This document shows, piece by piece, positions 1-64,000 of a DNA stretch of 64,000 nucleotides. Below the pieces are notes generated by a model. It saw only the letters and a list, made by a program, of their open reading frames with translations, was not told the origin of the DNA and ran no database searches. The position numbers and the translations under genes are program-made. The DNA comes from Streptomyces sp. NBC_00691 (GTDB lineage: Bacteria; Actinomycetota; Actinomycetes; Streptomycetales; Streptomycetaceae): NCBI RefSeq assembly GCF_036226665.1, contig NZ_CP109007.1, forward strand, positions 4,380,501 to 4,444,500, written 5' to 3'. Every line of letters begins with the position of its first letter. Positions within the stretch are counted from its first letter, which is position 1.

Positions 1-422
1 TCTGCGTCGGCCGGTCCGGAGGCCGTGGCGGAGGCGTACGAGCTGCGCCGCAGCAGTGCCCTGATCCGGGCGAACAGCTCGTCCAGCTCGAACGGCTTCA
101 CGAGGTAGTCGTCGGCGCCCGCGTCGAGCCCGGTGACCCGGTCGCCGACGGTGTCGCGCGCGGTGAGCATCAGGATCGGCACGGTCGAGCCGGACGCCCT
201 GATCCGGCGGGCCGCCGTCAGCCCGTCCATACGGGGCATCTGGACGTCGAGGACGACGAGATCGGGGGCGTACGACTCCATCCGGGAGAGCGCGTCGAGT
301 CCGTCCACGGCGTCCTGCGTCCCGTACCCCTCGAAGGCGAGGCTGCGGCGCAGGGCCTCCCGTACGGCGGGCTCGTCGTCGACGATGAGGATGCGTTCGG
401 GCTCGTGTCGCAGGGCGGTCAT
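1..422 (-). CDS. OmpR-family response regulator (3' end outside window)
   Basis: Two-component response regulator; only the first ~140 residues are inside the window. They form a complete receiver domain: acidic pair in ILIVDDEP after strand 1, phospho-acceptor Asp in VVLDVQMP, Thr in MLTARD and Lys in DDYLVKPF. The C-terminal winged-helix domain expected of the family lies beyond base 1. The ATG at 422 follows the protease gene by 32 bp on the same strand, so the two are probably cotranscribed. A regulator beside an HtrA-like protease recalls mycobacterial MprA-PepD and suggests envelope-stress control; that is inference. A partner histidine kinase would be expected just outside the window. 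Confidence 0.9.
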
Positions 423-454
423 GGGCTCAGCGTCGCACGCCGCCCCGTCGCCGG

Positions 455-1642
455 TCAGCTGCCGCCGCCCGCGCGCAGGCCGTCCAGGTCGGCCTTCACG
501 GTGTCGACCGGGATGGCGAATCCGAGACCGACGCTGCCGGCCGTCGAACCATTCGAAGAGCTGGGCGAATACATGGCCGAATTGATCCCGATGATCTCGC
601 CGTTCATATTGATCAACGCGCCGCCGGAATTCCCCGGATTGAGCGAGGCGTCGGTCTGCAGCGCCTTGTACGTGGTCTTCGACGAACCGGTGTCGCCGTT
701 GAACTGCTGTCCGCCGAACTCGAACGGCCAGCCCTGCCGCGGGTCGTACTGCTGCTGCCCCTGCTGCTGGTCCCGGCCGGAGCCGTCGTCGTCCTTGGCG
801 ACGGTCACGTCCCGGTCGAGGGCGGAGACGATGCCGCTGGTGACGGTCCCGGTCAGGCCCTCGGGGGAGCCGATCGCGACGACCTGGTCGCCGACCCGCA
901 CCTTGGACGAGTCGCCGAGGGTGGCGGTCTTGAGGCCGGAGGCGCCCTGGAGCTTGATGAGGGCGAGGTCCTTGTCGGGGTCGGTGCCGACGACCGCGGC
1001 CCGGTAGGACTTGCCGTTGCTGAGCTGCACGGTGATCTCGGACGCGCCGGAGACGACGTGGTTGTTGGTGACGATCTCGCCGTCGGAGGTGATGATCACG
1101 CCCGAGCCGGTGGACTTGCCGGAGGTGGAGCTCGCGGAGATCTCGACGATCGAGGGGGAGACGGCCGCGGCGACGCCGGCGACCGTGCCGGTGTCGCCGG
1201 CGGAGACGTTGGTGCCGTTCACGTGCGAGGCGGCGGCGACGGGGGTGTCCTCGGTGGCCTGCTGGATCAGTGTCGCCGTACCGCCGCCGATCGCGGCGGC
1301 CGTGATGGCCACGGCGGCCATGAGGCCGACCCCGCGCTTGGCGCGGCGCCGGGAGCCGGGGCCTCCGGCGGGGGCGCCGGCCGGGGCGCCCGTGGCCGCG
1401 GCCGGCGGAACGGGCGGACCCGACGGCGGTACGTGCCCACCGGACGGCCACACGGTGGTGCCGGGCTCGGTGACGATCGGCGCGGTGGCGTGCTCCCACG
1501 TCGCGTGGGGCGGGTCGGTGACGATCGGCTGGGTGGCGGTCTGCTCGGCACCCGCCGGCGGCTGCGCCGGGGCGTAGGGCGGCCTCGGCGGGTGCGGCGG
1601 GTAGGGGGGCTGCTGCGGCTGCTGCTCCTGGAAGTCCGTCAT
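455..1642 (-). CDS. Membrane-anchored trypsin-like (HtrA/DegP-type) serine protease
   Basis: S1C-family serine protease, about 395 aa. A Pro/Gln-rich cytoplasmic tail of ~100 residues is followed by one membrane segment (~104-127, [18 protein letters not shown]), then an extracytoplasmic protease domain. The triad is visible: His in VTNNHVV, Asp in [11 protein letters not shown] and Ser in NPGNSGGAL. The domain contains a Gln-rich insertion before the catalytic Ser. The protein ends shortly after the protease domain, so no PDZ domain is present, unlike classical DegP. I chose the ATG at 1642; an in-frame ATG at 1666 is possible. Probable role: degrading misfolded secreted proteins under the control of the adjacent response regulator (inferred). 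Confidence 0.9.
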
Positions 1643-1852
1643 GGTCCGACTCTCGGGGCCGTTCATGAGAGCTGTCTGAGGACCGGCTGAGAAGCCCGAC
1701 AGAAGCCTGTATGCCCGATATAAGGACCCGGGGGAGGGGCCTGCCGCGGGGATCGTCCAGCGTGCGGCCCGGAGTGGTTCCGGCGGCGCGGGCCGGCCGG
1801 AACGGGAAGGGGAAGCCGAACGGCGGCTTCTGACGCCCGCCACCCCACGCGA

Positions 1853-1894
1853 AGAGCCCGTACGGAGGCGGCGGACGCCGACCGTACGGGCTCT
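1853..1894 (-). terminator. Hairpin terminator downstream of the LacI gene
   Basis: A perfect 13-bp inverted repeat (1853-1865 with 1882-1894, arms AGAGCCCGTACGG) with a 16-nt loop, placed just after the LacI-family gene and before the protease gene on the minus strand. There is no T-run, as is usual in Streptomyces. Confidence 0.75.
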
Positions 1895-1922
1895 GTCGTG
1901 AAGCGGGACGGGCCCGCCCGGC

Positions 1923-2951
1923 TCAGCCGCCGTCGCAGCCGCAGGAGCGGCGGACGACCAGCGACGACGGGAACACCTTCACCCGCTCGCGGCGCGAGCC
2001 CGCCACACGGAGCGAGTCGTCCAGGACCAGGTCCACGGCCGCGCGTGCCATGGCCGGCCGGTCCGAGGCGACCGTGGTCAGCGGCGGGTCGGTGAGCCCC
2101 GCCTCCTTCACGTCGTCGAAGCCCGCGACGCCCAGCTCGGAAGGCACCTCGATGCGCAGCTCGCGCGCCGCCCGCAGCACGCCGAAGGCCTGGTCGTCGG
2201 TGGAGCAGAAGATGGCCGGCGGCCTGTCCGGGCCGGCGAGCAGCTTGAGGGCCACCTGGTAGGCGTCGTAGCGGTTGTACGGGGCCTGGAAGAGCCGGCC
2301 CTCGATCGAGAGGCCCGATTCCAGCATGGCCCGCCGCCAGCCCTCCTCGTGGTCGGCGACCGGGTCGCCGACGGCCGGGGTGTTCGGGATGCCGCCCATG
2401 CAGGCCACGTACGGGTAGCCGTGGTCCAGGAGGTGCTGGGTGGCGAGCTGGGCGCCGATGATGTCGTCGGTGACGACGGCGACGTCGTCGAGGGCCTCGG
2501 GCCGCTCGTGCAGCAGCACGACGCGCGCGTCCCAGGCCTCGACCTCGCTCGCGGCCCGCTCGCTCATGCCCTGGCTGACCAGGATCAGTCCGGAGACCCG
2601 CATGCCGAGGAAGGCCCGCAGATAGTGGACCTCGCGCTCGTCGCGGTAGTCGGAGTTGCCGACCAGCACCATCTTCCCGCGCTCGGCGGCGGCCTGCTCC
2701 ACCGCGTGCGCCAGCTCCGCGAAGAACGGCTGCCGCGCGTCCGGCACGATCATGCCTATGAGATCCGTGCGCCGGGACGCCATCGCCTGGGCGACCCGGT
2801 CGGGGCGGTAGCCCAGCTCCTTGATCGCGGCGAGGACACGCTCGCGCGTGGCCGGGGCGACCGGCCGGGGTCCGTTGTTGATGACGTAGCTCACGACCGC
2901 GGTCGAGGTACCTGCCAGTCGAGCTACGTCATCCCGCGTCACCTTGGCCAC
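1923..2951 (-). CDS. LacI-family transcriptional regulator
   Basis: A 342-aa LacI/GalR repressor. The N-terminal helix-turn-helix ([19 protein letters not shown], ~4-25) and hinge region ([14 protein letters not shown]) are followed by a periplasmic-binding-protein-like effector domain (~60-335). The C-terminus carries a Cys pair (SCGCDGG). The effector is likely a sugar or nucleoside but cannot be read from sequence. It is a single gene with its own terminator, next to glnR on the same strand with only 24 bp between the genes, so readthrough from glnR is possible. Confidence 0.9.
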
Positions 2952-2975
2952 GCGCGGCAGTCTACGCGGGGTGAC

Positions 2976-3806
2976 CTACCTACCGGCAGGTCGCACTGTG
3001 GCATCTGCCACGTTCCTGTCCGCCAGGGGGGTGATGTCCCCCGTGGCGTCCTTGACGCGGGCGGCCGCACGCGCCTCTTCCTGCGCACGGGCCTCATCGG
3101 CCTTGGCGCGCGCCTCCTCCGCCGCCCGCTCGACCTTCTCGGGGGTGACGAAGCGGTAGCCGACGTTGCGCACGGTGCCGATGAGCGACTCGTGCTCGGG
3201 GCCGAGCTTGGCCCGCAGCCTCCGTACGTGGACGTCGACCGTTCGGGTGCCGCCGAAGTAGTCGTACCCCCACACCTCCTGCAGGAGCTGCGCGCGGGTG
3301 AAGACCCGGCCCGGATGCTGGGCCAGGTACTTGAGGAGCTCGAACTCCTTGAAGGTCAGGTCCAGGACCCGGCCCTTGAGCTTCGCGCTGTACGTCGCCT
3401 CGTCGACCGACAGGTCGCCGTTGCGGATCTCCATGGGGGAGTCGTCCGCGACGATCTGCTGGCGGCCCATCGCGAGCCGCAGCCGCGCCTCGACCTCGGC
3501 GGGTCCCGCCGTGTCGAGGAGGACGTCGTCGATGCCCCAGTCGGCGGTGACGGCCGCGAGACCGCCCTCGGTGACGACGAGGATGAGCGGACAGCCGGGC
3601 CCCGTGGAGCGGAGCAGCTGGCAGAGCGACCGGACCTGTGGGAGGTCGCGCCGCCCGTCGACGAGGATCACGTCCGCGCCGGGGGTGTCCACGAGGGCGG
3701 GGCCCTCGGCCGGGGCGACCCGGACGTTGTGCAGGAGCAGGCCGAGGGCGGGCAGCACCTCGGTGGAAGGCTGGAGAGCGTTGGTCAGGAGCAGCAAGGC
3801 GCTCAT
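2976..3806 (-). CDS. glnR: GlnR, global nitrogen-metabolism regulator
   Basis: Orphan OmpR-type regulator of nitrogen assimilation (glnA, amt, nir and ure genes in actinomycetes). The 276-aa product starting [12 protein letters not shown] has an atypical receiver: strand 1 is not followed by the usual acidic pair, while Asp50 in ILVDGRRD, which supports dimerisation in this family, is present. A full winged-helix domain ([14 protein letters not shown] through VRRLRAKLG and GYRFV) follows. A charged Ala/Glu/Arg C-terminal tail of ~60 residues may be helical. No histidine kinase is adjacent, as expected for GlnR. The ATG at 3806 was preferred over the upstream frame extension because the family begins here. 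Divergent from the alpha/beta hydrolase. Confidence 0.93.
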
Positions 3807-4032
3807 CGCGCACCACCTGCCGTCCCTGCCGTCGGTCGGTCGTGCTTCGGTCGCTCGCTCATAACGTCGGTTCCTCCTCGGTCCCTGCGAGGACGTGCAC
3901 TGCTTCGTACGGATCACTGCGGGCTCCCGCGCCCCGAGAGCTTTTGTTCATCCGTCCGTAACAACGGTCGGAAAACGCAAAAGGACCCGGGGGCTGCGTC
4001 GCCCGGATCCTCTGCCAAGGAGAATAGCCCAC

Positions 4033-4839
4033 ATGAGTTCAGAGGGAGAGGGCGGATTTCATATGGCGGATGTCTCCCTGATCACTCCCGGCTCCCGTCG
4101 GGCAATGTTGCGTACGGATGACGATGTCCGGATCGAGGCGGTTTACGAACCCTCTTCGGTCAGTGTCACCGATACGGCGGTCGTCGTCGCGCACGGGTTC
4201 ACCGGGTCGGCCGACCGCCCCGCCGTCCGCCGCGCCGCACGGGTGTTCGGCGAGCGGGGCGCGGCCGTGATCACCTTCTCCTTCCGGGGGCACGGCGCCT
4301 CCGGCGGCCTCTCCACCCTCGGTGACAGGGAGGTCCTCGATCTGGCCGCCGCCGTCCGCTGGGCACGTGAGTTCGGCCACGCGCGCGTGGCGACGGTCGG
4401 CTTCTCCATGGGCGGCTCCGTGGTCCTGCGCCACGCGGCCCTCGCCCGGGAGACGGACGGACGCGCCGACGCGGTGGCCGCCGTCTCCGCGCCCGCCCGC
4501 TGGTACTACCGGGGGACGGCGCCGATGCGCCGCGTCCACTGGGTGGTCACCCGGCCCGCGGGCCGCCTCGTCGGGCGGTACGGGTTCCGCACCCGGATCG
4601 ACCGGCGCGCCTGGGACCCCGTACCCCTCTCTCCCGTGGAGGCGGTGCCGCTGATCGCACCGACCCCCCTGCTGATCGTGCACGGCGACCGGGACGCGTA
4701 CTTCCCGCTCGACCACCCCCGGATGCTCGCCGGGGCGGGCGAGGCGGAACTGTGGCTGGAACGGGGGATGGGCCACGCCGAGAACGCGGCGGACGAGGAG
4801 CTGCTCGCCCGGCTCGGGGACTGGCTCACACGCGCATAG
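4033..4839 (+). CDS. Alpha/beta hydrolase
   Basis: Alpha/beta-hydrolase-fold protein of ~268 aa. The oxyanion segment HGFTGSADRP, the nucleophile elbow GFSMGGS (Ser), the late Asp in HGDRDAYFP and the His in GMGHAEN make up a complete triad. The substrate is unknown; the fold suggests a small ester or acyl compound. The ATG at 4033 has AAGGAG 10 nt upstream; a second in-frame ATG at 4063 has GGGAGAGGG upstream and could be used instead. It lies divergent from glnR and upstream of the MoaD-like gene. Confidence 0.85.
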   Translation: MSSEGEGGFHMADVSLITPGSRRAMLRTDDDVRIEAVYEPSSVSVTDTAVVVAHGFTGSADRPAVRRAARVFGERGAAVITFSFRGHGASGGLSTLGDREVLDLAAAVRWAREFGHARVATVGFSMGGSVVLRHAALARETDGRADAVAAVSAPARWYYRGTAPMRRVHWVVTRPAGRLVGRYGFRTRIDRRAWDPVPLSPVEAVPLIAPTPLLIVHGDRDAYFPLDHPRMLAGAGEAELWLERGMGHAENAADEELLARLGDWLTRA

Positions 4840-4884
4840 CCCATCATGGGGGGCGGCGCGCACACGAACGAAGGGAGCGCCGCT

Positions 4885-5139
4885 ATGGCAGCGGGAACCA
4901 TCCGCTACTGGGCCGCGGCCAAGGCCGCCGCCGGTGTCGCGGAGGAGCCGTACACCGCCGAGCACCTCGCCGAGGCCCTCGACGCGGCCCGCGCGAAGCA
5001 CCCGGGCGAGCTCGTCCAGGTCCTCAAGCGGTGCTCGTTCCTGGTCGACGGCGACCCCGTCGGGACCCGGAGCCATGAGACGGTACGGCTTGCCGAGGGC
5101 GGCACGGTCGAGGTGCTCCCCCCGTTCGCAGGAGGGTGA
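4885..5139 (+). CDS. MoaD/ThiS-family sulfur-carrier protein
   Basis: An 84-aa beta-grasp ubiquitin-like protein ending in the diagnostic Gly-Gly (PPFAGG), the site of thiocarboxylation in MoaD and ThiS. It starts at the ATG at 4885, with GAAGGGAG upstream. The C-terminal pattern VEVLPPFAGG favours a MoaD-type role in molybdopterin synthesis, but no other moa gene is nearby, so the sulfur acceptor pathway is uncertain. The stop codon overlaps the GGAGGG ribosome binding site of the next gene, implying an operon. Confidence 0.85.
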   Translation: MAAGTIRYWAAAKAAAGVAEEPYTAEHLAEALDAARAKHPGELVQVLKRCSFLVDGDPVGTRSHETVRLAEGGTVEVLPPFAGG

Positions 5140-5149
5140 ACCCCAGCAC

Positions 5150-6379
5150 ATGAGCAACGACCAGTACTACGGCGGTCAGCAGTACGACCCGTACGCGAAC
5201 GGGCACGCGAACGGGACCGGGAACGGGCACCAGGAGCAGCAGGGCCCCGACGTCACGCAGACGTGGGAGGGCCAGACCTGGGACACCCAGTTCCAGCCGG
5301 CCGTCACGTACGAGCAGGTCCAGGCCGACCGGGCGCGGGCCGCGCAGGCCCCCCAGTCCCAGCAGGCCTACCAGCAGCACCCCCACCAGCCCCAGCAGCA
5401 GCCGTACGAGACGTACGCGCCGGGTCAGGCCTCGTACGAGTCGTACGGGACGCCCGCCGCCTCCTACACGGAGCCGCAGCAGCAGCCTCAGTACCAGGCG
5501 CAGCCCCAGCCGGTGGCGGCTCCCGCTCCCGCCCCCGTCGTGGAGCCCGCTCCGGCGCCGCCCGCGGCCTCCGGTGAGGCGGGTCCCGGCTGGTCCTCGC
5601 CGACCACCTCCGGGAACACCCGCGTCACCGACGCCCAGCGCGCCCGCGCCGAGGGCCGCTCGCCGATCATCGCGCCGGGGATGCAGCCCGCCGCGCTGAC
5701 CGCCGTCCTCGGACTGCTGCTCGCGGGTGGCGCCGCCCTCGGCACGTACGGACTCCTCGTCCCGCTCGTGCTGCTCCAGGGCCTCACCGCCGCCGGCTGG
5801 TTCCGGCTCAACGGCATGTGGCCCGCCCGTCAGGGCATCGCCCTCGCCTTCGCCGGCGGCCTGGCCGCCGACGCCGTCCTGCTCGTCACCGGCCGGGAGA
5901 ACGCGGCCGCCGCGATCTTCGGCACGCTCGGCGTCTGGGTGCTGCTCTGCCTGGTCCTCCAGCTGCGCAGCCACGCCGACCCGGACGAGCGCATGTACGG
6001 CCTGATGGCCACCATCGCCTCGGCCGCCCTCGCCGTCGTCGCCACCGGACACCTGGGCGCCGACCCGGACGCGGTCGTCGTCGGCGGGGCCGCGGTCGCC
6101 GCGGCCGTCCTCGCCCGGGCGCTCCCGCTGCCCGGACCCGTCTCCCTGGTCGCCGGGCTGCTGGCGTCGGCGGGCGCGGGGATCGCCGCCGGCGGTCTCA
6201 CCGGCCTGGGTTCCTCCGGTGCGCTGCTCGGCCTCGGGGCCGGGGCCTGCGCGCTGGTCGGCCTGCGGGTGGCGAGCTACGACTACCCGTCCCGTTTCGT
6301 GCACATGACGGCCGGTGTGGCGCTGCCGCTGACGGCCGCCGCACCCGCCGTCTACCTGCTGGGCCGGGTCCTGGCCTGA
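5150..6379 (+). CDS. Polytopic membrane protein with Gln/Tyr/Pro-rich N-terminus
   Basis: About 409 aa of unknown function. Residues ~1-170 are low complexity, rich in Gln, Tyr, Pro and Ala (QQYDPYAN, QQPYETYAPG), and probably cytoplasmic and disordered. From ~180 onward there are about eight hydrophobic segments rich in Ala, Gly, Leu and Val, so the second half is an integral membrane domain. The start is the ATG at 5150, 11 nt after the MoaD-like stop, served by GGAGGG. A perfect hairpin terminator follows at 6429-6468. I do not recognise a named family. Confidence 0.8.
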   Translation: MSNDQYYGGQQYDPYANGHANGTGNGHQEQQGPDVTQTWEGQTWDTQFQPAVTYEQVQADRARAAQAPQSQQAYQQHPHQPQQQPYETYAPGQASYESYGTPAASYTEPQQQPQYQAQPQPVAAPAPAPVVEPAPAPPAASGEAGPGWSSPTTSGNTRVTDAQRARAEGRSPIIAPGMQPAALTAVLGLLLAGGAALGTYGLLVPLVLLQGLTAAGWFRLNGMWPARQGIALAFAGGLAADAVLLVTGRENAAAAIFGTLGVWVLLCLVLQLRSHADPDERMYGLMATIASAALAVVATGHLGADPDAVVVGGAAVAAAVLARALPLPGPVSLVAGLLASAGAGIAAGGLTGLGSSGALLGLGAGACALVGLRVASYDYPSRFVHMTAGVALPLTAAAPAVYLLGRVLA

Positions 6380-6428
6380 CCCCCCGGGTCCTGTCGTCGG
6401 GACCTCGCGGAACCCGCGGGGGAACCAA

Positions 6429-6468
6429 CCGGCCCCCCGACGCGTCGATCTTCGTGTCGGGGGGCCGG
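6429..6468 (+). terminator. Perfect 13-bp hairpin terminator
   Basis: Arms CCGGCCCCCCGAC (6429-6441) and its exact complement (6456-6468) with a 14-nt loop, between the membrane-protein gene and the DUF2993 gene. Confidence 0.8.
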
Positions 6469-6503
6469 AACACATCCATTTCCAGTGGGGGGACGCACAG
6501 CCC

Positions 6504-7190
6504 ATGCGAGCACTGCGGATTCTGTTGATCGTGGCCGTCGTGCTGGGCGGGGTCCTGGTGGGGATCGACCGGCTGGCCGTGGCGTACGCCGAGGACGAGG
6601 CGGCGGGCCGGGTGAAGCTGGCCTCCGTCGACAGCGACGCGATAGAGGTCGACATCAAGGGCTTCCCGTTCCTGACCCAGGTCGCCGGCAAGCACTTCGA
6701 CGAGGTCGACGTGAAGGCGACCGGCGTCCGGGCGCAGGCCGGCAGCAAGCGCATCCGCGTCGGCGAGCTGACCGTGGCGCTGCGGGACGTGACCGTGACC
6801 GGCGACTGGGCGGGCGCGAAGGCGGGTTCCGCGAGCGGCACCGCCCTGATCTCGTACGCGGACCTCACGGCCGCCTCCGACCAGGAGGCCACCGTCGCCT
6901 ACGGCGGCAACGGCAAGGTGAAGGTGACCGGCGGTGTGAAGGTGATGGGCCGCACCCTGACCCGTACGGTCGTCTCGACGGTGACCGTGGTGAACGGCGA
7001 CACGATCCGGGTCCGTGCCGACGAGGTGCCCGGTGAGGGCATCCCGGGCATCGAGGACCTGGTCCGCGCCCGGACCGACTTCGAGCGGCCGATCGGCGTG
7101 ATCGCCGGGATGAAGGTGGAGAAGGTCGAGCCGAGGCCGGACGGTCTGGCCGTCACCGTGGCCGGCAAGGACGTCGTCCTGGCGGGCTGA
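6504..7190 (+). CDS. DUF2993 (LmeA-like) phospholipid-binding protein
   Basis: A 228-aa envelope protein. It has an N-terminal signal anchor (MRALRILLIVAVVLGGVLVG), then a domain matching DUF2993, the family of mycobacterial LmeA: IEVDIKGFPFLTQVAGKHFDEV near residues 48-70 is the typical signature. Family members bind phospholipids and support mannan or lipomannan maturation in mycobacteria; the role in Streptomyces is not established. Preceded and followed by terminators, so it is probably monocistronic. Confidence 0.8.
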   Translation: MRALRILLIVAVVLGGVLVGIDRLAVAYAEDEAAGRVKLASVDSDAIEVDIKGFPFLTQVAGKHFDEVDVKATGVRAQAGSKRIRVGELTVALRDVTVTGDWAGAKAGSASGTALISYADLTAASDQEATVAYGGNGKVKVTGGVKVMGRTLTRTVVSTVTVVNGDTIRVRADEVPGEGIPGIEDLVRARTDFERPIGVIAGMKVEKVEPRPDGLAVTVAGKDVVLAG

Positions 7191-7277
7191 CGGCCCCGTG
7201 GAGCCCTCCGGGCGGCCCCCGGCGTGTACCCGTTGGTCACATGCTGAGACACCGCTGTCCGACCAGCAGAATCAGAA

Positions 7278-7305
7278 CCGGACGCCTCGGTACGGAGGCG
7301 TCCGG
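7278..7305 (+). terminator. Hairpin terminator after the DUF2993 gene
   Basis: Perfect 11-bp arms CCGGACGCCTC (7278-7288) and complement (7295-7305), loop of 6, followed by AGCTGTTT. Confidence 0.7.
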
Positions 7306-7370
7306 AGCTGTTTCGCAGGGTGATCGCGTCTCGCATCTCGGACGATCGCGTCTCAAAATACGACACGCCG

Positions 7371-7400
7371 GTGACACGGCCGCCTGTCCGTCCCTACGAT
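7371..7400 (+). promoter_or_regulatory. Promoter of the sulfur leader/sulfurtransferase transcript (leaderless)
   Basis: GTGACA (7371-7376) as -35 and TACGAT (7395-7400) as -10, separated by 18 nt. The ATG of the leader peptide lies only 6 nt beyond the -10, so transcription would start at or very near that ATG, giving a leaderless mRNA. Confidence 0.6.
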
Positions 7401-7406
7401 CGAGGC

Positions 7407-7487
7407 ATGAAGCGACAGGCGGATCTCACGAAGCGGCGGGCAGTAGACCTGTGCCGCGTCGCCGCCATGCTCTGTCGCTCCGTCTGA
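7407..7487 (+). CDS. Cys-containing leader peptide of the sulfur operon
   Basis: A 26-codon ORF that begins MKRQADLTKRRAVDL and ends with two Cys codons near the 3' end (LCRVAA, MLCRSV). Short leaders of this type occur upstream of sulfur-metabolism genes in actinobacteria and are thought to sense cysteine-tRNA charging. It begins 6 nt after a -10 element and has no separate ribosome binding site, so it is probably translated leaderless. A ~200-nt untranslated stretch separates it from the sulfurtransferase start at 7692. Identification rests on the pattern and position; regulation is inferred. Confidence 0.75.
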   Translation: MKRQADLTKRRAVDLCRVAAMLCRSV

Positions 7488-7691
7488 GCGGGACTCACCA
7501 CTCCCGTATTCCTCAGGCCCTCCGACCGCGGTCGGGGCCGCCCCGTGTAGCCGTACGCACGTCCGTCACGCACGTCCGCTTGCCCGACACGTCCCTGACA
7601 CGTCACCCGACGAGCCGCCCGCGACGAGGCGTACCGCACCACATCGCACACCCGCACCACACCGCCGCACACTGCCCCGGAGGAGAACAGC

Positions 7692-8537
7692 ATGGCTCGC
7701 AGCGACGTCCTGGTCGACGCGGACTGGGTCGAGGCCAACCTCGACAACCCGCAGGTCGCCCTCGTCGAGGTCGACGAGGACACCTCGGCCTACGAGAAGA
7801 ACCACATCCGCAACGCCATCCGTATCGACTGGACCCAGGACCTGCAGGACCCGGTCCGCCGCGACTTCATCGACCAGGAGGGCTTCGAGAAGCTCCTGTC
7901 GGCGAAGGGCATCGCGAACGACACCACGGTCGTCCTCTACGGCGGCAACAACAACTGGTTCGCCTCCTACGCCTACTGGTACTTCAAGCTCTACGGCCAC
8001 CAGGACGTGAAGCTCCTCGACGGCGGCCGCAAGAAGTGGGAGCTCGACTCCCGCGACCTGGTCGACGGCTCCGAGATCCCGGCCCGCCCGGCCACCGAGT
8101 ACAAGGCCAAGGCCCAGGACTCCTCGATCCGCGCCTTCCGCGACGACGTCGTGGCCGCGATCGGCGCCCAGAACCTGGTCGACGTCCGCTCGCCCGACGA
8201 GTTCTCCGGCAAGCTGCTCGCCCCGGCGCACCTCCCGCAGGAGCAGTCGCAGCGCCCCGGCCACGTGCCGAGCGCCCGCAACATCCCGTGGTCGAAGAAC
8301 GCCAACGACGACGGCACGTTCAAGTCGGACGACGAGCTCAAGGCCCTCTACGAGGACGAGCAGGTCGATCTGGCGAAGGACACCATCGCCTACTGCCGCA
8401 TCGGTGAGCGCTCCGCACTGACCTGGTTCGTGCTGCACGAGCTGCTCGAGGTCTCGAACGTCAAGAACTACGACGGCTCGTGGACCGAGTACGGCTCCCT
8501 CGTCGGCGTGCCGATCGAGCTCGGCGCCAACAAGTAA
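7692..8537 (+). CDS. Thiosulfate/3-mercaptopyruvate sulfurtransferase (tandem rhodanese)
   Basis: A 281-aa two-domain rhodanese that moves sulfane sulfur from thiosulfate (or mercaptopyruvate) to thiol acceptors. Domain 1 (~5-125) lacks the catalytic Cys; domain 2 (~150-278) has it in the loop CRIGERS. Conserved signatures HIRNAIRIDW and GHVPSARNIPW mark each repeat. In actinomycetes this gene is called sseA or cysA-type. GGAGGAGAACAGC precedes the ATG. It forms an operon with the DUF1416 gene (49-bp gap) behind a Cys-codon leader, which fits control by sulfur status. Confidence 0.92.
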   Translation: MARSDVLVDADWVEANLDNPQVALVEVDEDTSAYEKNHIRNAIRIDWTQDLQDPVRRDFIDQEGFEKLLSAKGIANDTTVVLYGGNNNWFASYAYWYFKLYGHQDVKLLDGGRKKWELDSRDLVDGSEIPARPATEYKAKAQDSSIRAFRDDVVAAIGAQNLVDVRSPDEFSGKLLAPAHLPQEQSQRPGHVPSARNIPWSKNANDDGTFKSDDELKALYEDEQVDLAKDTIAYCRIGERSALTWFVLHELLEVSNVKNYDGSWTEYGSLVGVPIELGANK

Positions 8538-8586
8538 CCCCGGACCCTCCCTCCTCCGGACCCCTCGACCGTAAGGACAGAACGAC

Positions 8587-8874
8587 ATGTGTGGAGCGCA
8601 GCCCGGCGGCCCCGACGCCTCGACGATCAAGCCCGGTGAGACCACCATCCAGGGCTTCGTGACCAAGGACGGCCAGCCCGTCACCGGTTACGTCCGCCTC
8701 CTGGACTCGACCGGCGAGTTCACGGCCGAGGTCCCGACCTCCGCCACCGGCCAGTTCCGTTTCTACGCGGCCGAGGGCACCTGGACCGTCCGTGCCCTGG
8801 TCCCCGGCGGCACCGCCGACCGCCAGGTCGTGGCGCAGCACGGTGGCCTCGCCGAGGTCGCCATCGCGGTCTGA
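8587..8874 (+). CDS. DUF1416 protein (sulfurtransferase partner)
   Basis: A 95-aa cytosolic protein that starts MCGAQPGG and continues with a transthyretin-like beta-sandwich pattern (GFVTKDGQPVTGYVRLLD, GEFTAEVPTSATGQFRFY). DUF1416 genes almost always sit directly behind actinobacterial thiosulfate sulfurtransferase genes, as here. The conserved Cys2 near the N-terminus could receive or donate sulfur; this is inference. A 16-bp perfect hairpin follows. Confidence 0.88.
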   Translation: MCGAQPGGPDASTIKPGETTIQGFVTKDGQPVTGYVRLLDSTGEFTAEVPTSATGQFRFYAAEGTWTVRALVPGGTADRQVVAQHGGLAEVAIAV

Positions 8875-8892
8875 TCCGCGACACCGTACCGG

Positions 8893-8956
8893 CCGAAGGG
8901 CCGTGCCTCCTGGGGGGTTGGACGCCATTTCCAGGACTTGAGGCACGGCCCTTCGG
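8893..8956 (+). terminator. Long hairpin terminator of the sulfur operon
   Basis: Perfect 16-bp arms CCGAAGGGCCGTGCCT (8893-8908) and complement (8941-8956) enclosing a 32-nt loop. Confidence 0.75.
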
Positions 8957-8971
8957 TCGTACCCTGAAGGT

Positions 8972-9235
8972 GTGTACGCACGACGTCGCCACGTCTACTT
9001 CTGGATGATGGGCGCCTGCCTGCTGTTGTTCGTCGGCGCCTGGGCCGTCGTGCGCCTCTTCTCGATGCCGGTGGCGATCGGCATGTGCGTGGTCGCCATG
9101 GTCATCCCGCCGGTCGCCGCGATGGTCGCGAACCGCCGGGGCCCGGAGGACCGCTGGTGGGACGACCCCTCGGGCGACCCGAAGTCGGACGAGTGGTGGG
9201 ACGAGCTGGACGGCAGGAAACGCCGGGAGCCCTGA
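8972..9235 (+). CDS. DUF3099 small membrane protein
   Basis: An 87-aa protein with two closely spaced membrane segments (~8-27 VYFWMMGACLLLFVGAW and ~33-52 PVAIGMCVVAMVIPPVAAM) and a Trp-rich acidic tail (DRWWDDPSGD, DEWWDELDG). The layout matches the actinobacterial DUF3099 family, whose function is unknown. GTG start at 8972, close after the sulfur-operon terminator. Convergent with the DsrE gene. Confidence 0.78.
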   Translation: MYARRRHVYFWMMGACLLLFVGAWAVVRLFSMPVAIGMCVVAMVIPPVAAMVANRRGPEDRWWDDPSGDPKSDEWWDELDGRKRREP

Positions 9236-9244
9236 CAGCAGGCC

Positions 9245-9610
9245 CTAGTAGACGAGCGCCTGCGTCCCGTCCGCCATCGCCTCCTGCACGAACAACTGGG
9301 CGCCGGCGATGCGGAAGCCCTCCAGGAGGTCCTTCTCCTCGATGTCACGGCGGGCCGCGCATTGCGTGCAGACCGTGATGCGCCCGCCGCCCGCCACGAT
9401 CCCGTCGATGAGGTCCGGGAGCGGCGCGGCGTGCGGGAGCTCGAACTCGGCGGCGCGGCCGGGGAGGGCGAACCACGAGGACTCGCCGGTCAGCCAGAGC
9501 GAGACCTCGACGCCGCTGGCGGCGGCCACGGCGGCCACCGTGAAGGCCTGGGAGCAGCGTTCGGGGGCCTCGGCCCCCGCGGTCACCTTGATCACGAGCT
9601 TCTTCGGCAT
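9245..9610 (-). CDS. DsrE-family protein
   Basis: A 121-aa DsrE/DsrF-like protein. It starts MPKKLVIKVTAGAEAPERC, shows the Rossmann-like DsrE fold pattern, and has a Cys pair in CTQCAARRD (~85-93), the region that carries the sulfur-accepting Cys in sulfur-relay relatives. Its place 400 bp from a sulfurtransferase operon is consistent with a sulfur-transfer role, but a direct partnership is not shown. The start ATG at 9610 was chosen because the fold begins there; the longer frame upstream is the antisense of the next gene. Confidence 0.82.
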   Translation of the reverse strand: MPKKLVIKVTAGAEAPERCSQAFTVAAVAAASGVEVSLWLTGESSWFALPGRAAEFELPHAAPLPDLIDGIVAGGGRITVCTQCAARRDIEEKDLLEGFRIAGAQLFVQEAMADGTQALVY

Positions 9611-9713
9611 ATGCCGAACTGTAATGTGCGGCACCGCAACCCCCGGTGTCCCCCACGTGTCTGGTGGGTGCGCGGATGACGGAATCCGCGCTTCAGGTCT
9701 CGTGGGGGGACAT

Positions 9714-10661
9714 TTGAGCAACGAAGAAAGCACCCGAAATCCGGAAACGGCACCACCGCCGGACCCGGAGCCGGGAACGGAGACCGCGCCGCCGGTCATG
9801 CCGCGGGCCACGCCGGAGGATGTGGCTCCGGTCACAGCGCCGGTCGCAGCGCCGGTCACAGAGCCGGTCACAGAGCCGGCGGCACCGCCCGCCGAGCCTG
9901 CCGCGGAGGCGACGGCCGAGCCCGTCGCCGGACGGACCCGCCGCCGCGGGCTCCGTACCGCCGGGCTGATCGCCGTCGCCGCCGTCATCGGCCTCGTCGG
10001 CGGTACGGCCGTCGGCTACGGCATCCAGGCGGAGCGCGAACCGACCGCGCTGCCCGCCCTGAACCAGCCGGGTCTCGCGTACCCCGCGAAGGCGCTTCCG
10101 AAGGGGCAGAAGGCGAAGCCGCTCCCCGCCTCCGAGGACCTCAGGGCGAAGGCGCAGGGAGACCTGCGGAAGCTGCTCCTGACGAGACCCGCCGGGGCGA
10201 AGAAGCCCGAGTTCGCCGATGCCGACGGCTGGATGGCGGTCTCCACGTTCGCCTCGCAGTTCAACAGGCCCGACAACGCTCTCGACGACCAGCTGGAGAT
10301 GGGCATCCGGCGGATCGCGGTCACGTCCTGGGCGACGGGCGAGTACAAGGAGACCGAGATCCGGCTGGTCCAGTACCGCGCCGGCGACGTCCTCGGCGCG
10401 CAGGAGTTCGTCGAGGACCAGCAGGCCTACATGCCGGAGGAGGACTTCGCCGAGAGCGAGGGCACGGAGCTCAAGGGCTCGGCCAACGGCCGCTACTACG
10501 TCTTCCCGGTGCGGAAGAAGGCCGGCTACCTGGACCTCTACGAGGCCAGGGCCTACTTCTACCGCGGCGACATCGCCGTGGAGATCTACGTCATCGACAC
10601 CAAGAAGGTCTCCGCGACGGAGATCCGTTCGCTGGCCGAGCGACAGCTGGGGCGCCTGTGA
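9714..10661 (+). CDS. Single-pass membrane protein, first of a three-gene set
   Basis: About 315 aa. TTG start at 9714 preceded by GTGGGGGGA. The cytoplasmic N-terminus (~1-85) is rich in Pro, Ala, Thr and Glu with near-repeats of APVTEPV; one membrane segment follows (~90-112, TAGLIAVAAVIGLVGGTAVGYG), and then an extracellular domain of ~200 aa with no Cys. The exterior starts with a DLRKLLLTRPAG motif that recurs in the next two genes. The next start codon overlaps this stop (GTGA). No family recognised; the architecture and coupling suggest a cell-surface complex. Confidence 0.75.
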   Translation: MSNEESTRNPETAPPPDPEPGTETAPPVMPRATPEDVAPVTAPVAAPVTEPVTEPAAPPAEPAAEATAEPVAGRTRRRGLRTAGLIAVAAVIGLVGGTAVGYGIQAEREPTALPALNQPGLAYPAKALPKGQKAKPLPASEDLRAKAQGDLRKLLLTRPAGAKKPEFADADGWMAVSTFASQFNRPDNALDDQLEMGIRRIAVTSWATGEYKETEIRLVQYRAGDVLGAQEFVEDQQAYMPEEDFAESEGTELKGSANGRYYVFPVRKKAGYLDLYEARAYFYRGDIAVEIYVIDTKKVSATEIRSLAERQLGRL

Positions 10662-11527
10662 GAGAGGACCGGAACGACGTGACCGAACCCGTGACCGACC
10701 CTGCGCCCGCGGCGGCAGCCACGCCCGAAGCGGCGCCCGCAGCCGTGGCCGGGCCCGTGGCGAAGCCGGGTGCCCGCCGGGTCCTGCTCGGGGTCGTCCT
10801 GCCCTCGGTGCTCGTCCTCGGCCTGATCGGCGGCGGCGTCGCCTACACCGCGGTCACCGTCTCCTCCGCCGACCGCACCGCGCCGACGCAGGTGTGGGGC
10901 GCGGCCGGGAAGCCCGCGCGGAACGACGACCCGGCCGCGCCGCTGGCCCGCGGCGAGACCGGAACGCCGCTGAGCAAGCTCCTCCTGCCGCTCCCCGAGG
11001 GGTACGAGTTCGGCCCTGACGAGGAGCTGTACGGCAACGACGGCGAGCTCGGTGCCGCGGAGGCGACCGCCCTGATGAAGCAGTCGGGCGAGGGGCTCTC
11101 CGGGAAGAAGCGCCGCACCTTCGAGAAGAACGTCGAGAAGCTCGGCATCCAGGGCATCGGGGTCCGCTCCTTCGCCAACCTGGAGAACGACGTCGTCGTC
11201 TCCGTGGAGCTGGCGCGGATGAAGGACAAGAAGCGGATCAAGGACAGCTACCGACTGCGCAAGGAGGTCATGGAGTTCCTGGAGTTCCCGAAGGGGCCCA
11301 AGGTGAAGGACCACGGGAACGCCGTCTGCTACCTCGCGCCTGTCGACGATTCGCTGGACAAGAAGGAGCGGGCCGCGGCGCTGGAGCAGATGTTCTGCCT
11401 CGCGTACGACTCCGAGGTCTTCGTCACCGTCAAGGCGGCCGGTGCCAAGCCGTTCGACAAGGCCCGCGTGGCGAAGCTGCTGACGCAGCAGCTCGACCAC
11501 ATCGCATCCCCGGGGGAGTACGTATGA
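10658..11527 (+). CDS. Single-pass membrane protein, second of a three-gene set
   Basis: 289 aa; GTG start overlapping the preceding stop by 4 nt. Architecture as in the first gene: Ala/Pro-rich cytoplasmic tail, one membrane segment (~43-68, RVLLGVVLPSVLVLGLIGGG) and a charged extracellular domain beginning near LSKLLLPLPEGYE. Two Cys (CYLAP, FCLAY) could form a disulfide outside the cell. The domain is Lys/Glu rich in the middle (SGKKRRTFEKNVEKLG). Function unknown. The next gene overlaps by ATGA, so all three are translationally coupled. Confidence 0.75.
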   Translation: MREDRNDVTEPVTDPAPAAAATPEAAPAAVAGPVAKPGARRVLLGVVLPSVLVLGLIGGGVAYTAVTVSSADRTAPTQVWGAAGKPARNDDPAAPLARGETGTPLSKLLLPLPEGYEFGPDEELYGNDGELGAAEATALMKQSGEGLSGKKRRTFEKNVEKLGIQGIGVRSFANLENDVVVSVELARMKDKKRIKDSYRLRKEVMEFLEFPKGPKVKDHGNAVCYLAPVDDSLDKKERAAALEQMFCLAYDSEVFVTVKAAGAKPFDKARVAKLLTQQLDHIASPGEYV

Positions 11528-12402
11528 CCGAGCAGACCCTGCCCCAGCCCGAGGCCCCGGCGGCCCCGGCCCCTGCCCCGCCGCAGGTGCAGGTGCAGGC
11601 CTCCGCCTCCGTGCCGGAGAAGCCGGAGAAGCCGGAGAAGCCGAAGAAGTCCCGTCGGCCGCTGGTCCGGGGCATCGCCCGCTGGACCGCCGCCGTCCTC
11701 GTCCTCGCCGGTGCCGGCACCGGTACGGCCATGGGGATCACCGCCATGGACCGCACCGACGTGCCGGGGCTCGCGACCGAGTCCGACGGCCGCTGGGAGT
11801 ACCCGAAGCTCACCCTTCCGGCGCTTCCCGCGGACGCTCCCCGCCCGTGGACGGAGGGCAACGTCGCCGAGATCCACCACGCCGACCTGCGGCAGCTCCT
11901 GCTGCCCGCCCCGGCGGGCGCCACGGTGGACCCGAAGTCGAAGGGCGGCTGGACCGGCCTCGACTCGTACCTCGCACTGCTGGCGGAGAAGGACCGGCGC
12001 GAGGTGAAGGAGTACATGGCGGAGTCGGCGCTCCGGCACGTCGCGGCCCGCGGCTGGACCACGCCGGACGGCACGACCACCCGGATCCACCTGCTGCGGT
12101 TCTCTTCGGTGGCGTTCTCCGAGGCGTTCAAGGACGACGTCACGCGCGAGATCTCCCAGAGCCGCCGACTGCCCCTCGGCGTCGACGAGGCGGAGATCGA
12201 CACGTCCACCCAGGACGTCGACGTACCGAACCTCTCCGTGTACTCCTACAAGGAGATGGAGCCGTTCGGCCCGCAGCAGACCCGCTGGTCCTACATCCAG
12301 GCCGGCGACACCTTCGCGGTCGTCACCCAGACCCGTAAGGGCGGGACGCTCGCCGTTCCGTTCCAGCAGACGGTGGCGCTCCAGGCGCAGCTGCTCGGCT
12401 AG
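11524..12402 (+). CDS. Single-pass membrane protein, third of a three-gene set
   Basis: 292 aa; ATG overlapping the previous stop (ATGA). The N-terminus contains Pro/Ala-rich sequence and a PEKPEKPEKPKK triplet repeat. One membrane segment (~55-77, WTAAVLVLAGAGTGTAMGI) leads to an extracellular domain beginning HADLRQLLLPAPAGA, the motif shared with its two neighbours, followed by a GGWTGLDSYLALL segment that resembles DADGWMAVSTFA of the first protein. These shared motifs suggest the three are diverged paralogues. Function unknown. Confidence 0.75.
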   Translation: MTEQTLPQPEAPAAPAPAPPQVQVQASASVPEKPEKPEKPKKSRRPLVRGIARWTAAVLVLAGAGTGTAMGITAMDRTDVPGLATESDGRWEYPKLTLPALPADAPRPWTEGNVAEIHHADLRQLLLPAPAGATVDPKSKGGWTGLDSYLALLAEKDRREVKEYMAESALRHVAARGWTTPDGTTTRIHLLRFSSVAFSEAFKDDVTREISQSRRLPLGVDEAEIDTSTQDVDVPNLSVYSYKEMEPFGPQQTRWSYIQAGDTFAVVTQTRKGGTLAVPFQQTVALQAQLLG

Positions 12403-12515
12403 TCGCCGCACCGGTCACAGCCTGCGAGACCCACCTCACCGAGTGGGCCCGGGCCCCGCCCACTAAGCTGGGGTCCGGCCCGTTCCGCCTTCACCGCTCA
12501 GTCGAGGAGCACCCT

Positions 12516-12614
12516 GTGATCATCTTCTTCGAAATCCTCCTGGTCCTGGTCGCCGTCGGCGTGATCGCCTTCGCCGGTCTGGCCGTGAAGAAGCTGTACC
12601 AGGGCCAGCGCTAA
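12516..12614 (+). CDS. 32-aa single-pass membrane peptide
   Basis: Short ORF with GTG start and GAGGAG 6 nt upstream. The product is MIIFFEILLVLVAVGVIAF followed by AGLAVKKLYQGQR: one hydrophobic helix and a basic C-terminus, a classic bacterial membrane micropeptide. It sits in a 250-bp gap before the nitrobindin gene, with which it may be cotranscribed. I recall near-identical short proteins in this position in other streptomycetes, so I consider it genuine; role unknown. Confidence 0.7.
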   Translation: MIIFFEILLVLVAVGVIAFAGLAVKKLYQGQR

Positions 12615-12655
12615 TCCTTCTCGCCAACCACTTCTAGAGAACGCCAGAGCTGCTC

Positions 12656-13228
12656 ATGATCGAGATCCCGTCCGACCTCAACCCGGACCTCGTCCCCCTC
12701 GCGTTCCTGCTCGGCACGTGGGAGGGCGCGGGCGTCTCCGACTTCCCCGGCGCCGAGAAGTGCAACTTCGGGCAGTCCGTGACCTTCAGCCACGACGGCC
12801 GGGACTTCCTCGAGTACGCGTCCCACTCCTGGGTCCTGGACAACGAGGGCAACAAGGTCCGTCCGCTGGAGAGCGAGAGCGGCTACTGGCGCATCGACAA
12901 GGACCGCAAGGTCGAGGTCGTCATGGTCCGCGACCAGGGCATCGTCGAGATCTGGTACGGCGAGCTGGCCGACCAGAAGCCGCAGATCGACCTGGCCACG
13001 GACGCCGTCGCCCGGACCGCGGCCTCCGGCCCGTACTCCGGTGGCAAGCGCCTCTACGGCTACGTCAAGAGCGACCTCATGTGGGTGGGCGAGAAGGCGA
13101 CCCCCGAGGTCCCGCTCCGGCCGTACATGTCGGCGCACCTGAAGAAGGTCGTGACGCCGGAAGAGGTCGCGGACATGGCCCGCAACCTGGGCGACCTGCC
13201 CGACGACGGCATCGCCTTCTTCCGCTAG
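12656..13228 (+). CDS. Nitrobindin / FABP-like heme-binding protein
   Basis: A 190-aa beta-barrel protein of the nitrobindin (THAP4-like, DUF1794) family, which binds heme b and interacts with NO or peroxynitrite. The family motif GxWxGxG is present as GTWEGAG (~20-26), and a His near the C-terminus (MSAHLKK, ~161) is at the usual position of the proximal heme ligand. Located immediately upstream of nur, which fits a redox or metal-stress neighbourhood. Start ATG at 12656. Confidence 0.88.
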   Translation: MIEIPSDLNPDLVPLAFLLGTWEGAGVSDFPGAEKCNFGQSVTFSHDGRDFLEYASHSWVLDNEGNKVRPLESESGYWRIDKDRKVEVVMVRDQGIVEIWYGELADQKPQIDLATDAVARTAASGPYSGGKRLYGYVKSDLMWVGEKATPEVPLRPYMSAHLKKVVTPEEVADMARNLGDLPDDGIAFFR

Positions 13229-13268
13229 GCCCTGGGGCTGAGCGCCACGCCCTCCTACACTGGGGGGC

Positions 13269-13706
13269 GTGGTGAGTACCGACTGGAAAAGCGACCTGCG
13301 GCAGCGCGGCTATCGGCTGACGCCGCAGCGTCAGCTCGTCCTGGAGGCCGTCGACGCGCTCGAGCACGCGACGCCCGACGACATCCTCGTCGAGGTCCGC
13401 AGGACCGCGTCCGGGGTGAACATCTCCACCGTCTACCGGACCCTGGAGCTCCTGGAGGAGCTCGGGCTGGTGAGCCACGCCCATCTGGGGCACGGGGCTC
13501 CGACGTACCACCTCGCCGACCGGCACCACCATCTGCACCTGGTGTGCCGGGACTGCTCCGAGGTGATCGAGGCGGATGTCGAGGTGGCCGCCGAGTTCAC
13601 CGGGAAGCTCCGGGAGACCTTCGGCTTCGAGACCGACATGAAGCACTTCGCCATCTTCGGGCGGTGTGCGGACTGCACGCGGAAGGCGCTGGACAGCGAG
13701 TCGTAG
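13269..13706 (+). CDS. nur: Nur, nickel-responsive Fur-family repressor
   Basis: A 145-aa Fur-family metalloregulator. The N-terminal winged helix (RGYRLTPQRQLVLEAV, recognition helix near NISTVYRTLELLEELG) is followed by the dimerisation domain. His33, His70, His72, His86, His88, His90 and a late His in MKHF match the metal-site and nickel-site pattern described for S. coelicolor Nur; two CxxC pairs (CRDC and CADC) are also present. In that species Nur represses nickel uptake and the iron superoxide dismutase when Ni is plentiful. Start GTG at 13269 gives the family length; GTG 13272 is an alternative. Confidence 0.9.
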   Translation: MVSTDWKSDLRQRGYRLTPQRQLVLEAVDALEHATPDDILVEVRRTASGVNISTVYRTLELLEELGLVSHAHLGHGAPTYHLADRHHHLHLVCRDCSEVIEADVEVAAEFTGKLRETFGFETDMKHFAIFGRCADCTRKALDSES

Positions 13707-13715
13707 GCTTGCCCC

Positions 13716-14696
13716 ATGCAGCGACATTCAACGACCAGCCCTCTGCTGTCCCTGCCCGGCGCCGTCGCCGCGGAAGGCCGCGACGAAGGTGTCGCCGCGC
13801 ACTACGGCGACCTGTTCCGTGAGCAGCGCGCCCTCGCCGACGGACGCGGTTTCGTCGACCTCTCGCACCGCGGTGTCATCGCCGTCACCGGCGGCGACCG
13901 GCTGAGCTGGCTGCACCTGCTCGTGACCCAGCACATGACCGACCTCGCGCCCGGACAGGCCACGGAGGCGCTGATCCTCTCGGCGAACGGGCACATCGAG
14001 CACGCCCTGTACCTCGTCGACGACGGCGAGACGGTGTGGGCCCACGTCGAGCCGGGGACGCGCGAGGAGCTCGTCGCGTACCTGGAGTCGATGAAGTTCT
14101 TCTACCGGGTCGAGGTCGCCGACCGTACGGACGAGATCGCCGTGGTCCATCTCCCGGCCGGTTCGATCGCCGAGGTGCCCGGTGGAGCGGTCGTACGGGA
14201 GACCCCGCACGGCCGTGACGTCTTCCTGCCCCGCGCGGACCTGGAGGCCTTCGGGGCCTCGCACGGCCCGGCCGCCGGCATCCTCGCGTACGAGGCGCTG
14301 CGCGTCGAGGCCCACCGGCCCCGGCTCGGCTTCGAGACCGACCACCGGACCATCCCGCACGAGGTCGGCCTCATCGGCAGCGCCGTCCACCTGCAGAAGG
14401 GCTGCTACCGGGGCCAGGAGACCGTCGCCCGGGTGCAGAACCTGGGGAAGCCGCCGCGCCGCCTGGTCTTCCTGCACCTGGACGGCAGCGAGGTGCTGCT
14501 GCCCGGGCACGGCACCCCGCTGCGGCTCGCCGCCGACGGCGAGGAGGGCCGCCAGCTCGGTTTCGTGACCAGCTCCGTCCGCCACCACGAGCTGGGACCG
14601 ATCGCCCTGGCCCTGGTGAAGCGGAACGTGCCGGTGGACGCCCCGCTGATCGCGGGGACGACGGCCGCCGCCCAGGAGACCGTGGTCGAGCCCTGA
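13716..14696 (+). CDS. ygfZ: YgfZ/GcvT-like folate-binding protein
   Basis: A 326-aa folate-binding protein related to the glycine-cleavage T protein. YgfZ members help maintain or repair iron-sulfur clusters. The signature KGCYRGQETVAR (~228-239), containing the essential Cys, is intact. The N-terminal half has SHRGVIAVTGGDRLSWLHLL, typical of the family. It starts 9 nt after the nur stop, so the two may be cotranscribed. An almost loopless palindrome follows the stop. Confidence 0.9.
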   Translation: MQRHSTTSPLLSLPGAVAAEGRDEGVAAHYGDLFREQRALADGRGFVDLSHRGVIAVTGGDRLSWLHLLVTQHMTDLAPGQATEALILSANGHIEHALYLVDDGETVWAHVEPGTREELVAYLESMKFFYRVEVADRTDEIAVVHLPAGSIAEVPGGAVVRETPHGRDVFLPRADLEAFGASHGPAAGILAYEALRVEAHRPRLGFETDHRTIPHEVGLIGSAVHLQKGCYRGQETVARVQNLGKPPRRLVFLHLDGSEVLLPGHGTPLRLAADGEEGRQLGFVTSSVRHHELGPIALALVKRNVPVDAPLIAGTTAAAQETVVEP

Positions 14697-14721
14697 GTCC
14701 TGTCGTCACTGACGACAGGAC
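14697..14721. terminator. Near-loopless palindrome between ygfZ and dtd
   Basis: A 12-bp inverted repeat, GTCCTGTCGTCA (14697-14708) and complement (14710-14721), separated by a single C. It lies between convergent genes and probably acts as a bidirectional terminator or cruciform. Confidence 0.6.
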
Positions 14722-14746
14722 CAGGACCTGGGGCCGTCCGGAGGCC

Positions 14747-15172
14747 TCAGACCTCCAGCAGCACCGTGAACGGGCCGTGATTCGTGAGCGAGACGCGCAT
14801 GTCCGCTCCGAACCGGCCCGTCTCCACGTGCGCGCCCAGTGCGCGCAGCCGGGCCACGACCTCGTCCACGAGGGGCTCGGCCACCGGGCCGGGCGCGGCC
14901 GCGTTCCAGGTGGGGCGGCGGCCCTTGCGGGCGTCGCCGTACAGCGTGAACTGGGAGATGACGAGCAGCGGCGCGTTCACGTCCGAGCAGGACTTCTCGT
15001 CGTCCAGTACCCGGACGGACCAGAGCTTTCTGGCCAATTGGGCGGCCTTCTCCGGGGTGTCGTCGTGGGTCACCCCGACCAGTACGCACAAGCCCTCGCC
15101 GGTGATCTCACCGACGGTCTCCCCTGCGACGACGACGCTCGCGCCGTCCACCCTCTGCACCACTGCACGCAT
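14747..15172 (-). CDS. dtd: D-aminoacyl-tRNA deacylase
   Basis: A 141-aa DTD-type enzyme that hydrolyses D-amino acids wrongly loaded on tRNA. Family motifs are clear: [13 protein letters not shown] at the N-terminus, the SQFTLYGD active-site segment (~77-85) and NHGPFTV near the C-terminus, corresponding to the Gly-Pro cross-subunit motif. Start ATG at 15172. Convergent with ygfZ, divergent from rsiG. Confidence 0.93.
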
Positions 15173-15275
15173 ACGCCCCAACCTACCGAGTGGTGACCAG
15201 TCCGGCGGATGAGGGGCCGAACGGGTGCAGAGCGCCTGCACGCGCACATGCATGAGTGGCACGATGCGTGTCAGG

Positions 15276-15293
15276 CGGTGCGGCTCCGCACCG
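15276..15293 (+). promoter_or_regulatory. Hairpin just upstream of the rsiG ribosome binding site
   Basis: CGGTGCGG-CT-CCGCACCG, a perfect 8-bp inverted repeat ending 18 nt before the rsiG start. It could modulate translation or be a protein-binding site; role inferred only from position. Confidence 0.35.
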
Positions 15294-15311
15294 GTCGAGG
15301 GGACGATTCTC

Positions 15312-15932
15312 ATGAGTGCACCTGGCACCGGGCCGACGCCGTCCGGCCCCGTACCGCTGATCCGCGCCGGAACCAGGGGCGGTGGACCGGGCGGAGGCCC
15401 GGCCACGCGCCCACCCGTACAGAGGACCGCCGAACCCGCCCTGCCGGACCGGACCCAGCCCGAGCTCGGCGCGCTGCGGCTGCCCGAGCTGCGCGCCCTG
15501 CGCCGGGACGCGCAGAGCGACGAGGCCGACCTGAGCTACGTGCGCCGGATGCTCCAGGGCCGGATCGACATCCTGCGGGCCGAGCTGGCGCGACGGACCG
15601 ACCCGGAGGCCCCGGTCCTCGACCGGCTCTCCGAGATCCTCGCCGACGTGCCCTCGCGGCACCGTTCGTCGGCCCGGCACGTGACGCTGTCGACGCCGCG
15701 CGGCGAGGAGTACCGGCGGCTCGCGTCCGAGATGCTGTCGGAGGTCGAGCTGTCGGACCTCACGGCCCGCACGGACGACGAGCTGCACGCGGGGATGGGG
15801 CGGCTCGCCGGGTACGAGCAGCAGATCTCCCGCCGCCGGCAGCACCTCCAGCGGACCGCCGACGACTGCAGCGCCGAGATCGCCCGCCGCTACCGGGAGG
15901 GCGAGGCGCAGGTCGACGATCTGCTGGCGTGA
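15312..15932 (+). CDS. rsiG: RsiG, c-di-GMP-dependent anti-sigma factor for WhiG
   Basis: 206 aa. RsiG sequesters the sporulation sigma factor WhiG when loaded with a c-di-GMP dimer. The family's ligand motif E-x3-S-x2-R-x3-Q-x3-D appears twice, once on each arm of the predicted antiparallel coiled coil: Glu71-Ser75-Arg78-Gln82-Asp86 and Glu169-Ser173-Arg176-Gln180-Asp184. The first ~50 residues are Gly/Pro-rich and probably disordered; the rest is helical and charged. Start ATG at 15312 with GAGGGGACG upstream. Monocistronic between dtd and the GNAT gene. This identification rests on motif spacing, which is exact in both copies. Confidence 0.9.
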
Positions 15933-16061
15933 GCCGCGGAGGCGGGCCGAGGAGCCGCTGAGACCGGCCGCGGGGCCGTGGAGGCCGGGGCCGCGGGGCC
16001 GTGGAGGACCGCCGGGAAAACTCGGGTGCGGGTCCCTCGGGGCCCTGCGTAGGGTCGAAGG

Positions 16062-17306
16062 ATGACTGTCGACGTACGCGCGGTGACGGAGTCCGAGTTC
16101 CCTGATTGGCACCGTGCCCTGCGCACCGGGTTCCTCAACCCGCCCGTCGTGTCGGAGGAGGTGGTCGCCGACCGGCTGCCGCATCTCGACCTCGCCCGGA
16201 CGCTCGGGGCCTACGACCGCGGCCGGACCGTCGCGACCTTCCGGTCCTTCCGGCAGGAGGTGAGCACGGTCGGCGGCGGCAGCCTCACCGCCGACGCGAT
16301 CACCCAGGTCACCGTCGCCCCGACGCACCGCAGGCGCGGACTGCTCCGCCGGATGATGAGCGCCGATCTCGCCGCCGCGAGGGAGCGGGGCGACGCGATC
16401 GCCACCCTGATCGCCGCCGAGTACCCGATCTACGGGCGCTACGGCTTCGGTCCGGCGAGCTCGACGGCCGCGTGGAGCGTGGACGTCGGCCGGACCGGAC
16501 TCGATCCGCGCCGATCGGGCCGCCCCGAGGACGGCGGCCGGATCGATCTGACCGACGCCGACGAGATCCGCAAGATCGGCCCCGAGGTGTACGCCCGGCT
16601 CGCCGGGGTCCGCGCCGGCGTGACCGACCGCACCGCGCGCGGCTGGGACGTCGGTACCGGCCGTGCCGTGTCGGACGAGCCGTGGCGGGAGCCCTACTAC
16701 GCGGTGTACCGCGCGGAGTCCGGCGAGGTCGAGGGGTACGTGGCGTACACGGCCGACGACAAGTGGGACGACGCCAAGCAGCCGATGAACACGGCGACCG
16801 TGCGGGACCTGATCGCCGTCACCCCGGCCTCCGAGCGCGCCCTGTGGCACTACCTCTGCTCCGTCGACTGGATCACCACGGTCCGTTCCGGCTACCGGGC
16901 GCCCGACGACCCGCTGCCGCTGCTTCTGCCGGATCCGCGCGCCGCGAAGCTGCTGACGTACGCGGACATGCTGTGGGTCCGGGTCCTCGACGTCGTCCGG
17001 GTCCTGGAGAGCCGGACGTACCCGGTGACCGACGGCATCGTGCTCGACCTGCGGGACGGGGACGGGCTCGCCGGCGGGCGCTACCGGCTCGACGCCTCCC
17101 CGGAGGGCGTCTCCTGCGCGCGTACGGACGAGTCCGCCGATCTGGCCTTCGACATCGCCGAGCTGGGGGTCCTCGCCTTCGGTGACGAGTCGGCGGTACG
17201 GCTCCACCGGCTCGGGCGGATCGAGGAGCTGACGGCCGGCGCGGCCGTCCGCGCCGACCTGCTGTTCCGTACGCCGCTGCGGCCCTTCTCACCCGACATC
17301 TTCTGA
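16062..17306 (+). CDS. Eis-like GNAT N-acetyltransferase
   Basis: A 414-aa enzyme with two GNAT-like regions and a C-terminal sterol-carrier-like domain, the Eis/DUF4081 layout. The acetyl-CoA loop is visible as [15 protein letters not shown] (~87-101), and the protein ends with a free carboxylate after PFSPDIF, as in Eis, where the C-terminal carboxyl acts in catalysis. Eis-type enzymes acetylate aminoglycosides and other amines; the natural substrate here is unknown. Start ATG at 16062. Confidence 0.85.
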
Positions 17307-17317
17307 GGTTCCGCCCG

Positions 17318-18073
17318 TCAGCGGGTCCGGAGCCGGAAGAGGAAGCCGGACGCGGCGACCGCCAGGGCCAGCAGGCCCGTGCACCAACCCAGCGCGATCC
17401 AGGGCGAGTCGCCCACCGGCCGGTCGAGCAGCAGGCCCCGCATCGACTCGATCAGCGGGGTCACGGGCTGGTGCTCGGCGAAGCCGTGCAGCCAGCTCGG
17501 CATGGTCTCGATCGGCACGAACGCGCTGCTCGGATAGGGCAGGAACATCATGAAGAACGTGACCGCCCCGGCCGCCTCGGGTGTTCTGGTGACCAGGCCG
17601 ATCGCCGCCGAGAGCCATGACACGGCGGTGATGTAGGCGAGCAGGAGTCCGATCGCCGCGAGCCAGCCGCCCGCCGATGCGGTCGGACGGAAGCCGATGA
17701 CGAAGGCGGCGCCGAGGACGAGCGTGGTGGAGAGCGCGTTGCGGGTGACGGCGGCGGCGACGTGCCCGGCGAGGAACGGCGTCCCGCCGATGTCGAGCGT
17801 GCGGAAGCGGTCGACGACCCCGAGCCGCATGTCCTCGCTGACGGAGAGGGCGGTGCTCGCGGCGCCGAACCCGGCGCAGAGGACGAGCACGCCGGGGACG
17901 ACGTAGGTGACGTACCGGGTGCCGGTGTCGATGGCTCCGCCGAAGAGGTAGACGAAGACCAGCATCAGCATGATCGGCAGCATCATCGAGGTGATGACGG
18001 CGTCGAGGTTGCGGCGGCTGAGGCGGATGCCGCGCCCGGCGAGGGTGCTCGCGGCGGTGAGCGTGTCAGACAC
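17318..18073 (-). CDS. ABC-2 type exporter permease (DrrB-like)
   Basis: A 251-aa membrane subunit with six predicted membrane helices (for example MMLPIMLMLVFVYLFGG, YVVPGVLVLCAGFGAAST, GLLALAVAASGFLF). It is typical of ABC-2 permeases that pair with DrrA-type ATPases to export drugs or lipids. Its start overlaps the end of the ATPase gene by 8 nt, showing translational coupling. Convergent with the Eis-like gene. Confidence 0.9.
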   Translation of the reverse strand: MSDTLTAASTLAGRGIRLSRRNLDAVITSMMLPIMLMLVFVYLFGGAIDTGTRYVTYVVPGVLVLCAGFGAASTALSVSEDMRLGVVDRFRTLDIGGTPFLAGHVAAAVTRNALSTTLVLGAAFVIGFRPTASAGGWLAAIGLLLAYITAVSWLSAAIGLVTRTPEAAGAVTFFMMFLPYPSSAFVPIETMPSWLHGFAEHQPVTPLIESMRGLLLDRPVGDSPWIALGWCTGLLALAVAASGFLFRLRTR

Positions 18074-19013
18074 GGCTGGGCTCCTTGTCGGCGGTGAGGG
18101 TCAGGAAGACGTCGTCGAGCGTGGCCGTGTGCAGTCCGAAGCGGGAGATGTCCCGGCGCTCGGGGTCGAGGCCGTCGAGCAGTTCCCGCACGTGGGCGGC
18201 GGTGCCGTCGGTGGGGATGCCGAGCGTGCGGGTCTCGGGGTCGCGGGTCGCCGAGGGGCCCGTCCGGTCGGTGAGCCGCGCGTAGCCCGGCCCGTCGGAC
18301 GCCACGACGTCGAGGCGGTGGGCGGCGTACCGGGCCTTGAGTTCGGCGGGGGTGCCCTCGGCGAGGGTGCGGCCCGTGCCGAGGACCGTGATCCGGTCGG
18401 CGAGCCGGTCCGCCTCCTCCAGGTACTGGGTGGTGAGGAAGACCGTCGTGCCTGCGTCGGAGAGTTCGCGGACGGCCTGCCACAGCTCCTGGCGGCTGCG
18501 TGGGTCGAGTCCGGTGGTGGGTTCGTCGAGGAACATCACCTGGATCGTTCCGGGGTCGCGGACGAGACCGGCGGCGAGGTCCAGACGGCGGCGCATCCCG
18601 CCCGAGTACGTCTTCGTGAGGCGGCCGCCGGCCTCGGTAAGCCCGAAGCGGTCGAGGAGTCCGGCGGCGCGGCGGGCGGCGGCGGGGCGGGAGAGCCCGG
18701 AGAGCCGGGCCGCCGTCCAGAGGTTCTCGGAGCCGGTCTGGTTCTCGTCGACGGCGGCGAACTGTCCGGTGAGGCTGATCGCGCGGCGGACCCGGGAGCG
18801 CGCGGTGACGACGTCGTGCCCGGCCACGCGCGCGTGGCCGGCGTCGGGCGTGGTGAGGGTGGCGAGGATGCGGACGGCCGTGGTCTTTCCCGCGCCGTTG
18901 GGGCCGAGGAGAGCGAAGACGGTGCCGCGCGGGACGTGGAGGTCGAGGGCGTCGAGGACGCGGAGGTCTCCGTAGGTCTTGGTCAGGCCGGTGGCTTCGA
19001 TGGCCGGAGGCAT
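18066..19013 (-). CDS. ABC exporter ATP-binding protein (DrrA-like)
   Basis: A 315-aa ATPase. Walker A GPNGAGKTT (~36-44), signature segment YSGGMRRRLDLA (~135-146), Walker B FLDEPTTGLD and the C-terminal DUF4162-type extension are all present, as in daunorubicin-resistance DrrA. The start ATG at 19013 was chosen over a long upstream extension that is antisense to the TetR gene. Divergent from the TetR gene across a ~140-bp region containing palindromes, so repression by that TetR is likely. Confidence 0.92.
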   Translation of the reverse strand: MPPAIEATGLTKTYGDLRVLDALDLHVPRGTVFALLGPNGAGKTTAVRILATLTTPDAGHARVAGHDVVTARSRVRRAISLTGQFAAVDENQTGSENLWTAARLSGLSRPAAARRAAGLLDRFGLTEAGGRLTKTYSGGMRRRLDLAAGLVRDPGTIQVMFLDEPTTGLDPRSRQELWQAVRELSDAGTTVFLTTQYLEEADRLADRITVLGTGRTLAEGTPAELKARYAAHRLDVVASDGPGYARLTDRTGPSATRDPETRTLGIPTDGTAAHVRELLDGLDPERRDISRFGLHTATLDDVFLTLTADKEPSRV

Positions 19014-19070
19014 GGGTGCTCCTTGGGCGGGTGGGTGACGCGGGTGGGTGACGGGGTACGCCTCGATCCG

Positions 19071-19111
19071 TACTGCGTATGCCGTACGCGTTACTGCGTA
19101 AGGGTTACGCA
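19071..19111. promoter_or_regulatory. Candidate TetR operator in the ABC/TetR divergent region
   Basis: Two inverted repeats lie side by side: GCGTA-TGCCG-TACGC (19076-19090) and the perfect TGCGTAA-GGG-TTACGCA (19095-19111). The shared half-site TGCGTA suggests tandem binding of one regulator, presumably the adjacent TetR protein acting on both genes. Confidence 0.6.
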
Positions 19112-19152
19112 TTACTAGGATGGGCGTCAAGCGTGCGAGGTGGAGGCGGGTC

Positions 19153-19926
19153 ATGGCGGACGGCGGCAGGGGCGGCGAAGGTGAGGGCGGGAGCTTTCTC
19201 CCGCCGGGCATCGAGGCGGCCTGGGGGCTGCGGGAGCGCCCCTCGAAGGGGCCCAAGCCCGGTCTGACCCTGGACCGGATCGTCGACGCGGCCGTCTCCC
19301 TCGCCTCGGCCGAGGGGATCGGCGCCGTCTCCATGGGCCGGGTCGCCAAGGAGCTCGGCGCCTCGACCATGTCGCTCTACCGGTACGTCTCCGCCAAGAG
19401 CGAGCTGTACGTCCTCATGCAGGAGGCCGCCACCGGCGCCCCGCCCGAACTCTTCCCGCCCGGCACCGACTGGCGCGCGGCGCTGGAGGCCTGGGCCTGG
19501 GGGATCCGCGAGGTCTACCTCCGCAACCTCTGGCTGCTGCGGCTCCCCGTCTCGGGCCCGCCCGCGACGCCGAACCTGGTCGCCTGGTGGGAGCGGGCCC
19601 TCGTCGCCCTGCGGGACACCGGCCTCGACGCGGGCGCCAAGATCTCGGTGACCCTGCTGGTCGGTGGCTTCGTCCGGAGCGACGCCCTCGTCATGGCCGA
19701 CCTCGCCACCGTCATCGCCTCCGGGGACGCGGCCCCGGAGGAGGTCGTCGCCCGCTACGGCCGCACCCTGCGGCGGCTCGCCGACCCGGAGAGGTACCCG
19801 GAGGTGGCGCGCATGCTGGACTCGGGCGTGATGGACGAGGGCGACGCGCCCGAGGTCGAGTTCCGGTTCGGCCTCACCCGGATCCTGGACGGGGTCGCCG
19901 TGCTGGTGGAAGGGTGTGCCTCGTGA
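19153..19926 (+). CDS. TetR-family regulator (ABC exporter neighbour)
   Basis: A 257-aa TetR/AcrR regulator with TetR_C-type C-terminal domain. The HTH is at ~40-85 (IVDAAVSLASAEGIGAVSM, then AKELGASTMSLYRYV). A basic Gly-rich N-terminus of ~35 residues precedes it. ATG at 19153 has GGAGG upstream; an earlier in-frame start at 19120 is possible. Divergent from the DrrA-like gene; probably controls the exporter. The following TetR gene starts inside its stop codon. Confidence 0.87.
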   Translation: MADGGRGGEGEGGSFLPPGIEAAWGLRERPSKGPKPGLTLDRIVDAAVSLASAEGIGAVSMGRVAKELGASTMSLYRYVSAKSELYVLMQEAATGAPPELFPPGTDWRAALEAWAWGIREVYLRNLWLLRLPVSGPPATPNLVAWWERALVALRDTGLDAGAKISVTLLVGGFVRSDALVMADLATVIASGDAAPEEVVARYGRTLRRLADPERYPEVARMLDSGVMDEGDAPEVEFRFGLTRILDGVAVLVEGCAS

Positions 19927-20573
19927 GCGACGAGTCCGTCGCGGCCCCGGGGCTGCGCGAGCGGAAGAAGGAGCGGACCCGTCGGGCCCTGTCGGACGCG
20001 GCCGTCGCGCTCTTCCTGGAGCGCGGCTTCGACGCCGTCTCGGTCGCCGAGGTGGCGGCCGCCGCCGAGGTCTCGAAGCCGACCCTGTTCCGCTACTTCC
20101 CCGCCAAGGAGGACCTGGTCCTCCACCGGTTCGCCGATCACGAGGACGAGTCGGCCCGGGTGGTGGAGGCGGGCCGCCGTACCGGTGCGGACCCGCTCGA
20201 CGCGCTGTCCGCGCACCTGCTCGACGGCCTCGCCCGGCGCGACCCGGTCACCGGGCTCTGTGATCACCCGTCGGTCCTGGCGTACCTCCGGCTGCTGTAC
20301 GGCACGCCGGCCCTGGTCGGCCGCCTCCACGCGTACCGCGTGCGGTCGGAGGCGGCGCTGGCGGACGCGCTGGCCGCCGGTTCCGGGGGCCCGGGCGCGG
20401 ATCCGCTCCTCGCCCGGCTCGCCGCCGGGCAGATCGTGACCGTGCTCCGGGTCCTCGCGGAGGAGAACACGGCCCGGATCGCGGCCGGGGAGACGGCCGA
20501 CGCGGTGGAGGCGGACGCGGTGGCGGCGGCGGGGCTGGCGTTCCGGGCGCTGCGGGAGGGGCTTCCGTATTAG
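19923..20573 (+). CDS. TetR-family regulator, second in tandem
   Basis: 216 aa, GTG start overlapping the preceding stop by 4 nt (GTGA). HTH at ~15-60 (ALSDAAVALFLERGFDAVSV, AAEVSKPTLFRYFPAKEDL). The C-terminal half is an Ala/Leu-rich helical ligand domain. Two TetR regulators produced from one coupled transcript beside an ABC exporter are unusual; they may respond to different ligands or form a heteromeric pair. Its own target is unknown. Confidence 0.87.
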   Translation: MSDESVAAPGLRERKKERTRRALSDAAVALFLERGFDAVSVAEVAAAAEVSKPTLFRYFPAKEDLVLHRFADHEDESARVVEAGRRTGADPLDALSAHLLDGLARRDPVTGLCDHPSVLAYLRLLYGTPALVGRLHAYRVRSEAALADALAAGSGGPGADPLLARLAAGQIVTVLRVLAEENTARIAAGETADAVEADAVAAAGLAFRALREGLPY

Positions 20574-20622
20574 CGCGGATGGGCGGCGCGACGGGACACG
20601 GATCACGTAGACAAGTAAAAAA

Positions 20623-20651
20623 TGTAACCCGGTAACGTTTTCCGTTAGGCT
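20623..20651 (+). promoter_or_regulatory. Probable leaderless promoter of the helD gene
   Basis: A TAGGCT -10 (20646-20651) lies 7 nt before the ATG at 20659, and TGTAAC (20623-20628) is a possible -35 with a 17-nt spacer. No convincing ribosome binding site precedes the ATG. The AT-rich stretch just upstream contains TAACG-TTTTC-CGTTA. Confidence 0.45.
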
Positions 20652-20658
20652 TGTCGGA

Positions 20659-22695
20659 ATGACGTCACCGGAACTCGTACCCGACCCCGGCCTCGGCTCC
20701 CTCACCTCCGAGCTCGCTCGCGAACGCTGCCACCACGACGCCTGCCGCGCCGCCCTGATCCGGATGACCGAGGACGTCGCCGAACAGGTCGTCACCGGCG
20801 AGGACACCGCAGCGTCCGGCGCCGACGCCGAGGCGCTCGGCCGCCATCTGCGCAGCCGCGCGAAGGAGATGCGGGAGCAGCCGCCCGGGCCGCTGTTCTT
20901 CGGGCGCCTCGACCTCGACGACGGTCAGGTCCACCACATCGGCCGCCGCCGGATCGGCGAGGACCCGGCCGCCCCGCCCCTCGTCGTCGACTGGCGCGCG
21001 CCCGTCTCCCGCGCCTACTACCAGGCGGGCGCCCACGACCCGCAGGGCGTGCTGCGGCGCCGCCGCTTCGGCTGGGCCCCGTACAGCGAGGGCGCTTCGG
21101 AGGATCTGACCGCACTCGAGGACGAACGGCTCACGGCCGGCGGGGAGGTGACCGTCAGCGCGCTGCTCGCCGGCGAGATCGAGCGCCCCCGGGTGGGCCC
21201 GATGCGGGACATCGCGGCCACCATCCAGCCCGAGCAGGACGACCTCGTACGCTCCGGCCCGGCCGCCTCCCTGTGCGTGCAGGGCGCGCCCGGAACCGGC
21301 AAGACGGCCGTGGGCCTGCACCGGGCCGCGTACCTCCTCTACACCCATCCGCAGCGGATCCGGCGTTCCGGGCTGCTCGTCCTCGGCCCCCACCGCGCGT
21401 TCCTCGCGTACATCTCCGAGGTGCTGCCCTCGCTCGGCGAGACCGGTGTCCGCCAGGCGACCCTCGACGACGAGATCGCCCGGCACCCGGTCCGCGCCGA
21501 GGACGGCGAGGCGGCGGCCCGGGTCAAGCACGACGCCCGGATGGCGGAGGTGCTGCACCGCGCGCTGTACGGCAGGGTCGACCCGGCGCCCGCGGCGGAC
21601 CTCGCGGTGCCGGACGGCTCCTACCACTGGCGGCTGCCGGCCGGGCAGCTCGCCGCGATCGTCGCGGACGTACGGGAGGAGGCGCCGCCCTACGCGACGG
21701 GCCGCGAGCGGGTCCGCGCCCGGATCGTGCGGGAACTCCAGCTCCGGGCCGAGCGCCGGTGGGGGCCGATGGGCGCGGCCTGGGCGCGTCGGATCGAGCG
21801 GGCGCGGGCGGTGACGGCCTTCCTCGACGCGTGCTGGCCGAAGGCGGTGCCGGAGGAAGTGCTCGCGGCCTTCCTCGCCGACCCCTCCGACCCCGCCCTG
21901 ACGGCGGCCGAGCGGGCCGCCGTCCGCTGGGACCGGCCGCCGCGCTCGTACCGTTCGGCGCGCTGGACCGCCGCCGACCTGGTGCTCCTCGACGAGCTCG
22001 CGGGTCTGATCGAGCGGCCCGAGAGCTACGGCCATGTCGTCGTCGACGAGGCGCAGGACCTCTCGCCCATGGAGTGCCGGGCGATCGCCCGCCGCACCGA
22101 GTTCGGTTCGCTCACCGTGCTCGGCGACCTCGCCCAGGGCACCACCCCCTGGGCGGCCCGCGACTGGGACGGGCAACTGGCCCACCTGGGCAGGGCCGGG
22201 GCGCCCGTGGTGCCGCTGATCCTCGGCTACCGGGTCCCGGCCGCCATCGTGGACCTCGCCAACCGGCTCCTGCCGCACCTGGGCGTGGACGTGCCGGTGG
22301 GGCGTTCCGTCCGCAGGGACGGCGAGGTGACGGTCGTCCGGACGACGGACCGCCTCGATCTGACCGGCGCGACCGCCGGGGCCGTCCGCGCGGCGCTCGC
22401 GGCGGAGGGCTCGGTCGGGGTGATCACGGCCGACGGACTGGTGGGCCCGGTGACGGAGGCCGTACGGGGATGCGGGGCGGGGGAGCGGGTGACCGTGCTT
22501 CCCGCGACGGTCGTGAAGGGCCTGGAGTTCGACCATGTCGTCGTGGTCGAACCGGCCGCGATCGTGGCGGCCGGGACACGGGGACCGAACCGGCTGTACG
22601 TGGCGCTCACACGGGCGGTGTCACGGCTGACCCTGGTGCACGAGGCGGACCTTCCGGAGTGCCTGGCGGAGTCGACCGGCCGTAGAGCAGGGTGA
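20659..22695 (+). CDS. helD: HelD-family RNA polymerase-associated ATPase
   Basis: A 678-aa UvrD/Rep-like superfamily 1 protein. Walker A GAPGTGKTAVGLH (~210-222), Walker B VVVDEAQDLSPME (~462-474) and late motifs GLEFDHVVVVEP and LYVALTRA are present. The N-terminal region with the VVDWRAPVSRAYY signature is diagnostic of HelD rather than UvrD. HelD proteins free RNA polymerase from stalled or inhibited complexes; some actinobacterial members (HelR) protect against rifamycins. I saw no rifamycin-associated element upstream, so HelR identity is not supported. The 3' end overlaps the convergent WYL gene by 89 nt. Confidence 0.87.
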   Translation: MTSPELVPDPGLGSLTSELARERCHHDACRAALIRMTEDVAEQVVTGEDTAASGADAEALGRHLRSRAKEMREQPPGPLFFGRLDLDDGQVHHIGRRRIGEDPAAPPLVVDWRAPVSRAYYQAGAHDPQGVLRRRRFGWAPYSEGASEDLTALEDERLTAGGEVTVSALLAGEIERPRVGPMRDIAATIQPEQDDLVRSGPAASLCVQGAPGTGKTAVGLHRAAYLLYTHPQRIRRSGLLVLGPHRAFLAYISEVLPSLGETGVRQATLDDEIARHPVRAEDGEAAARVKHDARMAEVLHRALYGRVDPAPAADLAVPDGSYHWRLPAGQLAAIVADVREEAPPYATGRERVRARIVRELQLRAERRWGPMGAAWARRIERARAVTAFLDACWPKAVPEEVLAAFLADPSDPALTAAERAAVRWDRPPRSYRSARWTAADLVLLDELAGLIERPESYGHVVVDEAQDLSPMECRAIARRTEFGSLTVLGDLAQGTTPWAARDWDGQLAHLGRAGAPVVPLILGYRVPAAIVDLANRLLPHLGVDVPVGRSVRRDGEVTVVRTTDRLDLTGATAGAVRAALAAEGSVGVITADGLVGPVTEAVRGCGAGERVTVLPATVVKGLEFDHVVVVEPAAIVAAGTRGPNRLYVALTRAVSRLTLVHEADLPECLAESTGRRAG

Positions 22696-23614
22696 GTTCG
22701 GCTCCGATGCGGGCCAGGGCGGTACGGGCCTCCGGCGGGTCCAGGAGCTCCACGCGGCCGCCGAGGCCGGCCAGCCGGGCGGCGGCCGCCTCGGGGGAGG
22801 GCCCGTCGGCCTCGAAGGGGGCCCAGCCGTCCGCGGCCCGTTCCCCGTACCGTATCCGTCCGCCGAGCAGGCCTTCCAGGACCGGCTCCGTGCCGGGGGC
22901 GGCCCGGCCGCGTACCGTCACGGCGACCATCCGGTCCTCCATGCGGGCGGCGAGCGCGCGCCAGGCGGTGGGGAGGTCGAAGCCGTCGGGGCGTACGGCG
23001 GGGGCGCCGGTCTCGGTGACGGAGGCGACCCGGCTGATCCGGAAGGTCCGCAGGCCGTTCTCGGTGCCGGCGACGAGGTAGCGGACCCCGGACTTCGCGG
23101 CGATGCCGAGCGGCTGGACGGTGCGCTCGCGGGGTTCCCGGCCGGGGCGGGCGTATCCGATCCTGACCTCCCGCGCGTCGACCACCGCCCGCTGGAGCGG
23201 GGCCAGTCGCGCCTCCTCCGTCTCCGTGCCCGCCCAGTCCGTGCTGTCGGAGACGCCCGCGCGGGCCGCCGCCTCGGCGCCTTCCCTGAGGGTGGCGGGG
23301 AGGGCCCGCACGAGCTTCCGCAGGGCGGTCCTGGTCCGGGGGTCGGCGGCGGTGTCCGGTCCGGTGAGGAGGAAGAGCGCGCGGATCTCGGGGGCGGTGA
23401 GGCCGGTCAGATCGGTACGGGCTCCGCCGACGAGGGACCAGCCGCCGCCCTGGCCCGCCTGCGAGTACACCGGGATCCCGGAGCTCGCGAGAGCTTCGAG
23501 ATCCCGGCGTGCGGTGCGCTCGGACACCTCCAGTTCCGCGGCCAGTTCGGCGGCGGTGACGCGCTGCCGCGTCTGGAGGAAGAGCAGGGCGGCGACGAGT
23601 CGGTCGGCTCTCAT
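22607..23614 (-). CDS. WYL-domain (YafY-type) transcriptional regulator
   Basis: 335 aa: N-terminal HTH_11 domain (MRADRLVAALLFLQTRQRVTAAELAAELEVSERTARRDLEAL is its beginning; key segment SERTARRD ~31-38), WYL domain at ~140-210 (IGYARPGREPRERTVQPLG) and a WCX-like C-terminus. WYL domains sense nucleotides or other small ligands. ATGA overlap with the MFS exporter gene upstream suggests it is coupled to it. The last 89 nt overlap helD on the other strand. Confidence 0.88.
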   Translation of the reverse strand: MRADRLVAALLFLQTRQRVTAAELAAELEVSERTARRDLEALASSGIPVYSQAGQGGGWSLVGGARTDLTGLTAPEIRALFLLTGPDTAADPRTRTALRKLVRALPATLREGAEAAARAGVSDSTDWAGTETEEARLAPLQRAVVDAREVRIGYARPGREPRERTVQPLGIAAKSGVRYLVAGTENGLRTFRISRVASVTETGAPAVRPDGFDLPTAWRALAARMEDRMVAVTVRGRAAPGTEPVLEGLLGGRIRYGERAADGWAPFEADGPSPEAAAARLAGLGGRVELLDPPEARTALARIGAELTLLYGRSTPPGTPEGPPRAPGSAVTPPV

Positions 23615-25020
23615 ACCGCCATTGTCGCGGGGGACTTCGTCTTCGTCGCCGACTCCGGCGTGCCCGGCGTCCCCGGCTTCCCGGGGCGGCGCAGGACGGT
23701 GAAGGCGAGGGCCAGAGAGGCGAGCAGGAGGCCGGCGCCGACGGCGAAGGCCAGGTGGTAGCCGCCGGTCAGGGCCTCGGCGGCGGGCCGGCCGGCCGCG
23801 GCCAGCGACTCGGTGCGGGTGGCGGCGAGGGTGGAGAGGACCGCGATGCCGAGGGCCATGCCGATCTGCTGGGTGGTGTTGAAGAGACCGGAGGCGAGGC
23901 CCGCGTCCCGCTCCTCGGCGCCCGACATGGCGAGCGAGGTGAGGGCGGGGAGCGCCAGGCCGAAGCCGGCGGCGAGCAGCATGACGGGGAGCAGGTCGGT
24001 GACGTAGGAGGCGTGGACGGGGACGCGGGCCAGCAGGCCGAGGACGCCGACGAGCAGGACGAGGCCGGTGAGCAGGACGTTCCGTTCGCCGAAGCGGGCG
24101 ATGAGGCGGGCCGAGACGCCGAGGGAGACGGCGCCGATGACGGCCGCGGCGGGCAGCATCGCGAGACCGGTCTCGGCGGCCCCGTACCCGAGGACCTTCT
24201 GGAGGTAGAGCGCGACGAGGATCTGGAAGGAGAAGAGGGCGGCGACCATCAGCATCTGGACGGCGTTGGCGCCGGAGACGCTGCGGGAGCGGAGGATCCG
24301 AAGCGGCATGAGCGGGTTCGCGGTCCTCGCCTGGCGGACGAGGAAGCCGGCGAGGAGGGCGAGCGCCAGGGCTCCGAGGCCGAGGGTGTGCGCCGAACCG
24401 GCTCCGTGCTCCTCGATCTTGACGACGGCGTAGATACCGGTCATGAGGCCGGTCGTGACGAGCACCGCGCCGAGGACGTCGGCACCCGCCCTGAGTCCGA
24501 GGCCCTGGTCGGAGGGGAGGGCGCGGAGGGCCACGAAGAGGGTGGCGAGGCCGATGGGCAGGTTGATGAAGAAGATCCAGTTCCAGGTGAGGGCGTCGGT
24601 GAGGATGCCGCCGAGGACCTGGCCGAGGGAGGCGCCGGCGGCGCCGGTGAAGCTGAACACGGCGATGGCGCGGGCCCGTTCGCGCGGCACGGTGAAGAGC
24701 GTGACGAGGATGCCGAGGCCGACGGCGGAGGACATCGCGCTGCCGACGCCCTGGAGGAAGCGGGCGGCGATGAGGAGGCCGGGGGAGGCGGCTGCCCCGG
24801 CGAGGAGCGAGGCGGCGGTGAAGATCCCGGTGCCCGCGAGGAACATCCGCTTGCGGCCGATCAGGTCGCCGAGGCGGCCGGCGAGGAGGAGGAGCGAGCC
24901 GAAGGCGATCAGATAGGCGTTGACCACCCAGCTGAGGCCGGCCGGGGTGAAGCCGAGGTCGCTCTGGATGGCGGGCATCGCGACGGTGACGATGCTGCCG
25001 TCGAGGATCGTCATGAGCAT
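23611..25020 (-). CDS. MFS drug-resistance exporter (DHA2-like); 5' end uncertain
   Basis: A 14-helix EmrB/QacA-type transporter, about 470-495 aa. Signatures include LDGSIVTVAMPAIQ (helix 1, motif D1), GRLGDLIGRKRMFL (motif A) and GSAMSSAVGLGIL with an LGQVLGGILTD motif C region. The earliest in-frame ATG is at 25020, inside helix 1. A GTG at 25100 with a good ribosome binding site (AACAGGAG) would give the full N-terminus but is out of frame by one base. Transcribed after a MarR gene and coupled to a WYL regulator by ATGA. Confidence 0.85.
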   Translation of the reverse strand: MLMTILDGSIVTVAMPAIQSDLGFTPAGLSWVVNAYLIAFGSLLLLAGRLGDLIGRKRMFLAGTGIFTAASLLAGAAASPGLLIAARFLQGVGSAMSSAVGLGILVTLFTVPRERARAIAVFSFTGAAGASLGQVLGGILTDALTWNWIFFINLPIGLATLFVALRALPSDQGLGLRAGADVLGAVLVTTGLMTGIYAVVKIEEHGAGSAHTLGLGALALALLAGFLVRQARTANPLMPLRILRSRSVSGANAVQMLMVAALFSFQILVALYLQKVLGYGAAETGLAMLPAAAVIGAVSLGVSARLIARFGERNVLLTGLVLLVGVLGLLARVPVHASYVTDLLPVMLLAAGFGLALPALTSLAMSGAEERDAGLASGLFNTTQQIGMALGIAVLSTLAATRTESLAAAGRPAAEALTGGYHLAFAVGAGLLLASLALAFTVLRRPGKPGTPGTPESATKTKSPATMAV

Positions 25021-25247
25021 GCCGGTGGCGAGGACGCCGAGGGCGAGCTGTCGGGAGCGGGAGTGGGGGAGGCGGGGGAGGTGCGCGGGGCTGTGGGCAC
25101 GGGGATCACTCCTGTTCGGTGGAGCCGACAGGAGTGACGCTAGCAGAAGGTTTTGTTGCAGACTATTTTTTACGGAACGAGTTTGGGGGGTGACGTGTTC
25201 GCTGTGCGTCCGCCGCGCGTGCGCCGTGCGCCTGTCGCGCGTCCGCC

Positions 25248-25733
25248 TCAGCCGCGCTGACGAGCCCGCCGGGCCGGCCTCGGGCTCTCGGCCGGAGTCT
25301 CCAGATGGCCGGTGGTCAGCAGGTTCAGGGCCTTCAGCAGGGCGGCGCGCGCATCGTCGGGGAGGGAGGCGAGAGCGCTCTCGTGGACCCCGTCGACGAT
25401 CTTCTGACTCTCCTGGGCGAGCTCGGCTCCCGCCTCGGTCACGGCGATGATCCGCGCACGCCGGTCGGTGCTCGACGGCCGGCGCTCCGCGAGCCCCGCC
25501 TTCTCCAGGGCGTCGACCGTGACGACCATGGTCGTCTTGTCCATGTCCCCGATCTCCGCGAGCTGGGCCTGGGTGCGCTCCTCCTCCAGGGCGTGGACGA
25601 GGACGCAGTGCATCCGGGGGGTGAGCCCGATCGCGTCGAGCGCGGCGGTCATCCGGGTCCGCAAGACGTGACTGGTGTGATCGAGCAGGTAGGAGAGGTC
25701 GGGCTCGGTGCGGGTGGGCGCCATGGCGGTCAT
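25248..25733 (-). CDS. MarR-family regulator
   Basis: A 161-aa winged-helix regulator: QAQLAEIGDMDKTTMVVTVDALEKAGLAERR (beginning of the HTH and recognition helix, ~55-85) and the wing STDRRARIIAVTEAG. The C-terminal tail is basic and Pro-rich. It lies directly upstream of the MFS exporter on the same strand, with a 147-bp gap containing an AT-rich stretch, so it probably represses the exporter until a toxic ligand is bound. Start at 25733; an ATG at 25724 is also possible. Confidence 0.88.
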   Translation of the reverse strand: MTAMAPTRTEPDLSYLLDHTSHVLRTRMTAALDAIGLTPRMHCVLVHALEEERTQAQLAEIGDMDKTTMVVTVDALEKAGLAERRPSSTDRRARIIAVTEAGAELAQESQKIVDGVHESALASLPDDARAALLKALNLLTTGHLETPAESPRPARRARQRG

Positions 25734-25819
25734 GCCTGCCAGGGTAACGAGGATCGATCCGTGACGGATTGTCGCGAAGCGGACGAGTGGGCCGCGGCGG
25801 GCCCGGCCAGGATGGATCC

Positions 25820-26299
25820 ATGGTGACCCCGCTGCTCTTCCTGGACGTCGACGGCCCGCTCATCCCCTTCGGGGCGGTCGGGGGGCGGTACCCGGCGTAC
25901 GCACCGTCACCGCCCCCGTCGGTGAGCCCGCTCCTCGCGCGGCTCGACCCCGCGCAGGGACCGCGGCTCGCGGCGCTCCCGTACGCGCTCGTCTGGGCGA
26001 CGACCTGGGAGGACGAGGCGAACGCCTGGGTCGCGCCCCGCCTCGGGCTTCCACCGCTGCCCCTGGTCCGGTGGCCCGAGGGCGGGCCCGAGCCCGCGCC
26101 CGGGGTGCACTGGAAGGCGCCGGGGCTCGTGGCCTGGGCCGACGGGCGGCCGTTCGCCTGGGTCGACGACGAGATCGGCGCGGCCGACCGCGACTGGGTG
26201 GCCGCCCACCATCCCGGCCGCGCACTGCTCCACCGGGTGGATCCCCGGCGGGGGCTCAGGGCGCCGGACTTCGCGGCGCTCGCCGCCTGGGTGGGGTGA
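25820..26299 (+). CDS. HAD-like hydrolase domain protein
   Basis: A 159-aa protein beginning MVTPLLFLDVDGPLIPFG: the DxDG motif I of the HAD superfamily with a likely nucleophile Asp. A second acidic motif, WVDDEIG (~113-119), resembles motif IV. The cap is minimal. Such small HAD-domain proteins are frequent in Streptomyces; no substrate is known. ATG at 25820, GTG 25823 as alternative. A remarkable 24-bp hairpin follows the gene. Confidence 0.8.
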   Translation: MVTPLLFLDVDGPLIPFGAVGGRYPAYAPSPPPSVSPLLARLDPAQGPRLAALPYALVWATTWEDEANAWVAPRLGLPPLPLVRWPEGGPEPAPGVHWKAPGLVAWADGRPFAWVDDEIGAADRDWVAAHHPGRALLHRVDPRRGLRAPDFAALAAWVG

Positions 26300-26302
26300 A
26301 CA

Positions 26303-26354
26303 GCGACCCTCGTATCACCCCACACCGAACGGTGTGGGGTGATACGAGGGTCGC
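26303..26354 (+). terminator. Exceptionally long perfect hairpin terminator
   Basis: Arms of 24 bp (26303-26326 and 26331-26354), fully complementary, with a GAAC tetraloop, starting 4 nt after the HAD gene stop. It is the longest perfect stem I noticed in the window. Confidence 0.85.
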
Positions 26355-26590
26355 CCCGCCGACCTCTCGTGTCATCTGCCGGTACGGCGGGCGGGTCGGC
26401 GCCACGGAGGTCCTCGGCGTCGGCATCTCCGTCGAGAGGATCGCCGCGGCGCGGGAGTTCGAGGAAGGCGAACCGCTGGGCGGGATGCGCTACGAGACTG
26501 GGTGCCGCTGGAGGTGTCGGAGGCGCGCGACGTCTCCGTCCCGGCGGCGGGCGTGCCGGTCCGCCCGAGGCCGACAGGGTGTCGTGGACG
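26355..26590. other. Gap with possible decayed coding sequence
   Basis: 236 bp between the HAD terminator and the VOC gene. Short coding-like stretches (for example GVGISVERIAAAREFEEGE on the plus strand) are interrupted and match nothing I recognise; it may be a gene remnant. Confidence 0.3.
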
Positions 26591-27007
26591 TCAGGAGGAG
26601 CGGGGCTGGGTGAAGCGCAGCATGTTGCCCGCCGGGTCCCGGAAGGCGCAGTCGCGGACGCCGTACGGCTGGTCCACCGGTTCCTGGAGGACCTCGCCGC
26701 CGGCCGCCCGGACGTGCTCGAAGGTGGCGTCGACGTCCTCGGTGGAGAAGATCACGCCACGCAGCATGCCCTTGGCGAGCAACTCGGCCACGGCCTGCCG
26801 GTCGGCGGGGGAGGCGTTGGGGTCGGCGAGCGGCGGTTCGAGGACGATCTCCACGTCCGGCTGTGCGGGGGACCCGACGGTCACCCAGCGCATCCCCTCG
26901 AAACCGACGTCGTTCCGCACCTCGAGACCGAGGGCGTCGCGGTAGAAGGCGAGGGCCTTGTCGTGGTCGTCGACTGCGATGAAGCACTGCGAGAGCTTGA
27001 CGTTCAT
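26591..27007 (-). CDS. VOC-superfamily (glyoxalase-like) protein
   Basis: A 138-aa vicinal-oxygen-chelate protein with two beta-alpha-beta modules: KLSQCFIAVDDHDKALAFYR opens the first and GVIFSTEDVDATFEHVRAAG the second; it ends DPAGNMLRFTQ, a common metal-ligand region. Likely a lyase, dioxygenase or drug-binding protein. It follows the AraC gene by 61 bp on the same strand, a frequent pairing in actinomycetes. Start ATG at 27007. Confidence 0.87.
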   Translation of the reverse strand: MNVKLSQCFIAVDDHDKALAFYRDALGLEVRNDVGFEGMRWVTVGSPAQPDVEIVLEPPLADPNASPADRQAVAELLAKGMLRGVIFSTEDVDATFEHVRAAGGEVLQEPVDQPYGVRDCAFRDPAGNMLRFTQPRSS

Positions 27008-27068
27008 GCCTTCGAAGCTACGGCGGACCACAGGTTTCCGCTTCTCCGGAACTGATCGATGCGCGGGC

Positions 27069-27476
27069 TCATGATCTCCGGACCGGCCGGGTACGGACCT
27101 TCGCGACGCATGCCGGGATCGCGGCCCCGTCCTCGTGGCGCCGCGCCCGGTAGGCGGACGGCGTCTCACCGACGAGTTCGGTGAAACGGGAGCTGAAGGA
27201 GCCGAGCGAGGTGCACCCGACGGCGAAGCAGACGTCCGTGACGCTCATGTCGCCCCGCCGCAGCAGGGCCTTGGCCCGCTCGACGCGCCGGGTCATGAGG
27301 TAGCTGTACGGGGTCTCGCCGTAGGCGGCGCGGAAGCTGCGGGCGAAGTGCCCGGTCGACATCAGGGCGACGGAGGCGAGTGCGGGGACGTCGAGCGGCA
27401 GCGCGTAGTCGCGATCCATCACGTCCCGCGCCCGGCGCAGCCGAACCAGGTCCTCCAGTGCCACGCCCACCAGCAT
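27069..27476 (-). CDS. AraC-family regulator, DNA-binding domain only
   Basis: A 135-aa protein containing little beyond the double helix-turn-helix of AraC regulators (ALASVALMSTGHFARSFRAA for HTH1; DVCFAVGCTSLGSFSSRFTE for HTH2), lacking a ligand domain. A basic tail follows. It is the gene directly upstream of the VOC protein and presumably controls it. The start at 27476 is the first ATG; a shorter start is possible. Confidence 0.85.
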   Translation of the reverse strand: MLVGVALEDLVRLRRARDVMDRDYALPLDVPALASVALMSTGHFARSFRAAYGETPYSYLMTRRVERAKALLRRGDMSVTDVCFAVGCTSLGSFSSRFTELVGETPSAYRARRHEDGAAIPACVAKVRTRPVRRS

Positions 27477-27498
27477 GGCACGGCGGCCCGCCGCCGGG

Positions 27499-28185
27499 TC
27501 AGGCCTGCCGGTTCGCGGGCGCCGACACGTGGGCGAGCAGGCGGTCCAGTGGGCGGGGTACCTCGGCGAGGTCGAGGGCGTCGATCAGCGAACGGGCGTA
27601 CTGGCTCTTGCGGCCGCTGATGGTGCCCATGAAGCGCCGCAGCTGCCGCTCGACGTCCCGCTCCCGCTGGGCGGGCTGCTTCTGGAAGATGCGGAAGGCC
27701 CGCAGGTCGCCCTGGGCGTCGACGACCCGCTGCACCGACTCGGCGCCCAGGGCGCGGATCAGCTCCTCCTCCAGGTCTGCGTCGCACACGTAGAAGCCGA
27801 GCGGCTCCATGCCGGCGCGGCCGAGCCCGTGGCCGAGTCCTTCGCGTTCGAGCGCGCGCGAGAAGTGGCCCTCCTCGCCGGCGTCGCACAGGCCCGCCAG
27901 CGTCACGCCGAGCCCCTGGGGCCCGAGCAGGTGCACGAACCTGCCGATGTTGGTCGCCCCGCCGAGCGGAACGACGGCGATGCCCTCCGCGTCGAGGGAG
28001 CGGCCGTGGCGGGCGGCGAGCGCGTCGAGCGCGACGTGGTCGCTGACCCCCTCCACGAGCACGGCGGTACGCAGCTCGGTGCCGGCCGCGAGTTCGCGCG
28101 CGACGTCGGCGGCCGCCGAAGCCGCCGCGCCGTCGGCCGCCCATTCCCTGACCGCCGCCCGGAAGCGCCCCGCCGTCGTGTCCAT
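27499..28185 (-). CDS. TOPRIM-domain (OLD-type) nucleotidyltransferase/hydrolase
   Basis: A 228-aa stand-alone TOPRIM protein. The catalytic Glu lies in VLVEGVSDHVAL (~46-57), and the DxD pair in YVCDADLEEELI (~143-154). Related TOPRIM domains occur in OLD nucleases, but no ATPase domain or GajB-like helicase is next to it here, so a defence role is not supported by context. Role unknown. It shares its upstream region with the divergent XRE gene. Confidence 0.8.
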   Translation of the reverse strand: MDTTAGRFRAAVREWAADGAAASAAADVARELAAGTELRTAVLVEGVSDHVALDALAARHGRSLDAEGIAVVPLGGATNIGRFVHLLGPQGLGVTLAGLCDAGEEGHFSRALEREGLGHGLGRAGMEPLGFYVCDADLEEELIRALGAESVQRVVDAQGDLRAFRIFQKQPAQRERDVERQLRRFMGTISGRKSQYARSLIDALDLAEVPRPLDRLLAHVSAPANRQA

Positions 28186-28346
28186 GCGGCCCAGTCTCGC
28201 AGCAGCGGCGGCGGAGATCACGGGGATTACGGGGGCCGCCGGGGCTGCACGGGCCACCCTGTGGCTGCGGGTGACGACGGGCTCCTGGGGCCCGCCGAGG
28301 ATGACGGGGCCGCAGGGGAGTGGGGGGAACTCGCGAGGGCGACTCC

Positions 28347-28375
28347 TGCAAGCGGCTGCTTGCAATAGTTAGCAA
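28347..28375 (+). promoter_or_regulatory. Overlapping palindromes upstream of the XRE regulator
   Basis: TGCAAGC-GGCT-GCTTGCA (28347-28364) is a perfect 7-bp inverted repeat; the overlapping TTGC-N8-GCAA (28360-28375) adds a third half-site. They lie 20-48 bp before the XRE start and are plausible autoregulatory operators, also able to affect the divergent TOPRIM gene. Confidence 0.6.
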
Positions 28376-28394
28376 AGGCTGGCATGGTCGGGGC

Positions 28395-28847
28395 ATGGCA
28401 TCGCTCAACGTCGGCAATCTCGGTGAGTACCTCCGCGAACAGCGGCGGACCGCCCAGCTTTCCCTGCGGCAGCTCGCCGACGCCGCCGGCGTGTCGAACC
28501 CGTACCTGAGTCAGATCGAGCGGGGGCTGCGGAAGCCCAGCGCCGAAGTGCTGCAGCAGGTCGCGAAGGCACTGCGGATCTCCGCGGAGACGCTCTACGT
28601 ACGGGCCGGGATCCTCGACGAGAAGGAGCGGGACGAGCTGGAGACGCGCGCCGTCATCCTCGCCGACCCCTCGATCAACGAGCGGCAGAAGCAGGTGCTG
28701 CTCCAGATCTACGACTCGTTCCGCAAGGAGAACGCCGCCGAGGCCGCCGAAGCGGCCGAAGCGGCCGCCCGGGCCGCGACAGAGACCCCCGCGGGCACCC
28801 GCGCCGAGGCCGCCGAGCGGCCCGCCGACGCGACGCCCGATGCCTGA
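28395..28847 (+). CDS. XRE-family regulator (Rv0474-like)
   Basis: A 150-aa Cro/C1-type regulator. HTH at ~8-62 (LREQRRTAQLSLRQLADAAG, VSNPYLSQIERGLRKPS); a helical segment and an Ala/Glu-rich low-complexity tail (EAAEAAEAAAR) follow. It resembles M. tuberculosis Rv0474, which also lies upstream of hbhA, as this gene lies upstream of an HbhA-like gene. Start ATG at 28395. Two palindromes overlap its promoter. Confidence 0.85.
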   Translation: MASLNVGNLGEYLREQRRTAQLSLRQLADAAGVSNPYLSQIERGLRKPSAEVLQQVAKALRISAETLYVRAGILDEKERDELETRAVILADPSINERQKQVLLQIYDSFRKENAAEAAEAAEAAARAATETPAGTRAEAAERPADATPDA

Positions 28848-28899
28848 CCGCCCCTGAGCCAGCGCTCGCTCGCACGTCACATCCGGGAGGACCACCAGC

Positions 28900-29478
28900 A
28901 TGGCCATCATCGACGAACTGCGTACCCCTCTCTACTTCGCCGCCGGCACCGCGGACCTCGCCGTGCAGCAGGCGAAGAAGGTTCCCGGCCTGATCGAGCA
29001 GATCGCCGCCGAGGCGCCCGCCCGCATCGACGCCGTGCGGAACACCGACCCCAAGGCCGTGCAGGAGAAGGTGACCGCGCAGGCCAAGGAGGCCCAGGCC
29101 ACCGTGCAGTCGAAGCTCGCCGATGTCGTCGGCGGTCTCGACACGGACTTCAAGAAGCTCGGCGAGACCGCCCAGGACCTCGCCCTGCGCGGTGTCGGCG
29201 TCGCCGCCGAGTACGCCGTGAAGGCCCGCGAGAAGTACGAGGAGGTCGCCGCCCACGGCGAGGAGGCCGTCAAGGCCTGGCGTGGGGAGGTCGCCGAGGA
29301 GATCGTCGAGATCGCCGTCGTCGTCGAGCCGGAGGAGACCAAGGCCGAGGAGCCGGTGACGGCCCCCGCCGAGCCCGCCGCGTCCGAGCCCGCCGAGGCC
29401 AAGAAGACGCCCGCCCGCAAGACCACCGCCCGCAAGGCTCCCGCCAAGAAGGCGGCCGTCACCGCCGAGAAGGAGTAG
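28900..29478 (+). CDS. HbhA-like coiled-coil protein with Lys/Ala/Pro-rich tail
   Basis: 192 aa. The first ~150 residues are predicted helical and amphipathic (MAIIDELRTPLYFAAGTADLA opens the protein), and the C-terminus is a basic Lys-Ala-Pro array (KKTPARKTTARKAPAKKA) like that of mycobacterial heparin-binding hemagglutinin. In mycobacteria HbhA is a surface adhesin and a lipid/septation-associated protein. Host adhesion is not relevant to a soil streptomycete, so an envelope or polar-growth role is more likely (inference). GGGAGGACC precedes the ATG. Confidence 0.8.
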   Translation: MAIIDELRTPLYFAAGTADLAVQQAKKVPGLIEQIAAEAPARIDAVRNTDPKAVQEKVTAQAKEAQATVQSKLADVVGGLDTDFKKLGETAQDLALRGVGVAAEYAVKAREKYEEVAAHGEEAVKAWRGEVAEEIVEIAVVVEPEETKAEEPVTAPAEPAASEPAEAKKTPARKTTARKAPAKKAAVTAEKE

Positions 29479-29495
29479 GACCGGGCACCAATGCG

Positions 29496-29522
29496 GGTAC
29501 CCGGTGCGTTGAACCGGGTACC
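29496..29522 (+). terminator. Hairpin between the HbhA-like and DUF2516 genes
   Basis: GGTACCCGG (29496-29504) and exact complement (29514-29522) with a 9-nt loop; a weak terminator or attenuator inside an otherwise operon-like trio. Confidence 0.5.
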
Positions 29523-29567
29523 TTGACCGCGAGGCGCTCTTCCCCTCTTCCCTAGGCGGTGCTCAGC

Positions 29568-29912
29568 ATGTTGCGCGCGGGATTCGACTCCCTCCTCACC
29601 CTGGTGATGTTCCTGATCTTCACCGGCTTCGCCGTCGCCGCGCTCGTCTTCGCCGCCATGGCGCGCGAGGACGCCTACCGCGCCGCCGAGAAGCAGACGA
29701 AGAAGTTCTGGCTGATCGTCCTGGGCATCAACCTCGCCCTGAACCTGCTCTACCCGATGCTGTTCCTGCAGATCGCGGGCGTGATCGCCGCCATCGTCTT
29801 CATGGTCGACGTCCGCCCCGCGCTCCGGCAGGTGTCGGGAGGCGGCGGTGGCCGACGGGGCGGCGGCTCCAGCAGCGACGGTCCGTACGGCCCGTACAAC
29901 GGCGGCCGCTAG
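29568..29912 (+). CDS. DUF2516 membrane protein
   Basis: A 114-aa protein with about three membrane segments (LVMFLIFTGFAVAALVFAA, FWLIVLGINLALNLLY, MLFLQIAGVIAAIVFMVD) and a Gly/Ser-rich tail (GGGGGRRGGGSSSDG). The family corresponds to Rv0476 in mycobacteria, again downstream of hbhA. Start ATG at 29568; GTG at 29559 is possible. Confidence 0.82.
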   Translation: MLRAGFDSLLTLVMFLIFTGFAVAALVFAAMAREDAYRAAEKQTKKFWLIVLGINLALNLLYPMLFLQIAGVIAAIVFMVDVRPALRQVSGGGGGRRGGGSSSDGPYGPYNGGR

Positions 29913-30002
29913 CCGCGCGGTCTCTTCCGGCCCGGCCGCAGGAGCCGGCCGTGAGGGCGGCCTCCGCGCGCCGGCCGTGAGACGTGACATCAGGGCCCGG
30001 GG

Positions 30003-31319
30003 TCATCCCCGGGTCCTGTCCCTTTCCAGGGCCAGGACCGCGACGTCGTCCGTCAGCTCGCCGCCGTTCAGGGACCGGACCTCCGTCACCGCGGCCTCCA
30101 GGAGCTCGTCGCCCCGCAGGCCCGAGGTCAGCTGCCGGTTGATCATGTCGACCATCCCGTCCTGGCCGAGCCGCGGCGAGCCGGGTCCGGCCGAGCGGCC
30201 CTCGATCAGTCCGTCCGTGTACATGAGCAGGCTCCACGCCCCGCCGAGCTCGACCTGCCGGCGCGGCCAGCGGGCGCGCGGCAGCAGTCCGAGGGCCGGG
30301 CCGCCGTCCTCGTACGGCAGCAGCCGGGCCGCCCGCCCCTGCCGGGCGATCAGCGGAGACGGGTGCCCCGCCAGGCACAGGCCCGCGCGGCGACCGTCGG
30401 GCGCGATGTCGACGGTGCAGAGGGTCGCGAAGATCTCCTCGCTCTCCCGCTCGTGCTCCAGGACCTGCTGCATCGTCGAGAGCAGTTCGTCCCCGCACAG
30501 CCCCGCGAAGGTCAGGGCGCGCCAGGCGATCCGCAGTTCGACGCCGAGCGCGGCCTCGTCGGGGCCGTGGCCGCAGACGTCGCCGATCATGGCGTGGACG
30601 GTGCCGTCGGGCGTACGGACCACGTCGTAGAAGTCGCCGCCGAGCAGGGCGCGCGAGCGGCCGGGCCGGTAGTGGGCCGCGAAGCGGAGTTCGGAGCCCT
30701 CCAGGAGCGGCGTGGGGAGCAGCCCGCGCTCCAGGCGGGCGTTCTCCTGCGCGCGGAGCCGCGACTCGGCGAGCTTCACCTGGACGGCGTCGGCGCGCTT
30801 GCGCTCGACGGCGTACCGGATGGCCCGGCTGAGCAGCCGCCCGTCGAGTTCCTCGCGGAAGAGGTGGTCCTGGGCTCCGACGCGTACCGCCTCGGCGGCC
30901 AGCTCGGCGTCGGCGGAGGCCGCGAGCGCGAGGACGGCGTGGCGCGGGGCGAGCCGCAGGATGTGCCGCAGGGGGGCGAGCGGGTCGTCGCCGGCGGCGG
31001 CCCGGGGGCCGGGCAGGGACAGGTCGACGAGGATGCAGTGGACGTCGTCGGTGAGGAGCCGCTCGGCCTCGGTGAGGTTGCGGGCGGTCCGGATGCGGAC
31101 CCGGGTGCCGGCGGCGTCGGCCGCGTCCAGCAGTTCGGGTACGGCAAGGGCACCCGCCGGGTCGTCCTCGACGACCAGGAGAGTGAGATCGGTGCGATCG
31201 CTGCCTGTGACTGTGCCTGTCATAGCGGTGGCGTCCATGGCGGTGGCGTCCGTAGTGGCGACGTCGCCGGGTCCCGCAACGGCAGAGACGTTTCTCTGAC
31301 GCGGTACGGATACGGGCAT
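30003..31319 (-). CDS. Response-regulator-type PP2C (SpoIIE/RsbU-like) phosphatase
   Basis: A 438-aa two-domain signalling protein. An N-terminal receiver (LLVVEDDP, phospho-acceptor Asp in CILVDLSLPGP, ~50-165) is followed by a short helical linker and a PP2C-type phosphatase domain with metal-binding motifs GGDFYDVV, GDVCGHGPDEAAL and DGLIEGR plus DDVAVLALE. Such RsbU-like enzymes dephosphorylate anti-anti-sigma factors in partner-switching circuits; here no sigma or anti-sigma gene is adjacent. Start ATG at 31319; a later ATG (MTGTVTG) is possible. Likely phosphorylated by an unlinked kinase. Confidence 0.88.
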   Translation of the reverse strand: MPVSVPRQRNVSAVAGPGDVATTDATAMDATAMTGTVTGSDRTDLTLLVVEDDPAGALAVPELLDAADAAGTRVRIRTARNLTEAERLLTDDVHCILVDLSLPGPRAAAGDDPLAPLRHILRLAPRHAVLALAASADAELAAEAVRVGAQDHLFREELDGRLLSRAIRYAVERKRADAVQVKLAESRLRAQENARLERGLLPTPLLEGSELRFAAHYRPGRSRALLGGDFYDVVRTPDGTVHAMIGDVCGHGPDEAALGVELRIAWRALTFAGLCGDELLSTMQQVLEHERESEEIFATLCTVDIAPDGRRAGLCLAGHPSPLIARQGRAARLLPYEDGGPALGLLPRARWPRRQVELGGAWSLLMYTDGLIEGRSAGPGSPRLGQDGMVDMINRQLTSGLRGDELLEAAVTEVRSLNGGELTDDVAVLALERDRTRG

Positions 31320-31651
31320 CGGTCCGGGTTTCCTTCCCTCCCCCCGAGGGTGCGCAGGGCGCCGGGTGGCGTCCCGCCCGTCCCGGACCATAGCGGTAGG
31401 GCGGTGCGCAGCGGAATGGTGATCAGCGGGTCGGCGTCCGCGTCTCGATTGGCATATGCCGCGGAAGGGGAGGTACTTGCCCCTGTGCGGGCGACGGGGC
31501 GGCCCCGAGGCAATGAGAAAGGTCACGCCGGGGGTGGCGCCCGTGGTTCCCCCGCCGCGCGTGGACTCCGTCACGTCGGGGGAGAGGGGGAGTGCGAGAG
31601 GGAGCGGCGCGCGAGGTGATGTCCGCCGTCACACCGGCGGGCGGCGCCCCG

Positions 31652-32701
31652 TCACGCCGGGCGGACGACGCCCAGGATCTCCATCGAGCCGGCCCCCGTG
31701 AGCGTCACGTTCCGTCCGGGGCGCGGCGCGTGCACGATCGTGCCGTTGCCGACGTACATCCCGATGTGGCTCGCGTCCTTGAAGTAGACGATCAGGTCGC
31801 CGGGCCGCATGTCCTTGATGTCCACGCGCGGAAGCAGGCGCCACTGCTCCTGCGAGGTGCGCGGTATCGGACGGCCCGCCGTGCCCCAGGCGAGCTGGGT
31901 CAGTCCGGAGCAGTCGTACGAGTCCGGGCCCTCGGCGCCCCACACGTACGGCTTGCCGATCTGCGCGGTCGCGAACTCGATCGCCTTCTTCGCCGCCGGC
32001 GTCGTGTCGCCCTTGAGGCCGGCGAGGACACCGGTGCCGAGCCAGGTCGTCTGGGCCCTGGACAGCGCCAGCTCCTCCAGGCGCCGCAGCCGCTCCCGCT
32101 CCTCGGCGGCGAGTTCGGACTCCAGCTTCTTCGCGGCGGCGATCTTGCCGTCGATCTCCTTCTTCGCCTGGGCCTGCCGTACGCGGTTGGCCTCCAGCTT
32201 GGTCCAGTTCACGCCCGCGTCCGTGGCGTAGACGTCCAACTGGGCCTGGGTGCGCGTCATTTCACCGAGCAGGTCCGTGGTGGCCTTCGCCCCGGCCTTG
32301 AGGCGCCCCGCGTTGTCGAGGAAGAGCTGGGGGTCGTTCGTGAGGACGAGCTGCGCGCCGTCGGGGAGCCCGCCGTTGCGGTACTGGGCGCGGGCGGTGG
32401 CGCCGGCCTTGGCCTTGAGGGCCTCGATCTTCTCGCGGCCCTCCACGATCATCACGGCGACCCGGACGATCTCGGCGGACTGCTCCTTCGACTTCTCCTC
32501 CGCGAGGTTGTACGCGTCGGTGGCGACGGCGGCCTGCCGGTACAGGGCGTCTATCTCCTGGCGCACCTCCTCCAGGGTCTTCTTCGGAGGCGGCGGCGGG
32601 AGCGGCGCGGCGGCCGCCTGCAGGGTCAGCGCGGGCGAGGCCAGCACGGTCAAGGCGCAGATCATCGTGATCGCGGCGGTGGCGTGGCGGCGTCGGTTCA
32701 C
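31652..32701 (-). CDS. Secreted NlpC/P60 peptidoglycan hydrolase
   Basis: A 349-aa RipA-like endopeptidase. The GTG start at 32701 gives a signal peptide (TAAITMICALTVLASPALT), then a long coiled coil (~45-225) and a C-terminal NlpC/P60 domain with catalytic Cys in DSYDCSGLTQ and His in ASHIGMYVGNG. It cleaves D-Glu-diaminopimelate bonds in cell-wall peptides during growth or spore wall remodelling. The coiled coil probably autoinhibits the enzyme or mediates partner binding. I did not find the ydaO-type c-di-AMP riboswitch that sometimes precedes such genes. Confidence 0.9.
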   Translation of the reverse strand: MNRRRHATAAITMICALTVLASPALTLQAAAAPLPPPPPKKTLEEVRQEIDALYRQAAVATDAYNLAEEKSKEQSAEIVRVAVMIVEGREKIEALKAKAGATARAQYRNGGLPDGAQLVLTNDPQLFLDNAGRLKAGAKATTDLLGEMTRTQAQLDVYATDAGVNWTKLEANRVRQAQAKKEIDGKIAAAKKLESELAAEERERLRRLEELALSRAQTTWLGTGVLAGLKGDTTPAAKKAIEFATAQIGKPYVWGAEGPDSYDCSGLTQLAWGTAGRPIPRTSQEQWRLLPRVDIKDMRPGDLIVYFKDASHIGMYVGNGTIVHAPRPGRNVTLTGAGSMEILGVVRPA

Positions 32702-32907
32702 GAGCTCCCCCTCGAGTGACCAAATCTGATTTACCGTCAGTAACTTAGCGGTGACCTTGGCGATAGTGCCATGCGAAACCGTAAAGCGACAGGGGAAACG
32801 GGGGCCTGTCGGGCCTGCTCCCCCCACCAGTGACGAGGGATACGCGTGTGGCGTTCCCGACGTACCGGAAATTCAGCGGCAGTTGAGAAAAGAGAGGTCT
32901 CGTTCAC

Positions 32908-33702
32908 TCAGCCCCGCGGCGCCAGTGCCCCCCACCGCACCGTCACCTCGCCCTGGCGCCACCGCCGGGGCCCGTCCGTCAGCGGCCAGTCCACCGCCAG
33001 GTCGCGGACCGAGCGGATCCACCGCTGCCGTGCGCCGAGCGAGGCGTACGGGGCCGCCGCCGCCCACGCCCGGTCGAAGTCCCGGAGGAACGCGTGCACC
33101 GGTTCACCCGGCACGTTGCGGTGGATGAGCGCCTTCGGCAGCCGCTCCGCCAGGTCCGACGGCCGGTCGAGCGAGCCGAGCCGGGTCGCGAAGGTCACCG
33201 TCCGCGGCCCGCTCCCGTCGAGCGCGACCCAGACGTGCCGGCGCCCGATCTCGTCGCAGGTGCCCTCCACCAGCAGTCCGCCCGGGGCGAGGCGTCCGCA
33301 CAGCCGCTCCCAGACGGCCGCGACCTGCTCCTCGTCGTACTGGCGCAGCACGTTCGCCGCCCGGATCAGGGCGACCCGGCCGGGCACGGGCACCTCGAAG
33401 CCACCGTGCAGGAAGGAGAGCCCCTCGTGCTCGTACGGCTTCGCGGCCTCGACGCGGGCGGGCTCGATCTCGATGCCGTACAGGCGGGTGCGGGGTTCGG
33501 CGGTGCGCAGCCGGGCGAGGAGTTCGACGGCGGTCCAGGGGGCGGCCCCGTATCCGAGGTCCACGGCGAGCGGCGGCTCGGGCGAGCCGCGCAGGGCGGG
33601 CCCGTGGACGGCGGCGATCCAGCGGTCCATGCGGCGCAGACGGTTGGGGTTGGTGGTCCCGCGGGTCGGGGTGCCGACGGGGCGGGTGGTGCGCGGGGCC
33701 AT
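32908..33702 (-). CDS. Class I SAM-dependent methyltransferase
   Basis: 264 aa. The AdoMet-binding motif I is AVDLGYGAAPWTAVEL (~46-61), motif II is near LYGIEIEPARVEAA, and a post-motif is present in GRVALIRAANVLRQYDEEQV. The substrate is unknown. The gene is divergent from mshA across a 252-bp region and convergent with nothing; it is probably monocistronic. Confidence 0.82.
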   Translation of the reverse strand: MAPRTTRPVGTPTRGTTNPNRLRRMDRWIAAVHGPALRGSPEPPLAVDLGYGAAPWTAVELLARLRTAEPRTRLYGIEIEPARVEAAKPYEHEGLSFLHGGFEVPVPGRVALIRAANVLRQYDEEQVAAVWERLCGRLAPGGLLVEGTCDEIGRRHVWVALDGSGPRTVTFATRLGSLDRPSDLAERLPKALIHRNVPGEPVHAFLRDFDRAWAAAAPYASLGARQRWIRSVRDLAVDWPLTDGPRRWRQGEVTVRWGALAPRG

Positions 33703-33954
33703 GCCGAAAGGTTACGGGGTGGGGGAGAAGGGTGATGCGCCCCGGTAATGAATTGGCAAAGCGGCGTGCGCGATGGAAATGAAAGGTTCCGTTCCGGTGT
33801 TGTCCCGGCCGGAGGGCGCACCACGTCCTCCCGCCGCCATGCCCATGGCGCCGAGTTCGGCCCGATCTGATCAGCCCGACGTGCTCAGCCCCGAGTGCTC
33901 AGCCCCGACGTGTCGGACCCGATGCGTTCGTCCCCGAGCGGAAGGACCGCCGAC

Positions 33955-35322
33955 GTGAGCCAGTACGTGTCCCGGTTCGCCGGCACCCGGCACCGGCATC
34001 CGGCGCCGGCCCGGCTCCGGCTCCCCGGCCGGAACCGCACCCCGCGCCGCGTGGCCATGCTCAGCGTCCACACCTCCCCGCTGCACCAGCCCGGCACGGG
34101 CGACGCGGGCGGCATGAACGTCTACATCGTGGAGCTGGCGAAACGACTCGCCGCCATCGACATCGAGGTCGAGATCTTCACCCGGGCCACCACCGGTGGT
34201 CTCCCCCCGGTCGTCGAGCTCACTCCCGGCGTCCTCGTCCGGCACGTCGACGCCGGTCCGTACGAGGGCCTGGCCAAGGAGGAGCTGCCGGCCCAGCTCT
34301 GCGCCTTCACGCACGGCGTGATGCAGGCCTGGGCGGGTCACCGGCCCGGTCACTACGACCTGGTCCACTCCCACTACTGGCTCTCCGGCCACGTCGGCTG
34401 GCTGGCCGCCCAGCGCTGGGGCGTCCCGCTCGTCCACGCCATGCACACCATGGCGAAGGTCAAGAACGCGGCGCTCGCCGAGGGCGACACCCCCGAGCCC
34501 GCCGCCCGGGTGATCGGCGAGACGCAGATCGTCGACGCCGCCGACCGGCTGATCGCGAACACCGCCGAGGAGGCCGACGAGCTCGCCCGCTTCTACGACG
34601 CGGACCCCGGCAAGATCGCGGTCGTCCACCCGGGGGTCAACCTCGACCACTTCCGCCCGGCCGACGGCCGCGCCGCCGCCCGGGCACGGCTCGGGCTGCC
34701 GCAGGAGGCCTTCATCCCGGTCTTCGCCGGCCGCATCCAGCCGCTGAAGGCCCCGGACATCCTGCTGCGCGCCGCCGCCGAGCTGGTCGACCGGGACCCC
34801 TCGCTGCGCTCGCGCATGATCGTTCCCGTGGTCGGCGGCCCGAGCGGCAGCGGCCTGGCGAAGCCGGAGGGGCTGCAGAAGCTGGCCGCCCGGCTGGGCA
34901 TCGCGGACATCGTGCGCTTCCACCCGCCGGTGGGCCAGGACCGGCTCGCCGACTGGTTCCGCGCGGCGAGCGTCCTCGTCATGCCCTCGTACAGCGAGTC
35001 CTTCGGTCTGGTCGCGATCGAGGCGCAGGCGGCCGGCACCCCGGTCGTCGCGGCGGCGGTGGGCGGTCTGCCCGTGGCCGTACGGGACGACGTGACCGGC
35101 TTCCTCGTCCAGGGGCACGACCCGGTGGACTACGCCCGTGCGCTCGGGCGCTTCGTGGCGGACCCGTCGCTCGTGGCGCGGATGGGCGCGGCGGCGGCCC
35201 TGCATGCCGGGTCGTTCGGCTGGGACACGGCCGCCTCGGGCACGGCGGATGTGTACACGGCCGCCGTGCACGACCACCGGCTGCGCGACAACCGCCGTCG
35301 CGTACGCTCCCACCATGGCTGA
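33955..35322 (+). CDS. mshA: MshA, D-inositol-3-phosphate glycosyltransferase
   Basis: First committed enzyme of mycothiol biosynthesis: transfers GlcNAc from UDP-GlcNAc to 1L-myo-inositol 1-phosphate. The 455-aa GT4/GT-B protein shows the N-terminal [19 protein letters not shown] loop that binds the donor, HSHYWLSG in the middle and the EX7E-type region [19 protein letters not shown] (~345-363). Start GTG at 33955 with GGAAGGA upstream; earlier in-frame starts (33895, 33922) add a non-conserved extension. The YbjN-domain gene overlaps its 3' end by 8 nt. Confidence 0.93.
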
Positions 35323-35827
35323 TCTCGAGGACGTCCGGCGGACCGTCGAGGACACGTTCAAGGACGCGGAACTGGAGTGGGAGTCCCCCGAGCCGGGCTC
35401 CTACGTGGTCAAGCTCCCCGGCACGCGCAAACTCTTCACCACGCTCTCCCTGCGTGTCGGACGCCACTCGCTCTCCCTCAACGCGTTCGTCATCCGCCAC
35501 CCCGACGAGAACGAGGCGGGCGTCCACCGCTGGCTGCTCGAACGCAACCTCAGGCTGTACGGGGTGAGTTACGCGGTCGACGGCCTCGGTGACATCTACC
35601 TGGCCGGCAAGCTGCCGCTCGCCGCCGTGACGCCCGAGGAGCTCGACCGGCTCCTCGGCTCGGTCCTGGAGGCGGCGGACGGGGACTTCAACACGCTCCT
35701 GGAGCTGGGCTTCGCCTCGGCGATCCGGCGTGAGTACGAGTGGCGGGTCTCGCGCGGTGAGTCGACCCGGAACCTCGACGCGTTCAAGAACCTGACCCAG
35801 AAGTCGTCGGAGAAGCCTGCCGGCTGA
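35315..35827 (+). CDS. YbjN-domain protein
   Basis: 170 aa with a YbjN-type fold ([22 protein letters not shown], then [22 protein letters not shown]). YbjN proteins act as chaperone-like or regulatory factors; the molecular role is undefined. ATG at 35315 overlaps the mshA stop, indicating translational coupling and a link to mycothiol or redox control by context only. Confidence 0.85.
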
Positions 35828-35888
35828 CCCCTCTCCCGCAAGGGCCTTCTGCTGCCATGCTCTCGCCCACGGCAGATCTGAACACCAT

Positions 35889-36944
35889 TCATATAAGTGA
35901 AGAGGTCGGGTTCGTGGCGGCGCTCGTCGCGGCCAGGCCCGCCCGGTACTGCCCCGGGGTCGTGCCGAACTCCCGGCGGAAGGCGTGCGACAAGGCGTAC
36001 GGCGTGCTGTAGCCGACGCGCCGGGCGACGGACGCCAACGGATCCGGGGTGTCCCGGAGCAGGGCGGCGGCCCGGGTGAGCCGCCACCAGGTGAGGTACG
36101 CCATCGGGGGCCGGCCGACGAGGGCGGTGAAGCGGCGGGCCAGGGTGGGCCGGGAGACCCCGGCCTCGGCCGCCAGTGACACGTTGGTCCAGGGGGCGGC
36201 CGGGTCGGAGTGCAGGGCCCGGAGGGCGGCGGCGGTCACCGGATCGCCGAGGGCGGCCGGCCAGGTTCCGGCCGTGCCGCCCCGGCCTCCCGGGGCGGCG
36301 TTCTCGGCCGTCCAGGAACGGATCATGTAGACGAGAAGCAGGTCGAGCAGGCTCGGCAGGGCGACCTCCGACCCGGGAAGCCGCTCCCCCACCTCGTGCC
36401 CGAGCAGGGCGATGGCGGCGCGGAGCCCGGGATCGGTGGCGGCGGTACGGACCCCGTCGGCGCGGTCCTCCCGGTCCTCCCGACGCTCCCGCCCCTCCCG
36501 GTGGGGCAGATGGACGAGCGGCGGGAGCTCCGCGAGGAGCGGGTGGACGTGGCTGCGGTCGAGCCGGTACTTGCCGCACAGCATCTCGACGGCGCCGTCC
36601 CCGGGGACGGCGCCCCCCTCGGGGACGACGGGCGCGGGTGGCCGCGGCCCGGACGCGTCCAGCCACCGCTCGAAGGGCACGGCGCGGGCGAGCCCCGCCG
36701 CGTCGGCAGGCCCGTCGGCGATCACGTGCCCGGTCCCGTGCGGCAGCAGGACGGCGTCGCCCGGGCCGAGTTCGACCGGATCGCCGCCGTCGGGCAGCAG
36801 CCAGCAGCGCCCCTCCAGGACGACGTGGAAGCCCGCGCCGTCGTACGGCGCGAGGCGGGTGCACCAGCTCCCGGTGACCCGCACCCGCTGGGAGGAGGGC
36901 CGTCCGATCCGTACGGCCGAGATCGCGTCGCTCACCACGTCCAT
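35889..36944 (-). CDS. AraC-family regulator with N-terminal cupin
   Basis: 351 aa. An N-terminal cupin-like ligand domain (~20-115; WCTRLAPYDGAGFHVVLEG) is joined through a charged Arg/Glu/Asp linker (GRERREDREDRADG) to a C-terminal AraC double HTH (SLAAEAGVSRPTLARRFTAL; VARRVGYSTPYALSHAFRRE). Divergent from the metallo-hydrolase gene with a 115-bp spacer, so it likely controls that gene. Confidence 0.88.
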   Translation of the reverse strand: MDVVSDAISAVRIGRPSSQRVRVTGSWCTRLAPYDGAGFHVVLEGRCWLLPDGGDPVELGPGDAVLLPHGTGHVIADGPADAAGLARAVPFERWLDASGPRPPAPVVPEGGAVPGDGAVEMLCGKYRLDRSHVHPLLAELPPLVHLPHREGRERREDREDRADGVRTAATDPGLRAAIALLGHEVGERLPGSEVALPSLLDLLLVYMIRSWTAENAAPGGRGGTAGTWPAALGDPVTAAALRALHSDPAAPWTNVSLAAEAGVSRPTLARRFTALVGRPPMAYLTWWRLTRAAALLRDTPDPLASVARRVGYSTPYALSHAFRREFGTTPGQYRAGLAATSAATNPTSSLI

Positions 36945-37059
36945 CGCGCCAGCGTAGCCGCGGCACGGCCGCCGTACGGCCGCTCGGTGAGACGTACGCG
37001 TATCCGGCGGAGTCGTACGGGCATTGAGACGCTCATGTGCGCTCCCTAACGTCGACGGC

Positions 37060-37995
37060 ATGACAGCGGACAGCGCACAGCGCATCGTGATGGGGGACGT
37101 CGAGGTCATCCGGGTCGTCGAGTGGCAGGGGCCGTTCGCGGCCGCGGGCGAGCTCGTCCCCTCGGCCGGCGAGGAGACCTGGAAGGACAACGAGGACTGG
37201 CTGGCACCGGACCACTGGGATCCGGAGAGCGACCGGGCGGTCATGGCGCTGCAGACGTGGGTGCTGCGCAGCGGGGGACGGACGGTCCTGGTCGACACCG
37301 GGGTGGGCAACGGACGCGAGCGGCCCGGCGCGCCGCAGTTCCACCACTGGCAGGGGGACTTCCTCGGCCACCTGGAACGGGCCGGGGTCCGCCCCGAGGA
37401 CGTGGACGTCGTCGTCAACACCCACCTCCACGCCGACCACGTCGGCTGGAACACCCGGGCCGCCGACGACGGCGACGGCACCGGCGGTGGGGAGTGGGTG
37501 CCCGCCTTCCCGCGCGCCGAGTACCTCGTACCGGCGGCGGACGACGCCCACTTCGGGCCGGACAACTCCTACGGCGGCGGCCGCGACCTCGCCGACCGGT
37601 TCGTCTACGAGGACAGCGTCGCGCCCCTCCACCGCGCGGGGCGGATCGTGCTCTGGGACGGCGAACACCGCATCGACGAGCACCTCACCCTGGAGTCCGC
37701 GCCGGGCCACACGCCCGGCTCGGCCGTGCTGCGGCTCTCGTCGGCGGGGGAGCGGGCGGTCTTCGTCGGGGATCTGCTCCACAGTCCCGTGCAGATCCTC
37801 GACCCCGCGCACAACAGCTGCTTCTGCCTGGACGCGAGGGCGGCGTCGGTGAGCCGCCGCCGGATCCTCGGCCGGGCCGCCGACGAGCGGGAGCTGGTCG
37901 TGCCCGCGCACTTCGGCGGGTCGGGTGTCGCCGAAGTGCGCAGGGAGGGGGAGGGGTTCGGACTCGCGGGGAGGGGGCTCGGGGTCAGGCGGTGA
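37060..37995 (+). CDS. Metallo-beta-lactamase-fold hydrolase
   Basis: A 311-aa MBL-fold enzyme. The metal-binding motif HxHxDH is present as THLHADHVGW (~124-133), with a later His in APGHTPGS and Asp in VGDLLHSPV, and a final His in VPAHFGG. It may act on lactones, phosphonates or thioesters; substrate unknown. Divergent from the AraC gene. Its stop overlaps the end of the convergent MFS gene by 11 nt. Confidence 0.88.
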   Translation: MTADSAQRIVMGDVEVIRVVEWQGPFAAAGELVPSAGEETWKDNEDWLAPDHWDPESDRAVMALQTWVLRSGGRTVLVDTGVGNGRERPGAPQFHHWQGDFLGHLERAGVRPEDVDVVVNTHLHADHVGWNTRAADDGDGTGGGEWVPAFPRAEYLVPAADDAHFGPDNSYGGGRDLADRFVYEDSVAPLHRAGRIVLWDGEHRIDEHLTLESAPGHTPGSAVLRLSSAGERAVFVGDLLHSPVQILDPAHNSCFCLDARAASVSRRRILGRAADERELVVPAHFGGSGVAEVRREGEGFGLAGRGLGVRR

Positions 37996-39412
37996 CGGGG
38001 GACTTCCCGGCGGAGCCGAGGCCGTCGGCACCGTCACCGTTCCCGATGCCGACGACCCCGTCGCCGGTCCCGACACCGACGGCCCCCTCGGCGTTGCCGA
38101 CACCGACGACGCCCTCGGCGACGACCCCGCCGCCGACCTCGACGCCGTCACCGCCCAGGTCACTGCCGAGGTCGCTGTCGCCGCGGCTGTCGCCGTCGTC
38201 GTCGAGGGCCTTGCGGAGCCGCACGGTGTAGCCGACGGCGGCGAGGACGCCGATGGCGAAGGTCGCCGCCCAGAGGACGTTCGGGCCGGGGCCGCCGACG
38301 ATGGCGCCGGCGCCGATCGGGGCGACGAAGCCGGCGACGGCCCAGGACATGCCCATCACGCCCTGGTAGCGGCCGCGGGCGTGCTCGGGGGCGAGACGGG
38401 CGGTGGCCGCGGCGTTCGTCGGGACGTGGATCATCTCGCCGACGGTCCAGACGACGACGGTCGCGGCGAAGGCCACCACGGAGGAGCCCGCGAGGGCGGT
38501 GGCGCCGGTCCCGAGGGCGAAGAGGAGGGAGGAGAGCGTCAGCAGGAGGACCGGGGAGCGCTTGTCGGTCAGCTTGTTGACGAGCAGCTGGAAGCCGACG
38601 ATCACGATGCCGTTGACGGCGATGACGACGCCGTAGGACGAGGGCGAGAGGCCCTTGTCCGCCATGGTGAGGGGGAGACCGATCCAGGGTGCGGTGAAGA
38701 CGAGGCAGACGAAGAGGTTGAGGAGGACGAGGGTGCGGAAGGGCGCGTCGCGCAGCACGGTCAGCATGCTGACCTCGGCCTCGACGACCGGCTTGCCGGC
38801 CGTGTCGGTACGGGCCTCGGGGCGGGTCTCGGGGAGGCGGAGGAAGACGATGAGGGCGCACAGGGTCGTGGCGACGGCGTCGACGACGAACAGCGTCCGG
38901 TAGCCGAGGAAGATCGCGGCACCACCGCCGATGGAGGCGATGGCGAAGCCGAGGTTCAGGGCCCAGTAGTTGAGGGCGTAGGCCCGGCGCACCTCGTGGG
39001 CGGGGACCATGTCGGCGATGGTGGCGTTGATGGACGGCCGGACGGCCTGCATCGCGACGCCCATGAGGAGGACGACCGTCGCGATGGCCCAGGCGCTGGT
39101 GACGACGGCGAGGGCGGCGGCGGACGCGGCGGCCGCCAGGTGCATGGTGACCATGGTGGGGCGGCGCCCCCAGCGGTCGGTGAGCGCGCCGCCGAGCGGG
39201 GAGCCCACGACGCCGCCGAGGCCGTGGAGGGCGACGACGAGTCCGGCGAACCACGCCGAGTGCCCGAGCTCCACCGTCAGATAGAGGGAGAGGAACGTCA
39301 GGACGAAAGCCCCGGTCCGATTGACCAGGGTCGACAGCCACAGCCACCAGAAGCCCGGGGGAAGACCGGAGACGGTCGCGCTGGCTGATCGTCTGAGCGA
39401 GTCGATGGACAT
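37985..39412 (-). CDS. MFS exporter with a Gly-rich nonapeptide-repeat tail
   Basis: A 475-aa, 12-helix MFS transporter of the DHA1 type: GGALTDRWGRRPTMV is motif A, and the protein begins MSIDSLRRSASATVSGLP. The C-terminal ~70 residues are unusual: an acidic Gly/Asp stretch followed by tandem nonapeptides VVGVGNAEG, AVGVGTGDG, VVGIGNGDG. The transporter part is ordinary; the tail is probably cytoplasmic. Divergent from gpmA. Confidence 0.87.
   Translation of the reverse strand: MSIDSLRRSASATVSGLPPGFWWLWLSTLVNRTGAFVLTFLSLYLTVELGHSAWFAGLVVALHGLGGVVGSPLGGALTDRWGRRPTMVTMHLAAAASAAALAVVTSAWAIATVVLLMGVAMQAVRPSINATIADMVPAHEVRRAYALNYWALNLGFAIASIGGGAAIFLGYRTLFVVDAVATTLCALIVFLRLPETRPEARTDTAGKPVVEAEVSMLTVLRDAPFRTLVLLNLFVCLVFTAPWIGLPLTMADKGLSPSSYGVVIAVNGIVIVGFQLLVNKLTDKRSPVLLLTLSSLLFALGTGATALAGSSVVAFAATVVVWTVGEMIHVPTNAAATARLAPEHARGRYQGVMGMSWAVAGFVAPIGAGAIVGGPGPNVLWAATFAIGVLAAVGYTVRLRKALDDDGDSRGDSDLGSDLGGDGVEVGGGVVAEGVVGVGNAEGAVGVGTGDGVVGIGNGDGADGLGSAGKSPVTA
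38030..38110 (-). repeat. 27-nt tandem repeat encoding nonapeptides in the MFS tail
   Basis: Three in-frame 27-nt units encode (V/A)VG(V/I)G(N/T)(A/G)(E/D)G; a degenerate unit flanks each side. The repeats lie in coding sequence after the last membrane helix. Confidence 0.7.
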
Positions 39413-39491
39413 GTGTGGCCGGCCCCCTGCTATCTGTAAGTCCCTCTTGCGGCACTCGTAACTTACGCATCTCATGTGCCGGACGCCAGCG

Positions 39492-39531
39492 GATTGACGA
39501 CGCGCGTCAATCGTCAGAGGTCCATTAGGCT
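39492..39531 (+). promoter_or_regulatory. Palindrome and -10 element upstream of gpmA
   Basis: GATTGACG-ACGCG-CGTCAATC (39492-39512) is a perfect 8-bp inverted repeat between the divergent MFS and gpmA genes, a candidate operator. TAGGCT (39526-39531) is a good -10; with the ATG at 39539 it implies a leaderless gpmA mRNA. Confidence 0.5.
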
Positions 39532-39538
39532 CGTACGC

Positions 39539-40297
39539 ATGGCCGACGCACCGTACAAGCTGATCCTCCTCCGCCATGGCGAGAGCGAGTGGAACGAGAA
39601 GAATCTGTTCACCGGTTGGGTGGACGTGAACCTCACCGCGAAGGGTGAGAAGGAGGCGACGCGCGGCGGCGAGCTGCTCAAGGACGCCGGCCTGCTCCCC
39701 GACGTACTGCACACCTCCCTCCAGAAGCGCGCCATCCGCACCGCCCAGCTCGCGCTGGAGTCCGCGGACCGCCACTGGATCCCGGTGAACCGCTCGTGGC
39801 GCCTCAACGAGCGCCACTACGGCGCCCTCCAGGGCAAGGACAAGGCCCAGACGCTCGCCGAGTTCGGCGAGGAGCAGTTCATGCTGTGGCGCCGCTCGTA
39901 CGACACCCCGCCGCCGCCGCTCTCGGACGACAGCGAGTTCTCGCAGGCGCACGACGCGCGCTACGCGACGATCCCGCCGGAGCTGCGCCCGGACACCGAG
40001 TGCCTGAAGGACGTCGTGGAGCGGATGCTCCCGTACTGGTACGACGCGATCGTCCCGGACCTCCTGTCGGGCCGCACGGTCCTGGTCGCGGCCCACGGCA
40101 ACAGCCTCCGCGCGCTGGTGAAGCACCTCGACGGCGTCTCGGACGAGGCCATCGCGGGCCTCAACATCCCGACGGGCATCCCGCTGGCGTACGAGCTGGA
40201 CGAGAACTTCAAGCCCCTCAACCCGGGCGGCACCTACCTCGACCCGGAGGCCGCGGCGGCGGCGATCGAGGCGGTCAAGAACCAGGGCAAGAAGTAG
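39539..40297 (+). CDS. gpmA: 2,3-bisphosphoglycerate-dependent phosphoglycerate mutase
   Basis: A 252-aa glycolytic enzyme interconverting 3- and 2-phosphoglycerate. The catalytic phospho-His is in [10 protein letters not shown] (~8-17); the second active-site His is in [20 protein letters not shown] and the full family length are present. The -10 TAGGCT lies 7 nt before the ATG at 39539, suggesting a leaderless transcript. A 15-bp hairpin terminator follows. Confidence 0.95.
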
Positions 40298-40316
40298 CCC
40301 GACACGCTGACGCATC

Positions 40317-40361
40317 GACAGGGCCCCCTCCCCGCGGACACCGTGCGGAGGGGGCCCTGTC
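40317..40361 (+). terminator. Terminator of gpmA
   Basis: Perfect 15-bp arms GACAGGGCCCCCTCC (40317-40331) and complement (40347-40361) with a 15-nt loop. Confidence 0.8.
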
Positions 40362-40423
40362 CGTCGGCTTCGGCGGCCGGCTCCGGAGCGCCGGATTCGG
40401 AGCGCCGGCCCCGTAGCCCCCGC

Positions 40424-40933
40424 TCAGAAGGCCTCGCACGCCTTCTCGCGGAACTCGTCCGTCGTGACCGTCCTGATCTCGTCCCCCCGCTCGTACCGCA
40501 CCCGCCCCGGTACGAGTGCCTCCAGGTCCGCCGTCGTGAAGGAGACGCGCGCCGCGGCCCAGGAGCTGTCCTCGGTCCAGCCGTACAGCGCGTACCGCTG
40601 CCCCGGGACCAGTCGACCCGGGGTCTCCTCCGCTGTCCAGCCGTCGGCGGGCGCGGTCAGCGACCAGCTCGTGAAGCCGGTGACCGGGGCGTCGTGGCGC
40701 CAGTACCCCTCGTTCTCCGGGGTTCCGGAGGTGTCACCGCCGTCGGGGTGGAGCGTCGCCCCGTCGACGTGGTCGTGGCACATCACGATCACCCCGACCG
40801 GCGAGCCGTCCGCCGCCACCGTCACGCCGGCCAGGCCCGCGAGCGGCACGGTGCAGCCCGAGAGCACGGTCGCGGCCACGGCCGCGAAGGCGGTGAGCAG
40901 CAAGGGGCGTGGGAAGCGGCGCGAGGCGGACAT
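40424..40933 (-). CDS. Small lipoprotein
   Basis: 169 aa with a lipoprotein signal peptide ending in lipobox LSGC (~24-27, lipidated Cys27). The mature part has Trp/Gly-rich sequence (GYWRHDAPVTGFTSW, LYGWTEDSSWAAARV) and two further Cys (MCHDHVDG and KACEAF) that may pair. No family recognised. Divergent from the small GNAT gene. Confidence 0.8.
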   Translation of the reverse strand: MSASRRFPRPLLLTAFAAVAATVLSGCTVPLAGLAGVTVAADGSPVGVIVMCHDHVDGATLHPDGGDTSGTPENEGYWRHDAPVTGFTSWSLTAPADGWTAEETPGRLVPGQRYALYGWTEDSSWAAARVSFTTADLEALVPGRVRYERGDEIRTVTTDEFREKACEAF

Positions 40934-41001
40934 GGGCCCATTCTGGCGTGCGCACGTAAATTCGCGGGCCGAACGCGTACGTTCTCGCTAGCCTCCGCGC
41001 C

Positions 41002-41469
41002 ATGAGTACGTCGCTCCGCCTGGAGAAGGTCACCCCCGACACGATCGACGCCGCCCTCGGCCTGCGCGTCCATCCGCATCAGGAGCAGAACGTCGCCCCC
41101 GTCGCGCGCTCCCTCGCCGAGGCCTACGCCTTCGGGGAGGCCGCCTGGCCGCGACTGATCTTCGACGGCGACGAGCTCGTCGGCTTCCTGATGGCCTTCC
41201 TCGACCTCCCGTGGGACGCGAAGAAGGACCCCACCGACCGGCGCAGCGGTCTCTGGCGTCTCAACATCGCCGCCGAGGGGCAGGGCAAGGGGTACGGCCG
41301 CTTCGCCGTCGAAGCCGTCCGCGACGAGCTGCGCCGGCGCGGCGCCCCGCGGCTGTACGTCACCTGGGAACCCGGCGACAACGGCCCCGGCGCCTTCTAC
41401 GACCGGCTCGGTTTCCGTACGACGGGGGAGACCAGCGGCGACCAGATCGTCGGCGTGCTGGACGTCTAG
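41002..41469 (+). CDS. GNAT-family N-acetyltransferase
   Basis: 155 aa, similar to spermidine/diamine acetyltransferases of the SpeG/PaiA type. The acetyl-CoA loop is IAAEGQGKGYGRFAVE (~90-105), and the late GPGAFYDRLGF motif is a typical GNAT motif B. Substrate unknown but polyamines are plausible. Strong terminator after the stop. Confidence 0.87.
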   Translation: MSTSLRLEKVTPDTIDAALGLRVHPHQEQNVAPVARSLAEAYAFGEAAWPRLIFDGDELVGFLMAFLDLPWDAKKDPTDRRSGLWRLNIAAEGQGKGYGRFAVEAVRDELRRRGAPRLYVTWEPGDNGPGAFYDRLGFRTTGETSGDQIVGVLDV

Positions 41470-41485
41470 CCGGACGCAGTGGAAG

Positions 41486-41520
41486 AGGGGGTGGGGTGCG
41501 GACGCCGCACCCCACCCCCT
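41486..41520. terminator. Perfect 16-bp bidirectional terminator
   Basis: AGGGGGTGGGGTGCGG (41486-41501) and exact complement (41505-41520) with a 3-nt loop, between the convergent GNAT gene and the Cys-rich mini-protein gene. Confidence 0.85.
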
Positions 41521-41532
41521 CCGCGCATCCGA

Positions 41533-41691
41533 TCAGCCCGAGCAGCCGCCGCACTGGCACGGGCCGCCCGACTGGCAGCCGCAGCCGCAGCCCGAGCCGC
41601 ACCCGCAGGCGCCCAGGAGGGGCAGACGCACCGCGGTGCGCGGTGCCTCCGCCCCGGATTCGGTCACGGTCGTGTCGGGGGATTCGGCCAT
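41533..41691 (-). CDS. Cysteine-rich mini-protein (metallothionein-like, mtpA-type)
   Basis: 52 aa, starting MAESPDTTVTESG and ending in a 26-residue tail with eight Cys spaced by Gly, Ser and Gln (GACGCGSGCGCGCQ, GPCQCGGCSG). The pattern resembles a metallothionein or other metal-binding peptide. A gene called mtpA, described as metallothionein-like and phosphate-controlled, is reported near phoU in S. coelicolor; this may be the equivalent, but I cannot confirm it. GGGAGGGA precedes the ATG at 41691. The next upstream gene on the strand is phoU, 91 bp away. Confidence 0.72.
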   Translation of the reverse strand: MAESPDTTVTESGAEAPRTAVRLPLLGACGCGSGCGCGCQSGGPCQCGGCSG

Positions 41692-41781
41692 GGGGGTCCC
41701 TCCCTTTCGAGGCGCACATCGCCTCCCCCCATTGCATGCCCACCCGGACCGGCGCATCAACGGCGCATCGGCGCCCGCCCG

Positions 41782-42462
41782 CTACGCGCCCTCGACCGGG
41801 GCGTCCGCCGCCTGGAGCTCGTCCGCGTGCTCACCCGTCACCAGGTACACCACACGCTTCGCCACCGACACCGCGTGGTCGGCGAACCGCTCGTAGTAGC
41901 GGCCGAGCAGCGTCACGTCGACCGCCGTCTCGATGCCGTGCTTCCAGCGGTCGTCGATCAGGTGCTGGAACAGCGTCCGGTGCAGCAGGTCCATCTCGTC
42001 GTCGTCCTGCTCCAGCTGGAGCGCCAGGTCGACGTCCTTCGTGATGATGACCTCCGCCGCCTTCGCCATCAGGCGCTGCGCCAGCTGCCCCATCTCCAGG
42101 ATGGTCGCGTGCAGGTCCCGCGGCACCGCCGACTCCGGGAACCGCAGCCGCGCCAGCTTCGCCACGTGCTGCGCCAGGTCGCCGGAGCGCTCCAGGTCGG
42201 CGCTCATCCGCAGCGAGGTGACCACTATCCGCAGATCCGTCGCCACCGGCTGCTGCCGCGCGAGCAGCGCGATGGCCCGGGCCTCCAGCTCGTGCTGGAG
42301 ATCGTCGACCTTCTGGTCCGCAGCGATCACGCTCTCCGCGAGCTTGAGGTCCGCGTCGAGCATCGCCGTGGTGGCGCGCCCGACCGCCGACCCGACGAGT
42401 CGGGCCATCTCGACCAGGCTCTCGCCGATCGAGTCCAATTCCTCGTGGTACGCGTCCCGCAT
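41782..42462 (-). CDS. phoU: PhoU, phosphate-signalling modulator
   Basis: A 226-aa all-helical protein made of two three-helix bundles, each with the family's acidic metal-binding motif (DLERSGDLAQHVAK ~88-101 and GRYYERFADHAVSVAK ~185-200). PhoU negatively modulates the phosphate sensor kinase. Start ATG at 42462. Divergent from phoRP; the shared region carries PHO boxes, so PhoP very probably activates both directions. Confidence 0.94.
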   Translation of the reverse strand: MRDAYHEELDSIGESLVEMARLVGSAVGRATTAMLDADLKLAESVIAADQKVDDLQHELEARAIALLARQQPVATDLRIVVTSLRMSADLERSGDLAQHVAKLARLRFPESAVPRDLHATILEMGQLAQRLMAKAAEVIITKDVDLALQLEQDDDEMDLLHRTLFQHLIDDRWKHGIETAVDVTLLGRYYERFADHAVSVAKRVVYLVTGEHADELQAADAPVEGA

Positions 42463-42562
42463 GGATGTCCCTCTCTACGCAATGCTCCGGGGTCCGGGTG
42501 GGGCTTCGGACCCCCACGCTCCCACGTTCGGCCCTCCACGCGTCCGGTTCCACCCCCTCACA

Positions 42563-42589
42563 TGAACCGGCACCGTCCCCAAGGTGAAC
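42563..42589 (-). promoter_or_regulatory. PHO-box operator (copy A) upstream of phoU
   Basis: Read on the minus strand: GTTCACCTTGG GGACGGTGCCG GTTCATGTGAG, that is 11-nt direct-repeat units beginning GTTCA at 22-bp intervals (42589 and 42567), matching the streptomycete PhoP box layout. Confidence 0.8.
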
Positions 42590-42625
42590 TCTGGGCGACG
42601 CACGCCACCGCGCCCCGCGGGGCAA

Positions 42626-42653
42626 GTGAACCGGCCCCGTCTTCACAGTGAAC
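42626..42653 (-). promoter_or_regulatory. PHO-box operator (copy B) between phoU and phoR
   Basis: Read on the minus strand: GTTCACTGTGA AGACGGGGCCG GTTCACTTGCC, again with GTTCAC units 22 bp apart (from 42653 and 42631). Copies A and B share about 27 of 36 positions, forming a duplicated operator. Confidence 0.8.
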
Positions 42654-42727
42654 TCTGAGCGACGAGTGTTCGAGCAGCCACTCGTACGGCTGGGAGAGAG
42701 TCCTCGCACCCGCATAACCTGGGAGGC

Positions 42728-43957
42728 ATGGACGTGAACGCGGCGGTCGCCGCATTGGCCGCGATCGCCGGCGTGTGCACCGGCGTGATCGCCATGCTGG
42801 CGTTCCGCTGGAGCGAGCGCGACCAGGCGAGACCCACCCGAACTTCCCTGCACACCGACGCCGTGCTCCCGCCCGGCGTCGACACCGTGCTGTCCGTGCT
42901 GCGCTCCTCCGCGGTCGTCCTCGACGAGAGCGACTCCGTGGTGAAGGCCAGCTCGGCAGCGTACGCGCTCGGCCTGGTCCGCGGCGGGAAACTGGCCGTC
43001 GAGCCCATGCTCAACATGGCCCGTGACACCCGCAGGGACGGAGAGATACGACAGGTCGAACTGGACCTGGCCGGGCGCGGCAGCGGACGCGGCGAGGCCC
43101 TCGCCGTCTCCGCCCGGGTCGCCCCGCTGGGCTCGCGCCTCGTACTGCTGCTGGTCGAGGACCTCACCGAGGCCCGTCGTATCGAGGCGGTACGGCGCGA
43201 CTTCGTCGCCAACGTGAGCCATGAGCTCAAGACCCCGACGGGCGCGCTCTCCCTGCTCTCCGAGGCGGTCATGGACGCCTCGGACGACCCCGAGGCGGTC
43301 ACCCGCTTCGCCGGCCGCATGCAGATAGAGGCGACCCGCCTGACCAACCTCGTCCAGGAGCTCATCGACCTCTCCCGCGTGCAGAACGACGACCCGCTGG
43401 AAGACTCCGAGCCCGTGTCCGTGGACGAACTCGTCGCCGAGGCGATCGACCGCTCCCGGCAGCCCGCCTCCACCAAGCAGATCACCATGGTGTCGGGGGG
43501 TGCGGCCGACCTCCACGTCTGGGGCAGCCGCGGTCAGCTCGCCGCCGCCCTGGGTAACCTCGTGGAGAACGCCGTCAACTACTCACCGGCCCGTACGAGG
43601 GTGGGCATCGCCGCCCGCCACATCGCGGCGCCGGGCGGGGACCTCATCGAGATAGCGGTGACCGACCAGGGCATCGGCATCTCCGAGAGGGACCGCGAGC
43701 GCATCTTCGAGCGCTTCTACCGCGTCGACCCGGCCCGCTCCCGTGCCACCGGCGGCACGGGACTCGGCCTGGCCATCGTCAAGCACGTGGCCGCCTCCCA
43801 CGGCGGAGAGGTCACCGTCTGGAGCACCGAGGGTCAGGGCTCCACCTTCACCTTGCGGCTGCCCGAGGCGGGCGCCGTACGGGACCGCCGACCCGCCTCG
43901 TCCCCCACCCCTGATCTCATGACCGAACCGCTTCCTGCCCCGGAGGTCCTTCCGTGA
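42728..43957 (+). CDS. phoR: PhoR, phosphate sensor histidine kinase
   Basis: A 409-aa SenX3-like kinase. One N-terminal membrane segment (~4-27, NAAVAALAAIAGVCTGVIAML), a PAS-like cytoplasmic region (~45-150), HisKA box with phospho-His in NVSHELKTPTGAL (~160), and HATPase motifs N (GNLVENAVNYSP), G1 (DQGIGI), F (IFERFYR) and G2 (GGTGLGLAIVK). It autophosphorylates when phosphate is scarce and activates PhoP. Overlaps phoP by GTGA. A TAACCT -10-like element just upstream suggests a near-leaderless start. Confidence 0.95.
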   Translation: MDVNAAVAALAAIAGVCTGVIAMLAFRWSERDQARPTRTSLHTDAVLPPGVDTVLSVLRSSAVVLDESDSVVKASSAAYALGLVRGGKLAVEPMLNMARDTRRDGEIRQVELDLAGRGSGRGEALAVSARVAPLGSRLVLLLVEDLTEARRIEAVRRDFVANVSHELKTPTGALSLLSEAVMDASDDPEAVTRFAGRMQIEATRLTNLVQELIDLSRVQNDDPLEDSEPVSVDELVAEAIDRSRQPASTKQITMVSGGAADLHVWGSRGQLAAALGNLVENAVNYSPARTRVGIAARHIAAPGGDLIEIAVTDQGIGISERDRERIFERFYRVDPARSRATGGTGLGLAIVKHVAASHGGEVTVWSTEGQGSTFTLRLPEAGAVRDRRPASSPTPDLMTEPLPAPEVLP

Positions 43958-44634
43958 CCCGAGTGCTTGTCGTCGAGGATGAGGAATCCTTCAGCGACGC
44001 CCTGTCCTACATGCTTCGCAAGGAGGGCTTCGAAGTCGCAGTAGCGGCGACCGGGCCCGACGGCCTCGACGAGTTCGAGCGCAACGGGGCCGACCTCGTC
44101 CTCCTCGACCTGATGCTTCCGGGGCTCCCCGGTACCGAGGTCTGCCGCCAGCTGCGCGGCCGCTCGAACGTCCCCGTCATCATGGTGACGGCCAAGGACA
44201 GCGAGATCGACAAGGTCGTCGGGCTGGAGATAGGAGCCGACGACTACGTGACGAAGCCCTTCTCCTCGCGGGAGCTGGTCGCCCGCATCCGCGCGGTGCT
44301 GCGCCGCCGCGGCGAGCCGGAGGAGGTCACCCCCGCGGCCCTGGAGGCCGGCCCGGTCCGTATGGACGTCGACCGCCACGTGGTGACGGTCGCGGGCGGC
44401 AAGGTCGACCTGCCCCTGAAGGAGTTCGACCTCCTGGAGATGCTGCTGCGCAACGCGGGCCGTGTGCTGACCCGTATGCAGCTCATCGACCGGGTCTGGG
44501 GCGCGGACTACGTCGGCGACACCAAGACCCTCGACGTCCACGTCAAGCGCCTCCGAGCCAAGATCGAGCCGGACCCGGGCGCCCCGCGCTACCTGGTCAC
44601 GGTCCGAGGCCTGGGCTACAAGTTCGAGCCGTAG
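43954..44634 (+). CDS. phoP: PhoP, phosphate-starvation response regulator
   Basis: A 226-aa OmpR-type activator of phosphate-scavenging genes that also influences nitrogen genes and antibiotic production. Receiver: acidic pair in VVEDEESF, Asp in VLLDLMLPG, Lys in DDYVTKPF. The winged helix (DLPLKEFDLLEMLL, recognition helix in TKTLDVHVKRLRAK) ends at GLGYKFEP. Coupled to phoR by a 4-nt overlap. The stop codon lies inside the first unit of a 16-nt tandem repeat. Confidence 0.96.
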   Translation: MTRVLVVEDEESFSDALSYMLRKEGFEVAVAATGPDGLDEFERNGADLVLLDLMLPGLPGTEVCRQLRGRSNVPVIMVTAKDSEIDKVVGLEIGADDYVTKPFSSRELVARIRAVLRRRGEPEEVTPAALEAGPVRMDVDRHVVTVAGGKVDLPLKEFDLLEMLLRNAGRVLTRMQLIDRVWGADYVGDTKTLDVHVKRLRAKIEPDPGAPRYLVTVRGLGYKFEP

Positions 44635-44696
44635 ACCGTAGACGGTAAAGACCGCAGACGGTAAAGACCGCACACGGTAGAGACCGCAGGCCGTGG
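44633..44696. repeat. 16-nt tandem repeat after phoP
   Basis: Four head-to-tail 16-nt units of form AGACCG(T/C)A(G/C)ACGGTAA (44633-44648, 44649-44664, 44665-44680, 44681-44696), the last being degenerate; followed by two to three copies of GTGGGCCC. The first unit overlaps the phoP stop codon. Confidence 0.85.
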
Positions 44697-44785
44697 GCCC
44701 GTGGGCCCGTGGGCAGTGGCTGTGGACCGTGATCCGTGGCCCGCGGAGCCCTGGCCGTGCGCGGTGACCGTGTGGACCCGAGTAC

Positions 44786-44823
44786 GTGAGAGGGGCGCCC
44801 CCAGGCGGGGGCGCCCCTCTCAC
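44786..44823. terminator. Perfect 17-bp terminator between phoP and the lipoprotein gene
   Basis: GTGAGAGGGGCGCCCCC (44786-44802) with exact complement (44807-44823) and AGGC tetraloop, located between convergent genes; probably serves both. Confidence 0.88.
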
Positions 44824-44840
44824 GCATGCCGTACGTACGG

Positions 44841-45479
44841 TCAGTGGCCGGCCGCGTGGCTCGCCTCGCCCGACGGCTCGCCGGTGGCCTCGCCGCCGTG
44901 CTCGCCCTCGGCCTCGCCGGACGGCGTCGCGGTGGCGCTCGGCTCGGTGGCGGGGGGCGCCGGGATGATCGTCGGGCCGAAGTCCTTGAAGTAGCTCGTC
45001 GCCGGGACCACGAAGGCGCTCAGGCTCACGTCGCCGGTGCGGCTGAGCTTGAAGACGACCTGCTGCGCGTCGCCGTCGCGGGCGGACGCGCTGCCGTTCT
45101 CGATGACGGCGGAGGCGTTGCCCTCGCCGCCGATGACGACGGAGCCGTTGGCCGGGACGACGACCGGACCGGAGCCCGTGGCCGGCTTCAGCGTCACGGT
45201 GCCGTTGCTGCCCGGCAGGGTGATGGACTGGATCGTCTGGGGCAGCCGGCCGTTGTTGAAGACGGTGGCCGAGACGACGGCCGGGCCCTTGGCGATGTCC
45301 AGGGGCTGGGTGATCACCAGAGCGTTCTGGATCTTGACGTCGTCCACGGTGACGGCGGCGTTGTCCGGCTTGATGCCGAGCGTCTGCGCGTCGTTGCCCG
45401 CACCACAGGCGGACAGCGCGGCGATGGAGAAAACGATGGCGGTGGCGGCGAGGGCGCCGCGTCGAAGGCTGCGGCTCAC
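44841..45479 (-). CDS. LpqE-like lipoprotein
   Basis: A 212-aa lipoprotein with lipobox LSAC (~20-23) and an all-beta mature domain (DDVKIQNALVITQPLDIAKG). The tail is rich in Glu, Gly, Ala and His (GEAEGEHGGEATGEPSGE). Mycobacterial LpqE (Rv3584) lies divergent from carD, as here, which supports the assignment. Function unknown. The GTG start at 45479 places the signal peptide at the N-terminus. Confidence 0.78.
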   Translation of the reverse strand: MSRSLRRGALAATAIVFSIAALSACGAGNDAQTLGIKPDNAAVTVDDVKIQNALVITQPLDIAKGPAVVSATVFNNGRLPQTIQSITLPGSNGTVTLKPATGSGPVVVPANGSVVIGGEGNASAVIENGSASARDGDAQQVVFKLSRTGDVSLSAFVVPATSYFKDFGPTIIPAPPATEPSATATPSGEAEGEHGGEATGEPSGEASHAAGH

Positions 45480-46151
45480 GGCGGCGGCATCTCCTAGGAC
45501 GTTCGGACTGGCTACGGACAGGCTTCGGACCGCTTCGGGACCGAAGACCAACTAAGGGTGTGTCAGCGCGCTCAGGTTACCGAGCCGCACTCTCCGTCCC
45601 GCACCCGACCCGCCCCTTACCGGCCACGGGGTCTCCCGGGGTGGTTCCGGGGCGGTTCCGGAATGGCCGCCGGATGGCCGCGCCGACCGCCTGCCGCTGA
45701 CATCGCTCACCGGCCGCCGTGGCCGGATCACGACCCATTGACCTGTTGTTCACATAACCGCCTTGATCAATTCGAGGGCCGCCCCGCATTCACCGGAGCC
45801 GTACCTCCGGAAAATCCCGGACCGGCGTCAGCTGATCAATTACGGAATCGCCCCGTGATGCATCCGTACGGGTGGACGATCCTCGAACGGAGTACGGTGG
45901 GAAGGCCACGCCGAACCCGACAAAACGGGACATCAGGCCTCCTTCGGGAGGGTGCGGGTAGGTGTAACGTGCGCGTTTCTCTCCGTCCGCGCAGCCGCTC
46001 CGACCTGCGAATACCGCCTTCCGGAAGCCCTCCGCAGCACGATCGTGTTGCTGTTGTCAAGCCCCGAGATATGCCCTGACCTGCGAAAACGCCATTCAGA
46101 AGAAGCCGTATCCGTGTTACCCTGGATAGCCACGGAAGGGGTACCTGTCAC
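45480..46151. other. Long divergent intergenic region (lipoprotein / carD)
   Basis: 672 bp without a convincing gene. It has an AT-richer patch near 45740-45775 and a possible carD promoter TTCAGA-N17-TACCCT (46095-46123). A 67-codon ORF at 45952-46155 lacks coding bias and I left it out. Confidence 0.5.
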
Positions 46152-46634
46152 ATGACGTTCAAGGTTGGCGACACCGTGGTCTATCCCCATCACGGGGCCG
46201 CGCTGATCGAGGCCATCGAAACTCGCCAGATCAAAGGCGTGGACAAGACCTACTTGGTGCTCAAGGTCGCGCAGGGCGACCTGACGGTTCGTGTGCCGGC
46301 GGACAATGCGGAGTTCGTCGGTGTTCGCGACGTAGTCGGTCAGGACGGGCTGGACCGGGTCTTCGAGGTGCTGCGCGCGCCGTACGCCGAAGAGCCGACG
46401 AACTGGTCCCGTCGCTACAAGGCAAATCTCGAGAAGCTCGCCTCCGGCGATGTCATCAAGGTCGCCGAAGTAGTCCGCGACCTGTGGCGGCGTGAGCGCG
46501 AGCGCGGTCTCTCCGCCGGTGAGAAGCGCATGCTCGCCAAGGCCCGGCAGATTCTGGTCAGCGAGCTGGCCCTCGCGGAGAACACGAACGAGGACAAGGC
46601 CGAGGCTCTCCTCGACGAGGTCCTCGCGTCCTGA
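46152..46634 (+). CDS. carD: CarD, RNA polymerase-binding transcription factor
   Basis: A 160-aa essential-type regulator that stabilises the open promoter complex. An N-terminal Tudor-like RNAP interaction domain ([20 protein letters not shown]) is followed by a helical DNA-backbone-binding domain ([20 protein letters not shown] near the end). It contacts the RNAP beta subunit and housekeeping promoters. GGAAGGGG upstream of the ATG. It leads the ispD-ispF-cysS-rlmB gene series. Confidence 0.95.
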
Positions 46635-47007
46635 AGCGTGCTCTGAGGACATCTGAGCGCGCTACCAAGTGAAGCGATGCCGCGGTGCCCGCTGGCGTGC
46701 TGTGATCCACACAGTGCGGCCGCCGGGCACTGCGGCATTTCACGATCGCGGCGCTCACGCGCCGTGATCGCGGCGTCTCACGAGCGCCGGTGCACGACCG
46801 CGACAGCACGCATGTTCCTGTACGCACTTTCGCGTACGCGTGTTCATGTACGTATGCTCTCGTTCCCCCTGTTACGTCCGAACCCCTGTGCGCGGGCGTC
46901 AACGCCTCGACCGTCGTCACGGAAAGGGCCCGGTCAAGGCGGAGCGTCCGGCACGGTGAGGCCATACCCATGTCGGCCGCGGAAACAAACCTGCCGGAGT
47001 GCAACCG
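46635..47007. other. carD-ispD intergenic region
   Basis: 373 bp with no convincing gene. It holds an imperfect hairpin after carD (46743-46770) and several TGTACG/TACGTA repeats near 46820-46855 that might be part of the ispD promoter. Confidence 0.45.
46743..46770 (+). terminator. Imperfect hairpin downstream of carD
   Basis: CGATCGCGGCG (46743-46753) against CGCCGTGATCG (46760-46770), 10 of 11 pairs, 6-nt loop. Confidence 0.45.
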
Positions 47008-47757
47008 ATGTCAGACGAAGCGCGTCCTCCTCGTACCGCCGTGGTGATTCCGGCTGCCGGACGGGGCGTACGCCTCGGTCCGGGCGCCCCCAAGGCGCTG
47101 CGCGCGCTGAACGGCACCCCCATGCTCATCCACGCCGTCCGCGCGATGGCCGCCTCCCGCGCGGTCTCGCTCGTGGTCGTGGTGGCACCCCCCGACGGCG
47201 CGGCCGAGGTCAAGAACCTCCTCGACGCCCACGCCCTCCCCGAGCGCACCGACTACCTCGTCGTCCCCGGCGGTGACACCCGCCAGGAGTCCGTCCACCT
47301 CGGACTCCAGGCGCTCCCCGAGGGCATCGGCACCGTCCTCGTCCACGACGCGGCCCGCCCGCTCGTCCCCGTCGACACCGTGGACGCGGTCATCGAGGCC
47401 GTACGGGGCGGCGCCGTCGCCGTCGTCCCCGCGCTGCCCCTCGCCGACACCGTCAAGGAGGTCGAACCGGCCGAGAAGCCGGGCGACCCCGAGCAGGTCG
47501 TCGCCACCCCGGTCCGGGCCCGGCTCCGCGCCGTCCAGACCCCCCAGGGCTTCGACCGCGACACCCTGGTCGACGCCCACGCCACCATCGCCCTCACCGG
47601 CGAGGGCGCCACCGACGACGCCGGTATGGTCGAGCGGCTCGGCGCGCCCGTCGTCGTCGTGCCCGGCCACGAGGAGGCCTTCAAGGTGACCCGCCCCCTC
47701 GACCTCGTCCTCGCCGAGGCCGTACTCGCCCGCAGGAGGGCCAACGATGGCTTCTGA
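47008..47757 (+). CDS. ispD: IspD, 2-C-methyl-D-erythritol 4-phosphate cytidylyltransferase
   Basis: A 249-aa enzyme of the MEP isoprenoid pathway: MEP + CTP gives CDP-ME. The CTP-binding loop is [17 protein letters not shown] (~17-33); VHDAARPLV (~113-121) and TDDAGMVE (near the end) are the conserved Asp motifs. Start ATG at 47008, with GGAG 9 nt upstream; the GTG at 46999 is less likely. Overlaps ispF by 11 nt. Confidence 0.95.
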
Positions 47758-48265
47758 GCCGATGGAACCGATGATCCTTCCCCGTACCGGCATCGGCACC
47801 GACGTCCACGCCTTCGAGGAGGGCCGCGAACTCTGGTGCGCCGGCCTCCTCTGGGACGCCTCCGCGAGCGACGGGTACGGCCTCGCCGGACACTCCGACG
47901 GTGACGTCGCCGCGCACGCCGCCTGCGACGCGCTCTTCTCCGCCGCCGGCATCGGCGACCTCGGCGCCCACTTCGGCACCTCCCGCCCCGAGTACGCCGG
48001 CGCCTCCGGCGTCACGCTGCTCGCGGAGGCCGCCCGGATCGTCCGCGCCGAGGGATACGAGATCGGCAACATCGCCGTCCAGGTCATCGGCGTCCGCCCC
48101 AAGGTCGGCAAGCGGCGCGACGAGGCGCAGAAGGCGCTGAGCGAGGCGGCCGGCGCGCCGGTCTCCGTCTCCGGCACCACGACGGACGGCCTGGGTCTGA
48201 CGGGCCGGGCGGAGGGCCTCGCGGCCCTCGCGACGGCCCTCGTGTACCCGGTGCCCCGCGCGTAA
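47747..48265 (+). CDS. ispF: IspF, 2-C-methyl-D-erythritol 2,4-cyclodiphosphate synthase
   Basis: A 172-aa trimeric metal-dependent enzyme that closes CDP-ME-2P into the cyclodiphosphate. The DxH motif is in GIGTDVHAF, the metal-ligand His in [14 protein letters not shown], and the loop IGDLGAHFG follows. Its start lies inside the end of ispD, giving tight coupling. A 14-bp hairpin precedes cysS. Confidence 0.95.
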
Positions 48266-48292
48266 CCGCGCCCCGGAGCGTCGGTCGTCACG

Positions 48293-48326
48293 TTCACCGG
48301 TACCGGCATCCACCGGTACCGGTGAA
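48293..48326 (+). terminator. Hairpin between ispF and cysS
   Basis: TTCACCGGTACCGG (48293-48306) and its exact complement (48313-48326), 6-nt loop. Both arms are themselves partly palindromic (CCGGTACCGG). Confidence 0.65.
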
Positions 48327-48389
48327 AAACGTCATCGGAGACGGCGAACAGGTATCGGGGCACTACCACACGCCCACTACCCTGGAGTG

Positions 48390-49787
48390 GTGACTATTCG
48401 CCTGTACGACACCAGCGCCCGGCAGATCCGTGACTTCACCCCGCTCACGCCGGGCCAGGTCTCGATCTACCTCTGTGGTGCCACCGTCCAGGCGGCCCCG
48501 CACATCGGCCACATCCGGTCGGGGCTGAACTTCGACATCATGCGCCGCTGGTTCGCGTACCGCGGCTACGACGTCACGTTCATCCGCAACGTCACCGACA
48601 TCGACGACAAGATCATCAGGAAGGGCGCCGAGCAGGGCCGCCCCTGGTGGTCCATCGGCTACGACAACGAGCGCGCGTTCAACGCGGGCTACGACGCCCT
48701 CGGTTGCCTGCCGCCGACGTACGAGCCCCGCGCCACCGGGCACGTCCCCGAGATGATCGAGATGATGCGCGGCCTCATCGAGCGCGGCCACGCGTACGAG
48801 GCCGACGGCAGCGTCTACTTCGACGTGCGGTCCTTCCCGGGCTACCTGCAGCTGTCCAACCAGGACATCGACGACCTCCGTCAGCCCGACGAGGGCGTCT
48901 CCGGCAAGCGTGACCCGCGCGACTTCGCCATGTGGAAGGCCACCAAGCCGGGCGAGCCCGACTGGGAGACCCCGTGGGGCCGCGGCCGTCCCGGCTGGCA
49001 CCTGGAGTGCTCGGCGATGGCCCACAAGTACCTGGGCTCCGCCTTCGACATCCACGGCGGCGGTCTCGACCTGATCTTCCCGCACCACGAGAACGAGATC
49101 GCCCAGGCCAAGGCCTTCGGCGACGACTTCGCCTCGTACTGGGTGCACAACGCCTGGGTCACCATGGCCGGCGAGAAGATGTCGAAGTCGCTCGGCAACA
49201 GCGTGCTGGTGTCCGAGATGGTGAAGAACTCGCGCCCCGTCGTCCTGCGCTACTACCTGGGCACCCCGCACTACCGCTCGATGATCGAGTACAGCGAGGA
49301 GTCCCTGCAGGAGGCCGAGTCGGCGTTCGCCCGGATCGAGGGCTTCGTCCAGCGCGCCACCGAGAAGGCGGGGAAGGACATCGCCCCCGCCGCCGAGGTG
49401 CCGCCGGCCTTCGCCGAGGCCATGGACGACGACCTGGGCGTGCCGCACGCGCTCGCGATCATCCACACCACCGTCCGTCAGGGCAACAGCGCCCTCGCCG
49501 CGGACGACAAGGACGAGGCCATCGCCCGCCTCGCCGAGGTCCGGGCCATGCTCGGCGTCCTCGGCCTGGACCCGCTCGACCCGCACTGGGCCGAGGAGAC
49601 CGGTGGCGGCGACGAGCTCCACGGCGCCGTCGACACCCTCGTACGGCTCGTGCTCCAGCAGCGCGAGTCGGCGCGCGAGCGCAAGGACTGGGCGACCGCG
49701 GACGCGATCCGCGACCAGCTCAACCAGTCCGGCCTCGCCATCGAGGACAGCCCCGACGGCCCCCGCTGGACGCTGGGCAACCGTTAG
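48390..49787 (+). CDS. cysS: Cysteinyl-tRNA synthetase
   Basis: A 465-aa class I synthetase. The HIGH motif is HIGHIRSG (~38), the KMSKS motif is [11 protein letters not shown] (~262), and zinc ligands are seen in IYLCGATVQ and WHLECSAM, with HHENE in the middle. It is the full-length enzyme, not the related MshC ligase of mycothiol synthesis. The -10-like TACCCT (48378-48383) sits 6 nt before the GTG at 48390, suggesting a leaderless start; GTG 48387 is possible. Confidence 0.95.
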
Positions 49788-49887
49788 AAGACGTGCCGCT
49801 CGGACCTCCGGGCGGCACACTTCAGTTACAGACCTTGTACGAGGGCCGAGTACGCCTCCGTACGCAACACCCAGGATGAGAGTAGTC

Positions 49888-50847
49888 ATGGCCGGGAACA
49901 GCCAGCGCAGGAACCGTCGCACGTCCAACAAGAAGGGTGCGACGATCGGCAGCGGTGGCCAGCGGCGCAAGGGCCTCGAAGGCAAGGGCCCGACCCCCAA
50001 GGCCGAGGCCCGCAAGGGCCACAAGGCATTCCGCGTCAACAACGCGATGGCCCGGAACGCGGCCAAGCGCAAGCCCGTCGTCCGCCGCGGCGGCAAGGGC
50101 CAGTCCGAGATGGTCGTCGGCCGCAACCCGGTCTACGAGGCCCTGCGCGACGGCGTGCCCGCCTCGACGCTGTACGTGCAGCAGTTCATCGACAACGACG
50201 AGCGCGTGCGCGAGGCCCTGAACCTCGCCACCGGCCGCGGCAACATCAACATCATGGAGGCGCCGCGCCCCGAGCTCGACCGGATGACGAACGGCCTGAA
50301 CCACCAGGGTCTCGTCCTCCAGGTCCCGCCGTACGAGTACGCGCACCCCGAGGACCTCGTCACGGCCGCGTTCGACGACCACGACGACCCGCTGATCGTC
50401 GCCCTCGACGGCGTCACCGACCCGCGGAACCTCGGCGCCGTCGTCCGCTCCGTCTCCGCCTTCGGCGGCCACGGTGTCGTCGTCCCCGAGCGGCGCGCCG
50501 CCGGCATGACCGCCGGTGCGTGGAAGACCTCGGCCGGCACCGCCGCCCGTACCCCGGTCGCCCGCGCCACCAACCTGACGCGCTGCCTGGAGCAGTACCA
50601 GAAGGCCGGTGTCACGGTCGTCGGCCTCGCCGCCGACGGTGACCGCGAGGTGCACGAGCTGGAGGAGCTGGGCGGTCCGGTCGTCATCGTCGTCGGCTCC
50701 GAGGGCAAGGGCCTGTCCCGCCTCGTCGGCGAGACCTGCGACTTCCTCGTCCGCATCCCGATGCCGGGCGGCGCCGAGTCGCTCAACGCCGGTGTCGCCG
50801 CCGGTGTCGTGCTCTACGAGGCGGCCCGCCGCCGGATGGCCCGCTGA
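49888..50847 (+). CDS. rlmB: RlmB/TrmH-family 23S rRNA 2'-O-methyltransferase
   Basis: A 319-aa SpoU/TrmH methyltransferase. A very basic N-terminal tail (~1-75: [26 protein letters not shown]) precedes the L30-like substrate-binding domain ([14 protein letters not shown]) and the knotted SAM domain with motifs [22 protein letters not shown] and [17 protein letters not shown]. It probably methylates G2251 of 23S rRNA. Located after cysS, as in mycobacteria. Start ATG at 49888; ATG at 49876 is possible. Confidence 0.9.
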
Positions 50848-50874
50848 CACCGGTCGCGTAGCCCACGGGCCGGT

Positions 50875-50893
50875 AGCCCGTGGCCCACGGGCT
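50875..50893 (+). terminator. Inverted repeats downstream of rlmB
   Basis: AGCCCGTGG-C-CCACGGGCT, 9-bp perfect arms; an overlapping repeat unit (CCACGGGC-N5-GCCCGTGG, about 50863-50883) can form an alternative hairpin. Confidence 0.55.
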
Positions 50894-51032
50894 CCGTAGC
50901 TCACGAGTCCCGCAGCTCACCGGCCCGGAGGACCACCGGGCCGGCGAGGACTCACCGGCAGGACACCCGCGCCCTCGCCTCCGTGCGCGGGCGCGCCCTC
51001 GCCTCCGCCCGCCACCGCGCCCTCCGCCCGCC

Positions 51033-51665
51033 TCAGGTCGTCAGGCCCGCGAGGCGGGCGCGGGTCATCGCGGCGATGGTGAAACCGTCCGTGATGCGGC
51101 CGTCGGCGATCATCCCCTCCGCCTCCGCGAAGGGGATCGTCAGCGCACTCCGGATGGCCTCCGCCTCCGCCAGCCGGCCGATCGCGTCGATCCGGGCCGC
51201 GAAGAGCAGGACACGGTCGCCCGTTATCCCGCTGTCCGGATGCAGCTCGCCCAGCGGGATCAGCTCCTCCACCCGCGCCCCGATCTCCTCGTCGAGCTCC
51301 TTCGCCGCGTTCGCCCGGCTCGACAGGCCCCGGGTGCCGAAGCCCCGCGGCAGCTCCCACTGCCAGGACCGGGTGGCGTGCCGGTAGTGCTCGATGAGCA
51401 CGATCCGGTCGCCGAGCAGCGGCAGCACGACACAGCCGGGCTCGGCCGTCACGCTCAGGGAGCGGATGTACGTGCCCTCCCGGCCGTCCGGGAAGCGCAC
51501 CGGATCCCGGACGAGCAGGACGTACGGATCCTGGTAGAGCACCCCCCCGGCGGCCGCGACCGCGTCCGGGTCGGTCAGGATCTCGATGCCGCCCGGCTCG
51601 TTGCGGAACAGCTCCGGCCGTTCGGCGCGCAGCTGCTCGTAGCGGCGCGCGGGCTCCCTGCTCAT
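51033..51665 (-). CDS. Nudix-domain hydrolase with a modified Nudix box
   Basis: 210 aa. The Nudix box region GFGTRGLSSRANAAKELDEE then IG fits the spacing G-x5-E-x7-REUxEExGU, but the first conserved Glu is Leu and the Arg is Lys, while the metal-binding EE pair remains. Sequence before it (VLIEHYRHATRSWQWELPRG) is like ADP-ribose pyrophosphatases. Activity on ADP-ribose or a related compound is likely but could be reduced or altered. Start ATG at 51665, directly downstream of the 560-aa gene on the same strand. Confidence 0.83.
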   Translation of the reverse strand: MSREPARRYEQLRAERPELFRNEPGGIEILTDPDAVAAAGGVLYQDPYVLLVRDPVRFPDGREGTYIRSLSVTAEPGCVVLPLLGDRIVLIEHYRHATRSWQWELPRGFGTRGLSSRANAAKELDEEIGARVEELIPLGELHPDSGITGDRVLLFAARIDAIGRLAEAEAIRSALTIPFAEAEGMIADGRITDGFTIAAMTRARLAGLTT

Positions 51666-51702
51666 GCGCGGACCCTGCCTTTCCCGGCCCCTGGCCGGCT
51701 CG

Positions 51703-53385
51703 TCACTGGTCGGGCTGGCACTGCTGGTCGGCCTGGCGGGGTACGCCGGGCAGCCGTCCCGTCTCGACGATCGGCCCTCCGTACGCCCCCCGGATCGCCT
51801 CCCAGTCACGCTTCAGGTTGCCCAGCCGCAGCGTCGGCAATGTCAGCGAGTGCCCGAGACCTCCGCGACGGCCCTTCGAGCCGCGGTCGCGGAACTCGAG
51901 CCGGATCGTCAGCGCCCCCGCGGCCGCCGTCAGCAGCTGGATCGACCCGGCGAGCAGCGACACCTCCTCGCCGCTCGTCACCTGGAGGGCGACCCCGCCC
52001 GCCTCGATGACCAGGACCGAGACGATGTCCCGGGCGAACCCGTTGCCGCTGCCGCTCGTCGCGCGCGCGGTCCGCAGCATCCGCGCGTGCCGCCGCGCCA
52101 CCTCGGAGGTGCCCGCCGAGAACTCTTCGGGAGAGGGGATCCGCCCGTCCTCGAAGCCGCCGCGGACGAAGGCGTCGAGCGCGTCCACGTACGCCCGCCA
52201 CTCCTCCTCCCGCCGCAGCCGGTTGATGTCGGCCAGCGAGAGACCGGCGTACGAGTTCGGCCCGTCCACCGCCCGGTGCAGCGAGTCCGCGAACAGATCG
52301 CGCAGCAGCCGGCCGATCGCCTCCGGGTCGTCGTCGCGGGGCCGCAGGTCGCTGCGCAGCTCCTGGAGCGTCGAGCGGGGCGGGGAGTCCGGCGGGGTGA
52401 CCGGGATCAGCCCGCCGGCCCGGGGCACGCCCAGGCTGTAGAGCAGGTCGATCAGCTGCTTGGTGGGCACGATGTGATCGCCGTCGCGCAGCAGGTTCTC
52501 GTACGGGTCGGTGCCGGGCCGGGTGATGAACCGCTGGTAGAGCGCGTTACGGGTGATGTCCCGGTCGTTGTCCTGCTCACCGGCCCAGAAGTAGATGTCC
52601 TTGAGGACGCCCTCGCGCATCGACCGGGCCAGCTCCTCCGGGATGCCGAGGTCCTGGGCGAGCTGCGGCGCCCGCAGCCGGCGGAGGGAGGAGACGTGGG
52701 TGGAGAAGAAGTTGCCGACCTGGCCGGCCTTCTCGCCGTTGGCCTCGTCGTCCCAGTCGAAGCGGACGAGCGCGGGTTCGGCCTCCTCCGTCACGAGGCG
52801 GCGCCAGGCGTGTCCGACCGCCCGGTCGTGGGCCCAGGTGAAGTCCGCGGCGGGTTCCCGCTCCGTGTACAGGTACGGGATCAGCACCCGGTCGTTCAGG
52901 AGCCGCACGAACGCGTCCCGCTCCACCGGGTCGGCGGACGGCAGGTAGTTCGTGTACAGCGCCTCGTTGTTGAGGAGGAACGCGCGGTTGACCACCAGGG
53001 TGCCGCTGTTCACAAGTGAGCGGCGCAGTTCCGCGGAGGCGGCCTCGACCGCCTCCACGGGCGGTCTGGCCGGCGCGGAGGCGTGCTGGCGGGCGCCCGC
53101 GAGTCCGGCGGGCAGCCACTGGTTGTCGAGGGCTTGTGCCATCACCGGATAGTCGTGGAGATCGCCGAAGACCAGCTGGTGGGGCTCCCGTTCGGGACCG
53201 GCGGGAGGCGCGGCGGCTCGTACGGGACCGGCCTGAGGGGTGGCGTCCCGTGAGGGACGGCTCGGAGCTCCGGTCGCGGAGGTCGCGGCGGGTGCGGAAT
53301 CCCCGGGAGAGCGGGGCTCGGGCACCCTGTCGAGCGCTGTGTCCGGGCCCTGCGCGGTCCCCGGCTGCGGGACGGGATCGTTCAT
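51703..53385 (-). CDS. Unrecognised 560-aa protein
   Basis: A long soluble-looking protein that I cannot place. Residues ~1-70 are Pro/Ala-rich and disordered; ~75-460 are charged and mainly helical with Trp and aromatic clusters (FTWAHDRAVGHAWRRL, DIYFWAGEQDNDRDI); a hydrophobic, membrane-like segment is near ~470-515 (DIVSVLVIEAGGVALQV, LLTAAAGALTIRLEF). The last ~45 residues are Gly/Arg-rich. No enzyme motif was found. GGGAG precedes the ATG at 53385. Upstream there are two adjacent palindromes in an AT-rich patch. The Nudix gene starts 37 bp beyond its stop. Confidence 0.75.
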   Translation of the reverse strand: MNDPVPQPGTAQGPDTALDRVPEPRSPGDSAPAATSATGAPSRPSRDATPQAGPVRAAAPPAGPEREPHQLVFGDLHDYPVMAQALDNQWLPAGLAGARQHASAPARPPVEAVEAASAELRRSLVNSGTLVVNRAFLLNNEALYTNYLPSADPVERDAFVRLLNDRVLIPYLYTEREPAADFTWAHDRAVGHAWRRLVTEEAEPALVRFDWDDEANGEKAGQVGNFFSTHVSSLRRLRAPQLAQDLGIPEELARSMREGVLKDIYFWAGEQDNDRDITRNALYQRFITRPGTDPYENLLRDGDHIVPTKQLIDLLYSLGVPRAGGLIPVTPPDSPPRSTLQELRSDLRPRDDDPEAIGRLLRDLFADSLHRAVDGPNSYAGLSLADINRLRREEEWRAYVDALDAFVRGGFEDGRIPSPEEFSAGTSEVARRHARMLRTARATSGSGNGFARDIVSVLVIEAGGVALQVTSGEEVSLLAGSIQLLTAAAGALTIRLEFRDRGSKGRRGGLGHSLTLPTLRLGNLKRDWEAIRGAYGGPIVETGRLPGVPRQADQQCQPDQ

Positions 53386-53435
53386 GGCGGCGCTCCCTGT
53401 GCTCGTCCGGGTCAACTCATAAGATTCTAAGGAAG

Positions 53436-53463
53436 ATTGACGATCAATAACCGAACGTCGGTT
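53436..53463. promoter_or_regulatory. Twin palindromes upstream of the 560-aa gene
   Basis: ATTGA-CGA-TCAAT (53436-53448) abuts AACCGA-ACG-TCGGTT (53449-53463). Both are perfect, with 3-nt centres, in an unusually AT-rich stretch between divergent genes. Candidate operator for an unidentified regulator. Confidence 0.6.
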
Positions 53464-53545
53464 CCTCCGGCACCGTTGATCTTGACGGGTCTCGGACATT
53501 TGCGAGCCGTCAAGGCAGTGTCCTAAACCCAGATCACTCGGTTAG

Positions 53546-55147
53546 ATGAGTGTGGACACCAGAACGCCCCGGCCGGGGTTCGACGATCAGCCCGCGTTGA
53601 GCATGGTCAAGGTGGATTCCGATCCCGCCCAGGTGATCGTGAACCACGCCAGCTTCCGGGTACGGCTCGCGCCTGCCCCGCAGCCGAAGATCGGCGCCCG
53701 CACCGCGGCCCTGTCCGGGGCGGGAGCGGGCGGACCGCGCCGTCGTCCCGTCGTATGGACCGGAAAGTCCTCGCCGGGCGCGACCGGCCTCCTCCAGGCC
53801 GTCCGCGAGTCCTCCGTCTCCACGCTCGAACCGGCGGTCGGCCGCGGCGGTCACGGCCGCCACGCGGGTCTGGACGGGGGCTCCACCCAGGCCATCCCGC
53901 GCATCGACGACACCATGCCCACCCCCGTGGTGACCGCCGACTCCGGCCCCCTGCTGCCGCCGATGCGCCGCGCCGAGGGCGCGTACGACGATCTGTACGA
54001 GCTCCGCCCCGAGAGCGGCGGACCCGGCTCGGCGACGTACGAGGACGAGACGGCCGAGGCACGCCCCGCGCAGCGCCACGGACAGGACACCGTCCGGCAC
54101 GCCTACTACCCCGGCCGCCGGATGAACCTCGGCGTCGTCCTCCTCCCGCTCCGCGTCTTCCTCGGCTTCATCTCCATCTACGCGGGCATGGGCAAGCTCT
54201 GCGACCCCGTCTACTTCGACGGCGGCGAGCGCGGCTCCATGGTGAAGTGGCTCAACTCCCTGCACCCCTGGCCCCTCGCCGAACCCCTCCGCGACTTCGC
54301 CCTGCAGCACCCGGTCGGCGCCGGACTCACCGTCGCCTTCCTCCAGGTCGTCGTCGGCGTCCTCACCGTCCTCGGCCTCTGGCAGCGCGTCGCCGCCGTC
54401 GTCGGCGCCCTGCTCTCCGCCGCGCTGCTGCTCACGGTCAGCTGGAAGACCGTCCCGGTCTACGACTCCGCCGACATCATCTTCCTGGCCGCCTGGTCCC
54501 CGCTGATCATCGCCGGCGCCCCGGTCTACTCGATCGACGGCCGCCTCGCCGGAGAGGCCTGGCGCACCCTCGGCCCGCGCGCCGACCTGTGGGACCTGCG
54601 CCGCCGTGTCATCCGCCGCAGCAGCCTCGTCACCGCGGTCGTCGTCGGCCTCACCCTCCTCATCGGCTCCGTCCTCGGCGGCGCCGTCCGCTCCACCGAG
54701 ATGGTCACCGTCCCGGGCCCCAACGACGACCCGATCAACCACCTCCCGGGCCGTCCGCTCCCCACCGAGCCGACGCGCCGCGCTCCCTCCAAGGCCGCGT
54801 CCACCGTGCCGGCGCCCGCCGCGACCAGCGAGGCCCCGGCGGAGCGCGAGGAGACGCGGGAGGCGACCAAGCCCACCGAGACCACCCGCGAGGCCACCCG
54901 TACGCAGCAGCGGCGCCCGACGGCCACGCAGGGCACGGGCACCGGTGGCGGCGGCAGCAGCCGTACGCCGACGCGGTCGAACCCGGAGCCCCCGCCGTCC
55001 ACCAGCGACACCCCGAGCAGCACGGGCGGCAGCGCGTCGAGCGGCGGCTCCGGCGGCGGCTCCGGCGGCGGCTCGACGGGCACCCCGTCGGAGAGCGGCT
55101 CCACGTCGGGCGGGGCGAAGAATCCGATCGGCGGACTGCTGGGCTGA
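53546..55147 (+). CDS. DoxX-family membrane protein with long tails
   Basis: 533 aa. A soluble N-terminal region of ~185 residues is followed by a four-helix DoxX domain (~190-340; MNLGVVLLPLRVFLGFISIYAG opens it, then TVAFLQVVVGVLTVLGLWQR) and another membrane helix near ~368-386. The C-terminal ~140 residues are Thr/Ser/Gly/Pro rich (SSGGSGGGSGGGSTG), likely extracytoplasmic. DoxX proteins are linked to thiol/redox stress and membrane sulfur metabolism in mycobacteria. Followed by a 20-bp hairpin. Confidence 0.83.
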   Translation: MSVDTRTPRPGFDDQPALSMVKVDSDPAQVIVNHASFRVRLAPAPQPKIGARTAALSGAGAGGPRRRPVVWTGKSSPGATGLLQAVRESSVSTLEPAVGRGGHGRHAGLDGGSTQAIPRIDDTMPTPVVTADSGPLLPPMRRAEGAYDDLYELRPESGGPGSATYEDETAEARPAQRHGQDTVRHAYYPGRRMNLGVVLLPLRVFLGFISIYAGMGKLCDPVYFDGGERGSMVKWLNSLHPWPLAEPLRDFALQHPVGAGLTVAFLQVVVGVLTVLGLWQRVAAVVGALLSAALLLTVSWKTVPVYDSADIIFLAAWSPLIIAGAPVYSIDGRLAGEAWRTLGPRADLWDLRRRVIRRSSLVTAVVVGLTLLIGSVLGGAVRSTEMVTVPGPNDDPINHLPGRPLPTEPTRRAPSKAASTVPAPAATSEAPAEREETREATKPTETTREATRTQQRRPTATQGTGTGGGGSSRTPTRSNPEPPPSTSDTPSSTGGSASSGGSGGGSGGGSTGTPSESGSTSGGAKNPIGGLLG

Positions 55148-55162
55148 GAACGCCGGCAGGGA

Positions 55163-55206
55163 CACGAAGGGGCGGCACCGCGCGAACGCGGTGCCGCCCC
55201 TTCGTG
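55163..55206 (+). terminator. Perfect 20-bp terminator after the DoxX gene
   Basis: Arms 55163-55182 and 55187-55206 are fully complementary with a CGAA tetraloop; convergent genes on both sides. Confidence 0.88.
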
Positions 55207-55255
55207 CGGAGCCGTACGGGTACGGGGGTGTCGGGGGTGTGCCGTCCCCGCTGTG

Positions 55256-55972
55256 TCATCCCCGCTGGGCGGCAAGCTCCTTGGCGGCCTCGGTGAGGTC
55301 CTTGGCGGTGTCGATGGCCCGCCAGTAGGCGCCCTGGGGCAGCGGGAAGCCGGCCAGCCGCTTCTCACGGGCGAGCCGGGGGAACGTGGTGCGCTCGTGG
55401 TCGCCCAGGTCCGGCAGGAGCTCCGTGAAGGCCGCGGAGAAGACGTACACGCCCGCGTTGATGAGGAACGGCGACGGCGGCGCCTCGATGAAGTCGGTGA
55501 TGTGGCCGAAGGTGTCGGTCTCGACGGCGCCCCACGGGATGCGGGGGCGGGCCAGGGCGAGGGTGGCGACGGCGTCGCGCTCGTCGTGGAAGGCGGCCAT
55601 CTCGCGCAGCGAGAACCGGGTCCAGATGTCGCCGTTGGTGGCGTACCAGGGCTGGTCCGGCGCGGGCAGACGCGCGGCGGCGTACTTCAGGCCTCCGCCG
55701 CGGCCCAGGGGCTCGGACTCGACGACCGTCGTCACCTTGAGGGGGAGGTCGGCGCCCTCCAGCCACTCCTGGAGCACTTCGGCGAGGTGGCCGCAGGAGA
55801 CGACGGCGTCGGTCACGCCCTCGGCGGCAAGCCAGGAAAGCTGATGGCCGATGATCGGGGTCCCGGTGCCCGGGATCTCGACCATCGGCTTGGGGCGGTC
55901 GTCGGTGTACGGGCGGAGCCGTGAGCCCTGGCCGCCCGCCAGGACCACGGCCTGCGTCGGAGAGGTGTGCAT
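55256..55972 (-). CDS. Sugar-phosphate nucleotidyltransferase
   Basis: A 238-aa NTP-transferase related to mannose-1-phosphate guanylyltransferase and glucose-1-phosphate thymidylyltransferase. The NTP loop is VVLAGGQGSRLRPYTDDRPK (~9-28), the metal-binding Asp is in ATNGDIW, and INAGVYVF is the sugar-binding region. It is shorter than full-length GDP-mannose enzymes (no C-terminal beta-helix). Exact sugar cannot be assigned. Start ATG at 55972. Confidence 0.87.
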   Translation of the reverse strand: MHTSPTQAVVLAGGQGSRLRPYTDDRPKPMVEIPGTGTPIIGHQLSWLAAEGVTDAVVSCGHLAEVLQEWLEGADLPLKVTTVVESEPLGRGGGLKYAAARLPAPDQPWYATNGDIWTRFSLREMAAFHDERDAVATLALARPRIPWGAVETDTFGHITDFIEAPPSPFLINAGVYVFSAAFTELLPDLGDHERTTFPRLAREKRLAGFPLPQGAYWRAIDTAKDLTEAAKELAAQRG

Positions 55973-56052
55973 ACGGGGAACGATAGGCGCCCCGTACGTC
56001 CGGCGGTCGGACTCCCGACGGCCGGACGCGCGTCGTGGCTCAGCGTCGTCGC

Positions 56053-56463
56053 TCAGCTCGCGCGCATCACACCGGTGGCGTACGAGGTGTCGCAGACGGG
56101 ACGGGAGAAGCCCTGGGCGCGGGAGGGGCCGTACTGCTCGACGGCGGCGCGGCCGAGGGAGCGGGCGATGGACATGCAGTGCTTGGCGAGGGAGGGCCGG
56201 TTCTCCACCTCGCGCTGGAGGTGGGTGAGGGCGACCCCGGGGTCCTTCTCCTGGAGCTCGGCGAGGAGCTGGTCGCGCAGAACGTCCTGCGGGGCACGGG
56301 ACTTGGCCCGGACGGAGACCTCGGAGGAGGACGCCGTCAGCTGGGTCCCGGAGTCCTCGCCGGCCCACGGAACGGCGGACACCGCGAGCGTTCCCGAGAG
56401 CACCAGGACGACGGGCAGGACGAGGGCGAGAGAGCGGCCGATTCGGCGGGCAGTAGGCGTCAC
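56053..56463 (-). CDS. Small secreted protein of unknown function
   Basis: 136 aa with an N-terminal signal sequence (RSLALVLPVVLVLSGTLAVSA) and a mature domain of ~105 aa with two Cys (KHCMSIARS and RPVCDTSYA) that could form one disulfide. No known family recognised. Lies 80 bp upstream of the nucleotidyltransferase gene on the same strand and may be cotranscribed. Confidence 0.7.
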   Translation of the reverse strand: MTPTARRIGRSLALVLPVVLVLSGTLAVSAVPWAGEDSGTQLTASSSEVSVRAKSRAPQDVLRDQLLAELQEKDPGVALTHLQREVENRPSLAKHCMSIARSLGRAAVEQYGPSRAQGFSRPVCDTSYATGVMRAS

Positions 56464-56756
56464 GCAGGCGAGCGTAGCGGCCGGTAGTGATATGGCGACA
56501 TTTAGTCACTCTCGCGGGGGATGGTTCGAGGCGTCTTTTCGAATTCCGTGTTGACGCCGGGGGTGGGGGCGGGCCGGGAATGCCGGGGTTTTCGCCGGTA
56601 AACCCCCACGGGCCCCTCGGGATCCTCCATGAAGACGAACGACCCCGCATCCACGAGGGATACGGGGCCGTTCAGCCACACGTCCGGTCGGCTGGGAGTC
56701 AGCCTCCGGGGGCCGGCCGTCGAATTCCGATCGGCCGGCGCTCGGTCGGCCGGAGG
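56464..56756. other. Intergenic region downstream of msiK
   Basis: 293 bp containing the msiK terminator hairpin (56643-56667) and a further GC-rich inverted repeat near 56714-56750; no gene seen. Confidence 0.5.
56643..56667 (-). terminator. Probable msiK terminator
   Basis: CCCCGCATCC (56643-56652) with GGATACGGGG (56658-56667): nine of ten pairs, 5-nt loop, downstream of msiK on the minus strand. Confidence 0.5.
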
Positions 56757-57854
<1,098 letters not shown>

Positions 57855-57913
57855 GGTGATGTGTCCCTTCACCGGCAGGAACGTGCCGGACGATCCGAGT
57901 AAAGGAAGGATTG

Positions 57914-57925
57914 AGGTCTAGTCCA
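57914..57925 (-). promoter_or_regulatory. DasR-box-like (dre) sequence upstream of msiK
   Basis: AGGTCTAGTCCA agrees with the core TGGTCTAGACCA of the DasR-responsive element at 10 of 12 positions. It is 60 bp upstream of the msiK start. DasR is the GlcNAc-6P-responsive repressor of chitobiose import and related genes. Confidence 0.5.
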
Positions 57926-58036
57926 TCTGGATGAACTGCACGTGACGCTACCTGGCGCCACGGGATCTGTCAGCACTCCACCCGGGGTGAGATTTCCGAC
58001 CGTCGCCGGGACGAGGTTGGTTACACTGCACTCGCT

Positions 58037-58113
58037 GCCTCCTTAGCTCAGCTGGCCAGAGCACCGCTCTTGTAAAGCGGGGGTCGTCGGTTCGAACCCG
58101 ACAGGGGGCTCCA
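58037..58113 (+). tRNA. tRNA-Thr (anticodon UGU)
   Basis: A 77-nt cloverleaf including the encoded CCA. Acceptor GCCTCCT pairs with AGGGGGC; anticodon stem CCGCT/AGCGG with loop CTTGTAA gives anticodon TGT; T-arm CGGGT-type stem with GGTTCGAA. It reads ACA. Its 3' end faces the decayed integrative region, and tRNA 3' ends are common attachment sites. Confidence 0.95.
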
Positions 58114-58265
58114 GGTAGGAAACGCGAAGACCCCCAACCGATCATGGTTGGGGGTCTTTGACATCTACGGGTTACATCAACGGCGTCGGTCGGCCGAGGA
58201 CGGCCGCGAGCGCGTGGAGCGAAATGTGGATGCCGGCTCCCGGGCCTGGCAGGCAGGATCACACC

Positions 58266-58718
58266 ATGTCGACCGATGTCAGCGGAATGATCGAGTGCCG
58301 ACCGGGGGCCCGGCTGTGGGGCCCGGACGATGAGGACACCGTCTGGGAGGCGGGCATCGACCTCTTCCTGCTGAACAGGGGCAACGCCTACGACGGCCTT
58401 GCCTGTCTCTTCGGAATCCGCAACTCCTTCGGCTTCCGGCCGCTCGCCGAAGACCGTGGTTTCCCGGATGACGCGTCGGAAGGGCTGCGGCGTGAGTTCG
58501 CCGACTACGGCGGTCCCGAAGACGTGCACGGGACGACTTGGCTGACCTGGGCCGAGCTGTCTGCCACCGACTGGCAGGAGACGGACGCCACCGGCACGCG
58601 AAGCCGTGCGTCGGCCGCAGGCGCCGACACAGACTGGGGCCGAGTCTGGAGCGTCATGCGCATCCTCAGCGAAGTCCACGGCGCGGAGAACGTGCGTCTT
58701 GTCGTCTGGTTTCACTGA
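58266..58718 (+). CDS. Hypothetical 150-aa protein
   Basis: Begins MSTDVSGMIECRPGARLWG and is acidic, with Trp and Gly-rich segments (FGFRPLAEDRG, TWLTWAELSATDWQ). I do not recognise it. It sits right after tRNA-Thr, and its stop codon lies inside a 16-bp terminator hairpin. AGGAT precedes the ATG at 58266. It could be part of the integrated element or an old resident gene. Confidence 0.65.
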   Translation: MSTDVSGMIECRPGARLWGPDDEDTVWEAGIDLFLLNRGNAYDGLACLFGIRNSFGFRPLAEDRGFPDDASEGLRREFADYGGPEDVHGTTWLTWAELSATDWQETDATGTRSRASAAGADTDWGRVWSVMRILSEVHGAENVRLVVWFH

Positions 58719-58751
58719 CTCGGCCCCATGCTGACCATGGGGCCGAGTCAG
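58715..58751 (+). terminator. Perfect 16-bp terminator overlapping a stop codon
   Basis: CTGACTCGGCCCCATG (58715-58730) and complement (58736-58751) with a 5-nt loop. The TGA of the hypothetical gene is within the first arm. Confidence 0.85.
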
Positions 58752-58789
58752 ATCGGCAACCAGCACACTCGGCCACAGGCGGAGCGGAG

Positions 58790-59190
58790 CTACGGGCGCC
58801 TTCGTTTGAGGAGCCGGTCCATGTGGCTGATCGCCTCGCGCTGGGTGTCCTGGACGACGTGGGTGTAGACGTCCATGGTCAGGCTGATCTGGCTGTGGCC
58901 GAGGATCTCCATGACGACGCGGGGCGCCACACCGGCAGCGGTGAGGAGCGTGGCGCAGCCGTGCCGGGCGTCGTGCAGGCGAATCTGGCGGAGGCCGGCG
59001 GTCTCGCTGACGCGGACGAAGGAGCGGTGGACGTTGCGTGGCTCGACGGGACGGCGGGTGCGGGTGGCGAAGACGTAGCCCGCGGTCGTCCACTCCGTAC
59101 CGGCGGCTTCGTACGTCGCCTTCTGCCGCATCCGATGCCAGCGCAGGCCGACCAGCTCGCCGCGGCGCAGCCCCATGGCGATGGCGCGCG
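58790..59190 (-). pseudogene. Tyrosine-recombinase (integrase) remnant with internal deletion
   Basis: C-terminal catalytic part of a phage/ICE-type integrase. The first Arg is in MGLRRGELVGLRW, HxxR in LHDARHGCATLL, the second His in EILGHSQISL and the nucleophile Tyr in MDVYTHV. Between LRW and the segment TTAGYVFATRTRRPVEPRN about 40 residues normally present (including the catalytic Lys beta-turn region) are missing, and the N-terminal DNA-binding domain is absent. So it is a broken gene. Oriented towards the tRNA-Thr gene, as integrases next to attachment sites often are. Confidence 0.8.
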
Positions 59191-59703
59191 GCGCGGCGCC
59201 CGGGCCTGCGCTCCTGTCTGCGCCCCGTTCCAGCCCGGCCGTAGTCCGCACGCCTGCGGCTCGGGTTGATGGGCAGTCAATGCGCGCCTTCAAGCACGGC
59301 AACCGTCACATGGCACGCGTAGCCACGAGCGCTGCCGGCTGCGGCCAAGACGGGCAACCTAAAGACTGCCAGCGGCGAGGGAGGGGTGGCCCCTTCCGCA
59401 CGGCCGGCCGACTGCCGGGCCTGAGTAGGCGCGGCGCCGTACCCCAGCCGTCACGGATGACGAGAGCGTGAGGCGACCGCACCACCGGGAAGGGGCGGGG
59501 AGCAGCTGCTGCCGCGATGCGGCGGGGGCCGGTGTGGTCGCTCCGCGGCGGTACCGGTGTCACCGTGGCCGATGAGCGTGTCGTCTGAACACCCGACCGT
59601 GCACGCTCCACGGTATGTAGGTCGACGGTAGACGGGACGGGAGTCAGGGCGAGTATCGACGACGGTGGGCAAACCGTGGCAGCTCCGCCCCAAAGCCGTC
59701 GAC
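59191..59703. other. Gap inside the decayed element
   Basis: About 510 bp upstream of the integrase remnant with no convincing gene; possible traces of the lost integrase N-terminal half are not recognisable. Confidence 0.45.
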
Positions 59704-60009
59704 CTACTCCTGAATTGGCAGGTCCGGATGGGCGAACACGAAGAGCATGTACGCAACGGCGGCTGCCGTACCCACCGACGAGAGCGCCAGGCTTGTCAGA
59801 GGCTGCGCACGGCTGACGCCCTGTCGTGAGGCAGCGCGGTATTCGACGCCACCCAGGACGAGGCCCGTGAGGCCGAGCGGCAAGGCCAGAGCCCAGACGA
59901 GCATCCAGACCGGGCAGCAGAACCAGAACGCAACGGAGGCCGCACCGAAAACGACGGAACGGCTCACCCGCCCAGACCTGTCGCCGGCCGGATCATCAGA
60001 GTGGGTCAT
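59704..60009 (-). CDS. Small membrane protein
   Basis: 101 aa with two or three membrane segments (VFGAASVAFWFCCPVWMLVWAL begins the first, then LPLGLTGLVLGGVEY, SVGTAAAVAYMLFVFAH). The layout is like short DUF4190-type proteins. Isolated within the decayed region; function unknown. Confidence 0.6.
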   Translation of the reverse strand: MTHSDDPAGDRSGRVSRSVVFGAASVAFWFCCPVWMLVWALALPLGLTGLVLGGVEYRAASRQGVSRAQPLTSLALSSVGTAAAVAYMLFVFAHPDLPIQE

Positions 60010-60329
60010 GCTCTGATCAAAGCAGCAGGGTAGGGAGGTTCAGCAGCCGCCCTGACGATCATCGTGTCCCTCGCGTGCCCGATCCGGCGGGAAGCCACGG
60101 GGAGCTTCAGGTAGTCACGGTGCCCAGACATGTAAGCGGCCCCCGGTCGAGTTGCCTGTTCAGGGGCCGTTCACCTGCGGTGGGTGTGGGATCTGAACCC
60201 ACGGTGACTCGCGCCACGACGGTCTTCCAAACCGAACATCCAGCAGCTTCCAGGAGCCTGGTTGAGCCGTGGGGACGTCAGTGGTCTCACTGGGCCGTTA
60301 CCGTACGGATCACTCACACTGGAGGTCAC
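60010..60329. other. Gap containing a tRNA-like half gene
   Basis: 320 bp with the tRNA-Ser-like fragment at 60179-60240 and no protein gene. Confidence 0.5.
60179..60240 (-). pseudogene. tRNA-Ser(GGA)-like 3' fragment
   Basis: On the minus strand: anticodon arm CGGT-TTGGAAG-ACCG (anticodon GGA), long variable region, a T-arm GTGGG-TTCAGAT-CCCAC and acceptor 3' strand ACCCACC. The matching 5' acceptor strand (GGTGGGT) and D-arm are not found upstream. It looks like the 3' half of a serine tRNA gene, perhaps an attachment-site copy. Confidence 0.55.
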
Positions 60330-60503
60330 ATGGCTGACTACGCCGCTCATGCACACAAGGCTCAGGAGTTGCTCGAAACGGTGGAGCGGGAGTCCAAGGG
60401 ACGCCTGAGTGCTGAGACCCGCGTGCGGATGGCCCAGACCGAGGCGCTCCTTGCCCTCGCCGCTGCGATAGGCAAGCAGGAGTCAGGCACCACTCCTCGC
60501 TGA
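60330..60503 (+). CDS. 57-aa hypothetical protein
   Basis: Begins MADYAAHAHKAQELLETV; mostly helical, charged, with GGAGGT 4 nt before the ATG at 60330. Short proteins of this style occur in streptomycete mobile elements. Function unknown. Confidence 0.65.
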   Translation: MADYAAHAHKAQELLETVERESKGRLSAETRVRMAQTEALLALAAAIGKQESGTTPR

Positions 60504-60611
60504 GGGTGGGTCCGCCAGCGTTGTTGTGACGCAGGCGCCCGGGCTCCGGGCGGGCGGTGTCGCCATCCCAGCGGCTGCACCCGTCCGGCGCACGGTCGAG
60601 GCCGGCTGTCG

Positions 60612-61244
60612 TCAGTTCCGTTGCGCGGGTCCGATGACCGTAAGTCCCACCTGGGCGGCAAGCCAGTGGGCGTATGGCTCTCTCCTCTGGTGACCGTCGA
60701 TCAGGACGCTGCGGACGTGGACGAGGACGGTGTGATCGTCGGTGAGCTCGTCCGTGTAGCGGGTGTGCGTGTTGAAGAGAAGTGTGACTTCGGCGTGCTT
60801 GGACTCGCCGTGGAATCCCGCCCCGGGAGCGTCTGGCCACTGCAGTGAGTCCCAGTTGATCTCGCCTATGTTGGGACCGATCGCCGCGGTGAAAGCGTCC
60901 TCGACACTGCCGACCGGCCGGTCCGACACCTCCCACTCCACCGGTAGCCGCCCCTCGAACGCGGCCGCCTCGGCCGGCAGGTCGGCCGCCGTGACACCCA
61001 CCACGAAAGGGGGCTGGTCCTCCAACGGCACCCCGTCGAATTCCTCCAGCTCGGACGCCCCGCGGAACCATCCCCCGGGCATGTTCTTCACCACCCGCCG
61101 CACTTCGGCGACAGAGGAGAACTCCGCGAACGCGGACACCCGGGAGTGCTCGCAGCGGCCGAACTCCATGAGGCGGCGCGCGGTGCTCAGGGCGAGTATC
61201 GGATCGGGGGTACGGAAGACGGGATATGCGACGTCGTTGGACAT
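60612..61244 (-). CDS. Hypothetical 210-aa protein
   Basis: Acidic, Trp-containing soluble protein starting MSNDVAYPVFRTPDP. It has no recognisable motif. Its codon usage is less GC-biased than core genes here. It lies between two integrase fragments, so it is probably cargo of the lost element. Confidence 0.6.
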   Translation of the reverse strand: MSNDVAYPVFRTPDPILALSTARRLMEFGRCEHSRVSAFAEFSSVAEVRRVVKNMPGGWFRGASELEEFDGVPLEDQPPFVVGVTAADLPAEAAAFEGRLPVEWEVSDRPVGSVEDAFTAAIGPNIGEINWDSLQWPDAPGAGFHGESKHAEVTLLFNTHTRYTDELTDDHTVLVHVRSVLIDGHQRREPYAHWLAAQVGLTVIGPAQRN

Positions 61245-61673
61245 CCGTTGACTGTGCCACGGCCCGTCTCACAGGGCCTCGCAATAACAGCACGCCTGCT
61301 GGGGTCACGGATCAGGGCGTTCTGCCTCCCAGTCGGCCATGGGGTTCATCGTGCCGGCGAGCTCGCATGGCCGTGCCGCCTACGTGCCGGATGGCCCCGG
61401 ATCGCTGGCCTTACGGGCCTGGCGGATCGTCTCGCCGAGCTTTCCGGCGATGTGCCGATCACGGTCGCTCGTCATGTGCTGGTAGATCAGCGCGGCCCGG
61501 GTCGTGCTGAGTACGAGCGCCAGTGCCAGGGCGGATTCGCAAGCCGTCTTCCCGGAGATACCGACTGCCAGATCCTCACGAGCGCCAACCAGGAGAGCCG
61601 GACCCGTCCGCAGAGGCCTTCGCGGCTCGGCCTTTCAGCGCCTCATGTCAGTACTCCACAGCAGAATGGACCT
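61245..61673. other. Gap holding a second integrase remnant
   Basis: 429 bp; only the integrase fragment at 61380-61515 is identifiable. Confidence 0.5.
61380..61515 (-). pseudogene. C-terminal fragment of a second tyrosine recombinase
   Basis: The frame read on the minus strand gives STTRAALIYQHMTSDRDR then HIAGKLGETIRQARK and a TAG stop at 61382-61380. This is the typical tail of actinophage/ICE integrases, with the nucleophile Tyr in LIYQH. Upstream similarity stops abruptly, so only ~40 residues survive. Different sequence from the remnant at 58790. Confidence 0.75.
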
Positions 61674-62258
61674 ATGAGCGATGCGGCTTCGATTGCACTG
61701 ATCACTGCGTTGTCAACGCTTGCTGGCGCCGGTATCACCAGTTGGCTCAGTCTGCTGACCAATCGTCACCAGTTCGGGCACCAGGAGAGGTTGACGAACA
61801 GAGAGCGAGATGAGGCCAGACGGGACCAGTACCGCACATCACGTAAGGAAGCGTACGTACAGTTCATCGATCAGGCAGTGCGGACCGCACACGCGATAGG
61901 TGCGATGGTCAAGCCGGAAGCCCGGGTCTCCGAGGAGGCTTACCTCGACGCCGCTGCACAAGCCGACGACAGACTGGCGGAGTTGTGGCCACTTCTTGCG
62001 CTGGTAACCATCGAAGGGCCTTCCGAGGTGGCCGACCTGGCGGACCGGGCCGCGAGCGCTCTCATGGCCGAAGGTGCGAAGGCCGGCAAGTTCCATCGTC
62101 ACCCTGATTCGAAGGCAGAGTTCGTCGCAGCGTCGCGCGTCCGTTGGCAAGCACAACGCGACTTCGCACGGGCTGCTCGGGATACCGTCGCCATCCCTGC
62201 ACAACCAGGCGGGAGCGAGTTGCCCGCACCGCCGCCTTCCCCCGAACTTGCGGCTTGA
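61674..62258 (+). CDS. Membrane-anchored helical hypothetical protein
   Basis: 194 aa. One N-terminal membrane helix (~5-27, SIALITALSTLAGAGITSWL) then a charged coiled-coil-like body (QERLTNRERDEARRDQYRTS) and a Pro-rich end. Proteins of this shape are common orphan genes in streptomycete mobile regions. Function unknown; the ribosome binding site is weak. Confidence 0.65.
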   Translation: MSDAASIALITALSTLAGAGITSWLSLLTNRHQFGHQERLTNRERDEARRDQYRTSRKEAYVQFIDQAVRTAHAIGAMVKPEARVSEEAYLDAAAQADDRLAELWPLLALVTIEGPSEVADLADRAASALMAEGAKAGKFHRHPDSKAEFVAASRVRWQAQRDFARAARDTVAIPAQPGGSELPAPPPSPELAA

Positions 62259-62709
62259 CATCCCTTCCCGCGACGCCCTGACCGCGGCGCCGGAACGCGT
62301 ATGTTCGCCGTCTCCGGGCGAGGAGCGGTGCGCGGTCGGCGCTGGCAGGTCATCTCCTGGCCATCGACGAAGCCCGACCGTCGGTTAGGTCCCGGACGAG
62401 TCTCCGGGCCGCCCCCAGACAGGCCGGGGATGCAACCATTCCCTTCAGAGCTGGAACCCCCGGAAGCCGACCGCGCGCTTGAGACCATAGAGGCCGGCAC
62501 TGACAGCGGCTCTGTCCCGTGATCGGTCGTTGAGCGGTGAGTGCCTGACCGTGTGACGACGTCGGCGAACAGTGGCGGACGGGTGCCGCCCCGGGTGCCA
62601 TGCAGGCGTCTCGGCTCTCGGCGGGGCGCCGGGGCCGCAGGGTGGTGCTTGCCGGGAATCGGATCGCCGTCGACGGGGTTGGTGGTGGGCGAGCCGATAT
62701 TGGAGGGTC
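62259..62709. other. Gap before the oxidoreductase gene
   Basis: 451 bp without a convincing gene; lower coding bias in all frames. It may mark the far end of the decayed element. Confidence 0.45.
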
Positions 62710-63699
62710 ATGCGAGCGATCCAGGTGTACGAAGTGGGCGGTCCCGAGGTGCTGCAGGAGACCGAGGTGGACCAGCCGCGGCCGGGTCCGGGCGAGGCGG
62801 TCGTGGAGGTCGCCGCATCCGGGGTCAACTTCCTCGACGTCTACCACCGCGAAGGCCGGTACAGCCTCCCGCTGCCCTTCACCCCGGGCGCTGAGGGCGC
62901 CGGCACGGTCGTCGAAGTCGGACCCGGCGTCGCTGACGTGGCAGTCGGGGACCGGGTCGGCTGGGTGGAGATTCCCGGCACGTATGCCGAGCGGGCCGTC
63001 GTGGACTCCTCCCGGCTGGTGCCGCTGCCGGACGACATCGGCTTCGAGACAGCCGCTGCCGTGCTCCTCCAGGGCATGACCGCGCACTATCTCGTCAAGG
63101 ACGCCTACCCGGTTCAGGGGGGCGACACGGTGCTCGTGCACGCGGCCGCCGGTGGCATGGGGCTGCTTCTGACCCAGCTCATCACCCATCTCGGCGGCAG
63201 GGTGATCGGTACGACGTCGACCACGGCGAAGGCCGAGCTGGCGAAGCGTGCCGGGGCCGCCGAGGTGATCCTCTCCTCCGCGGTCGACGATCTCGCAGCC
63301 GAGGTGAGGCGGCTCAACGGCGGTCAGGGACTGCCGGTCGTCTACGACGGCATCGGCGCGCACACCTTCGACGCGAGCCTCGCCAGCCTGCGAACCCGCG
63401 GCCATCTCGTGCTCTTCGGCGCGGCGAGTGGTGCCGTGCCGCCGTTCGATCCGATGCGGCTCGCCCACGGCGGTTCGCTGACCCTGATCCGGCCGAGCCT
63501 GGGGGACTTCATCGCCGATCGGTCCGAACTGCTCCGACGGGCGGCCGATGTGTTCGAGTGGGTGCGCTCCAAGGCGCTTGAGGTCACCGTGACGGGCCGC
63601 TACGCATTGTCCGAGGCCGCCCGGGCCCACAGCGATCTGGAGGCTCGGCGTACCACCGGCAAGCTGCTCGTCGTACCCGCTGCGGCGGCCTCTGCGTGA
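62710..63699 (+). CDS. Zinc-independent quinone oxidoreductase (MDR family)
   Basis: A 329-aa NADPH-dependent quinone reductase-like protein. MRAIQVYEVGGPEVLQ opens the GroES-like domain and ASGVNFLDVYHREGRY follows; the NADPH-binding motif is VHAAAGGMGLLLTQL (~143-157). The zinc ligands of alcohol dehydrogenases are absent, as in QOR. It likely reduces quinones or enones. GGAGGG precedes the ATG at 62710. Convergent with the last gene. Confidence 0.9.
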   Translation: MRAIQVYEVGGPEVLQETEVDQPRPGPGEAVVEVAASGVNFLDVYHREGRYSLPLPFTPGAEGAGTVVEVGPGVADVAVGDRVGWVEIPGTYAERAVVDSSRLVPLPDDIGFETAAAVLLQGMTAHYLVKDAYPVQGGDTVLVHAAAGGMGLLLTQLITHLGGRVIGTTSTTAKAELAKRAGAAEVILSSAVDDLAAEVRRLNGGQGLPVVYDGIGAHTFDASLASLRTRGHLVLFGAASGAVPPFDPMRLAHGGSLTLIRPSLGDFIADRSELLRRAADVFEWVRSKALEVTVTGRYALSEAARAHSDLEARRTTGKLLVVPAAAASA

Positions 63700-63712
63700 C
63701 GGGCCGTTGCTT

Positions 63713-64000
63713 CTACCGCACCACGACGTTGTGCGCCGGAATGATCGTGGGCTGGACGTCGGCGTGGCCGAGGTCGGCCAGGACCGGGCCGAAGGTCTTC
63801 GCGTGGGCTTCGAGGGCCTCCGCGCTCTCCCAGACCTCCGTGACACGGAACCCTCCGTCGACCGGTCCCGCCGCGTGCGAGATGAGGCCCGGGTTCCGCA
63901 CGTCCGCGAACCGCGTGAAGCCCCGTCCGTCGGTCACGCGGTCGATGACCGTGTCGTAGAGCTCCTGCCCGGCGCCCGGCAGGTCGAACGTCACGATGAT
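63713..64000 (-). CDS. Small monooxygenase-like protein (5' end probably outside window)
   Basis: About 93-95 aa visible. The frame is open to the window edge (IIVTFDLPGAG), so the true start may lie beyond 64000; a GTG at 63994 is the only internal candidate nearby. The segment GFRVTEVWESAEALEAHAKT is typical of the antibiotic-biosynthesis-monooxygenase/Dabb ferredoxin-like fold. Substrate unknown. Confidence 0.7.
   Translation of the reverse strand: MIVTFDLPGAGQELYDTVIDRVTDGRGFTRFADVRNPGLISHAAGPVDGGFRVTEVWESAEALEAHAKTFGPVLADLGHADVQPTIIPAHNVVVR

What the first reader, a model, noticed from the sequence alone, without database searches (positions are those of the whole stretch)
51703..53463. 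Unrecognised 560-aa protein with twin palindromes upstream and a Nudix partner
I could place almost every other long gene in the window in a family, but not this one. It has a disordered N-terminus, a large helical middle and a hydrophobic segment near the C-terminus. Two abutting perfect palindromes lie 51-78 bp upstream in an AT-rich patch, and a Nudix gene with an altered Nudix box follows 37 bp after its stop. This could be a two-gene, nucleotide-linked system; the functional idea is inference.
Basis: partly seen in the sequence, partly recalled or inferred. Interest (0 to 1): 0.6.

Follow-up and report, generated by a model that had tools for sequence, protein, structure and literature searches.

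The report
Mobile Nudix gene pair, unknown partner
In Streptomyces and another family of actinobacteria, an unrecognised protein of about 500 residues was found every time next to the same kind of Nudix hydrolase, and the two appear to move around chromosomes together as a two-gene unit that resembles a toxin-antitoxin or conflict module, though its chemistry is still unknown.

Summary
The 560-aa gene (51703-53385, minus strand) matches no family in Pfam, NCBIfam, PADLOC, PHROGs or PDB sequences; a Nudix gene starts 37 bp after its stop.

The link is real. All 36 P560 genes examined (the window's included; Streptomyces and a second actinomycete family) have a Nudix gene of one subfamily beside them. 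The 34 loci compared fall into 18 different genomic neighbourhoods, so the pair moves as a unit. In the window it is a 2.6-kb insertion between rlmB and a DoxX gene, which adjoin in 14 of 15 genomes checked that lack the pair there.

The association is asymmetric: no intact P560 without the Nudix was found, but 11 Streptomyces or Embleya plasmid records carry the Nudix without a detectable P560. That suggests an effector with its neutraliser; this is inference.

Three details weaken. The palindromes persist only in very close relatives. The disordered N-terminus is lineage-specific and nearly unconstrained. The 'altered' Nudix box keeps its metal-binding glutamates, and some relatives are canonical.

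Both structure predictions failed (pLDDT 40); no fold is known. Best reading: an undescribed mobile two-gene module whose Nudix is of the ADP-ribose/NDP-sugar class.

The parts
51703..53385 (-). P560: the 560-aa protein of an undescribed family (conserved core = residues 69 to about 540)
   Evidence: ORF; homologues; purifying selection on the core, dN/dS about 0.16-0.19 against L045 and L004
51033..51665 (-). Nudix hydrolase partner, 210 aa, ADP-ribose/NDP-sugar pyrophosphatase class
   Evidence: Pfam NUDIX E 6e-7; PDB 2yvm 4.5e-16 by sequence and 9.6e-24 by profile
51276..51344 (-). Nudix box GFGTRGLSSRANAAKELDEEIGA: first E to L and R to K, glutamates E..EE kept
53182..53385 (-). N-terminal extension (residues 1-68), lineage-specific and weakly constrained
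   Evidence: no comparable extension in L005, L006 and L028; GC3 0.77; dN/dS 0.5-1.2
53436..53448 (.). inverted repeat ATTGACGATCAAT (arms 5, centre 3)
   Evidence: intact in L045 and L004, absent in L005 and L006
53449..53463 (.). inverted repeat AACCGAACGTCGGTT (arms 6, centre 3)
   Evidence: weakened in L045, broken in L004, absent in L005 and L006
53424..53429 (-). possible -10 element TAGAAT of the P560 promoter, 39 nt before the ATG; the inverted repeats would lie at its -35/spacer region
   Evidence: read by eye; TAGAAT kept in L003 and L004; the consensus scan found no sigma-70 site, so inference only
50854..53476 (.). extent of the inserted cassette (P560, Nudix and the palindrome patch) between rlmB and the DoxX gene
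   Evidence: DNA homology to genome G015 (L099), which lacks the pair at this locus, stops at about 50853 and resumes at about 53477
53477..53545 (+). conserved upstream region of the DoxX gene, NOT part of the cassette
   Evidence: matched in 14 of 15 genomes without the pair at this locus

Best explanation
P560 and its Nudix partner form a mobile two-gene module that works like a toxin/effector with its neutraliser. P560 would be an enzyme, of a fold not yet recognised, that makes or attaches a nucleotide-diphosphate-type product such as an ADP-ribose derivative, harmful to or restricting growth of the cell, perhaps in response to a phage or plasmid. The co-encoded Nudix would hydrolyse that product and so set a threshold or protect the cell. 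Shown: physical linkage in every case examined, joint presence at unrelated loci, one-sided dependence (no intact P560 alone, Nudix sometimes alone), purifying selection, and Nudix class. Inferred: toxicity, the nature of the product, and neutralisation.
For: (1) Linkage: 36 of 36 P560 genes have the Nudix beside them. The window's own gene is counted; L007's P560 is cut by a contig end; L096's Nudix is cut and was recognised by eye. Of 33 pairs classified, 30 are P560->Nudix, 2 convergent, 1 Nudix->P560, so the link is not merely an operon frozen by descent. (2) Mobility: 34 loci in 18 neighbourhoods, grouped by two or more shared neighbour families within 6.5 kb; at that cut-off no other neighbour family spans more than 6 loci. 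In the window the pair is an insertion between rlmB and DoxX, which adjoin in 14 of 15 genomes without it at this locus. (3) Patchiness: 19 of 246 Streptomyces genomes, two of them remnants; 14 of 250 in a second family, one a remnant; 7 of 394 in the class; 2 of 396 in the phylum. (4) Reciprocity with asymmetry: of 11 of 101 Streptomyces genomes with this Nudix (E<=1e-20), 9 have P560 beside it. Of 13 of 250 in the second family, 12 also have P560, 11 of them adjacent and one (G996) split over two contigs. 11 plasmid records carry the Nudix, whereas five P560 queries found no credible plasmid homologue. In a Nudix tree the solo genes fall among the P560-linked ones; well-supported branches force at least 2 label changes, the best tree needs 4, shuffles 8.3. 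(5) P560 and Nudix distances correlate: Mantel r 0.73, or 0.67 after thinning; 0 of 2000 permutations reach either. (6) 39 P560 columns are conserved in at least 33 of 35 family members, among them R122, R208, R279, K309, D313, Y283 and Y316, as expected of an active or ligand-binding site rich in basic residues. (7) The Nudix catalytic glutamates are nearly invariant and its class is ADP-ribose/NDP-sugar.
Against: No toxicity or activity data exist. The protein is about 500 aa, far larger than usual toxins. The pairs sit in chromosomal neighbourhoods whose genes are mostly metabolic by Pfam (60 neighbours from 17 of 18 contexts), and they are inherited vertically within clades (six loci share the rlmB/DoxX position). 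PADLOC has no model for P560. No P560 was found in phages, viral contigs or plasmids. Some solo Nudix genes have other partners (a PLP-decarboxylase-like gene in 3 of 8 plasmids inspected), so they need not be leftover or captured antitoxins. The tree is rooted only at its midpoint and the fork that holds the main plasmid clade is weakly supported, so nesting is likely, not shown. With looser cut-offs an ABC-transporter-ATPase-like group, a very common superfamily, appears near 11 loci.
Confidence: 0.4

Rival explanations
1. A two-step metabolic or repair pair: P560 makes or releases an NDP-X compound (an NDP-sugar, cofactor or damaged nucleotide) and the Nudix processes it. It would be a niche pathway without toxicity.
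For: Stable chromosomal residence within clades and mostly metabolic neighbours; Nudix class includes NDP-sugar and cofactor pyrophosphatases; the Nudix is more conserved than P560, median 47% against 29% identity among 21 thinned loci; a plasmid subclade pairs the Nudix with a PLP-decarboxylase-like gene.
Against: Spread over 18 neighbourhoods with no third gene in common at the cut-off used; patchy presence and decay to remnants; plasmid Nudix genes without detectable P560.
Confidence: 0.3
2. An anti-phage or anti-plasmid system in which P560 is the sensor or signal-maker and the Nudix is the effector, which depletes a nucleotide pool when triggered.
For: Mobile, patchy two-gene unit; catalytic Nudix glutamates kept; published reasoning that NAD/ADPr-type Nudix domains take part in conflict systems (passages of PMC7159879, and of PMC9503650).
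Against: A Nudix effector would be expected to be the half that is dangerous alone, yet it is the half that is found alone; no PADLOC match for P560; neighbours give scattered PADLOC matches with no family in more than 4 of 60 proteins.
Confidence: 0.2
3. No functional link: the two genes are neighbours by descent and hitch-hiking.
For: Close relatives share one syntenic locus.
Against: 18 separate contexts, three gene arrangements and 36 of 36 co-occurrence; reciprocal searches.
Confidence: 0.02
4. The Nudix protein is a ligand sensor that represses the pair through the twin inverted repeats, and P560 is the only enzyme.
For: The repeats lie 51-78 bp upstream, where a promoter would be.
Against: Pfam finds one Nudix domain and no DNA-binding domain in the Nudix protein; the repeats are missing in L005 and L006, and I saw no shared repeat among the 28 upstream regions printed, a simple scan.
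Confidence: 0.05

Closest known systems
ADP-ribose / NDP-sugar pyrophosphatase class of Nudix hydrolases (PDB 2yvm MutT/nudix protein, NudF 5c7q, ADPR pyrophosphatase 1mk1, NudE 1vhg)
   Same: Nudix domain with glutamates E..EE; profile match E 9.6e-24 to 2yvm, 1.7e-16 to 1mk1 and 9.7e-11 to NudE
   Different: Own N-terminal stretch (Y..LR..RP..F.N) and HxD(T/S)G loop; below every curated NCBIfam cut-off it approaches; found with P560 or, on plasmids and in G072, alone
Toxin-antitoxin modules, in particular DarT-DarG (ADP-ribosyltransferase plus ADP-ribose hydrolase) as an analogy
   Same: Two adjacent genes; one half not found alone; the other half an enzyme of a class that acts on ADP-ribose-type bonds; patchy and mobile
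   Different: No sequence match of P560 to any toxin family; about 500 aa; the partner is a Nudix, not a macrodomain; toxicity untested. DarTG is cited from a search listing, a passage and recall; the comparison is an analogy
Actinobacterial conflict systems of Kaur et al. 2020 (eLife, PMC7159879), e.g. the EACC1 two-gene system
   Same: Two-gene units of multicellular actinobacteria; Nudix named there among possible NAD/ADPr-acting effector domains (passages)
   Different: Those pair EACC1 with caspase-domain proteins; P560 is not described in the three passages seen

Membership tests
Nudix hydrolase, ADP-ribose/NDP-sugar class (the partner) | Nudix profile match | tested here: met
   Pfam PF00293 E 6e-7, above the cut-off; PDB matches
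Nudix hydrolase, ADP-ribose/NDP-sugar class (the partner) | Full Nudix box GX5EX7REUXEEXGU (motif recalled) | tested here: not met
   In the window protein the first E is L and the R is K; the three glutamates are kept. Second-family members such as L056 are canonical
Nudix hydrolase, ADP-ribose/NDP-sugar class (the partner) | Hydrolysis of ADP-ribose or NDP-sugars | not testable with these tools
   needs an enzyme assay
Any named family (P560) | Match to a Pfam, NCBIfam, PHROGs, PADLOC or PDB sequence model | tested here: not met
   window protein; family members and profiles (not PHROGs); only chance-level hits
Any named fold (P560) | Confident predicted structure with a structural match | tested here: inconclusive
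   two AlphaFold2 runs with alignments of 5 and 6 rows gave mean pLDDT 39.9 and 39.8; no fold search was run on them
Toxin-antitoxin module | Two adjacent, usually co-oriented genes | tested here: met
   of 33 pairs classified, 30 P560->Nudix, 2 convergent, 1 reversed
Toxin-antitoxin module | Toxin not found without antitoxin, antitoxin may stand alone | tested here: met
   36 of 36 P560 with Nudix; solo Nudix on plasmids and in G072
Toxin-antitoxin module | Small proteins (recalled: mostly under about 200 aa) | tested here: not met
   P560 is 493-560 aa by the start codons used, one ORF 636 aa
Toxin-antitoxin module | Toxicity relieved by the partner | not testable with these tools
   needs expression experiments
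Known anti-phage defence system | Match of the pair to a PADLOC model | tested here: not met
   one member at E 0.041 to TniQ, chance level
Known anti-phage defence system | Residence in defence islands or on phages/plasmids | tested here: inconclusive
   no P560 in the phage, viral or plasmid collections; of 60 neighbours from 17 of 18 contexts, PADLOC models (no curated cut-offs, many of generic domains) match some, at most 4 proteins per family, while Pfam shows mostly metabolic genes

The most novel reading that the evidence does not exclude
P560 founds a new enzyme fold or family that makes an unknown nucleotide-diphosphate signal or modification, held in check by its dedicated Nudix. The pair is an undescribed class of actinobacterial conflict system, and Streptomyces megaplasmids carry the Nudix alone, derived from within the cassette lineage, as a counter-measure.
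Probability: 0.25. Interest if true: 0.85.

Novelty: new variant of a known kind. Interest (0 to 1): 0.55.

Why it matters
It turns a 'hypothetical protein' into a defined, testable two-gene system: an unrecognised, enzyme-like family with a strictly linked Nudix partner of predictable chemistry, intact in about one in fourteen of the Streptomyces genomes sampled (17 of 246). If P560 is toxic and the Nudix relieves it, the Nudix substrate would reveal a nucleotide signal or modification. The plasmid-borne solo Nudix genes would then be candidate counter-defences.

Tried and rejected
Structure: two AlphaFold2 jobs, full length (A1, 5 rows) and core 69-450 (A5, 6 rows), gave mean pLDDT of about 40. 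I ran no fold search on such models.

Sequence families: Pfam, NCBIfam, PADLOC, PHROGs and PDB sequences with the window protein; all but PHROGs also with members or profiles: nothing above chance. The weak second hit in the window's own genome (E 0.003) overlaps a secreted glycoside-hydrolase-like protein (the label is mine from reading) and looks like chance.

Palindromes as a system-wide operator: rejected, not conserved. Membrane protein: not shown. Frameshift in G082: suspected from split matches, rejected because the ORF is continuous (502 aa). Distant P560 beside the plasmid Nudix genes: ORFs of 8 plasmid loci do not match the profile. Link of plasmid Nudix genes to CHAT proteins: in L118 Pfam CHAT matches; in L119 the annotation says CHAT but Pfam finds nothing, so I draw no conclusion. 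Defence island: 60 neighbours scanned; PADLOC gives 26 families, none in more than 4 proteins, and I did not trace each match, so this is left open. Rfam found nothing at 50700-53700. A first clustering of contexts was spoiled by antisense ORFs and was redone without them and with stricter cut-offs.

Literature: five searches, of which I saw listings and abstract starts, and passages of PMC7159879, PMC13118837 and PMC9503650. What I saw does not describe this pair. The library holds open-licence PMC papers only.

Full report
What is there. The gene runs from ATG 53385 to a stop ending at 51703 on the minus strand and encodes 560 residues. 37 bp downstream on the same strand lies a 210-aa Nudix gene, 51665-51033. 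Further along is rlmB (name from my reading), and upstream, divergently, a DoxX-domain gene (Pfam DoxX E 3e-7). The window lies in an 8.3-Mb genome whose close named relatives are Streptomyces. The twin inverted repeats are at 53436-53448 and 53449-53463, with arms of 5 and 6 and 3-nt centres. A pair as good arose in 5 of 2000 dinucleotide shuffles of the intergenic region, by a criterion set after seeing them.

No known family. P560 gave no match in Pfam, NCBIfam, PADLOC, PHROGs or PDB sequences. Profiles and members of the extended family gave only chance-level hits. AlphaFold2 with the permitted alignments of five and six rows reached a mean pLDDT of only 39.9 and 39.8, so the fold is unknown. 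The predicted secondary structure is mostly helical, at low confidence.

The family. One scan of genome contigs gave five named Streptomyces loci. Profile searches of whole genomes gave 4 of 31 and 19 of 246 Streptomyces genomes, 7 of 394 in the class, 2 of 396 in the phylum, and 14 of 250 in a second family of the same class that the tool does not name. The larger searches score only a few candidates per genome, so the counts are lower bounds. Identity to the window protein ranges from 94% down to 22% in the 23-row alignment. The second-family member L055 is 47% identical to the window protein, far above the other-locus Streptomyces members at 22-29%, which suggests transfer between families. 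In 35 aligned members, 39 columns are conserved in at least 33; R122, R208, R279, Y283, K309, D313, L314, Y316, L382 and W396 are invariant. The first 68 residues are not part of the family: the 61-62% relatives lack a comparable extension, and the stretch has lower GC3 (0.77 against 0.94) and pairwise dN/dS of 0.5-1.2, against 0.16-0.19 for the core.

The linkage. Every P560 gene examined has the Nudix beside it: 36 of 36. These are the window, L004-L006, L007 (P560 cut at a contig end), L045 (same contig as L003) and 30 loci of other genomes; in L096 the Nudix itself is cut by the contig end and was recognised by eye in its first residues. I left out three remnants: L043 and L044, near heme-biosynthesis genes by my reading, and L098, where both genes are truncated. 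For the context analysis I used 34 loci, dropping L003, L045 and L007 as well. They fall into 18 neighbourhoods; 30 pairs are P560->Nudix, 2 are convergent and 1 is Nudix->P560, with L096 not classified. At the cut-off used no other neighbour family spans more than 6 loci; with looser cut-offs, before antisense ORFs were removed, an ABC-ATPase-like group reached 11 loci. The P560 and Nudix distance matrices correlate (r 0.73 for 34 loci, here with L045 and without L096; 0.67 for 21 thinned ones; 0 of 2000 permutations reach either).

Neighbours. I scanned 60 neighbouring proteins from 17 of the 18 contexts (not the window's). Pfam shows mostly metabolic, transport and regulatory families, none in more than 3 proteins (first 25 of 88 families seen). 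PADLOC models, which carry no curated cut-offs here and include generic ATPases and enzymes, match some, none in more than 4 proteins (first 25 of 26 families seen). I did not trace each match, so a defence-island setting is neither shown nor excluded.

The empty site. In 14 of 15 Streptomyces genomes without the pair at this locus, rlmB and the DoxX gene adjoin; in the 15th (L111) no DoxX match was seen. Against the closest, L099 (rlmB 97% identical), DNA homology to the window ends at about 50853 and resumes at about 53477. The cassette is thus about 2.6 kb and includes the palindrome patch. The conserved stretch from 53477 belongs to the DoxX gene and is present in 14 of these 15 genomes.

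The reciprocal test. In 101 Streptomyces genomes, 11 have the Nudix at E<=1e-20. In nine the P560 gene is adjacent; the other two are G025, on a 338-kb contig that matches plasmid NZ_CP108678, and G072, with no P560 match within the fetched 12.5 kb. In 250 genomes of the second family, 13 have it and 12 of these also have P560; the thirteenth match (G1150) is only 34% identical. Two P560-positive genomes there (G984, divergent, and G1001, a remnant) fall below this threshold. Eleven plasmid records, ten Streptomyces and one Embleya, carry a Nudix of 38-59% identity, eight of them over at least 80% of its length. No plasmid gave a credible P560 match with five different queries; the one weak hit had E 0.4. 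In a tree of 44 Nudix proteins the nine solo ones fall among the P560-linked ones: the best tree needs 4 label changes, well-supported branches force at least 2, and shuffles average 8.3. The root is only the midpoint and some forks are weak. I inspected 8 of the 11 plasmid loci. Three have a PLP-decarboxylase-like gene overlapping the Nudix start, so solo Nudix genes may have other partners.

The Nudix. It belongs with ADP-ribose/NDP-sugar pyrophosphatases (best PDB profile match 2yvm, E 9.6e-24). I therefore expect it to be active; the substrate is untested.

Palindromes. The first is intact in the two nearest relatives with an upstream region; the second is weakened or broken there; neither is present in L005 or L006 at the same locus, and no common repeat was seen upstream of other members. 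They may be a local operator: a TAGAAT at 53429-53424 would place them at the -35/spacer region. They are not part of the conserved system.

How it most likely works. The pattern (mobile, patchy, two-gene, one half not found alone, the other half of a class that hydrolyses nucleotide diphosphates and found alone on plasmids) fits an effector whose nucleotide-type product the Nudix destroys. Published reasoning that phage Nudix domains counter ADP-ribose-type immune signals (passages of PMC9503650) makes the plasmid copies plausible counter-measures. Toxicity, product and neutralisation are inferred. The main rival is a two-step metabolic pair. I put the toxin/effector reading at 0.4.

Novelty. 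In the five literature searches made I saw no description of this pair. The kind (a linked two-gene conflict-like module) is known; the large protein family and its pairing appear new.

Noticed in passing
53477-53560: The stretch upstream of and into the DoxX gene start (TTGACGGG...CCGTCAAGGCAGTGTCCTAA...CACTCGGTTAGATGAGTGTGGACACC) is conserved at 82-97% in 14 of 15 Streptomyces genomes without the cassette at this locus; in the window it holds an 11-nt inverted repeat, 91% complementary (53481-53491/53504-53514); a conserved regulatory region of unknown role.
   Followed up: partly
L043 6081-6581; L044 about 5929-6152; L098 5944-6326: Decayed copies: two near heme-biosynthesis genes (my reading) in Streptomyces, one in the second family where the start of P560 and the end of the Nudix survive close together in different frames, as after an internal deletion.
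   Followed up: partly
L115 3760-5633, L117 3769-5648, L121 2772-4645: On three Streptomyces megaplasmids the related Nudix gene overlaps by 4 bp the end of a PLP-dependent-decarboxylase-like gene, a possible alternative two-gene unit.
   Followed up: partly
L118 2186-5696; L119 1958-5687: Two plasmid Nudix genes lie next to genes annotated as CHAT-domain proteins; Pfam confirms CHAT only in L118.
   Followed up: partly
L120 4046-4447: A short plasmid Nudix with a degraded box (RTLQEKIG), probably inactive.
   Followed up: no
neighbours in A7 (60 proteins from 17 contexts): Among the neighbours, one protein matches the PADLOC candidate model PDC-M07A at E 2.9e-54 and four match mad3 (best E 3.8e-46); which proteins these are was not traced.
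   Followed up: no
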